Shown here in pieces: positions 1-36,803 of a stretch of DNA of 36,803 nucleotides; position 1 is the first letter of the stretch, and each line of letters opens with the position of its first letter. The stretch covers positions 1 to 36,803 of the forward strand of contig JAHITX010000118.1 in NCBI GenBank assembly GCA_018817425.1, in the 5' to 3' direction. The stretch is from Pseudomonadota bacterium. Its GTDB lineage: Bacteria; Desulfobacterota; Desulfobacteria; Desulfobacterales; RPRI01. Under the pieces are notes generated by a model. The model made no database searches and was not told the origin of the DNA. It saw only the letters and a list, made by a program, of their open reading frames with translations. The translations under genes were made by a program, and so were the position numbers.

Positions 1-169
1 AAAAGTTAATGATATCTCGTTACGCTTATGCGAACTGGTTCCATAGTTTAACACCTATGGGTAAGGAGGTGTCTTAATATTTTTAAATCTTGTGTATGAA
101 CTTAACCCTTTATATGATTATCAAACCTTGAAATATGAACTAACTTGACAAATTGATATTGTATTTCGC
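1..169. other. Non-coding left flank of the IS66 element
   Basis: No convincing coding frame is seen in these 169 bases on either strand; stops are frequent in all frames. The stretch ends directly at the left inverted repeat of the IS element. It does not read as the missing upstream part of the Fic gene whose 3' end lies on the other side of the element. Confidence 0.4.
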
Positions 170-182
170 GTAACAGTTTAGT
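170..182 (+). repeat. Left terminal inverted repeat of IS66 element
   Basis: GTAACAGTTTAGT is repeated as its exact reverse complement at 2137-2149. Starting with GTAA is typical of IS66 family ends. Confidence 0.8.
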
Positions 183-211
183 CCCCACATTTTGCACGAT
201 TATTCATGGCT

Positions 212-1743
212 TCAGCTTGAATTATTGTACAGTGCAGCCTGAGCTGTCGGAGTGTCGGCTGTGAGAAGTATTTGCAGGAATTGTCCTGGGTGAACACCTT
301 GTCTTCTGGCGGTTTGTACTAGACTTGAAAGAATACTATGAGCTTTTAGGCCACTTTCTGATCGGGTTCCAAAACATATTTTGCGGAAGATAACCAGATG
401 CCTTAGAGACTGTTCTGCATGATTGTTTTTAGGCGGTACACCGGGATACCGGAGGAAAGTAAAAAGGAACTTTTGTTCCGGGCCTGTCAGATAAGCCCTC
501 AATGTTTCTGCGGGTTTGAACGAAAGCGGCCGTTTGCGGATGTTGGAAAGTTGTTTGATAAAGCGATTAGCGATGCCTTCCGCTGATTCCCAGGATATAT
601 CACCTGAGTTTAACTTCCTTGCTGTGTCGCAGGCTTTTTTGAAAAAGGCTATGACCCGATCACAAAACCGGTCTGTTGCTGTGTCTTTTTCGGCTTGCGG
701 CAATAATACATGTTCTCGTTTGACTTCTTTGGCTTTTGTTATTATATGCGCCAGACAGGACTGCCACTGACTTCCAATACCATTATAGGCAGCATACCGG
801 TCACGAACCAGGATGCCCTCAAAGTGTTCTCCGAAAATTGCTCTTGCCACGCTACCTGACCGATGTCTGTTTATGTGAAAATAAGCAAGTTTTTCATTTC
901 CGGCAAACCATACATAATGCCCTATACCGTCATTTCGCCAGGAGGTTTCATCAGCATGAACCACATCGGATACTCTGATTTTCTCAAGTAAATCTTCATG
1001 AATAGACGCTCCGCAAGCAGATGCTTTTCTGTCGAATCCAACAGCAGAGGCAGGAACAAATTTTAACCCAAATATATCACGAAATAACTCGGTCGTTTTT
1101 CTATAAGGGATACCTATTCGGTATCGCAAATAAAGTGCTACAGATTTTGCAACCGGACCGATAGGAGCATTTGAAATTTCATCTTCACCGGCACAACAGG
1201 ACGATTGCACCTTGTACAGAAAGCTTGCCCATGCAGAAAACGAGTAACCACAGTTCGTGGGTTAATGACAATGTCTTCCTGTATATGTTCGCGCAACTCC
1301 TTTAAAGGAGTCAGATGTTTCTTCCGGCAATAAGGGCATGTCGTTGGAGCAGGCACAAAAACGCTTTTGTCAATGCGCTTCGGTTTGGACCTCGCCCATC
1401 CGGGATGGCCCACCGGCGCACCGCGTTTTTTCTTTTTTTGTTGGTTGGAAGACGAGCCTATATCCTCTGAAATACTATCGTCTTTTTTCTTATTTGCTTT
1501 AAATTGCTTCTGATGCAACATTTTTAATTTTGCCTTAAGCTCCGAATTCTCCCCTTCCAGAAAGCGTATCCGTTTATCTCTGTTTGCTAAGCTATCATAA
1601 AATTTATCGATTATCCGCAGATGCTCACTGTAAACATCTTTGCCTCTTCGGTACTCACCCAGAATCCACTTGGTTGACAGCCAGTCCAGGTGAGGGCATG
1701 AGTCCTTATGAGGGCATTTAAAATCACGCGGCTGATAAAACAT
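212..1743 (-). pseudogene. IS66 family transposase (TnpC), frameshifted
   Basis: Two minus-strand reading frames together make one IS66 transposase. The upstream part (stop at 1138) starts at ATG 1743, one base after the stop of the small accessory ORF. It has a leucine-zipper-like segment, a GAPVGHPGW stretch and the CPYC...CTRC zinc finger. The downstream part (from about 1210) holds the DDE transposase: HADET, RDRYAAY and NHAEQSLR carry the catalytic D, D and E. The frames are not in phase. Homology switches from one to the other near 1189-1195 (after CNRPVV, resuming at GEDEISNAPIG), which fits loss of one base. There is no slippery heptamer at that point, so I read it as an inactivating indel, not programmed frameshifting. 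A sequencing error cannot be excluded. Confidence 0.85.
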
Positions 1744-1744
1744 G

Positions 1745-2023
1745 CTACTCGTTTTCAAGTTTAAGCAGTTCCCAGTTGACTTTAGACAAAGCCTGCATAA
1801 GCTTCCAGAGCATTTTATAACGGCTGCTCATCTCCAATGCTTTTGGAGCAATGATTTTTCGGACATAAAGTGTTACGGTTTTCCCTTCAACTTTGGTTGT
1901 GAGGTTATGCCCAGTCATAGACGGCGACTTTGCGACTGTCCCAATAAGAAAGGAATCGAGCATTGCACAAATGTCTTCCTTGAGTCTGGTTTGTTTTTTT
2001 TTCAGAATATCCGTACGTTTCAT
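1745..2023 (-). CDS. IS66-associated small accessory protein (DUF6788-like)
   Basis: A 92-residue protein that begins at an ATG preceded by AAGGAG seven bases upstream. It is basic at the N-terminus and ends in an amphipathic helix. The middle (SMTGHNLTTKVEGKTVTLYV followed by a long helical segment) resembles the DUF6788 proteins often encoded ahead of IS66-type transposases; this family call is from memory and not verified. Its stop codon is one base from the transposase ATG, so the two are probably translationally coupled. Its role in transposition is unknown. Confidence 0.65.
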   Translation of the reverse strand: MKRTDILKKKQTRLKEDICAMLDSFLIGTVAKSPSMTGHNLTTKVEGKTVTLYVRKIIAPKALEMSSRYKMLWKLMQALSKVNWELLKLENE

Positions 2024-2136
2024 ATTTGTCTCCTTAAATGAGTATTAATACTCCTGTAATTTACATAAAAAAAGGCCCGCTTGTCAAGAGAAAAGCAAAC
2101 CAAACTAAAAATAATGCTAAAATAGTTACCGAAAGA

Positions 2137-2149
2137 ACTAAACTGTTAC
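2137..2149 (-). repeat. Right terminal inverted repeat of IS66 element
   Basis: This is the reverse complement of 170-182. Just inside it, a degenerate second copy (GTAAC followed by TATTTTAG on the minus strand, ending at 2128) may be a subterminal transposase site. Confidence 0.8.
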
Positions 2150-2368
2150 GATGTATTTTTACGCGGGGAAATCCCTCGCGGAGAAATCCCGAATATCATC
2201 GGAATGCCTGAACGTTCAGCACGCAGGGTCGTCAGTAATTTACTGGTAAAAGGATATTTGGTTTCCGATTCGGAAAAAGGGCCTGTAATGCTCGGTTTTC
2301 CAGCATCCGTGGTGGGATATTATTTCCCTCGCCTTTATCCTGAAGGAGTTGAATCCAATCTTGATTAA
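2150..2368 (+). pseudogene. C-terminal remnant of a Fic-family protein
   Basis: In the frame that begins at the IS boundary (GAT at 2150), 72 codons read through to TAA at 2366-2368. The peptide contains LRGEIPRGEIP, GMPERSARRV, KGYLVSDSEKGPV and YYFPRLYPEG, which is the winged-helix C-terminus typical of Fic/DOC AMP-transferase proteins of the DUF4172/Fic_N type. The catalytic Fic core (HPFxxGNGR) is absent, since everything upstream is replaced by the IS element. A 15-bp near-tandem duplication (CGCGGGGAAATCCCT / CGCGGAGAAATCCCG, 2162-2191) encodes the doubled RGEIP. There is no start codon, so this is a dead fragment. Confidence 0.7.
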
Positions 2369-2383
2369 CCCATGTACTACTTC

Positions 2384-3445
2384 TTATTTACTGCAAATCC
2401 GGCATCCAAGCAGGCATTGCGGGCACAACAAATGCAGCGAATCGCAAAACCCTGCATTATATGTGCTTGTCCCGCATCCTTCACAAACTAACGGATCAAT
2501 CGATTTGCTTGAAGGGTTATATATCATGGCAAGTTTTTTTGTTTTCCGGCCGATGGCTGCATTGTAGCTAATCTTAACGGATGGAGAATTAATGATCATG
2601 GCTCCGCATAATACAAGCCGTATCTTGATGCTGTATTTTTTAAAAAGGTCATCTTTTTTTTTCTCAAGCTCAAGAGGAATTAATAGTATCTTTTCCTGGC
2701 GATCCGATTTTAACTGATCTGAAATACCCGGCCTTTTCAAGCTGTTTTCCATTTCCCGCTTTAGCCCGGTATAGTATTCATCTAAATTATCAACATCCCG
2801 TTTAAACCGTCTGTTCATGTTGCTCTGAAACATTTTAATTTCATCGGCAAGAACAATAGGAACATTATTTTCGACCGCCTGAATCAACCTTTCAATTACG
2901 GTTTTTTCAATAACACTTTTCCTGTTCCCTGATTCATATTTTTTTTCGGTATAATAAAGAGCGTCTTCTATTCCTGCAACACAAGCTCCGGTTTCAAGAT
3001 TAAAGCACAAAGACACCATGCCTTCTTTCTGTTCATCGCTTTGAGCTATATACCGACATGGAAGAACAATATACCGGGTTAATGTTTCAGCATGGTTTTC
3101 AACCGTACCTGAAGCGCCGTTAAACGAAAATATATCCGTTATCAGCTTGTCAAATCCCTGGCTTTTTATATAATTAAAATGCAGTGAGCATTCCACCACC
3201 GGAATGGTATCACAAACATGGTTTAATATTTTATCAAGAAACGCTGAACCGTATGCAACGGAAAAATCCCCCTGGGCATCTTCTCCGGTTTGAACTTTAA
3301 AATGATCGGGAGTATTTAGTTGCTCCGCCAATGCTTCAGGAAGCAGTACTTCCATCTGATCTGCATGACTTTCCGTTGCTACACCATAAATCCGAAAAAA
3401 TTTTTTGGAAAAATCTGTGAGCGTTTGGTCAGAGTTAGAGTTCAT
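2384..3445 (-). CDS. Cysteine-rich protein of unknown function, coupled to SNF2 helicase
   Basis: About 353 residues; I do not recognise a family. The best start is ATG at 3445, because GGAGAA lies just upstream; an in-frame TTG at 3457 would add four residues. The gene overlaps the end of the helicase gene by 11 bases, so translation is very likely coupled. Visible features are a mixed alpha/beta N-terminal half, a charged, probably coiled-coil segment around residues 195-260 (NMNRRFKRDVDNLDEYY and following), and a C-terminal cysteine cluster (CEGC, then C, then CPQCLLGCRIC) that looks like a zinc ribbon or treble-clef metal site. The tight linkage suggests that it acts with the helicase, perhaps as its nucleic-acid or RNA-polymerase adaptor. 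That role is inference. Confidence 0.7.
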   Translation of the reverse strand: MNSNSDQTLTDFSKKFFRIYGVATESHADQMEVLLPEALAEQLNTPDHFKVQTGEDAQGDFSVAYGSAFLDKILNHVCDTIPVVECSLHFNYIKSQGFDKLITDIFSFNGASGTVENHAETLTRYIVLPCRYIAQSDEQKEGMVSLCFNLETGACVAGIEDALYYTEKKYESGNRKSVIEKTVIERLIQAVENNVPIVLADEIKMFQSNMNRRFKRDVDNLDEYYTGLKREMENSLKRPGISDQLKSDRQEKILLIPLELEKKKDDLFKKYSIKIRLVLCGAMIINSPSVKISYNAAIGRKTKKLAMIYNPSSKSIDPLVCEGCGTSTYNAGFCDSLHLLCPQCLLGCRICSK

Positions 3446-5771
3446 AATTTTCTCCAAAAAGATTCTTGTCTAGTTCTCTGGTTTTTTCATGTTGTGTTTT
3501 TAAACGCTTCAAATGCGAACCAAAACCGGCAAATTCTTTTTCCCGTTCAGCCTGAGATGGTGCATTAACCCAGATATTATATACAATATCCTCGAATTCG
3601 GATTCTCCGTGGATACGGCCGATTATCATATCAATCTCACCGATAACCATTTCGAACATATTAATTTTACGGTCAAGGATCTCAAGTATATGATCCTCAA
3701 TACTCCCGGCATTACACAGATTATAAATCATTACCTGTTTGTCCTGACCTATCCTGTGAATTCTTCCTATACGCTGCTCGATTTTCATAGGATTCCACGG
3801 CAGGTCGTAATTAACCATCTGACAACAAAATTGGAGATTTCGGCCTTCTCCGCCAATCTCGGTAGTGATCAGAACATCCTTTTGTTCACGAAAAATACGG
3901 ATTTGTTCATCTTTTGTAACATTGTCCATACTGCCGTGAAAAAGGACATGCGGAATATCGTACCAGGTTAAAAATTCGGAAACCTGCTCAAGTGAACCAA
4001 TATATTTTACAAAAACTATAATTTTACCTTTTTGTTTCTGTATCAGTTTGAGAAGTGTTTTGTTTTTTCCCGTTTCTCCCATAATTGTGCGGCACAGATT
4101 GACTATTCTTCTTATTTCATCCTGATTCTCATCCGGCAGGTCTTTTTTGGCAAGAATCCGGTTCAGAGTGATTTCCAGTGCCCGCGGCGATGATCCTGCT
4201 TCAGCAAGCAGATTTTTCAGTAAAAGCCTGGCTCCGGCACCTTTTGTCCGGTTGATGGCATCAACCAGACAAACTACGCGTTCATACAACTCGTTTTCAC
4301 TTTGCCCCGGTTCAACACGAATTGTTTGTGCAAATCTGGGTGGAATATCAATCTTAGCCAAAGCCCTGGTATTGCGGATCATCACCTGACCGAGAAGTTC
4401 TCTTAACTGCCTTTTGTTTTGAGGGCTGGCCGGATCTCCTTTTGTCATGAATTCTTTTCGAAATTCCGTTTGTGTCTTTAACTGGCCTGGTTTTAACAAA
4501 GTAATCAGGTTGTATAACTCCATAAGGTTGTTTTCAACCGGAGTCGCAGTTAAAAGCAGCAAGAACCTTTTTTTAAGGGCATTGACCAGTTTCCAGTTAA
4601 GCGTGCTGCGGTTCTTTAAGTGATGCGCTTCATCAACAATTACAATATCATATTCTCTTTCTGTTACATGTTTGAAATTTTTTGGTGATTTGGCATGGTT
4701 GATGGACGCCAGAATAAACGGCCTATCCCAAAAATCATCACTGTTCTTAAACTCGGGGTCATCAGTAGACGTAACATCTATCCCGAATTTCACTTTCAAT
4801 TCTTCCCGCCACTGGCTGACAAGAGGTGTAGGGGTCAGGATCAATGCGTTTTTTACCATTCCCCGCTGTATATACTCCTTAAGCACAATTCCGGCTTCTA
4901 TTGTTTTACCAAGGCCTACCTCATCAGACAAAAGCGCACGCCCTCTGAAGGTCTTTAAAACTTTTCTGGCTGTTTCCTCCTGATACCAAAATGATTTTAT
5001 ATTTTTTAAGGAAGAAAGGCAGATTAAATTTTCAAAAGAATCCATAAAATGGAGCCGGTGTGCTTCCAGGATCAAATTGTAAAGATCAACAGCAGCCGTA
5101 GTCCGGTTTTCTGCAAGACTTTTTGTGAAAGATAAAGTGTCAATCGAAAATGTCACCGGGATATCCGGCAAGTCCTGTTTTTGGGGTTTTGCAGGTTTTG
5201 CCGGAGGCTTCCTGTCGGAGTCAGCAGCCGGTTCGGGGTTTTCCTGTTTTATTATTGGCTTCCTTACGATTTGAATCTTTTTGGACTTGTTTTTCTGTTC
5301 AAGCATGTACAGGCAGTATTGCCTGGAATCGGCTATTCGGGATTTAATCTTATTTTTTTTCTGAATATGTATTTCCGGTAAACGGACAAGAAGTACTTCC
5401 AGAATATTTATGGCATCCTCAAACCGTTTTTCTTTAACAAGGGTATCGGCATAAAGCGGCAGGAATTCATTCTCCAGTTTGTTTATGCGGTACAATTTAT
5501 CCAATCCGATCAGCAAAACATCATTTCTTCCCATTTCACGCCCGATATAGATTAATTCTCTCAAGCAATCCTCATCAGCCGGACTTAGTTTAATCGCTTT
5601 TTGTAAATATATTAGAGCATTTTCGTAATCTTTGGATTGAATCGACCACATGGCTTCATCATAATAGAATTCCGATTTCAGGCCTTTATTTTCCGCATGC
5701 TTCGCTTTACGCTTGTTTAGCTTTTTGGCCTTTTCCCTTGCTTTTCGTTTTTCTTCCTTTGTTTTCGCCAT
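3435..5771 (-). CDS. SNF2/Swi2-family ATP-dependent helicase with N-terminal TPR-like region
   Basis: A 778-residue superfamily 2 ATPase. After a very basic start (MAKTKEEKRKAREKAKK) come about 110 residues of TPR-like helices, a proline/lysine-rich linker (about 165-205) and the two RecA-like lobes. Motif I is SDEVGLGKT near residue 290, motif II is DEAH at 380-383, motif III is LTATPVENN, and motifs V/VI are TTEIGGEGRN and QRIGRIHRIGQ near 666-676. The last is diagnostic of the SNF2/RapA group. Such proteins use ATP to translocate on double-stranded DNA and to remodel bound proteins; RapA recycles RNA polymerase. The TPR region suggests a protein partner, and the overlapping downstream gene is the obvious candidate. 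Whether it serves transcription, repair or defence cannot be told from sequence. Confidence 0.9.
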   Translation of the reverse strand: MAKTKEEKRKAREKAKKLNKRKAKHAENKGLKSEFYYDEAMWSIQSKDYENALIYLQKAIKLSPADEDCLRELIYIGREMGRNDVLLIGLDKLYRINKLENEFLPLYADTLVKEKRFEDAINILEVLLVRLPEIHIQKKNKIKSRIADSRQYCLYMLEQKNKSKKIQIVRKPIIKQENPEPAADSDRKPPAKPAKPQKQDLPDIPVTFSIDTLSFTKSLAENRTTAAVDLYNLILEAHRLHFMDSFENLICLSSLKNIKSFWYQEETARKVLKTFRGRALLSDEVGLGKTIEAGIVLKEYIQRGMVKNALILTPTPLVSQWREELKVKFGIDVTSTDDPEFKNSDDFWDRPFILASINHAKSPKNFKHVTEREYDIVIVDEAHHLKNRSTLNWKLVNALKKRFLLLLTATPVENNLMELYNLITLLKPGQLKTQTEFRKEFMTKGDPASPQNKRQLRELLGQVMIRNTRALAKIDIPPRFAQTIRVEPGQSENELYERVVCLVDAINRTKGAGARLLLKNLLAEAGSSPRALEITLNRILAKKDLPDENQDEIRRIVNLCRTIMGETGKNKTLLKLIQKQKGKIIVFVKYIGSLEQVSEFLTWYDIPHVLFHGSMDNVTKDEQIRIFREQKDVLITTEIGGEGRNLQFCCQMVNYDLPWNPMKIEQRIGRIHRIGQDKQVMIYNLCNAGSIEDHILEILDRKINMFEMVIGEIDMIIGRIHGESEFEDIVYNIWVNAPSQAEREKEFAGFGSHLKRLKTQHEKTRELDKNLFGENYEL

Positions 5772-5841
5772 ATTACAACACTCAAACCGATTATTAGTAA
5801 AACATCCTTGTTTAATAATACCTTTATGAATTATTGAAAGG

Positions 5842-5869
5842 TTGATATTAGAACAAAAAATTATATAAT
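5842..5869 (+). promoter_or_regulatory. Sigma-70-like promoter before the aminotransferase remnant
   Basis: TTGATA (5842-5847), a 16-base spacer and a perfect TATAAT (5864-5869) lie 58 bases upstream of the ATG at 5927, which also has AAGGAG before it. The promoter and ribosome site look intact although the gene behind them has collapsed. Confidence 0.5.
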
Positions 5870-5926
5870 TTCAATGCTAAACTATATATAAAACCGGAGA
5901 AAATATATCATACAAAGGAGCTTTTT

Positions 5927-6265
5927 ATGAACAGCATCTTTTCTGATCGGATTTCTGATGTCCCGCGTTCATTTATCCGCGAAATACTCAAGGTTGCACT
6001 TGATCCATCGGTAATTTCTTTTGCAGGCGGTCTTCCAAACAGAGAGCTTTTTCCCGTTGAGGAGATAAGAGAAGCAACAAATAAAGTATTTGGCATACAC
6101 GGAAGAGATATTTTCCAGTACAGTAATTCGGAAGGTTATCAGCTCTAAGTTAATACAACAAAAACACGCACTATGCGGCTTAATTTCTCATGTGTAGATG
6201 AAGCAACTATTCGGATTGGGATCAGGAAACTGGGAAATACAATTAAGAAACTAACAATAAAATGA
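5927..6265 (+). pseudogene. PLP-dependent aminotransferase (class I/II), internally deleted
   Basis: The first 73 codons (MNSIFSDRISDVPRSFIREI..., with FAGGLPNRELFP and IFQYSNSEGY) match the start of fold-type I aminotransferases related to the LysN/2-aminoadipate group, then stop at TAA 6146-6148. The last 30 codons before TGA 6263-6265 (MRLNFSCVDEATIRIGIRKLG) match the very C-terminus of the same family. Some 300 residues that should lie between, including the PLP-binding lysine, are missing. Both halves are in the same frame and separated by only about nine codons and one stop, so this is a large deletion with a short scar. No functional enzyme can be made. Confidence 0.8.
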
Positions 6266-6295
6266 TAAATATTTAACAAACCGATATTGTTCTTT

Positions 6296-6346
6296 GAAGC
6301 ACACCGCTACAACCAACGGTAAATATTATGCTTAGCGGCGTGCTTC
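6296..6346. terminator. Inverted repeat, possible terminator between convergent genes
   Basis: GAAGCACACCGCTA (6296-6309) pairs with TAGCGGCGTGCTTC (6333-6346): 14 bases with one mismatch and a 23-base loop. It sits between the aminotransferase remnant and the convergent gene at 6389-6727. There is no strong T-run on either side, so a repeat element is an alternative. Confidence 0.45.
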
Positions 6347-6388
6347 GTATCGACTTTAAAGACTTTCAATCAGTTTCATAATTTCCTA

Positions 6389-6727
6389 TTACAAAACAAT
6401 TGCCATATCCCCAAGCAAAACATCCGGAGGCACTGATTCACCACGGGCATTTATCTGTTCGAAGTAATCATGAAATCCGGTTTTGATTACTTCCTGTTCA
6501 AAAAATACTGCTTTTTGTTTATCGGGCATCTCCCATACTGCAATATACTTAAAATCGGCCTTGTATTCCGTGTCTTCGTCATTTATTGCAAAACTAATTA
6601 ATTTCACACCGGATTCGGTTAACATCCCAATTACAGGCAAAAGGCTGTCTATGTAAGATTTGCGCTCGTTATCCGAAAGTCCGACCCATGCCGGTTTTGG
6701 CTTCCATAATTCTACGTAAATATGCAT
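6389..6727 (-). CDS. Small conserved hypothetical protein (DUF6616-like)
   Basis: A 112-residue soluble protein with no signal peptide. The start MHIYVELWKPKPAWVGLS and the later FKYIAVWEMPD resemble small dimeric alpha/beta-barrel proteins (the DUF6616 group, recalled and not checked). The start is ATG 6727 with AAGGAGCT seven bases upstream. It is a single gene followed by the inverted repeat at 6296-6346. A second, longer imperfect hairpin (6769-6830) lies upstream, between it and the oxidoreductase gene. Function is unknown. Confidence 0.65.
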   Translation of the reverse strand: MHIYVELWKPKPAWVGLSDNERKSYIDSLLPVIGMLTESGVKLISFAINDEDTEYKADFKYIAVWEMPDKQKAVFFEQEVIKTGFHDYFEQINARGESVPPDVLLGDMAIVL

Positions 6728-6768
6728 TTGCGTAGCTCCTTATCTGTTTTAATTGTGTTTTAAGTATT

Positions 6769-6830
6769 GAGCCAGTTTCAAAACACCACGTTTTGAGCTT
6801 GAACAAACTGAAACGTTTTTAAATTGGCTC
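6769..6830. repeat. Long imperfect inverted repeat, probably terminator of the upstream unit
   Basis: GAGCCAGTTTCAAAAC (6769-6784) pairs with GTTTTTAAATTGGCTC (6815-6830), 16 positions with two mismatches. It lies just after the stop of the oxidoreductase gene (6848) in its direction of transcription. A terminator is likely, although the loop of 30 bases is long. Confidence 0.4.
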
Positions 6831-6847
6831 TATTGGCAAATAATATA

Positions 6848-7762
6848 TCATATGCTTGATAAAACTTTATAAACTTTCTCATGGTATGGGACACTAAGTC
6901 CATACTCTTTGGCACAATTTATTATGTATCCTGTGAATATATCAAGCTCCGTTTTTTTCTTTCTTTCAAAATCCATTTGCAGTGAAGATTTAGTTTCATA
7001 TGGAAACAATGATACCTTATCAATTGACTTTTTGCAAATATCATCGGGAAGAAAAATCTTTTGATATTTTGAAACATTTTCAACTTCTTTTAATAGCCCT
7101 ATTAAGATGCTTTTGCTTTGTTCATCCTCCATAATTTCGCCGAATGTCTTTTTGCAATAAGAAGTAGCACTTGCAAGAGGAGAAACAAACATATATTTTT
7201 CCCATATAACTTTCTTTATGTCTTTGCGGTATTCGGCCTTTATACCTGCATCTATTAGTAACTGCTCAATTTCCAAATATTCTTTACTTGTACTTTCATC
7301 TCCAAAATAAAATTGACATGATCCGCCCGATTGCCGGACAACACCGGCTTTTTCAATTGATGCACCGATATATACGCAGCCGTCTAATATCCGAGTATCA
7401 GGAAGCACAGCCTTTAAACGTTGTGAGTTATTCACACCGTTTAATATGGTAATCGCCACCGTGTTTTTATTCACACAATTTTTAAATAATTTTGCACTTT
7501 CTTCAAGATCATAGCTTTTCACACAAAATATTATTAAATCAAACAAACCGCAACTTTCCGGATCACTGCTTGCTTTGTAAGGTCTTGCAACAAAAGTACT
7601 CTCATCTGCAATTACTTTTAAGCCGTTTTTCAGAATTTCTTCCAGATGTTTTCCGCGGGCTATAAATACTGTTTTCATATCTTTTTTGTTTTCACAATAC
7701 TTTGCCAGTTTCCCGCCAAAATATCCGCCCACACCACCGATTCCCATTATTGCGATATTCAT
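6848..7762 (-). CDS. Ketopantoate reductase-like oxidoreductase (ApbA/PanE family)
   Basis: A 304-residue protein with a Rossmann NADP-binding start (MNIAIMGIGGVGGYFGG) and the two-domain layout of 2-dehydropantoate 2-reductase. In E. coli PanE the segment WRKLAVNCVIN supplies Lys176, Asn180 and Asn184. Here the matching segment is WEKYMFVSPLA: the lysine is kept but both asparagines are replaced (V and A). The substrate may therefore not be ketopantoate, and I give no gene symbol. It starts six bases after the ABM-fold gene and is the last gene of the ferredoxin/FmdE unit. That context points to a specialised reduction, not vitamin B5 synthesis, but this is inference. Confidence 0.8.
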   Translation of the reverse strand: MNIAIMGIGGVGGYFGGKLAKYCENKKDMKTVFIARGKHLEEILKNGLKVIADESTFVARPYKASSDPESCGLFDLIIFCVKSYDLEESAKLFKNCVNKNTVAITILNGVNNSQRLKAVLPDTRILDGCVYIGASIEKAGVVRQSGGSCQFYFGDESTSKEYLEIEQLLIDAGIKAEYRKDIKKVIWEKYMFVSPLASATSYCKKTFGEIMEDEQSKSILIGLLKEVENVSKYQKIFLPDDICKKSIDKVSLFPYETKSSLQMDFERKKKTELDIFTGYIINCAKEYGLSVPYHEKVYKVLSSI

Positions 7763-7768
7763 TTTAAT

Positions 7769-8062
7769 TCATGTAACCTCTTTAAAGAGATTTACCGACA
7801 CTGATTCAATAAACTCGCCTGCTGTTTCCTTAAAACTCAGCAAATATGGTTGTTGGCTGTGAAAATCAAAAGATTTTCTATCAGCAAATTTTTCTATCAT
7901 TGTAAACAAGTTTGGATTTTCAAGCCCTTCGTAAAGAACATAACTTATGCAACCTTCTTCTTTTCTGGTCGGTTCAATCAGGGCACTTAATGCATTTTTT
8001 AATTTTTCTGCACAACCTTCTTTAGCAATAAATGTTGCAACACAGGTAATATGTTCTTTCAT
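7769..8062 (-). CDS. ABM-fold monooxygenase-like protein
   Basis: A 97-residue protein of the antibiotic biosynthesis monooxygenase (ABM, YgiN-like) family. It shows CVATFIAKEG at the start, the central LIEPTRKEEGCISYVLYE and the final DFHSQQPYL, the usual dimeric ferredoxin-like fold. Some members oxidise quinols or polyketides without cofactors, but many have no known activity, and an oxygen-using role is doubtful in an anaerobe. It lies 20 bases downstream of the FmdE-like gene and six upstream of the reductase gene, so it belongs to the same operon. ATG 8062 is preceded by AAGGAAGG. Confidence 0.8.
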   Translation of the reverse strand: MKEHITCVATFIAKEGCAEKLKNALSALIEPTRKEEGCISYVLYEGLENPNLFTMIEKFADRKSFDFHSQQPYLLSFKETAGEFIESVSVNLFKEVT

Positions 8063-8082
8063 TTCGTTACCTTCCTTTTTTT

Positions 8083-8769
8083 CTAAAGCCTATGGTTGAA
8101 ATTTTCTGATGAGATATACCTGGATTTGCCCTGACAGCTTAAGCATACTGATCCATCTTTTTGAGGATAGGCTTCTCCGCAGTTAGTACATACAATTATT
8201 GCACCTTTGCTGTGCTTGCCCAAATATTTACTATCAATAGTTATACTTTGTATTCCACAGATATCAGCGCCTGCTTCCTCGATTTGTTCTAAAAGCAAAT
8301 CTTTGTTCTGTTCGCTTTTTGTTTTGAGCTTAAAAAGCCAGCTTTTAATCTCCGGATAGTTTTCCAGCTTTTTCGGATCTAAATAAACACGAACCCCTTC
8401 TCCGGTAAATTTATCATAAAGGCTTAAGGCAAACAGGCCTAAATTGTTTACTGTAACCCTGCCGTTTCCTGTGGTACATGGTGTAAGTACCTGAATAGCA
8501 TCAGGAAGACAGCTGGAAGTCTCACAAAGAGCCTCGAAAAGTACTCCTTCAGGCATATGCTGCAATGCATAATCGACCATTATTCCTCCGACAAGGATTC
8601 CCGGAGCTGGGTATCCATGAAAATCTTTGGCAGCAGCCACATACTCTTTAAAAGAATAATGGCCAATCATTTTTTTATTATTTTTCATTACTTTTTCCCA
8701 AATATATTTTTTTAAAATTATATCGACACATAAGGTGCTATTTGCACTTGCCTGTGCAACATTACTCAT
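8083..8769 (-). CDS. FmdE-family protein with C-terminal zinc ribbon
   Basis: A 228-residue protein of the formylmethanofuran dehydrogenase subunit E (FmdE) family. Typical marks are FHGYPAPGILVGG, the cysteine-containing ETSSCLPDAIQVLTPCTTGNG and a C-terminal CTNCGEAY...CLSC zinc ribbon. FmdE is a minor subunit of the archaeal enzyme; free-standing bacterial members are common in sulfate reducers and of unknown function, possibly metal or molybdopterin handling. The family core starts at MIGHYSF (8670). ATG 8688 is a plausible true start, with a weak GGGAAA upstream, and the first 27 residues of the longest frame look unconserved. It follows a ferredoxin gene by 66 bases, and no other formylmethanofuran dehydrogenase subunit is in the window. 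Confidence 0.8.
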   Translation of the reverse strand: MSNVAQASANSTLCVDIILKKYIWEKVMKNNKKMIGHYSFKEYVAAAKDFHGYPAPGILVGGIMVDYALQHMPEGVLFEALCETSSCLPDAIQVLTPCTTGNGRVTVNNLGLFALSLYDKFTGEGVRVYLDPKKLENYPEIKSWLFKLKTKSEQNKDLLLEQIEEAGADICGIQSITIDSKYLGKHSKGAIIVCTNCGEAYPQKDGSVCLSCQGKSRYISSENFNHRL

Positions 8770-8835
8770 GGATGAATCATTTTCAACAAATAATTCCTCT
8801 TTTGAAAAGAATTGATACTAACGCATGGGTATATG

Positions 8836-9072
8836 CTATTCATCAAAGATTACAGGATCAAGTACAATAGCTCTATATGCACAAACCTTTGTGCACTTAT
8901 TACATCCAACACATATGGAACCACGCTTTAGTCTTGTTTTTTTTAGTTTCTCATCAAAGATGATGTATTGTTTTGAGCAAACTACAATGCATTTTTTGCA
9001 ACTTTGACATTTATCAGATTTAATCCGAATTCTATAGGCTAAATGCTTCTTTGCCTGTGCTACGGTATTCAA
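8836..9072 (-). CDS. Two-[4Fe-4S] ferredoxin-type protein
   Basis: A protein of 78 residues carrying two CxxCxxCxxxC motifs, CQSCKKCIVVC and CVGCNKCTKVC, for two [4Fe-4S] clusters. Neither has the usual proline after the last cysteine. I choose TTG at 9072 as start because AGGAGGT lies five bases upstream; the frame stays open to an ATG at 9174, but that extension has no ribosome site and is rich in basic residues unlike a ferredoxin. It is the first gene of a minus-strand unit continuing with the FmdE-like, ABM-fold and reductase genes, for which it could supply electrons. The divergent tgt gene starts 280 bases away. Confidence 0.8.
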   Translation of the reverse strand: MNTVAQAKKHLAYRIRIKSDKCQSCKKCIVVCSKQYIIFDEKLKKTRLKRGSICVGCNKCTKVCAYRAIVLDPVIFDE

Positions 9073-9352
9073 CGGATACCTCCTCTTGACTCTTCTTGAA
9101 AACAACCCAATCCGGCTTCCCCGGTTTTTGAAATCAGATAAATTTATATAATACAAGATTGTATCAATTATCAAATACTAATGTGCTTTATTAATATATT
9201 GATAGCTTTTTTAAAATAAAATATGCATTAATGAAAATTCGTAAAAGTTGTGATACTTGCAAGAATAGGAATATTGAAATATAAGAGAGTTGGATTTATT
9301 ACATTGATAATAATTGCTTTATTAAAGGCCATCAAAAACTACGGAAATAAAA

Positions 9353-10492
9353 ATGAAATCAAAAGACATCGGATTTAAACTTATTGCCATTGATTCATGC
9401 GGTGCAAGACGGGGGGAATTTCAAACGGCTCACGGCATAGTGCATACTCCTGCCTTTATGCCTGTGGGCACCGCCGGATTTGTACGATCTATTACTCCAA
9501 GAGATGTTGCCGAAACGAATTCCGAAGTTGTGCTTGCAAACACTTATCATCTTTCCATCGGTGAAAGACTTGCTACGGTTAAACGATTGGGAGGTCTTCA
9601 CCGTTTTATGGGCTGGAATAAAACCATACTTACCGACTCAGGCGGTTTTCAGGTTTTTTCTCTTCCCGGAAAAGAAATAAGCGATGACGGCGTTTCTTTT
9701 TCCTATGAGGAAGGCGGAGAACGCATTTTCTTTTCTCCTGAGCGCTCAATGGAAATTCAGCGTGATCTTGGAGCAGATATCGTAATGGCTTTTGATGAAT
9801 GTGTCGAACATACGGCTTCAAGAGAATATATACGGCAATCGGTTGAACGGACTACCGAATGGGCAAAACGCTGCCGAAAAGTTGAATTAAAAGAATACCA
9901 GTTTATGTTCGGAATCGTTCAGGGCGGTATTTTTCCTGAACTTCGGCAAAAAAGTGCTGCCGGAATCACCTCGATTCCTTTTGACGGTTATGCGATAGGC
10001 GGAGTCAGCGTAGGCGAGGGTTTCGAGCTTATGAAAAAAGTGGTTGAAATCACAGCACCTTTATTACCGGAACATAAACCCAAGTATTTAATGGGGGTTG
10101 GACTTCCTGAAGATTTGCTTGCAGCGGTAAAAGGCGGAATGGATATGTTCGACTGCGTAATTCCTACAAGATACGCCAGACAAGGAACCCTTTTTACACG
10201 AATGGGTAAAATCAGAATTCTTGATAAAACCTACCGTAAAGACAAGTTTCCCCTTGATACAAAATGTCAGTGCTACACATGCAAAACATATCCACGAATG
10301 GTTCTGCGTTATCTGCTGTTTTCCCGCGATCCTCTTGCTGAAACACTTCTTACCATTCACAACCTGACCTTTTATCAGGATTTAATGAAAGACATAAGAA
10401 ACGCCATAAAACAAAACCGCTATGATGATTTTTGCGAAGAATGGCTTGAAGTGTATAAGAAAAAAAGCAAAAAGAACCAAGCTATCGAGTAA
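9353..10492 (+). CDS. tgt: tRNA-guanine transglycosylase (Tgt)
   Basis: A 379-residue enzyme that swaps guanine 34 for the queuosine precursor preQ1 in GUN-anticodon tRNAs. Visible marks are the N-terminal VHTPAFMPVGTAGFVRSI, TDSGGFQVFSL with the general acid/base Asp, GIVQGG, AIGGVSVGE, and MFDCVIPTRYARQGTLFT carrying the nucleophilic Asp. The zinc site is C-x-C-x2-C (CQCYTC) plus a distal His in LTIHN. Length is normal. One oddity is that the usual ANTYHLxLRPG reads ANTYHLSIGER. The ribosome site is weak (GGAAATAAAA). It appears to be a single gene; a hairpin follows at 10558-10578. Confidence 0.95.
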   Translation: MKSKDIGFKLIAIDSCGARRGEFQTAHGIVHTPAFMPVGTAGFVRSITPRDVAETNSEVVLANTYHLSIGERLATVKRLGGLHRFMGWNKTILTDSGGFQVFSLPGKEISDDGVSFSYEEGGERIFFSPERSMEIQRDLGADIVMAFDECVEHTASREYIRQSVERTTEWAKRCRKVELKEYQFMFGIVQGGIFPELRQKSAAGITSIPFDGYAIGGVSVGEGFELMKKVVEITAPLLPEHKPKYLMGVGLPEDLLAAVKGGMDMFDCVIPTRYARQGTLFTRMGKIRILDKTYRKDKFPLDTKCQCYTCKTYPRMVLRYLLFSRDPLAETLLTIHNLTFYQDLMKDIRNAIKQNRYDDFCEEWLEVYKKKSKKNQAIE

Positions 10493-10557
10493 AACTCAAC
10501 CCGAAAAGCAGTTGGCCTCAGTAAAGCTCTATGAAAGGGGTATGCAAAGAAAAATGC

Positions 10558-10578
10558 GGCGGGGTGTAAAACCCCGCC
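10558..10578. terminator. GC-rich hairpin between tgt and ettA
   Basis: GGCGGGGT (10558-10565) and ACCCCGCC (10571-10578) form an 8-bp stem with a 5-base loop. On the minus strand it is followed shortly by ATTTTTC, so it may end the ettA transcript about 185 bases after the stop; on plus there is no T-run. It lies in the 268-base convergent gap, whose remainder shows only short ATTCGATATT-like AT-rich repetition. Confidence 0.5.
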
Positions 10579-10760
10579 CTACATCATCTGCTGTTACTGT
10601 AAAACCAATCTACCGATCCTCAATATCATATCTTGTATCTTCTTCGACATTCATTATTTTTTCTTCGATATTCGATATTTTAATTATTTTTTAGCGCTTA
10701 TGACCCCCGGTTTCTGATACCTGCCCCCTGATCCTTGGACACTCTATTTAGTTTTTCTCA

Positions 10761-12446
10761 TCATATCCTTGTTAGCTGCCTGTACTTAATCCGGTGAGGC
10801 TGGTTTGCCGCAGCCCCTAAACGAGCTTTCATATCCGCTTCATATTCGGAGTAGTTTCCTTCAAACCATACTACTTTGCTGTTTCCTTCAAAAGCTAGTA
10901 TATGGGTTGCTATCCTGTCAAGAAACCACCTGTCATGACTTATCACAACCGCACAACCTCCGAAGTTCTCAAGCGCTTCTTCCAAAGCCCGCATGGTGTT
11001 TACATCAAGGTCATTTGTAGGTTCATCAAGAAGAAGTACATTAGCACCTTCTTTTAACATACGTGCAAGATGCACCCTGTTTCTTTCTCCGCCTGAAAGC
11101 AATCCGACTTTTTTCTGCTGATCGGTTCCTGAAAAATTAAACTTAGACACATAGGCGCGCGAGTTTACTTCCTTGTTTCCTAACATAACGATATCAAGCC
11201 CTTCAGAAATTACTTCCCATATACTTTTTGACGGGTCAAGAACATCCCTGCTTTGATCAACATATGCCGTTTTTACGGTTTCTCCGATTTTAATTTCTCC
11301 CGAACCAGGCTTGTCTTGCCCTACTATCATTCTAAACAACGTAGTTTTTCCGGCGCCGTTAGGGCCAACAACTCCGATTATACCGCCTGGAGGAAGAGAA
11401 AAAGTCATGTTTTCAATAAGGAGATTATTATCAAAGCCTTTAGATACATCTTTTGCCTCTATTACTATATTCCCGAGACGGGGTCCGGGTGGAATGTATA
11501 TTTCAAGATCTTTCGCTCTTTTTTCAACTTCCTGGCCAAGAAGAGTTTCGTAAGAATTAATACGCGCCTTGGATTTAGCATGACGTCCTTTAGGCGACAG
11601 CCTGATCCATTCAAGCTCTCTTTGCAATGTCTTACGGCGCTCGCTCGTAGTCTTTTCTTCCTGTGCGAGTCTTGCCTGCTTTTGCTCAAGCCATGACGAA
11701 TAGTTTCCTTTCCAGGGAATTCCGTGGCCTTTATCCAGCTCAAGTATCCAACCGGCAACATTATCAAGAAAATACCTGTCATGAGTCACGGCAATAATTG
11801 TTCCAGCATAATTTTTCAGATGATGTTCAAGCCATGCAACAGATTCTGCGTCAAGATGGTTTGTAGGCTCATCAAGAAGCAGAATATCCGGTTTTTGAAG
11901 TAGTAACCTGCAAAGTGCGACACGTCTTTTCTCGCCGCCTGATAACACCTTAACAGCCGTATCTCCGGAAGGGCACCTAAGGGCATCCATAGCCATCTCA
12001 AGGCGTGCATCAAGATCCCAGGCATCAAGCACATCAAGTTTTTCCTGCACTACGCCCTGGCGCTCGATAAGCTTATTCATTTCATTATCTGACATAGGCT
12101 CTGCAAATTTTTCATTTATGCTGTTATATTCATTAACAACATCAACTATATCCTGCACTCCTTCTTCAACTATTCCCTTCACAGTCTTGTTTTCATCAAG
12201 TATCGGCTCTTGCTCCAGAAAACCTATAGTGTGTCCGGGAGAAAGAATTGTCTTTCCAACAAATTCATTGTCAACCCCGGCAAGAATCTTAAGTAATGAG
12301 CTTTTGCCTGAACCGTTTAAGCCAAGAACTCCAATCTTTGCACCATAAAAATAAGAAAGATTGATATCTTTAATAATAGGTTTCTTGTCATAAAATTTAC
12401 TTACCCCAATCATGGAATATATTATTTTGTTAGGATCATTACTCAT
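10761..12446 (-). CDS. ettA: Energy-dependent translational throttle protein EttA (ABC-F ATPase)
   Basis: A 561-residue ABC-F protein with two ATP-binding cassettes and no membrane segments. Walker A motifs are GLNGSGKSS and GPNGAGKTT. The signature motifs are LSGGEKRRVALC and LSGGERNRVHLA, and the Walker B motifs are LLLLDEPTNHLD and VLLLDEPTNDLD. Both EQ-type switch regions are present. The linker between cassettes contains the P-site tRNA interaction motif region, and the C-terminus RLGAAANQPHRIKYRQL is the EttA-specific tail. In E. coli EttA binds the ribosomal E site and gates entry into elongation according to ATP/ADP. GGAGAA is just upstream of ATG 12446. It is the last gene of a four-gene minus unit, 21 bases after the phosphoesterase gene. 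Confidence 0.93.
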   Translation of the reverse strand: MSNDPNKIIYSMIGVSKFYDKKPIIKDINLSYFYGAKIGVLGLNGSGKSSLLKILAGVDNEFVGKTILSPGHTIGFLEQEPILDENKTVKGIVEEGVQDIVDVVNEYNSINEKFAEPMSDNEMNKLIERQGVVQEKLDVLDAWDLDARLEMAMDALRCPSGDTAVKVLSGGEKRRVALCRLLLQKPDILLLDEPTNHLDAESVAWLEHHLKNYAGTIIAVTHDRYFLDNVAGWILELDKGHGIPWKGNYSSWLEQKQARLAQEEKTTSERRKTLQRELEWIRLSPKGRHAKSKARINSYETLLGQEVEKRAKDLEIYIPPGPRLGNIVIEAKDVSKGFDNNLLIENMTFSLPPGGIIGVVGPNGAGKTTLFRMIVGQDKPGSGEIKIGETVKTAYVDQSRDVLDPSKSIWEVISEGLDIVMLGNKEVNSRAYVSKFNFSGTDQQKKVGLLSGGERNRVHLARMLKEGANVLLLDEPTNDLDVNTMRALEEALENFGGCAVVISHDRWFLDRIATHILAFEGNSKVVWFEGNYSEYEADMKARLGAAANQPHRIKYRQLTRI

Positions 12447-12467
12447 CTTCTTTAAATTTCTCCTTAT

Positions 12468-13193
12468 TCACAAAAGCCGCCTGGCATTTCTCTCAGGAAG
12501 CCCTGCTTTTATAATTTTATTTACTACAGAATTAATATCGTAAGAGATATATTTTACTTCAATTGAATCATTTAATGTATCCCATATAATATATTTGGCA
12601 TGCTTGTCACCGTCTCTTGGCTGCCCCACGCTTCCGGCGTTTATTATATAGCGCTTATCGGCGCAAAGCTGCGTTACGCCTTTATCCAGAACGTTATGTG
12701 CTATAGCACTTCCATCAATTTCAATTAATCTTAAGCTATGCGTATGACCTATAAAACATACCCTCTCCTCGTATTTTCCTAAAGCATCAAATATCCCTTT
12801 TTTGTCAAATTCAAACATATATTTTGTCGGCGATTCCGGAGGAAAACCGTGAACAAAACGAGAACTGTAAGTTAGTATGCTTTTCTTAAGGTTTTTAACA
12901 AAACGTAAAGATTCTTCTTTTAGCATACCTATTGTGATTAGCATAGAACGGTATGCAGAAGGATTAAATCTTGATAGATACTCCCGATTGATAATACATA
13001 GTTCATGGTTTCCCAAGACAGTTGGTATATTACGATCACAAATCATTTTGATGGTTTCATTCGGTTCAGGCCCGTAACCTATGACATCACCAAGACAAAC
13101 TATTTTATCTGCACCCGAAATATCGATATCGGCCAGAACTGCTTCAAATGCTTCTGCGTTGCCATGAATATCCGAAACAACTGCAAGTTTCAT
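12468..13193 (-). CDS. Calcineurin-like metallophosphoesterase
   Basis: A 241-residue cytoplasmic phosphoesterase of the YfcE/MPP superfamily. The five metal-binding blocks are all present: DIHG (residues 8-11), GDVIGYG, GNHE, GFPPES and GHTHS, followed by NAGSVGQPRDGD. Members hydrolyse phosphodiesters or act as protein phosphatases such as the PrpE/ApaH type; the substrate here cannot be named. It lies 17 bases after the small unknown gene and 21 before ettA, in the same direction. Confidence 0.9.
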   Translation of the reverse strand: MKLAVVSDIHGNAEAFEAVLADIDISGADKIVCLGDVIGYGPEPNETIKMICDRNIPTVLGNHELCIINREYLSRFNPSAYRSMLITIGMLKEESLRFVKNLKKSILTYSSRFVHGFPPESPTKYMFEFDKKGIFDALGKYEERVCFIGHTHSLRLIEIDGSAIAHNVLDKGVTQLCADKRYIINAGSVGQPRDGDKHAKYIIWDTLNDSIEVKYISYDINSVVNKIIKAGLPERNARRLL

Positions 13194-13210
13194 AAAGCTC
13201 CGTAAGAATA

Positions 13211-13507
13211 TCAGCGGTCTTTTTTCTGTGCCCTGTAAATGCTTTCGTTTACTTCAAGTTCAAACAGATTTTCGCCAAGTAAATTAAGAATCGCTTTCCC
13301 TTCTTCTGTTCCTGCAAGAACCGGATGCCTGCCTCTTAAATGAGCAAAATCCGTATATTCTAGGAAACTCTTAAGTCCTTCGATTTTTTCTTCCAACTCA
13401 GAATCTGTCGATTCAGAATTTTCGAAAAATTCGGTAATGCTATTATTATATAGGCGCTTAGCCTCTGTTTCTATGCAATGCCCGGATAGATTCATTTTAA
13501 TTTTCAT
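13211..13507 (-). CDS. Small hypothetical protein in the nifU-like/ettA unit
   Basis: A 98-residue acidic, mostly helical soluble protein with a single cysteine; I do not recognise a family. An internal ATG at 13495 (MNLSGHCIETEAKRLY) is an alternative start. It sits between the NifU-like gene (43-base gap) and the phosphoesterase gene (17-base gap), so it is probably co-transcribed. The LRGRHPVLAGTEEG segment is the most conserved-looking part. Confidence 0.65.
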   Translation of the reverse strand: MKIKMNLSGHCIETEAKRLYNNSITEFFENSESTDSELEEKIEGLKSFLEYTDFAHLRGRHPVLAGTEEGKAILNLLGENLFELEVNESIYRAQKKDR

Positions 13508-13550
13508 AAGTACACCAGTTTATGATTTGTAAAATCTACATGATACCGGT

Positions 13551-13979
13551 TTAATAATGTGAGTTATATGCTTTCTTCCATGGATCACGACGAAGTGCTT
13601 CAGCATTTGCAAGCGCTAAATACAGCGCTCCCACAGCAAGCTCTGCACAATGAAAATGATTTTCGGGCAGAGTTTCAAGATATTCGGCCACAGCTTCAGG
13701 AGTAACATCCCAAGCCTTTTCCAGTGTTTTCCCCTCTACCATATCAATAAGCGTATTTGTACATGCAACAGTGTTAATACATCCGTTGATATGATATGAA
13801 GCTGTTTCAATAATATCGCCACGGGTTATTATAAAAAGCTCAATGGTATCTCCGCAATCGCCCTCTTTTTTGCCATAACCATCCGGGGTTTTAATGATTT
13901 CATTTTTATCATTCATAAAAGCCATTTTCAGGAATTTATCAGAATGATTTTGCCAAAAATCAGATACTTCTGTGCTCAT
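13551..13979 (-). CDS. NifU/IscU-like iron-sulfur cluster scaffold protein
   Basis: A 142-residue single-domain relative of the NifU N-terminal/IscU scaffold. The three cluster-binding cysteines are in place (EGDCGD with the conserved Asp, INGCINTVACT, HFHCAELA), so it can probably hold a transient [2Fe-2S] or [4Fe-4S] cluster for transfer. The start is ATG 13979, since GGAGAAAAA precedes it; a TTG four codons upstream overlaps that ribosome site. No NifS/IscS desulfurase is in the window. It is the first gene of the unit leading to ettA. Confidence 0.85.
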   Translation of the reverse strand: MSTEVSDFWQNHSDKFLKMAFMNDKNEIIKTPDGYGKKEGDCGDTIELFIITRGDIIETASYHINGCINTVACTNTLIDMVEGKTLEKAWDVTPEAVAEYLETLPENHFHCAELAVGALYLALANAEALRRDPWKKAYNSHY

Positions 13980-14137
13980 TTTTTTCTCCAAAACAATTGT
14001 CTTATAAATATTATAGAGGTAAATAATAATTTTAAGAATATATTTTTACATATTTAATTAAGTCTTTTAATAAAACCACAATAGCATTGCAAGCTTTATA
14101 AAAGCGGTAAACATGTTGCCTTTTGTCTATTTTCGTT

Positions 14138-14884
14138 TTATTCGTTAAACCATTTTCTTAATTGTGGGATATACTCATCGGGAAAAGCGTGTTCTACACC
14201 TGGCATTTTTACTATAGTTACATCAGGTTGCCAGCCCATTGCGTGATTTGCATCCACAAAATCAAGCAAATGGCGCCGCCATTTGTATCTGCGGCTTCCG
14301 CCAACAAATTGGATAAAGCGCTTTTTTCGAACAACTATTTTATGACCGCTTGTAATGTAACAACCTCCGTCTAAAAGATAGAAGCCTGAAAAATGTTTCA
14401 TAATAAAAGGATCTACAGCCGAAACCAGCATTGCTGTTGTGTGCGCACCATTTGAAAATCCGCCAAACAAACTTCGTTTTGCATCAATATTCAAAACAGC
14501 ATCAAATAAGGTCTTTAACATCTTCCGGTAACACTTGGAAATCATCGGCAGATCATCATATGCTCCTATCAAAACACCTTTAAACATTTCTTCAGGATCA
14601 AGGTCTTTTTTAAAAAGCGGCAGCGCTACTGCTATAAAGTCTTTATCAGCCGTCAGTTTACGGACATAATTTAAATTTTCTCTGTTTATACTTCCGCCAT
14701 CTCCGCCTGCAATATATACCAAAACGGGGAATAAAGAATCCCTTGTATAGTTTTTGGGTAGACAAGCAAGCAGCCGGGATGTTATCCTTTTACCTTTTTT
14801 TAAACCATATAAAGTGTTAGGCAGTTCATCAAACTTGAACTCAAGTACTGCTCCTGCTTTTAATGATGTTTTGTTCTTATTCAT
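14138..14884 (-). CDS. Alpha/beta hydrolase, esterase-like
   Basis: A 248-residue protein with an alpha/beta hydrolase fold. It shows an oxyanion-hole region (VLVYIAGGDGGS), the nucleophile elbow GGFSNGAH with Ser144, and a candidate catalytic His in GVEHAFPDEY near residue 230. There is no signal peptide, so it is cytoplasmic. It looks most like the poly(3-hydroxybutyrate) depolymerase/feruloyl-esterase-like group, but the substrate cannot be inferred. Its ATG overlaps the TAA of a small open frame upstream (14877-15125), which lacks a good start. Confidence 0.7.
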   Translation of the reverse strand: MNKNKTSLKAGAVLEFKFDELPNTLYGLKKGKRITSRLLACLPKNYTRDSLFPVLVYIAGGDGGSINRENLNYVRKLTADKDFIAVALPLFKKDLDPEEMFKGVLIGAYDDLPMISKCYRKMLKTLFDAVLNIDAKRSLFGGFSNGAHTTAMLVSAVDPFIMKHFSGFYLLDGGCYITSGHKIVVRKKRFIQFVGGSRRYKWRRHLLDFVDANHAMGWQPDVTIVKMPGVEHAFPDEYIPQLRKWFNE

Positions 14885-15040
14885 GATTTTTTATCATTTC
14901 AGCAATGTTTACACAATTACTTGAATCAAAATGATCCCGATATGTTTTTTTGATATTGGAAGACAAAAACGCGCAATCATAATTAATACTGCAAATCGCA
15001 TCATTATTTTCTGGAAGGGAGTATTGAGCGATAGCTGTTT

Positions 15041-15655
15041 CTACCGCGATAAAGCAACAAGCCTGTAAACCAGTGCTCCTGAAAGCCAGGCTACATCTTC
15101 CGGTGAAAGAATATCGCCTATATTGTCATTGAATAATATATTTGCTTCAGATGGAAATTCTTCATCGCCATACCAGATAATAAGCTGCAATGAAACATGC
15201 GGAAATAGTATAAACTCGAAAGCGGCATCACCTGCATCAAAGGCTTTTCCTTCTAAACATTTTGCAGCGTTAGCAAATAAACTGATATTATTGCCGAAAA
15301 TATCTTTTAAAGGATTTATGGCCCTGTTAACAAAAGCGGAATAATAAAAAGATGCTCCGGGAATTTCCCGAAATGAAATCCAGTTTGAATAACCGGTTAT
15401 TATTGCTTTTGCTAAAAGATAATGCAGTATAATAACCTGTTCCTGAATTGGCACTTCTTTTGGTTCAGGAGATTCATCCTTAAATTCAAAATCTGGCCAG
15501 CTGACAATATAGAGTCTGTTTAAAAAAGGAACCCTTAATCTATTATTATCAACAAGTTCATATCCTGATCTATTTGCTATATCAGATAAGGTATCGTTTG
15601 AAAGATCCTGAACTGCGATTTTTTTTGCGTTAATATAATCATCAACACGCGCCAT
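15041..15655 (-). CDS. DUF3786 family protein
   Basis: A 204-residue soluble protein of the DUF3786 family, found mostly in anaerobes with corrinoid/one-carbon metabolism. Family-typical parts are YIVSWPDFEF, EQVIILHYLLAKA, WISFREIPGASFY and the C-terminal FPSEANILFNDNIGDILSPEDVAWLSG. Function is unknown. It lies just downstream of the terminator that ends the CODH/ACS operon (15687-15720), so it has its own transcript or relies on read-through. The linkage to acs genes is suggestive only. Confidence 0.8.
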   Translation of the reverse strand: MARVDDYINAKKIAVQDLSNDTLSDIANRSGYELVDNNRLRVPFLNRLYIVSWPDFEFKDESPEPKEVPIQEQVIILHYLLAKAIITGYSNWISFREIPGASFYYSAFVNRAINPLKDIFGNNISLFANAAKCLEGKAFDAGDAAFEFILFPHVSLQLIIWYGDEEFPSEANILFNDNIGDILSPEDVAWLSGALVYRLVALSR

Positions 15656-15686
15656 TTTTTAACTCCTGGTGCCAGCGGTAAAACAA

Positions 15687-15720
15687 ATAAAAGCCTCACC
15701 TTATCAGGCGAGGCTTTTAT
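15687..15720 (-). terminator. Rho-independent terminator of the acs operon
   Basis: ATAAAAGCCTC and GAGGCTTTTAT form an almost perfect stem around a short inner CC/GG pairing, 23 bases after the acsE stop. On the minus strand it runs into TTTATTTGTTTT. The flanking AT pairs make it nearly symmetric. Confidence 0.8.
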
Positions 15721-15743
15721 TATTTTTTTATTTATCTAAAAAA

Positions 15744-16625
15744 TTATACCTCAAGCCATGAATCCGAGTACAGAGTCTTGCCAAGAATTACATTAGTAGT
15801 CTTGACATAATCCTGCATTTCTTTTGAAAGACTTGCCATATCCGGCTCATTGCCATCCATGGTTGCATAAATCAGGTCAATAATATCCTGACGTTTGCCT
15901 TTTGCAATTTCAGTCAGTTGCAAGTCAAGAGGATCTGAGATAACCGAATACATACCTTTTCTTCCAAGCATAACCATGTATGTCTGATTCAGAATAGGAC
16001 GCAGATGAACCGGCGGTCCATTGGAAATATTTGACAGACCACATGTGCTCTTTGCACCTGGAGCTATATCTTCAATCATTGCCTGAAACTCCATAAGGCT
16101 GATAAGCTGAGGCTGCTGGATATTAACAGGTGTTACTATGCCATCTACCCAGATTTTTTCATTCGGAATACCTGCTTCATTTGCGGCATATAAAAGTTCA
16201 ACACAAAGTGCGGCACGTTCATTCTCATCACGAGGAAGACCGTCAGGCCCCCACATGAGCGCTATAAAATCCGCATTATACTCTGCTGCAAGAGGAATCA
16301 TTTTCTCATATCTCTCAGGACGGCACATGATGGAATTGATAAGAGGCGGAAGTTTACAAACTTTTAAAGCCGCTTCAATTGCGCCTATGTTTGATGTATC
16401 TAAGACCAGAGGAACATCACTTACTACTTCCTGAACCACTTCAACAACCCATGGCATAAGTTCATGACCGTCTTTTTTTGCCGGCCCAAGATTTATATCG
16501 ATATAATCCATACCCTTTTCTTTTTGAAAAAGAGCCTCTTCCTGGATCGGTTTCGGATCGCGTTCTTTGAAGGCCTTCCCGATCTTTTTTGAAATAACAT
16601 TTAAGCTTTCACCAATAAGTAACAT
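15744..16625 (-). CDS. acsE: Methyltetrahydrofolate:corrinoid/iron-sulfur protein methyltransferase (AcsE)
   Basis: A 293-residue TIM-barrel pterin-binding methyltransferase that moves the N5-methyl group of methyl-tetrahydrofolate to Co(I) of the AcsCD corrinoid protein. Pterin-binding signatures are the start LLIGESLNV, DYIDINLGPAKKDG, VPLVLDTSN, NSIMCRPERYE and STCGLSNISNGPP. It lacks any extra domain and is slightly longer than the Moorella enzyme. It is the last gene of the operon, 82 bases after acsC, and is followed by the terminator at 15687-15720. Confidence 0.93.
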   Translation of the reverse strand: MLLIGESLNVISKKIGKAFKERDPKPIQEEALFQKEKGMDYIDINLGPAKKDGHELMPWVVEVVQEVVSDVPLVLDTSNIGAIEAALKVCKLPPLINSIMCRPERYEKMIPLAAEYNADFIALMWGPDGLPRDENERAALCVELLYAANEAGIPNEKIWVDGIVTPVNIQQPQLISLMEFQAMIEDIAPGAKSTCGLSNISNGPPVHLRPILNQTYMVMLGRKGMYSVISDPLDLQLTEIAKGKRQDIIDLIYATMDGNEPDMASLSKEMQDYVKTTNVILGKTLYSDSWLEV

Positions 16626-16707
16626 ACGACCTCCCCGTTTATTTGCTAACGGTTGTTAATGGCAGCGGTTCTCCTGTTTGTAAAAGAAAACCGCCACCTT
16701 CTTATTA

Positions 16708-18048
16708 TTACATTGCCTTCAAAAATGCCGGAATATGTGCTGCTTCACGCGGACCAACCTTAATTGTCCATCCGGGAAGCTCTTCTTCCATATCACCTGC
16801 AATTGCTGCAGCATAGCCAGGAATAATAATCTGCTGATGCTTTACCTTGTCAGTAATACCGCACTTTTTAACAAATACTCCGACATCATCGCCCGAAAAT
16901 TTTCCGGCAGCCCATGCAGTCATAACCGAAAGGCCTTCTGAATCTTTTATCAACAACCATGCCGGAATCTTACTGCTTTCAATTTCACCTGAAACGATAA
17001 AATAAGTAAGAGCAAAATTTGTTGTAATAAGCACGGGTGAATTTTCATCAGGATTCCCGATTGGATAAATTCCCTCTGTTACTGTCATCGGTCTTTGCGG
17101 ATCAGTGAATATATTGAGTCTTTCAAGAAGAAGAGGAAATACACTCTCGCTCTTGAAATCAGACATTACTACAATACCGCCATATTTGGCTACATGCGTT
17201 GCAGCAATAAGAGTTTCCATATCAAGGTTTGAAGCCATCTCGCATGGAAATGTTATTGTTGAAAAACCAAGAGATCTGTTTCCTGATTTAAGAGCTGCAC
17301 GTCTTATAGCAACCAAATCTTCTAACGACTGCTTAATTTCTCTTGAGCCCGGATCAACTATAAGGTCTTTTAAACCCATACCGGTCAGCTTATCTGTAAG
17401 AGGAATCAAGCCTTCAACGGAATTTGCCTTAACTGCAAGAGGCAGATCATTTGCTTTTGCTATCTCACCCATTGCATCAACATTGCCTTCTGTTGCAGCA
17501 TATATTAAAGGTTTCTTAAATTTACATGCTTCTACTCCGGCTTTCATTACATCTGCATTGTCACTCATAAGAATGAGATTGAATTCAGAAGTTTCGGCAA
17601 TTAATTTTGCCTTCTTTGCGAATTCTTTTCCATCACCTTTTGCATCCTTAAGAGCAATAATTTCAGGCCTTAAATTCAACCCAACTCTTTCATACTGAAA
17701 AGCATTCCAGACTTTAAGCTTATCTTTAAGCTCAGCATCCTTAATATCGGAATTAACAAGAGCAGCAAATGCTGTCGGGTTGAAAAATGTTTTTTCATGG
17801 CGGTATTGTACAGTCTCGCCACCGGTCGTAATCGAACGGACGCCTTTCCCAACAACAACAGGTCGTATAGGAGGCGCTGAAGCCGCTGAGAGTTGTTCTT
17901 TAGCTTCGTCAGAAACATATGGACAGCTATCAAGCTCAGCCTTGCCGGATGCCAGGTTCATGGCAAATGCAAGGCATGTGGGAACGCCACACTCCTTACA
18001 GTTGGTTTTTGGCAGGAGTTTGAATATCTGAATACCAGTTAATGCCAT
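16708..18048 (-). CDS. acsC: Corrinoid/iron-sulfur protein large subunit (ACDS gamma subunit)
   Basis: A 446-residue protein. The N-terminal domain binds one [4Fe-4S] cluster through Cys17, Cys20, Cys25 and Cys42 (NCKECGVPTC...DSC), which reduces the cobalt. A TIM-barrel domain and a C-terminal cobalamin-binding domain follow (about 320-446, containing VTEGIYPIGNPDENSPVLITTN and GYAAAIAGDMEEELPGW). With AcsD it forms the methyl carrier between AcsE and acetyl-CoA synthase. The start is ATG 18048 with AAGGAG just upstream. It lies 56 bases after acsB in the same operon. Confidence 0.95.
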   Translation of the reverse strand: MALTGIQIFKLLPKTNCKECGVPTCLAFAMNLASGKAELDSCPYVSDEAKEQLSAASAPPIRPVVVGKGVRSITTGGETVQYRHEKTFFNPTAFAALVNSDIKDAELKDKLKVWNAFQYERVGLNLRPEIIALKDAKGDGKEFAKKAKLIAETSEFNLILMSDNADVMKAGVEACKFKKPLIYAATEGNVDAMGEIAKANDLPLAVKANSVEGLIPLTDKLTGMGLKDLIVDPGSREIKQSLEDLVAIRRAALKSGNRSLGFSTITFPCEMASNLDMETLIAATHVAKYGGIVVMSDFKSESVFPLLLERLNIFTDPQRPMTVTEGIYPIGNPDENSPVLITTNFALTYFIVSGEIESSKIPAWLLIKDSEGLSVMTAWAAGKFSGDDVGVFVKKCGITDKVKHQQIIIPGYAAAIAGDMEEELPGWTIKVGPREAAHIPAFLKAM

Positions 18049-18104
18049 TTTTATCTCCTTATTTAATTAAAATACAAAAAATTCTTATTTGCCGGCTTTT
18101 TCAA

Positions 18105-20318
18105 TTATCCTAACAGCGAAGGCATGGTAAGAGCCGGGTGTCCAACTTTCTGAAGAAAAGGCATAATTTCTTCTTCAGTGATTCCAACTGTCTCATCAGC
18201 GATCATATCATACAGATTGGGATATCCAAGTGCTGTCCCTCTTTTTATTATTCTGTCCTTGATCTCTTCTTTCAGACTCTTTGGCATCCAAACCATTCTT
18301 AATAGCCCGCCATCACCTAAGAGAAATTTTCCCTGAGTGACATTAAATTTTGAATGTCCCACAAAGCCTGGAGATGATGCTCCTCCACCCATGACACCTG
18401 CCAGTGTAGTGAACTTCATACCACATGGTGTTTCACCCGAGTAGTCACGGTGAACAGTCATAACTCCGTTGCATGTAGGTAATGTGGCTGCAATAGCTTC
18501 GCAGCAACCGCATGTTGTCATCGGATCTTTAATCATCGAGTAGAAATTATAGTGCGTAACAGCGCCTCTTGAGGCCTTAAATATAAAGTCGTTAACACCC
18601 TTCCATTGTCCAAGAACCGGATCAAGACATTCGCCCTTTTCAATCGGCTGATTTGGGCCGGTCGGATTGATTTCAAAAGAAGCCTTGCAGTCCATCCAGT
18701 TATATGCTCCACAAAGGCCTGTTCTTTCAGGACTTACCGTACAAACATGGTTTGGAGCAAAAGACTGGCAAAGAGTACATGAATAATATGTTTCAACCGA
18801 TTCATCGGTCATCTTTTCAACGCGCTCATCTCTGGTCCTGTATTCAGCTCTCGCACGTTTTGCTAGTTTCTCAACATCTTCTTTCTTGGTGTAAAGCGTT
18901 ACCTGAACCTTGTCCACTATTTTCTGGAAATCCTGATGGAACTTAGCATGAAGCACAACACCGATGTCTTTAAGAGAAAAGCCCTTGTCTACCGCTGCCT
19001 TGCTTACACGAACCCATGCGATATCTCTTTGTCCGATATGCATTATGCTCTGTATGTAGTTTACAAGGTGATGAATCTGACGTTCTAAAATCGGCTCAAA
19101 ATCGGCCTGGAATTCACGACCGGCAATCTGAACATAGATTCCGAGATCAAATGATGCACCCGGCTTTACGTCTTTAATGTCAGGTCCGATAACTTCGACC
19201 TTGCCGTCTTCAATTTCATTCATCTCTGCCATTTTGACAAGCTCAATTGCCGTGCTCTTGCCACCACCCATCTGGCAGTAAAGATCGGCGCCTCTTACAC
19301 GCTCGCCTTCATAAGCAGGACCAAAAGAGCATGGAATATCTATCTTTGAAACAGTTACCTTGAGGCCTCTGATTTCAACCGATCTCTGTACCATTTCATC
19401 GTGAGGTACATTAGCCACAACATGCTCATATGTACATATACCGGTTGGAAGAATCTCAGGAATATCCGTATCTGCAAGAGTCGGAAAGCCCCAGTTAACA
19501 CAACCAGCTGCTGCTGCTGCCCATTCGGCGTTAACATCGCCAAGAGCGTTAACGAAAGCAAAAACACGGTCCTTATTATAAAGAAGCATGCGCTTGTAAT
19601 CACCCGGCTTGATTCCACCAAATGCCATAGCAGCCCTGTTTGCAAAACCAAGTGCAAATATAGCTGAAGAGATATCAGGACCGAAAGGCACTATTCTCGT
19701 ATTCCAGCCTATCTGTACTCCGGCTTCAATAAGCTGTTCAGCAACTGTTGTTCCGTTCTGGTTTGCGGCCAGGAAGATATAAAGACTTCTTTTCTGGTAT
19801 TCTTCAACAATTAATTTCGCAGTTTCCGGATCAGGTGCAGCACCGACAATAGCTGCAAATCCGGGAGCAGAGCCATCAACAAACTCAACGCCTCTTTTTC
19901 TGAAAACAGTGTCGTCCGCTGCTCCCAGCCATATTTTTCCTGCTTCCTGATCAATATCTTCGGAATGAAGATAAAAATCGGGAGTATTTAAATATCTTAT
20001 TGCTTCTTCAATTTCAAAAGCAAAAAGGGCTGCCATACCTGCATCAAGAAGAGGTCCAAGATAAGGAAGATGATGGCTTCCTTTTACATGGGGAGGCAAA
20101 AGACCTCTTGCAAATTCCAAGGGTTTTTTCATGTCTTCAAGGGTTTCGACTTTCATGCCCAGAAGAGAATATATTACCGGAAGGTAATAAGCCGTATTGG
20201 GAAACCCGACTTTTGTGTCGGCACTATAGGTTGCAAGGGCCTTTTTGTATAAACCTTCAACCTTTGATACTATATTGTATCCGCCCTGAATGGCGGCAAA
20301 TGCTACTAATCTTGACAT
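18105..20318 (-). CDS. acsB: CO-methylating acetyl-CoA synthase (AcsB)
   Basis: A 737-residue enzyme that condenses a methyl group, CO and CoA to acetyl-CoA, or does the reverse, at a Ni-Ni-[4Fe-4S] A-cluster. Counting codons, Cys514, Cys517, Cys526 and Cys536 are the cubane ligands and Cys603-Gly604-Cys605 is the distal-nickel site. All are exactly eight residues later than in the Moorella enzyme (506, 509, 518, 528, 595-597). The N-terminal domain that docks to CODH is present, so this is the bacterial full-length type, not the shorter archaeal CdhC. It starts 61 bases after cooS, with GGAGGAA before the ATG. Confidence 0.97.
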   Translation of the reverse strand: MSRLVAFAAIQGGYNIVSKVEGLYKKALATYSADTKVGFPNTAYYLPVIYSLLGMKVETLEDMKKPLEFARGLLPPHVKGSHHLPYLGPLLDAGMAALFAFEIEEAIRYLNTPDFYLHSEDIDQEAGKIWLGAADDTVFRKRGVEFVDGSAPGFAAIVGAAPDPETAKLIVEEYQKRSLYIFLAANQNGTTVAEQLIEAGVQIGWNTRIVPFGPDISSAIFALGFANRAAMAFGGIKPGDYKRMLLYNKDRVFAFVNALGDVNAEWAAAAAGCVNWGFPTLADTDIPEILPTGICTYEHVVANVPHDEMVQRSVEIRGLKVTVSKIDIPCSFGPAYEGERVRGADLYCQMGGGKSTAIELVKMAEMNEIEDGKVEVIGPDIKDVKPGASFDLGIYVQIAGREFQADFEPILERQIHHLVNYIQSIMHIGQRDIAWVRVSKAAVDKGFSLKDIGVVLHAKFHQDFQKIVDKVQVTLYTKKEDVEKLAKRARAEYRTRDERVEKMTDESVETYYSCTLCQSFAPNHVCTVSPERTGLCGAYNWMDCKASFEINPTGPNQPIEKGECLDPVLGQWKGVNDFIFKASRGAVTHYNFYSMIKDPMTTCGCCEAIAATLPTCNGVMTVHRDYSGETPCGMKFTTLAGVMGGGASSPGFVGHSKFNVTQGKFLLGDGGLLRMVWMPKSLKEEIKDRIIKRGTALGYPNLYDMIADETVGITEEEIMPFLQKVGHPALTMPSLLG

Positions 20319-20379
20319 ATGTTCCTCCTTCGTTGAGGATTATTCTAACCTCAGTATTAAATATGCAAACATGCCGCAA

Positions 20380-22419
20380 TTACATTGCTTCCAATTTCAT
20401 ACGGTCAGCCATATCCATGAGCACTCTGTCTCTAGCTTTGTCTATACCGAGAGCCTTGCGCTTTTTATCTATATGGGCAATCATCTTGTGGGCATGTTTG
20501 ATAGGATCAGCTTCGCAATCCCACATTCCGCCGTAAATCTTCTCAAGATCCTTGTACATATAGTCCTGGAAAACCGGCGCGCCGCTCATAGGCAGATGTA
20601 AGCCAAACACCGTATAGACGCCTGAAGTTACAAAATAGTGCCCTATACTGATGGCTTTTTCACTCATCCATTCGGGAGCGCTTCCGGCCAAGGGCAAATC
20701 ACAGATGTCTTTTCCAAGACCGCCCGCCTTAACCACTTCGGTGGCGGCTAACAGCAGACGGCTGTTGTCAACACATGAACCCATATGCAAAACAGGTGGA
20801 ATACCAACTGTTTCACAAACTTCGGCAAGTCCGGGTCCGCAATAAACCGCAGCGGTTTCAGGAGTTAAAAGACCTTCCATTGCGCATGCTATTCCGTTAC
20901 AACCTGTTGTAAGAACAATTACATCATTTTTGATAAGTTCTTTAACTATAGCAATATGAGCTTCGTTATGGCGGGTTCTGGCGTTGTTGCAGCCTACAAC
21001 ACCTGCAACGCCGCGGATACGTCCGTTAATTATATTGTCATTTAAGGTATAATAATCCCCGCGGAACGTACCACCAAGTTGATACTTAATTGATTCAACA
21101 CTAAAGCCGGCAATCTGGGTAGCTTTCTGGCTTGGGATCATAACTTCAGCTCTTCTGTTTTTGAAGTTATCTATAGACATTTTCACAATGCGCTTTGCAT
21201 CTTCCATTGCATGATGTTCATCAAACTCGACATGAATTACATTATCCTGCTCCATCTTTGCAATCGGATGTGTTGTGATAACTTTGGTATGAAAACACTT
21301 TGCAACATTGGCAAGATTCTGGAAAATACACTGAACATCAACAACCATGGCCTCACACGCACCGGTTATAATGGCAAGTTCCTGCTGCAAAAATGTTCCT
21401 GCCGGCGGCACGCCATGACGCTGAAGCATTTCATTTCCCGTACAGCAGATTCCGCCAAGCTGAATTCCTTTTGCGCCAACAGATTTTGCATGATCGATCA
21501 TTTCTTTTGACTGTGAAGCGGCGACTATCATCTCTGAGAGAATCGGCTCATGTCCGTGAATTATAATATTGACATGATCCTGCTTCATTATACCAAGGTT
21601 AGCCTCTGATTGGAGCGGAGAAGGCGTACCGAACATAACATCCTGAAGATCGGTTGCGATCATTGAACCACCCCATCCATCAGCCAATGAAGCTCTGGTG
21701 CATTGCTTTACAATGTTCTTGTAATCCTGATCAACTCCCATGTGAGTTCTGTGCATTATCTCAACAGTTTCTCTGTCGATGTTTCTTGGAAGAACTCCAA
21801 GTTTTTTCCATCTTTCATATAAAGGCTCGGGGGCTCTTTTTAAATTAAGAAGCTCGCCTTCCGGTTTACCCCATTCATTAAGAGCTTTTTCAGCAACTTC
21901 AAGGGCTATCTCATCAATATTGCGGTCAACCTCTTTTCCGTCAACCGTAACTTTTGTTTCAACTCCGTAATGGGGAGCAATAGCTATAAGCTTACCAGGA
22001 TCTTTGATTTTATAATCTGCAGTCTCTTTACGGGCAACAGAAAGAAATACTTCAGCAACTCCACGTCCATGATCAGAGTGTGCAGAAGCACCGGCAGCTA
22101 CCATTCTTGCAAAATTTCTTGCAGCAATCGTATTTGCAGTTGCACCGCAAAGGCCTTTTCTATCATCTTCGCCTTCAATTCCGGATTTGCCAAGAGGCAG
22201 GCGGCAAGGACCCATGGCGCAGTTTTTACAGCAGGTGCCCTGAATACCGATATTGCATGGCTTCATATTTTCAGCTCTGTCAAAAACTGTTTCAACACCC
22301 AGTTCCTGGGCACGTTTAATCATAGTTTGAGTCGCAAGGTCCATGGATGCCGCAATCGGATCGGCCAGTTTTTTCTCCTTGGGTGCCTTTACGACCTTAT
22401 CTTTTGTTTCTTCTGCCAT
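20380..22419 (-). CDS. cooS: Anaerobic carbon monoxide dehydrogenase catalytic subunit (CooS/AcsA)
   Basis: A 679-residue Ni-Fe-S enzyme that interconverts CO and CO2. D-cluster ligands Cys55 and Cys63 and B-cluster ligands Cys64, Cys67, Cys72 and the Cys of GLCGA are visible. C-cluster ligands follow: HGHEPILSE, CCTGNE, VDVQC, VVGCNN, TTGCNGIAC and HMGSCVDNS. In this position, between acsD and acsB, it is the CODH of the CODH/ACS complex (also called AcsA). The N-terminus is a charged 20-residue extension. GAGGAACC precedes ATG 22419. No cooC nickel-insertion gene is present in the window. Confidence 0.96.
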   Translation of the reverse strand: MAEETKDKVVKAPKEKKLADPIAASMDLATQTMIKRAQELGVETVFDRAENMKPCNIGIQGTCCKNCAMGPCRLPLGKSGIEGEDDRKGLCGATANTIAARNFARMVAAGASAHSDHGRGVAEVFLSVARKETADYKIKDPGKLIAIAPHYGVETKVTVDGKEVDRNIDEIALEVAEKALNEWGKPEGELLNLKRAPEPLYERWKKLGVLPRNIDRETVEIMHRTHMGVDQDYKNIVKQCTRASLADGWGGSMIATDLQDVMFGTPSPLQSEANLGIMKQDHVNIIIHGHEPILSEMIVAASQSKEMIDHAKSVGAKGIQLGGICCTGNEMLQRHGVPPAGTFLQQELAIITGACEAMVVDVQCIFQNLANVAKCFHTKVITTHPIAKMEQDNVIHVEFDEHHAMEDAKRIVKMSIDNFKNRRAEVMIPSQKATQIAGFSVESIKYQLGGTFRGDYYTLNDNIINGRIRGVAGVVGCNNARTRHNEAHIAIVKELIKNDVIVLTTGCNGIACAMEGLLTPETAAVYCGPGLAEVCETVGIPPVLHMGSCVDNSRLLLAATEVVKAGGLGKDICDLPLAGSAPEWMSEKAISIGHYFVTSGVYTVFGLHLPMSGAPVFQDYMYKDLEKIYGGMWDCEADPIKHAHKMIAHIDKKRKALGIDKARDRVLMDMADRMKLEAM

Positions 22420-22498
22420 TAGAGGTTCCTCCTCATATTTTTTATTATTCAGGCATCATCACCAAAAAGGTGATAAAAACCATAAATGATCACACAAA

Positions 22499-24058
22499 TT
22501 AAATTCTTTTGTGCATTCTGTTCAATTTTTCAAGTATTTTATCGGTTTCCGACTTCTGCTCGGCGGCAGCCGTCATTGCAACCGATTTCTCAGGAGCATC
22601 TGTTTTAGCAGCAAGGCGATTTTCGCGTTCCTGTGCTCTTTTATCCCTTATCGCTTGCTCTTCGGCTTCTGCTTTTGATCTTGCTTCTGCTTCCGCTTTG
22701 GCCTTTGCATCGGCTTCTGCCTTTACTTTTGCCTCTGCATCTGCTTTTGCTTTTGCCTCTGCATCTGCCTTTGCTTTTGCATCTGCTTCCGCTTTGGCTT
22801 TTGCATCTACTTCCGCTTTGGCTTTAGCATCTGCTTCCGCCTTTGCTTTTACAGCCGGATCTACTTCCGCTTTGGCCTTTACTTCTTCTTTAGGAGCAGC
22901 AGGTGCTGCTGCTTTCGGCTCGGCTTTAGGAGGAGCAGCTTTAGCTTCAGCCTTTGGCGCTTCCGTTTTTTTGGCTTCAGCTTTCTTTGCCGGCTCAGCT
23001 TTTTTAGCTTTTTCTTCTGGTATTGTGAGATCCGGTTCAGGCGATAAAGCTTTAAAATCAATAGCTACATCGTCCAGTTTTTTCTTAATCGGATCAACTG
23101 TCTGTAGTGAACCTCCATCTGCAAGACAGTCTATAAAAGACTTTACCATGCGAATAGCTTCAGGATGCCTCATAATCATTATATTCGAACCTGCCAGAAG
23201 ATAACTAACCGCACCGACAGCTTCCATAAGAATCCCACGTTTTTCGGGATCACCAAGAACGGGAGCTTCTTTTTCCGTCTGCTTTGCTTCTTTGCATTTC
23301 CAAACCTCGTTTCCAAGGTTATTAATTATAGGGTACTGCAACTTATCATCACCTTGAGCAAGTGCAGCCATTCTCAAACGTTCCATAACGGAATAAGAAT
23401 ATTCCATTCCATATCCAAGACCGCCAGTTGTGGGATCAACAATAATTTTGTCAGATGATACACCCAAATTTTCAAGAAGGATGTTTATCTGTTTTGCAAG
23501 GTTAACATCGATAGGCGATGATGATATAATTGTATGGCCATATCCCATGGCACTTGCGCCTATTCCTTTGTGGTTCTTATCTTCAACGGGCCCCATCGTT
23601 AGATTTTCACCCTGACATTCTTCAGCAATTTTCTTTAATACCGCCTCATCTTTCTGGGCGTTGGCACATCCCCAAATAATCAGAGGGACATTAATCGCCG
23701 CACTAACTTTTTTTACTGTAGCGGCAATATCTTCAGGTGACGCATCTTTACCATTAGGATCAGCACTTTTTAATTGAAGAACAATCATTTCAGCGCCATA
23801 TGCATCAACACATTTTTTGGCCCATGCTACAGGGTCGGAAACCACATCTTTAAAATAGCAAAGCACTGATTCCGGCCAGTCTTCCGGTTCAGTGTCCCAG
23901 ATTTCCATTGCAATCCTGGGTTTATTTGGCATACTCCCTTCAAAAAGATAGAAAGGATAGCATGCCTCACCACCAACAGTAACGGCATTCTCGCCTTTTC
24001 CTAATGTGATGCCCTTGATACTGCCGGAATAAGATTCCTTATATATTTCAAAACCCAA
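22499..24058 (-). CDS. acsD: Corrinoid/iron-sulfur protein small subunit (ACDS delta) with a long Ala/Lys/Glu tail
   Basis: The first 340 or so of 519 residues are a TIM-barrel CdhD/AcsD domain (MGFEIYKESYSGSI, PRIAMEIWDTEPEDWPESV, LQLKSADPNGKD, DPTTGGLGYGMEYSYS). This subunit helps bind the cobamide of AcsC. From about residue 345 the sequence becomes low-complexity: a Pro/Ala/Lys linker (345-392), a run of KAKAEADA-like units (393-467) and a basic helical end (SETDKILEKLNRMHKRI). The tail is about 175 residues and should be a long solvent-exposed helix, similar in composition to TolA domain II. The Moorella subunit is about 320 residues. It is the first gene after a 440-bp gap; AAGGAGG precedes its ATG. 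Confidence 0.93.
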   Translation of the reverse strand: MGFEIYKESYSGSIKGITLGKGENAVTVGGEACYPFYLFEGSMPNKPRIAMEIWDTEPEDWPESVLCYFKDVVSDPVAWAKKCVDAYGAEMIVLQLKSADPNGKDASPEDIAATVKKVSAAINVPLIIWGCANAQKDEAVLKKIAEECQGENLTMGPVEDKNHKGIGASAMGYGHTIISSSPIDVNLAKQINILLENLGVSSDKIIVDPTTGGLGYGMEYSYSVMERLRMAALAQGDDKLQYPIINNLGNEVWKCKEAKQTEKEAPVLGDPEKRGILMEAVGAVSYLLAGSNIMIMRHPEAIRMVKSFIDCLADGGSLQTVDPIKKKLDDVAIDFKALSPEPDLTIPEEKAKKAEPAKKAEAKKTEAPKAEAKAAPPKAEPKAAAPAAPKEEVKAKAEVDPAVKAKAEADAKAKAEVDAKAKAEADAKAKADAEAKAKADAEAKVKAEADAKAKAEAEARSKAEAEEQAIRDKRAQERENRLAAKTDAPEKSVAMTAAAEQKSETDKILEKLNRMHKRI

Positions 24059-24497
24059 AGCAACCTCCTTTTAACAAAAAAGTTAACCCACTGTATTACA
24101 TGTTAATAAACATTATGGGATTAACAAAAATTATGGGTAAAAAAAAACAACCTCTGCCTTAAAAAATTAAATCAACCCCCCTTTCAATATATTTCCAATT
24201 TATTATAAATTTATCTACGCCGGTAGATTTATTGCTGTGAGCATAAAAAAAGAACGGTGTTAAACCATCTTTAAAGCTCGCCTATTAAATTTTCAGCTTT
24301 CACATAACAAGTGGACAATTGTACATCAAAACCCAATCATTATAACTATTAAACCATTCTTAACCGGTTAGATAGCCATAAATTTCATGAAGTATTATTA
24401 AATATAAAATTCTATATGATTGCCATATATTGAGATTTTAAGTTTGTCAATAATTAACAATCATTAAATGTTTTTAAATTGAAGCCTTGAGAAAACG
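24059..24497 (-). promoter_or_regulatory. 440-bp leader/promoter region of the acsD-cooS-acsB-acsC-acsE genes
   Basis: No coding frame is supported here. Two palindromic sites stand out: ATCTAC-GCCG-GTAGAT at 24213-24228 and TAACCGGTTA at 24360-24369. On the minus strand a TATAAT lies near 24202-24207 without a good -35 box. The size of the gap suggests a promoter of its own for acsD and the following genes, but I cannot place it. Confidence 0.4.
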
Positions 24498-26441
24498 CTA
24501 TCTGGCATTTTTGTGTTTTTCATCAAAACGCGCTTTAACTTTGGGAAATTTATTCATATCGGTGTGTGGCAGAAAGAGAGCTGCAATATAATTATCCATA
24601 TAAGAAGCCGTTTCAGAAAGTTCAAAATTTGTCATCTTCTTAGTTACTTCAACAACATCTTTTCTCACGCGGTTTGTAAGGCAGCTCATTTTTGCTCCAA
24701 GCAATGAACCATTTCCAATAAATGTAATCTTTTCAAGATCTATTTCAGGTAACAAGCCTATTGTTATGGATTTTTCAAGATCGACGTAACTTCCGAATCC
24801 TCCGGCCAGGATAACACGTTGAAGGTCATTTACTGTAAGGCCTACTTCTTCAAGAAGAGTCAAGCAACCGCTATATATGGCACCTTTTGCGCGAATAAGA
24901 TTGTCAATATCCGGTTCAGTGATAACGATATCCCTGTCAATCTGTGTCTCATTAGCCCACACTACAACATATTCATACACTCCTTCTGTATCACGAATTC
25001 GTGGGATGTTAAGATCTCTGTTAAATTTGCCAAGATTATTTATAACTCCTGCTTCAAACAAAGATGCTACCATTATTATAAGACCTGAGCCGCAGATCCC
25101 TTTGGGGCTTATATTGCCGATAGTAATATTCATAGGCTCAAACGTTACAGGATCTATTGAAAAATCCTCGATAGCCCCTTTTGTGGCACGCATTCCAAAC
25201 TTAACTCCGCCACCCTCAAATGCCGGACCCGCCGAACAGGCGGCACATGCAAACCAGTCTTTGTTGCCTATCACTATCTCCGCGTTTGTTCCTATATCCA
25301 TGTAAAGTGTTAGTTCTTCCGAACGATACATACCGGAACCCATAACTCCTGCTACAATATCCCCACCTACATAACTTGAAATTTGTGGATAAACGAGAGC
25401 ATTGACATGATCTCCAAGTTCGATTCCGAGAAAAGCGGCTTTTATAGGCGGATAAAGCGTGGCCGCAGGAACATATGGCGACCTGCGAATATACCGTGTA
25501 TTAACTTTGAGCAAAAGCTGGGTCATTGTCGTATTTCCAGCAATGGTTATAGCTGATATTTCATCAGGATCTATTCCGGACCGTTTAATTATTTTTTTAA
25601 TAATTATATTTATTGTTTTGATAATTACAGCATGCAGCTTTTCCAGCCCGCCAGGTTTTTCAGAATACACAATTCTGCTTATTACATCTTCCCCATAGCT
25701 TATCTGAGCATTGAAATCTCCATGTTGCGCAAGCACCTCACCACTAACTATATCAATTAACTGCCCATATACAGTAGTAGTCCCTATATCCATTGCAATG
25801 GCATAATTCTGTTTAGTGGTGTCACCTTCCTTTATATTAATAATATGGGTCTTTCTTCCTTCATGAACAGGACGTGCCAGAGTGGCTGTTATTTTAAAAT
25901 CGTCTTTTCGCAAAATATCGGATATTTTTCTTATTACCGGCAAATCGACTACAAGACGATGTTCGTCATAATTTGCTTTTAAATAGCTTACCAACCGTGA
26001 AACATCAGGAAGATTATCCTGCGCGGTTGGCTCAGGGAGTTCAAGATACCTCTTTTCAACCGGCGGAATAAATAATCCCTTTTCCTTAAGTTCATCAAAA
26101 TTCATATCCTTGATACGAGCCGTTCGCCTGGGAGTGGGCTGCATGTTAAGTACGCTTGAATCAATAGAGGATTCAACCGGAATTCTTACTTTCAGATCGC
26201 TTTTGATTTTTGAAAGGCATGCCTGACGGTAACCTTTATTTATGTCATCATCACTAAGTTTTTCTGTAATTCCTCCTTCTACTTCCCCTTCCTCAATTAT
26301 AACAAGGCATTTGCCGCAAACCCCTTCACCACCACATGAAGCATTAACATGTACACCTGCTTCCATCGCAAGTCTCAAGAGGTTATAGCCTTTTTCTGCT
26401 GAAATAGTAATATTATGAGGGTAAAAAATTACCTGATGCAT
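24498..26441 (-). CDS. ASKHA-domain corrinoid protein reductive activator (RACo/AcsV-like)
   Basis: A 647-residue protein. The N-terminal [2Fe-2S] ferredoxin domain has ligands Cys36, Cys42, Cys45 and Cys75 (SCGGEGVCGKC...QAC). After a linker (about 95-215) comes the DUF4445/ASKHA ATPase domain, with DIGTTTVYGQL, ISYGEDVISR, ITIAGNTTM, DIGTNAEIV, GICGSGLI and ILAGGFGSYVD. RACo proteins use ATP to push an electron from the 2Fe-2S cluster onto Co(II) of the corrinoid protein and so rescue it from oxidative inactivation. Position next to acsD supports AcsCD as the client. It diverges from fhs. Confidence 0.88.
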   Translation of the reverse strand: MHQVIFYPHNITISAEKGYNLLRLAMEAGVHVNASCGGEGVCGKCLVIIEEGEVEGGITEKLSDDDINKGYRQACLSKIKSDLKVRIPVESSIDSSVLNMQPTPRRTARIKDMNFDELKEKGLFIPPVEKRYLELPEPTAQDNLPDVSRLVSYLKANYDEHRLVVDLPVIRKISDILRKDDFKITATLARPVHEGRKTHIINIKEGDTTKQNYAIAMDIGTTTVYGQLIDIVSGEVLAQHGDFNAQISYGEDVISRIVYSEKPGGLEKLHAVIIKTINIIIKKIIKRSGIDPDEISAITIAGNTTMTQLLLKVNTRYIRRSPYVPAATLYPPIKAAFLGIELGDHVNALVYPQISSYVGGDIVAGVMGSGMYRSEELTLYMDIGTNAEIVIGNKDWFACAACSAGPAFEGGGVKFGMRATKGAIEDFSIDPVTFEPMNITIGNISPKGICGSGLIIMVASLFEAGVINNLGKFNRDLNIPRIRDTEGVYEYVVVWANETQIDRDIVITEPDIDNLIRAKGAIYSGCLTLLEEVGLTVNDLQRVILAGGFGSYVDLEKSITIGLLPEIDLEKITFIGNGSLLGAKMSCLTNRVRKDVVEVTKKMTNFELSETASYMDNYIAALFLPHTDMNKFPKVKARFDEKHKNAR

Positions 26442-26843
26442 ATATTTTTCCTGTTAAATTATTAGTAATGAAATATAATGAAACTTTAGAACCATACATC
26501 AAAACCTTATTTTAAGTCAACCTGTTCCAAAATTTTTGAAATGCAAAGTTTATTATTTATAAAATATTTTTTCTTTTTTAAAACACATAATTCTTGCCAA
26601 CATAAATAGTCCATGCTAATTGGAAAAAATATATAATTTACAAAACAAGATGGGATATTATGCAACTATTTATATTTATTAGTTATTTTTTAATCCCTGT
26701 TTGATTTACTAAAAGCTTAAAAACAGGCTAAGGACAGATTAATCCAGCCTGTTATGAAGAAGGAATCATTTATATCTTAACAGGAACAGGACAAATCTGT
26801 TCCAAAAAAATTAAACTATTAACAATTAAGGAGAATTTGAAAG
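26442..26843. promoter_or_regulatory. Divergent control region between the activator gene and fhs
   Basis: These 402 bases contain no gene. For the minus-strand gene, TTGACT (26520-26515) and TATGGT (26496-26491), 18 bases apart, could be a promoter. Directly behind that -35 box lies CCTGTTCC (26521-26528), and the same octamer in the other orientation, GGAACAGG, is at 26783-26790 ahead of fhs. The fhs leader also holds two hairpins, AACAGGCT/AGCCTGTT (26722-26753) and GGAACAG/CTGTTCC (26783-26803). Confidence 0.4.
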
Positions 26844-28607
26844 ATGGCTTATGATGCAGTAAAAATGGCTGACTGGCAGATTTCCGAAGCAGCGGAAGTA
26901 AACATGCCGTCACCGGAACAATGGAGAGATAAACTTGGCCTTATGCCCGATGAAATTCTTCCTATGGGCAGGCTCGCAAAGCTTGATTTTCTTAAAATAA
27001 TGAACCGCCTTGAGAAGGAAGATGATGGCAAGTATATTGAGGTTACAGCTATCACCCCTACACCGCTTGGTGAAGGTAAAAGCACAACTTCGGTCGGCCT
27101 TATGGAAGGCCTTGGTTTGCGTGGAAAAAATGTAGGCGGAGCTTTGAGGCAACCATCAGGCGGACCAACAATGAATGTTAAGGGAACTGCCGCAGGCGGT
27201 GGAAATGCTCTTATTATTCCCATGACAGAGTTCTCATTGGGCCTTACAGGCGACATCAATGACATCATGAACGCCCACAACCTTGCCATGGTTGCATTAA
27301 CAGCGCGTATGCAGCATGAAAGAAATTATAATGACGAACAATTGGCAAGACTTACCAAAATGCGCCGTCTTGATGTTGATCCGACACGTGTTGAAATGGG
27401 ATGGATAATTGATTTCTGCGCACAGGCACTTAGAAATATCATTATCGGCCTTGGCGGAAGAACAGACGGTTTTACAATGCAATCCAAGTTTGGAATTGCC
27501 GTTGGTTCGGAATGCATGGCTATCCTTTCCATAGTCAAGGATCTTGCCGACTTAAGAAAACGTCTTGATGAAATAACTGTTGCGTTTGATAAGAGCGGCA
27601 AACCGGTTACAACCGGTGACCTTGAAGTAGGCGGTGCCATGACCGCTTTTATGAGAAATACTATTAATCCCACTCTTTTAAGTACAGCCGAATATCAGCC
27701 CTGTATGATTCATGCCGGACCGTTTGCAAACATTGCTGTAGGCCAATCATCTATCATCGCGGACCGCATTGGTCTTAAATTGCATGATTACCATGTTACA
27801 GAGAGTGGTTTTGCAGCAGATATCGGATTTGAAAAATTCTGGAACGTAAAATGCCGCAACAGCGGTCTCAAACCCCATGTTTCAGTTCTAACCTCCACAA
27901 TACGCGCTCTTAAGATGCATGGCGGCGGACCCAGAGTTGTAGCAGGAAAAGCACTTGATGAAGCATACACCAAGGAAAACCTCGAACTGGTTGAAAATGG
28001 CGTAGAGAACATGGTTCACATGATAGGCGTAATCCGCAAAGCCGGTATAAACCCGGTTGTTTGTGTTAACAGATTCTATACCGATACTGATGCTGAAGTT
28101 GCAGTTGTTAAAAGAGCGGCTGAGGCAGCCGGAGCACGCTGTGCCGAATCAAGCCACTGGGAAAAGGGCGGAGAAGGTGCTCTTGAACTGGCAGATGCTG
28201 TAATTGATGCATGTAACGAAGAAAACGATTTCAAATTCCTTTATCCGCTTGAGATGAAGCTTCGTGACAGAGTTGCTCTTATAGCAAAAGAAGTATACGG
28301 AGCAGACGGAGTATCATGGAGTCCTGAAGCAGAAACAAAAGCCAAAATGCTTGAAAATGATCCCAAATACGCTGACTTCTCAACAATGATGGTTAAGACT
28401 CATTTAAGCCTTACTCATGAACCGACTCTAAAGGGTGTTCCAAAAAACTGGACACTTCCGATAAGAGACATTCTGATTTATTCAGGCGCCAAATTCCTGT
28501 GCCCATGTGCAGGAACCATTAGTCTCATGCCCGGAACAAGTTCCAACCCGGCATTCAGAAGAATCGATGTTGATACAAGTACAGGAAAAGTAAGCGGACT
28601 TTTCTAG
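26844..28607 (+). CDS. fhs: Formate--tetrahydrofolate ligase
   Basis: A 587-residue ATP-dependent enzyme that makes 10-formyl-tetrahydrofolate from formate, the entry to the methyl branch of the Wood-Ljungdahl pathway, or its exit when acetyl-CoA is oxidised. The P-loop is [11 protein letters not shown] (residues 71-81). Other family segments are [65 protein letters not shown] and the C-terminal [18 protein letters not shown]. The length is slightly above the usual 555-560. AAGGAG precedes the ATG at a good distance. It forms a single-gene transcript ended by the hairpin at 28640-28674. Confidence 0.97.
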
Positions 28608-28639
28608 AAACTATTAGAAATATATCATAATACCATAAT

Positions 28640-28674
28640 AAATGGGGCCCCAGGATTTTCCTGGCGCCCCATTT
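28640..28674 (+). terminator. Rho-independent terminator after fhs
   Basis: A 15-base stem with one mismatch (28640-28654 with 28660-28674, AAATGGGGC...CCAGG) and a five-base loop is followed by TTTTATTTT, 33 bases after the fhs stop. Confidence 0.9.
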
Positions 28675-28905
28675 TTATTTTAAAATTGCAAAAATCGAAT
28701 TTATGGTAACTACTTAGGTTGTTAGGTTCACAGTTTATTACCTTGAGCCCTTCATACGCAAATCCCGGTTTCTTTGTCATAGGATACACTTTTTTAGTCA
28801 ATCCAAATGCCAGTCGGTAAGCCTCAATATCTTAAAAACATTCGATTTTCATCGCACCTTGAACCATGAACCATGGAACTGTGAACCTATAACCGTAAAC
28901 TGCAT
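28675..28905. other. Intergenic spacer between fhs terminator and the LOG gene
   Basis: No gene is seen. Near 28858-28892 there is a short irregular repetition of the word GAACC (TTGAACCATGAACCATGGAACTGTGAACC in pieces). This is a simple-sequence feature and I attach no function to it. Confidence 0.35.
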
Positions 28906-29556
28906 TTATATAATAACAAGTTTTTTTACCGCATCAACCACTTCTTCCGGATCATCCATAACCTGGAGTATATCAATATCGTCTTCTGAAATCTTATTCG
29001 ATTCCAGCATCCTGGATTTAATCCATTTTTTGAGCCCACCCCAATAGTCTGATCCGACAAGAATAACCGGCAGCGGCCTTATGCGGTGAGTTTGAATAAG
29101 CGTAACAGCTTCAAAAAGTTCATCTATCGTACCAAACCCACCAGGCATGATAATATATGCATAAGCATATTTTACAAACATTACTTTTCGGATAAAAAAA
29201 TATTTAAATTCAAGTTTTATATTAGAATATGGATTAGGCTCTTGTTCAAAAGGCAGGATTATATTAAGGCCTACGGATTTTCCACCTGCTTCGGCAGCTC
29301 CTTTATTGGCAGCTTCCATGACACCACCGCCACCACCCGTAATTACAGAAAAATCGTTTTTCACAAAAAGGGACGCTATCAATTCAGTTTTCTTATATAC
29401 AGGATCATCCGGCTTGATTCTTGCCGATCCGAAAATACTTACAGCCGGTCCTAATTCATGAAGGGCCTCTATCCCTTCAACAAACTCGCCCATAATTCTA
29501 AAAAGCCGCCATGACTCCGATATAGATAATTCATCTATTAAATACTGTTTTTCCAT
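28906..29556 (-). CDS. LOG-family Rossmann-fold protein (TIGR00730 type)
   Basis: A protein of 216 residues from ATG 29556 (AGGGG upstream; a GTG two codons earlier is possible). It has FGSAR, TGGGGGVMEAANKGA and PGGFGTIDE (about residues 138-146), the signature of the lysine-decarboxylase-like/LOG family. Characterised members are nucleoside 5'-monophosphate phosphoribohydrolases releasing free base, as in cytokinin activation, and bacterial ones probably clean up nucleotides. The real substrate is not shown here. It is a single minus-strand gene divergent from ptsH. Confidence 0.85.
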   Translation of the reverse strand: MEKQYLIDELSISESWRLFRIMGEFVEGIEALHELGPAVSIFGSARIKPDDPVYKKTELIASLFVKNDFSVITGGGGGVMEAANKGAAEAGGKSVGLNIILPFEQEPNPYSNIKLEFKYFFIRKVMFVKYAYAYIIMPGGFGTIDELFEAVTLIQTHRIRPLPVILVGSDYWGGLKKWIKSRMLESNKISEDDIDILQVMDDPEEVVDAVKKLVII

Positions 29557-29834
29557 TTTCACCCCTAAAATATCGTCTTTAATAAAATAAAAACAATCAA
29601 ATATACTATTTTTGAAATAATATTTTATTATAAATTATATTAAACCGAAACTCAAAGAAATTAAAGTTAAACAGTATATTTTTATACTAATTATTTATTG
29701 TTATGTCAATTGAACATTGACAAATACGTTACATATGATTAGATTGAAAAGAATATGTCTTGCAAATTTAACCATATTGAAGCTATTATTTTTTGATTTA
29801 AAATCACCTTTCTTATCATTTAATTAATAACTTA

Positions 29835-30116
29835 ATGAATAAAAAATCCAACGATCTTCTACAAAAAACAACTATAGTAAACGAACTTGGACTACATGCA
29901 AGGGCGGCAGCCAAAATTGCACACCTTGCCGCAAACGCTAATAAAAAAATCTGGATTATAAACGACACTGAAAAAATAGATGCTTCAAGCATAATAGATA
30001 TCCTTACCCTTGGTTGTGCCAAGGGTACCCGGATAACATTTGAGGCGGAAAACGAGACTGATATTGATATTTTAAATCATATAATAATCCTGGTTGAAAA
30101 TGGGTTTGGAGAATAA
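29835..30116 (+). CDS. ptsH: HPr-like phosphocarrier protein
   Basis: A 93-residue HPr. The phospho-accepting His21 lies in NELGLHARAAAKIA. The region KIDASSIIDILTLG contains Ser52 at the place of the regulatory Ser46 of other HPr proteins. It takes phosphate from enzyme I, whose gene follows eight bases after the stop codon. There is no obvious ribosome site in front of ATG 29835. A TTGACA at about 29726 is a possible -35 box, but the matching -10 is weak. Confidence 0.88.
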   Translation: MNKKSNDLLQKTTIVNELGLHARAAAKIAHLAANANKKIWIINDTEKIDASSIIDILTLGCAKGTRITFEAENETDIDILNHIIILVENGFGE

Positions 30117-30123
30117 ACTCAAT

Positions 30124-31881
30124 ATGTCTGAAAAAGAAAAGATAGAAGAAACAAGATTAAACGGAATTGAAGCTTCACCTGGAATCTGTATTGGCAAAGC
30201 ATATCTTGTTGATAAAGAAGGTGTGGATGTAGTCGAAAAATATTTTATCGACAAGAAAAACCTGGATCACGAACTAAAGCGCTTTAAAACGGCGGTAAAA
30301 CAGGCTGTTAATGACTTAAAACAAATAATCGAAAATATACCAAAGGAAGTGCGCAACCATACCGGTATCATTGAAACCCATGTTGCTCTTCTTAAAGACA
30401 GGAAACTCTATGATAAAACCATAGAAACTATAAAAAACGAAAGAGTTAATGCTGAATGGGCGCTTAAAAAGGTTGTAGCAGGCATCATGGTGATGTTCCA
30501 GAGCATAAATGATCCTTATCTTAAGGAACGGTCTAATGATATTTCTTATGTTTCAGATCGGATTATGAAAAAACTGATGGGATCTGAAGAAGTAAATATC
30601 GGCAAAATAGACAAGCGCGTCATTCTGGTTGCAAAAGATCTTTCACCTGCCGATACAAGCCAGATCCAGTTGGATAAAATTATGGGTTTTGTTACCGACC
30701 GTGGCGGTAAGACTTCTCACACAGGAATCATAGCCCGTACACTTGAAATACCTGCTGTTCTAGGTTTGGGTAATGCTACAAAAATAATACATAATGATGA
30801 TACGTTAATAATAGACGGATCAACAGGCGTTGTAATTGTAAATCCCTCAGAACAAACACTAAAGAAATATAAAGAAATTGAAACCAGAGAAGAAGAGCAT
30901 AAAGTACATTTATCGTTTGAAAGCCGTTTTAAGGCAGAGACTATCGATGGGTTTTCTCTGCCGGTTATGGGGAACATAGAGCTTCCTGAAGAAGTTCCTT
31001 CAGTGCTGAACCATGGTGGTGATGGCATAGGGCTTTACAGAACCGAATTTCAATATCTTACACGAAGCGATTTTCCAAGCGAGGAAGAACTTTTTGATAA
31101 ATACAAAAATGTTGTTGAGGCGATAGCTCCGAAACCGGTGACAATCCGTACGCTTGACATAAACGGGGATAAAGTGCTTGTATCTTCCAATGGCTTTGAC
31201 GAACCCAACCCTGCTCTTGGACTTCGTGCTATAAGATACTGTCTGGAACGGCCTGAAATCTTTATAACACAATTAAAAGCAATATTAAGAGCCGCTGCTT
31301 TTGGAAATGTGAGAATCCTGTTTCCTATGATATCAGGCATTGATGAAATACGCGAAACAAAAAAATACCTTAATGAAGCAGCCGATCTGCTTGAAAAAGA
31401 AGGAAAGGTTTATAATAAAAATATCCCGTTCGGAATAATGATTGAAGTACCATCCACAGTTATAATGGCCGATGCTATGGCTGATGAAGCTGATTTTTTC
31501 AGTATTGGTACAAATGACCTTATCCAATATACTCTTGCAATAGACAGGGTTAATATGGGAGTCGCCCACCTTTATCAACCATTTCACCCTGCTATTTTAC
31601 GCATGATCAAGCATGTAACTGATGTTTGCAAAGAAAAAGGCATAAAGGTTTTTGTATGCGGGGAAATGGCAGGTGATCCTTTGAATATTCCGGTTCTGCT
31701 CGGGTTGGGAATAGACGGACTGAGTATGAATCCCCAGTCAATTCCGGCAGTAAAAAATATGATACGATCACTAAACATCGAGGATACAAAAAAATTTATG
31801 AAAGAAATTCTTAACATGACCACTACAAATGACGTAGCAAAACTTGTTGAAGCCTCTTTCGGAAAAATTGTTTCAAAATAG
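30124..31881 (+). CDS. ptsI: Phosphoenolpyruvate--protein phosphotransferase (enzyme I)
   Basis: About 585 residues from ATG 30124. The frame is open further up to TTG 30094 and ATG 30100, both inside ptsH. Enzyme I phosphorylates HPr with PEP. The swivelling phospho-His is in GGKTSHTGIIAR (residue 199 from this start). The C-terminal PEP-binding barrel shows GIGLYRTEF, RTLDINGDK, NPALGLRAIR, FGIMIEVPS, FSIGTNDLIQYTLAIDR and VCGEMAGDP. GGAG lies 12 bases upstream, in the end of ptsH. No EII permease, HPr kinase or RapZ is in the window. Confidence 0.95.
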   Translation: MSEKEKIEETRLNGIEASPGICIGKAYLVDKEGVDVVEKYFIDKKNLDHELKRFKTAVKQAVNDLKQIIENIPKEVRNHTGIIETHVALLKDRKLYDKTIETIKNERVNAEWALKKVVAGIMVMFQSINDPYLKERSNDISYVSDRIMKKLMGSEEVNIGKIDKRVILVAKDLSPADTSQIQLDKIMGFVTDRGGKTSHTGIIARTLEIPAVLGLGNATKIIHNDDTLIIDGSTGVVIVNPSEQTLKKYKEIETREEEHKVHLSFESRFKAETIDGFSLPVMGNIELPEEVPSVLNHGGDGIGLYRTEFQYLTRSDFPSEEELFDKYKNVVEAIAPKPVTIRTLDINGDKVLVSSNGFDEPNPALGLRAIRYCLERPEIFITQLKAILRAAAFGNVRILFPMISGIDEIRETKKYLNEAADLLEKEGKVYNKNIPFGIMIEVPSTVIMADAMADEADFFSIGTNDLIQYTLAIDRVNMGVAHLYQPFHPAILRMIKHVTDVCKEKGIKVFVCGEMAGDPLNIPVLLGLGIDGLSMNPQSIPAVKNMIRSLNIEDTKKFMKEILNMTTTNDVAKLVEASFGKIVSK

Positions 31882-31980
31882 GATAAAATCGGCACTCCCT
31901 TAATTTGAAAAATATACGGATTGTTGCAAATTATAAAAAAAGAGCCATAAAACCGTAATTTAGACATTTGGAAGAAATCA

Positions 31981-32439
31981 TTGGAAAATACCCGCAATAA
32001 AAATATTTCTGAAAACAGAAAAGCACGACATGACTATTTCATTGAAGATGAATATGAAGCAGGCATGGTTCTTCTTGGAACCGAAGTTAAATCTTTAAGG
32101 CTTGGCCGGGCAAACCTCAAGGATTCATACGCCAAAATCAAAAACGGTGAGATTTTTGTTCATCAAATGCACATTGGGCCTTGTCCCTTTGCCTATTTTG
32201 GTAACCACGAACCTTTGAGAATAAGAAAACTGCTTTTAAACAAGGTTGAGATAAAAAAGCTAACAGCCAAGGTGAATGAAAAAGGACACTCCCTGATTCC
32301 CTTAAGACTTTATTTCAAAAACGGAAAAATAAAAATTTCAATCGCTCTCGCTAAAGGAAAAAGGCAATACGATAAACGGGAAGCCATAAAAAAACGCGAC
32401 GAAAGCAGAGATATGGAAAGAACAAGAAGTGAAAGATAG
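31981..32439 (+). CDS. smpB: SsrA-binding protein SmpB
   Basis: A 152-residue partner of tmRNA in rescue of stalled ribosomes. It has the N-terminal NRKARHDYFIEDEYEAGMVLLGTEVKSLR in pieces typical of SmpB, the middle GEIFVHQMHIGPC, and the basic C-terminal tail with KGKRQYDKREAIKKRDESRDMER that inserts into the mRNA channel. The start is TTG at 31981, since no ATG exists before the conserved core and GGAAG is six bases upstream. The ssrA gene follows 84 bases downstream, the classic arrangement. Confidence 0.95.
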   Translation: MENTRNKNISENRKARHDYFIEDEYEAGMVLLGTEVKSLRLGRANLKDSYAKIKNGEIFVHQMHIGPCPFAYFGNHEPLRIRKLLLNKVEIKKLTAKVNEKGHSLIPLRLYFKNGKIKISIALAKGKRQYDKREAIKKRDESRDMERTRSER

Positions 32440-32449
32440 TTTCAACATC

Positions 32450-32478
32450 TTGACAAACAGCCATTCAGCGCTTAATAT
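32450..32478 (+). promoter_or_regulatory. Promoter of ssrA
   Basis: A perfect -35 TTGACA (32450-32455), a 17-base spacer and TAATAT (32473-32478) precede the mature tmRNA 5' end by about 45 bases, leaving room for a processed leader. Confidence 0.65.
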
Positions 32479-32523
32479 AGTAGCATAAACAAAAAAGTTC
32501 TTTATTATAAAGTCTGCTCATTT

Positions 32524-32877
32524 GGGGGCGAAACGGCTTCGACGGGGATAAAGAAGTCCAGGTTGCATACCGAGCGCCTGTCAGCTCGTAACAAGAGACG
32601 GGAAATAAAGATAATCGCAGACGATTATAATTACGCATTGGCCGCTTAGGGCCAACGTCCTGTCCTGTTTTTCCTGCGGATAAGATAAGGGCGTCGACTA
32701 GTAGGATAGATGAGTTGTACCACCTGTTGCAGACCATCGAAACAATAACAGGGTAGCCGGCTTATGCATCTTGCCTGAAGGAGGCATGATCTGGCGATAT
32801 ATAAATTTCAGGAAAAGTATGTAGACGCCTGTGCGGAAGATTTTCGGACGCGGGTTCAACTCCCGCCGCCTCCACCA
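32524..32877 (+). ncRNA. ssrA: Transfer-messenger RNA (ssrA)
   Basis: The 354-base tmRNA starts GGGGGCGAAACGG with the usual GGCTTCGACGGGGA and ends in a T-arm/acceptor (GCGGGTTCAACTCCCGC, then CGCCTCCACCA). The 5' GGGGGC-type acceptor half pairs with GCCTCC, and the CCA is encoded. The tag frame is at 32617-32649: GCA GAC GAT TAT AAT TAC GCA TTG GCC GCT TAG, i.e. ADDYNYALAA, close to other deltaproteobacterial tags. A run GGCCGCTTAGGGCC overlaps the tag stop as a stem. An integrase gene lies just downstream, so the 3' end is also the attachment site of an island. Confidence 0.97.
32845..32877 (+). other. Probable attL site in the 3' end of ssrA
   Basis: tmRNA 3' ends are well-known targets of tyrosine integrases, and a P4-type integrase starts 182 bases downstream. 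I could not find a second copy of the T-arm/acceptor sequence up to 36803, so attR must lie beyond the window. The limits given are approximate. Confidence 0.6.
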
Positions 32878-32910
32878 AGACCTAATCCAATACAATCCAA
32901 TTAAGTACAT

Positions 32911-32936
32911 AACCCGTTAGAAATAACGGGTTTTTT
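32911..32936 (+). terminator. Terminator downstream of ssrA
   Basis: AACCCGTTA, loop GAAA, TAACGGGTT, then TTTTT: a perfect 9-bp stem with a stable tetraloop and T-run. It lies outside the tmRNA CCA end and so belongs to the integrated element, restoring termination for the host gene. Confidence 0.9.
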
Positions 32937-32987
32937 ATTGACATTTGTCCAATGACGTGCTATAAGGTTTATCTAAATCCAATGAAT

Positions 32988-33040
32988 TTGGGGGTATATT
33001 TTAAGCAAATGTACCCCCAAGTCAAAACTGATACCCCCAA
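32988..33040 (+). repeat. Three TTGGGGGTA boxes upstream of the integrase gene
   Basis: One copy is on plus (32988-32996) and two are inverted (TACCCCCAA at 33012-33020 and 33032-33040). The two direct copies are exactly 20 bases apart, about two helical turns. They lie between attL and the integrase ribosome site, where arm-type integrase or AlpA/Xis sites and the int promoter are expected. Function is inferred. Confidence 0.6.
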
Positions 33041-33058
33041 ATATGGAGGAAATCCTTT

Positions 33059-34273
33059 ATGGCACTAAGTGACGTCAAAATCCGTAATACTAAACCATCG
33101 AATAAGCAGATAAAGCTATTCGACGGTGATGGCCTTTTCCTTTTGGTTACTCCACAGGGTGGAAAATATTTCAGACTGAAGTATCGCTTTGAGAGAAAAG
33201 AGAAACTTCTTGCTTTGGGCACATATCCTGAAATCTCTCTTTCAGATGCCAGACAGCGAAGGGATGAAGCAAGAAGGCAGGTTGCGCATGGCATCGACCC
33301 CGGAGCCGTTCGTAAGGCCCAAAAGCAGGCAGAAACTGCTGAAACAGAAACATTTGAAGTTATAGCCCGTGAGTGGCATATCAAATTCACACCCACATGG
33401 ACACCGGGCCATGCAAACACAATCATGGGTCGTTTGGAGCGTGATATCTTCCCATGGATTGGGAAAAAGCCAATTTCAGAGATCAAGGCCCCTGAACTTT
33501 TAGCAGTCCTTCGCAGGGTGGAAAGCCGGGGAGCTTTAGAGTCGGCACACCGGATCAGGACTATCGCCGGGCAGGTTTTTAGGTATGCTGTTGCCACAGG
33601 AAGGGCTGAACGCGATCCATCTGGCGATCTTAAAGGAGCATTACCACAACCGAGTGAAAAGCATCATGCAGCAATAACTAAATCTGAAGAGGTTGCACCA
33701 CTTCTCAGGGCTATAGACGGTTATTCAGGGCATTTTGTCGTAAAGTGCGCCCTGAAGCTTGCCCCAATCTTTTTCGTTCGCCCTGGGGAGCTACGGCAAG
33801 CAGAGTGGGCAGAGGTTGATCTTGATGAAGCCGTCTGGAATATACCGAAGCACAAAATGAAGATGAAACAGGAGCACATTGTGCCTCTATGCCGTCAGGC
33901 TTTGGAGATATTAACTGAACTAAAAGAATTGACCGGTGCAAGCAAATATGTTTTCCCTTCGGGGAGATCATTTACAAGGCCAATGAGTAATAATGCAATA
34001 TTAGCAGCGCTTCGGCGTATGGGATATGAAAAAGATGAAATGTCCGGTCATGGCTTCAGAGCAATGGCACGAACTATCCTTGATGAAGTGTTGCAGGTAA
34101 GGCCGGATTTCATAGAACATCAGCTTGCTCATGCTGTTAGAGACCCAAATGGTAGGGCTTATAATCGAACAGCTCACCTTGAGGAACGCAAGAAGATGAT
34201 GCAGATGTGGGCAGATTATCTGGACGGATTAAAACAGGGGGCAAGGGTGTTGCCCATGCAGAAAAGGGCGTAA
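33059..34273 (+). CDS. P4-type tyrosine integrase
   Basis: A 404-residue site-specific recombinase. It has an N-terminal DUF4102 arm-DNA-binding domain (ALSDVKIRNTKPSNKQIKLFDGDGLFLLV, in parts), a SAM-like core-binding domain (about 105-200) and a catalytic domain. The catalytic residues are Arg241 (FFVRPGELR), His331 and Arg334 (GHGFRAMART), His358 (HQLAHAV) and Tyr368 (AYNR), with normal spacing. It should integrate and excise the island at ssrA. TGGAGGA precedes its ATG. Its base composition looks more GC-rich than the cargo genes that follow, hinting at different origins. Confidence 0.95.
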   Translation: MALSDVKIRNTKPSNKQIKLFDGDGLFLLVTPQGGKYFRLKYRFERKEKLLALGTYPEISLSDARQRRDEARRQVAHGIDPGAVRKAQKQAETAETETFEVIAREWHIKFTPTWTPGHANTIMGRLERDIFPWIGKKPISEIKAPELLAVLRRVESRGALESAHRIRTIAGQVFRYAVATGRAERDPSGDLKGALPQPSEKHHAAITKSEEVAPLLRAIDGYSGHFVVKCALKLAPIFFVRPGELRQAEWAEVDLDEAVWNIPKHKMKMKQEHIVPLCRQALEILTELKELTGASKYVFPSGRSFTRPMSNNAILAALRRMGYEKDEMSGHGFRAMARTILDEVLQVRPDFIEHQLAHAVRDPNGRAYNRTAHLEERKKMMQMWADYLDGLKQGARVLPMQKRA

Positions 34274-34364
34274 CTATTTTCGGGGATAGGGAGGCCACCC
34301 GACAAGCTGTTTTCCTGGACGGTTTCCCCGACTTGACCATCAGGCGCGCAAACAGGAGGCGCAC

Positions 34365-35075
34365 ATGAATTCAAATCAAGATAGCGGGAAAGCGTTTACT
34401 AAGTATGCCATATTAAAATCCGGAATCGATGTGATGAATGAACTATCACTTGATGCTGCCGACATGATTGATTTAGCCAACGAAGGCTTTTTGATACCAT
34501 GTCTTCCAGCAGGCGCAACTACTAAGAAGAGGATGAACTTCGCGATTAATTCTCCGGAAATCACCTTGTGTGCGTGGTTATATTGGAACTACGATATCGA
34601 AGATTTTAAATTAAAACATAAAGATTATTTAGAGAAGTTGAGGTTAAAAAATGTAACTTCTTGTACTGAATCTCAAAAGCAAAAACAGCTTCGGGCGAAA
34701 GCTTTTAAGTTAGCTTCCCACATAAAGCTTGTTAAAGATCAAGGGCGGTTCGCTGAAATAGGCAAAAAAGGCGGTAGCAAAGAAAAAATAAACGAGCCTA
34801 TTCTTGAAGCTATTATTCGATACATTCAGGAAAATCCCAAAAATAATAATAAGCCATCAGAATTTATAGCAAAACAATTTTGCAAGAAATACAAAAGCGA
34901 TAATAAATTTGCATCCGTTTCAATCGATAAAGAAAAATATGAAGTATATTGTTATAGTGAACGTATATATTCAAGAAAACATAAAAATAATGATGAAAAA
35001 TCAATAGCATATTCAACTTTCAGATCCCGCTATATTAAGAAGGCAAAAGATAACTTAAAAACGTCTTTAACTTGA
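34365..35075 (+). CDS. Hypothetical island protein, basic, unknown function
   Basis: A 236-residue protein with a perfect AGGAGG before its ATG; I do not recognise it. The N-terminal half is mixed, with one tryptophan-rich patch (CAWLYWNYDIEDF). The C-terminal half is lysine-rich (IGKKGGSKEKINEPI, then KKYKSDNKF) and ends in a segment (IAYSTFRSRYIKKAKDNL) that could be a DNA-binding helix. Codon use is very AT-rich compared with the integrase. It could be a replication or regulatory accessory of the element, but nothing shows this directly. Confidence 0.6.
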   Translation: MNSNQDSGKAFTKYAILKSGIDVMNELSLDAADMIDLANEGFLIPCLPAGATTKKRMNFAINSPEITLCAWLYWNYDIEDFKLKHKDYLEKLRLKNVTSCTESQKQKQLRAKAFKLASHIKLVKDQGRFAEIGKKGGSKEKINEPILEAIIRYIQENPKNNNKPSEFIAKQFCKKYKSDNKFASVSIDKEKYEVYCYSERIYSRKHKNNDEKSIAYSTFRSRYIKKAKDNLKTSLT

Positions 35076-35120
35076 CAATCAATATATAACCAATCAGTTA
35101 TAATCTAAAATAAATATTAA

Positions 35121-35156
35121 CACTAAGCCGCTTAACGTTTAGCACTAAGCCGCTTA
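35121..35156 (+). repeat. Direct repeat of CACTAAGCCGCTTA before the AlpA-like gene
   Basis: Two exact 14-base copies (35121-35134, 35143-35156) start 22 bases apart. Each contains TAAGC-C-GCTTA, an odd palindrome, as expected for a dimeric DNA-binding protein. They lie about 60 bases upstream of the AlpA-like start and downstream of a TATAAT at 35099-35104. They could be an operator or iterons. Confidence 0.55.
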
Positions 35157-35213
35157 CTTGTATCTCACCTCGTGTACGCTGTCTTCATAAAATACAATAT
35201 TGGAGGGCAGCAT

Positions 35214-35450
35214 ATGTCAAAAGATTCAAAAATCGAAGAAATACAAGAACTACCTCAAACAGGACTTCTAAGAATCAAACAGGTTCTCAAGTTTGTGCCG
35301 GTTTCTCGTTCAAACTGGTGGGCAGGTGTAAGGGCTGGCAGGTTCCCAAAAGCTATAAAGCTATCGGAACGTGTGACGGCCTGGCGTGCATCAGATATAA
35401 ATGCTTTAATAGAAGGCCATTATCCTTCTATCAGCAAGGATAGTAAGTAG
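35214..35450 (+). CDS. AlpA-family excisionase/transcriptional regulator
   Basis: A protein of 78 residues with an AlpA-type winged HTH (LLRIKQVLKFVPVSRSNWW, GRFPKAIKLSERVTAWR). The start is ATG 35214, with GGAGGG nine bases upstream; the frame is open to 35172 without a ribosome site. AlpA of CP4-57 and its relatives activate or assist excision of islands carrying P4-type integrases, which matches the integrase upstream. The paired TAAGCCGCTTA sites just upstream may be its binding sites. Confidence 0.88.
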   Translation: MSKDSKIEEIQELPQTGLLRIKQVLKFVPVSRSNWWAGVRAGRFPKAIKLSERVTAWRASDINALIEGHYPSISKDSK

Positions 35451-35773
35451 GAGTGTTATTGTAATGCAAGTTAAATATTTATCCGAAATCTATGGAATTC
35501 GCAACATTATTTACAAGAAGGCGAAAAACTAAGATCCTGGATATTATACAGAAAAACTGGGCATATAAATATATTAAACAAAATAAGCATATTAGGTAGA
35601 TTAAGCAGATATATTCATTATGTCAACAAGTTATGATGATATGGGCTTAGCAGATATTCTTTAAAAAAATATTGAATTAGAGTAACTGCTTATAGCTAAT
35701 ATTGGTAAGTCATTGATATTATGCTAATATATGCAATATATTTTTAAGATGACGATATTATTAGGAAATATTA
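35451..35773. other. AT-rich spacer in the island
   Basis: No convincing gene. A 22-codon frame (35464-35532, MQVKYLSEIYGI...) resembles the first helices of an HTH protein and has GGAG upstream, but it stops too early, and neighbouring frames do not continue it clearly. The short word TTA(A)GCAGATAT occurs twice (near 35601 and 35648). Confidence 0.35.
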
Positions 35774-36439
35774 GTGAGATTAACCGCCGCCCGGCTAAAC
35801 CCCAAATACTTTGTTGATTATAAATGCGGAATTTTGGTTTCTTTTGTTGGCCGCCGTGGTGTGTTTTCAATTAATCTGCCGTGCAGGCAGTGGGGATGTG
35901 AAGAGTGTAGAGAACAAGTCATTGTGTGTCATATAAAGACAATAAGTGATCTTTTTAACGAATTAAAATGCGTGCAGGTCTTTGTTGGATACAGGGATGA
36001 GAAAGAAAAAAAGTTATCGAACTTTATAAACAAGAATGTGAGTGGTCATTATTGCCGGATCAACGGGCAGGATAAAGCAGTGATTATATCAGATAGGAAT
36101 TTTGATGGTGCTCGTCGTTATGATAAGCGCAAATTTCTTGAGTGCGAACTGCCTAAGATTCTGAATCAACCATGGAAGGAAAAAAGGCGGATATCTTTTT
36201 CCAGTGGATGGAAAAAGCCCAGAAAAAAACAACAACCAAAATATTGGGCTATATCCTTTAGAAATATACGTGATGAATTTAATAAACTATCCACGGATAA
36301 AGAAAGAAAGGATTGGCTTTGTAATAAAACGAATTGCAGGCTTACTCAACTTGGAGAGGAATTTGTTAAGCAAGATACTACAATTAAGAATACGCTGGAT
36401 GTTTTCCCAAAGGGTAAAGAGAAAGGAAGAACTAACTGA
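35774..36439 (+). CDS. Hypothetical island protein with a CxxxxCxxC metal motif
   Basis: A 221-residue basic protein starting at GTG, with AGGAAA eight bases upstream. Near residue 37 is CRQWGCEECRE, a Cys-rich knuckle with Cys19 and Cys52 nearby. Its layout resembles the zinc-binding N-terminus of replication initiators or primases on small mobile elements, but no catalytic motif (for example HUH) can be seen. The C-terminal half is lysine-rich (GWKKPRKKQQPKYW). The place after an AlpA-like gene fits a replication/mobilisation role, which is only inference. Confidence 0.6.
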   Translation: MRLTAARLNPKYFVDYKCGILVSFVGRRGVFSINLPCRQWGCEECREQVIVCHIKTISDLFNELKCVQVFVGYRDEKEKKLSNFINKNVSGHYCRINGQDKAVIISDRNFDGARRYDKRKFLECELPKILNQPWKEKRRISFSSGWKKPRKKQQPKYWAISFRNIRDEFNKLSTDKERKDWLCNKTNCRLTQLGEEFVKQDTTIKNTLDVFPKGKEKGRTN

Positions 36440-36803
36440 GAATATTAACCAGAAAGAGAGCTTCAAATATTGATATCGGTATGTCAGACAGTTAACACTA
36501 ATGGTTATGGAGCTGACATAATAAACAACTTTTCATGGGAATTAAATATAACTGAAATATCATGGAAAATATTTCAATTACAAACGTGATAGTACTCCCA
36601 TATTTCTTTATTTTACTATGTAAGATAATATTGTTCGTTTCAATACTATCAAGGGTTTATGCAATATTGATAATATGAAGAGTCCTATTTTACAATCTTT
36701 TGTAAAAAGGATCATACTTACGCAAAACAAATTAATTAAAATAACAATTTACACGTTGTTATTTATACGAAAAAGCTCAATAAATTTATATTATTTGACG
36801 GAG
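36440..36803. other. AT-rich end of window within the island, no gene seen
   Basis: No coding frame is supported. Two perfect 8-bp palindromic arms are visible: TGAAATAT/ATATTTCA around 36553-36576, and TTTTACAA (36688-36695) with TTGTAAAA (36700-36707). They may be regulatory or a weak terminator for the gene ending at 36439. Confidence 0.4.

Follow-up and report, generated by a model that had tools for sequence, protein, structure and literature searches.

A SNF2 helicase gene and its overlapping partner as candidate halves of a RapA-like machine

Two overlapping genes in the window, the whole 36,803-nucleotide stretch of DNA analyzed here, probably encode a two-chain SNF2 DNA translocase, the halves of one Swi2/Snf2 machine that would remodel protein-DNA complexes. 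The best-scoring solved relative of the helicase, and the one strong fold match of the partner, is E. coli RapA (HepA), an RNA polymerase-recycling Swi2/Snf2 ATPase that carries both modules in a single polypeptide. By predicted fold, the helicase covers the motor of RapA and the partner covers its C-terminal module; the hydrophobic patch with which RapA contacts RNA polymerase is missing from the helicases of such pairs.

Gene anatomy and linkage of the pair

A sequence-only reading of this DNA had described a 778-residue SNF2 helicase and a 353-residue partner joined by an 11-base overlap, and the ORFs, the Pfam domains and the overlap as read directly all bear this out (Table 1). An overlap of identical length was found in 35 of the 46 loci with a measurable junction. 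The IS element noted near the pair is an IS66-type transposase, as identified by a Pfam scan of the window ORFs. The Fic fragment said to lie beside the pair was not recovered: a Pfam scan (E <= 0.01) of 10 ORFs lying between 215 and 10489 gave no such domain. A small ORF at 1748-2023 showed only a weak match to DUF6788.

Table 1. Coordinates of the helicase-partner pair and its parts in the window
Feature	Position	Strand	Size or basis
SNF2 ATPase with TPR head	3435..5771	-	778 aa
TPR-like helical head, residues about 34-169	5265..5672	-	Pfam TPR_14 and predicted model
Swi2/Snf2 ATPase core, residues about 258-720	3612..5000	-	Pfam domains, RapA profile and fold matches, tree
Helicase tail, residues 708-778 (71 aa), at the place of RapA 636-704 (69 aa)	3438..3650	-	inferred by difference between fold alignments
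Partner, 353 aa, YqhG-like; homologous by fold to RapA C-terminal module	2384..3445	-	from ATG
Partner residues 1-289, fold-aligned to RapA 705-967	2579..3445	-	predicted fold and weak same-register sequence signal
Long two-helix hairpin, partner residues 204-271	2633..2836	-	predicted model
Four-cysteine, zinc-ribbon-like site C321, C324, C341, C344	2414..2485	-	46/46 scored copies; metal inferred
Overlap of both reading frames, 11 bases, ATGAACTCTAA	3435..3445	-	read in sequence
GGAGA, Shine-Dalgarno-like, five bases 5' of partner ATG	3451..3455	-	read in sequence

Homologs of the helicase gene and of the partner gene are neighbors in tens of genomes, which is more than chance would produce. 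Across the same 291 genomes of the class, the helicase was found in 48, the partner in 51 and both in 47, and the 5 genomes with only one of the two represent contig ends or broken copies. Wide occurrence of the partner without the helicase, named beforehand as an argument against a two-gene system, was not seen across these 291 genomes. The 47 genomes with both genes, and the presence of both modules in one RapA chain, make it very likely that the two products work together, as had been proposed. The identity matrices of helicase and partner are correlated (r 0.92, 41 pairs), with none of 999 permutations as high. Occurrence across the phylum is 30 of 395. The pair is also carried on plasmids of five cyanobacteria and a Rhodovastum, and in all six of these records the SNF2 gene directly precedes the partner. 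The nearest partner sequence came from the same family in 35 of 39 cases, with some cross-family copies, so that inheritance looks mostly vertical.

Conserved core synteny, the other pattern raised against an accessory role, was tested in part, on the downstream side: 33 of the 46 downstream genes have no counterpart at other loci, and the commonest recurs in 9 of 46. This commonest gene, which follows the partner and encodes a two-component-type protein, was rejected as a conserved third gene; 8 of its 9 copies have the opposite orientation, and it occurs mostly within related genera. RadC-like and small HTH groups were likewise rejected as constant neighbors, their recurrence being confined to four loci in a single genus.

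Relationship of the two chains to RapA

The helicase matches the Pfam domains SNF2-rel_dom (5.5e-34) and Helicase_C (9.9e-24), as well as TPR_14 (2.5e-5; 24.9 bits against a cut-off of 23.5). Residues K289, D380, E381, R670 and R673 are invariant in all 42 aligned helicases, an alignment (A3) restricted to proteins longer than 700 aa; the shorter helicases of L054, L066, L079 and L084 fall outside it, as does L051, a contig without a helicase. The helicase model is of moderate quality (mean pLDDT 74.1), and the TPR head is modeled as paired helices with pLDDT mostly above 85. Scans of two plasmid helicases, of 569 and 522 aa, gave no TPR match. RapA is the top-scoring solved relative of the helicase (4.1e-36; 5.4e-58), and the match to the RapA profile has an E of 1e-55. 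In VIA, helicase residues 283-707 align with RapA 177-635 (Z 19.5, rmsd 5.7, 380 residues), a match that many other SNF2 proteins tie. The curated NCBIfam score for RapA is not reached (NF003426, 202.9 bits versus 576). In a tree of 13 chosen pair helicases of the 42, 5 of the 6 plasmid ones, 7 RapAs, 5 DrmD-like proteins and 8 other SNF2 proteins, the pair helicases, including the five from plasmids, form one clade (support 97/100), outside a separate RapA clade (100/100); the five DrmD-like proteins, from the same class, form a clade of their own.

By sequence, the partner has no PDB match below E 0.1 and no NCBIfam or PADLOC match at E <= 0.1. The partner, which the sequence-only reading could not assign to any family, is nevertheless not without relatives: its predicted fold matches RapA and its sequence is remotely related to Bacillus YqhG (PF11079), a family labeled as of unknown function. 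At E <= 0.01, 5 of 46 partner relatives match PF11079 (best 6e-7); the window partner itself scores 16.7 bits, below the gathering score of 25 bits. We take the E. coli gene name yqhG to be a mere clash with the Bacillus one. These counts refer to an alignment (A2) of 46 of 47 partners, from which L055 was left out since its match stops at residue 306 and the sequence of its cysteine region is given as X; the broken or cut copies L089-L092 were also omitted. Invariants of the hairpin across the 46 sequences include R213, R216, D217, Y224, E231 and M232. The multi-cysteine end described earlier holds for four residues, C321, C324, C341 and C344, which are kept in all 46, but not for C334 (22/46), C348 (18/46) and C351 (19/46). 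The four-cysteine site presumably binds metal.

The structure predicted for the partner has a pLDDT of 89.9. A Foldseek search of the PDB with this model returned four matches at E <= 0.001, all of them E. coli RapA (2.8e-7 to 1.1e-6, probability 1.00), and the next-best match had an E of 0.31; TM-scores against RapA, at 0.31-0.33 on the query, are low, and the rmsd is high. In VIA, partner residues 1-289 align with RapA 705-967 (Z 9.3, rmsd 7.1, 238 residues). Since the helicase covers about residues 177-635 of RapA, the pair together spans a RapA-like machine divided between two genes. RapA_C (PF12137) scores 12.4 bits against the partner (E 0.082, below the cut-off of 26.8), with profile positions 105-139 on partner 4-38, and the window genome has no RapA_C match at E 0.001. 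With hhalign, partner 4-36 aligns with E. coli RapA 710-742 at E 0.047-0.072 (probability about 1%), which is not significant, the best of 40 column-scrambled controls having reached 0.078. The kinship therefore rests on the predicted fold, with which the weak sequence matches share their register; as modeled, the fold of the RapA C-terminal module is present in the partner chain.

At E <= 1, a search with the partner profile of the frames of 162 loci, the other SNF2 loci of the window genome (L005-L012) among them, picked up no C-terminal end of an SNF2 protein; apart from the partners and their pieces, it gave one marginal frame (0.62). No helicase-partner fusion was seen among the loci and frames listed.

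Alternative roles and origins of the pair

It is rather unlikely that the pair truly does the work of RapA, recycling stalled or post-termination RNA polymerase. RapA makes six hydrophobic contacts to the polymerase flap tip, and its N-terminal domain is opened by the polymerase zinc domain (PMC8501970). With V, I, L, M, F, W, Y and C counted as hydrophobic, a comparison set of Desulfobacterota RapAs (the 30 best of 40 genomes above the RapA_C cut-off) has such residues at 5-6 of the 6 flap-tip sites in 30/30, versus 0-1 in 42/42 pair helicases, and R545 is kept in 28 of the 30 versus 7 of the 42. The loss of the patch weakens the case for polymerase remodeling through the docking known for RapA. 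The placement of the pair helicases outside the RapA clade and the replacement of the N-terminal domain by TPRs also speak against a functional counterpart. RapA is nonetheless the best solved relative of the helicase and the sole strong fold match of the partner, and B. subtilis YqhH is called HepA/RapA and listed as RNAP-interacting (PMC7385302); against this, a 2025 review names ywqA rather than yqhH as the counterpart of rapA in B. subtilis (PMC12448304). The pair and a RapA_C match over the cut-off occur together in 9 of 291 genomes, near the 7 expected by chance. The pair thus does not simply replace RapA, and mutual exclusion of the two is ruled out.

An anti-phage or anti-plasmid defense unit, resembling the SNF2 helicases of DISARM, BREX type 3 or ARMADA, is also rather unlikely. 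In PADLOC the helicase best matches DrmD (1.6e-71) and BrxH (3.9e-64), but the 240.1 bits it obtains with NCBIfam DrmD (NF038318) fall far below the 950 required. A patchy spread (51/291 in the class, 30/395 in the phylum), some cross-family copies and plasmid carriage would suit a defense unit; the mostly vertical inheritance would not, and no nuclease or methylase is constant in the unit. The defense role suggested by the sequence-only reading fits two loci set amid defense genes. In L044 the pair has as neighbors a gene for a type I restriction subunit (2.1e-295) and one for a DpdE/ZorD-like helicase, and in L059 it lies near a Wadjet JetD gene (4.2e-140). It finds no support in recurrence beside the pair or in phage records. 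The two near-gene sets (76 + 81, or 157 of 158 genes after removal of a fragment of the L089 pair) match 70 and 55 PADLOC families, versus 10 for 92 genes further away; three L044 genes account for 27 of the 70. However, among the 25 families listed of the 70 and 55, each matches one gene except mad3, which matches 4 of 81 near genes and also 3 of the 92 further ones. Single-gene defense scans covered 20 chosen near genes. No Drm family appears among the 25 families listed for either near set, and by Pfam no DrmA, DrmB, DrmC or methylase gene is among 10 window ORFs. A tblastn search of 50,697 phage records found no match to the pair. A viral origin was also rejected: the P0001 scan, which reaches close relatives only, matched 15 viral-contig stretches, none of them confirmed.

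Convergence, with the partner being a metal protein unrelated to RapA but similar to it in the long hairpin, is highly improbable: unrelated helical hairpins at Z 6 to about 8 do crowd its VIA list, and the RapA sequence signal is not significant, but RapA alone aligns across residues 1-289 and alone has a Foldseek E below 0.3, the order and position of the partner suit the end that the helicase lacks, and the weak sequence matches agree with the fold in register.

Proposed mechanism and comparison with known systems

For the two-chain translocase that we favor, the helicase would supply the core, an ATP-driven translocase of double-stranded DNA. The partner would be the accessory module, an alpha/beta domain followed by a beta-sheet with the long two-helix hairpin, which RapA and BrxHII-type enzymes hold C-terminally in one chain. 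It would bind the motor in trans, probably through the last 70 residues of the helicase, where the RapA chain continues. The complex would track on DNA and displace or remodel a bound protein complex, and the target might be set by the parts unlike RapA, the TPR head and the cysteine site at the partner end. With the flap-tip patch gone, the pair would either bind polymerase in another way or act on another complex.

More tentatively, we propose a distinct, cross-phylum lineage of two-chain SNF2 remodelers, in which the RapA/BrxHII C-terminal module has become a free subunit and Bacillus YqhG is that same subunit. Its readers would be lineage-specific: in Desulfobacterota a TPR head together with a C4 site, on cyanobacterial plasmids neither a TPR head nor an intact C4 site. 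Its target would be a DNA-bound complex different from RNA polymerase at the flap tip. If so, a free C-terminal module would allow motor and target reader to be separately regulated and swapped. The pair separates the motor from the accessory end that is fused to it in RapA, and with the patch lost it offers a natural test of a RapA-type C-terminal module apart from RNA polymerase docking. The YqhG-like partners would gain a structural identity and a testable role, and the split would explain why their genes adjoin a SNF2 helicase gene. In the openly licensed literature on YqhG/YqhH, PF11079, RapA and bipartite SNF2 proteins, we found no statement that a RapA-like machine is split into two genes.

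The pair shares with E. coli RapA the SNF2 core, the fold of the C-terminal module and the joint domain order. It differs in being two genes, in the TPR head that replaces the N-terminal domain, in the added cysteine site, and in helicases that lack the flap-tip patch and fall in a separate clade. Bacillus YqhH/YqhG likewise consists of a SNF2 helicase and a YqhG-type protein, a link that rests on the Pfam profile and papers. The yqhG gene, we assume, adjoins the helicase gene yqhH, and the same arrangement was met at the pair loci, including the plasmid records; unlike the 258-position PF11079 profile, the window partner extends further and there carries the cysteine site. BrxHII, ArmA and DrmD have a RapA-like architecture, and the ending in a beta-sheet and two long helices is described for BrxHII and RapA in PMC12839542. 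In contrast to the two-chain pair, these proteins appear in PMC12839542 and PMC12458937 as single chains within the multi-gene BREX type 3, ARMADA and DISARM systems.

Two overlapping genes and their linkage

The reading frames of the SNF2 helicase and its partner were seen again, as in the sequence-only reading, and overlap by ATGAACTCTAA; GGAGA lies 5 bases upstream of the partner ATG. Pfam identified the helicase domains SNF2-rel_dom (5.5e-34) and Helicase_C (9.9e-24), and a TPR match barely above the cut-off. In the predicted model, residues 49-169 form paired helices at high confidence. The C-terminal end of the partner contains cysteines, as first described, but the Fic fragment reported beside the pair was found in none of the 10 ORFs scanned.

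Features of the window near the pair, and the tmRNA gene
Feature	Position	Strand	Remarks
IS66-type transposase	215-1758	minus	apparently split over two frames
DDE part of the transposase	215-1210
ORF	1141-1758		no Pfam match; presumably N-terminal part of the IS66-type transposase
Partner, 353 residues	2384-3445	minus	predicted reading frame
SNF2 helicase, 778 residues	3435-5771	minus	predicted reading frame
73-aa ORF upstream of the helicase	5927-6148	plus	no Pfam match; resembles a truncated PLP-dependent aminotransferase N-terminus
tmRNA gene	32524-32877	plus	tag ADDYNYALAA

The transposase is likely frameshifted.

A partner profile built from two sequences matched 51 of the 291 genomes of the class, and the helicase was present in 48 of the same set (cut-off E <= 1e-100); both genes were common to 47. 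In the single genome with the helicase only (G182), that gene runs to the contig end on the partner's side. Four genomes have the partner only: G005 and G281 hold contig-end pieces, the G139 helicase is truncated by a contig end, and G012 contains broken pieces. Among 46 loci with a measurable junction, the exact 11-base overlap occurs in 35, the junction ranges from a 4-base overlap to a 7-base gap in 9, and the helicase is broken in 2. Identity matrices of helicase and partner are correlated (r 0.92, 41 pairs), and no constant third gene was found within ~10 kb of the pair. The gene downstream of the partner runs on the opposite strand at 29/46 loci; a two-component-type protein follows the partner in 9/46, on the opposite strand in 8 of these. 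Co-occurrence, junctions, correlated matrices and the lack of a constant third gene establish a two-gene unit, as originally proposed; the pair is real and conserved.

Identity of the partner

The partner, which the sequence-only reading could not assign to any family, does have relatives. Its AlphaFold2 model is confident (mean pLDDT 89.9) and runs from an N-terminal alpha/beta part through a beta-sheet, three helices and further strands to the cysteine site; two of the helices (204-236 and 243-271) form a long predicted hairpin. Foldseek against the PDB gave four matches with E <= 0.001, every one RapA. In the VIA alignment, partner residues 1-289 fall onto RapA 705-967 (Z 9.3, rmsd 7.1, 238 residues). 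Bare hairpins covering ~73 residues also reach Z near 8, so coverage and the Foldseek gap outweigh Z. Two weak sequence matches fall at the same place as this fold alignment: RapA_C at partner 4-38 (E 0.082), and an hhalign match (E 0.072) that pairs partner 4-36 with residues 710-742 of E. coli RapA, where the best among 40 scrambled controls gave 0.078. The helicase model superposes on RapA 177-635, and equally well on other SNF2 proteins, its final 71 residues occupying the place of 69 RapA residues. Thus the two models together tile RapA, and by predicted fold the partner is a separate subunit corresponding to the RapA-like end that the helicase lacks.

Pfam places the partner as a remote YqhG: 5 of 46 relatives match that family at E <= 0.01 (best 6e-7), and the window's own copy scores under the Pfam cut-off. 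We take yqhG and yqhH to be direct neighbours in B. subtilis. Extracts from PMC6123443 place both within one region of that chromosome.

Spread and the defence alternative

A scan of genome contigs with one conserved peptide pattern yielded 70 loci, mainly in Desulfobacterota MAGs and isolates (e.g., Desulfosarcina alkanivorans and Desulfobacter vibrioformis), and also in Candidatus Magnetominusculus. Three loci carry the title Actinobacteria or Actinomycetota, perhaps because their bins were misassigned. Phylum-wide, 30/395 genomes were positive. Partners occur in 6 of 72,556 plasmid records, each preceded by an SNF2 gene, and tblastn matched 0 of 50,697 phage records. The closest partner comes from the same family in 35/39 cases, which suggests mainly vertical descent and some transfer; the 4 copies whose closest partner lies in another family include that of the window. 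On five cyanobacterial plasmids (L163-L165, L167, L168) the pair is cargo, with ParA/ParB, RelE-type toxin, relaxase or integrase genes nearby in single records.

That the pair is itself a defence unit is a live rival, since the defence SNF2 helicases DrmD, BrxHII and ArmA have an architecture in common with it (extracts from PMC12839542 and PMC12458937), and one we consider rather unlikely. When 157 near genes were compared with 92 farther genes, near genes matched 70 and 55 PADLOC families and far genes 10; however, many families can match one gene, and 27 of the near 70 come from three genes of locus L044. Near genes scanned singly gave 7/20 with a match at E <= 1e-20, in a set partly chosen by size and hence not a rate. 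At the defence-like locus L044 (contig C108 of genome G190), the pair has as neighbours a 1041-aa DpdE/ZorD-like SNF2 helicase, a type I restriction subunit and an RtcR-type regulator; the L044 partner shares 78% identity with the partner at L043, a locus from a different family. A JetD gene lies near the pair at L059. These two loci made the defence reading only slightly more likely. Among the matches listed, no family except mad3 recurs beside the pair, and mad3 matches near and far genes alike. The window's genome also carries DrmD-like SNF2 genes on contigs C1 and C123, with open frames of 1018 and 598 aa, the second of which looks short.

Function and comparison with RapA

Among experimentally studied proteins, the closest relative by name is B. 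thuringiensis YqhH. Extracts from PMC10054049 describe in vitro ATPase and helicase activity and, on yqhH deletion, lower survival after 30 min UV, slightly higher survival after 60 min and unchanged total helicase activity. PMC7385302 lists YqhH as HepA/RapA, RNAP-interacting, whereas PMC12448304 gives ywqA as the rapA counterpart. We therefore read the pair as a probable SNF2 translocase of two chains, which would remodel complexes of protein and DNA and whose target may differ from that of RapA.

RNA polymerase recycling by RapA's own route is less likely because the flap-tip docking patch is lost. Of the six flap-tip contact sites named in PMC8501970, all are hydrophobic in 27 of 30 Desulfobacterota RapAs and five in the other 3; among 42 pair helicases none is hydrophobic in 38 and one in 4, including that of the window (V618). 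The number of hydrophobic sites is 0 to 2 in six plasmid helicases and 2 or 3 in five DrmD-like proteins. Catalytic residues are invariant across RapAs and pair helicases. A tree built from 38 SNF2 cores, with an arbitrary root and very long branches on some outer rows, groups the pair helicases, including plasmid ones, in a single clade (97/100), apart from the RapA and DrmD-like clades (100/100 each). A RapA_C gene and the pair lie ~10 kb apart or less on contig C279 of genome G095.

The translocase proposed here differs from RapA in further respects. Its cysteine site (Cys 321, 324, 341 and 344) is invariant in 46/46 scored partners, a count that excludes one further copy that could not be scored, and is degenerate in all five cyanobacterial copies. 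A TPR head replaces the RapA N-terminal domain, but no TPR match came up when two helicases from plasmids, of 569 and 522 aa, were scanned. Finally, RapA is one chain, whereas the pair is encoded by two genes.
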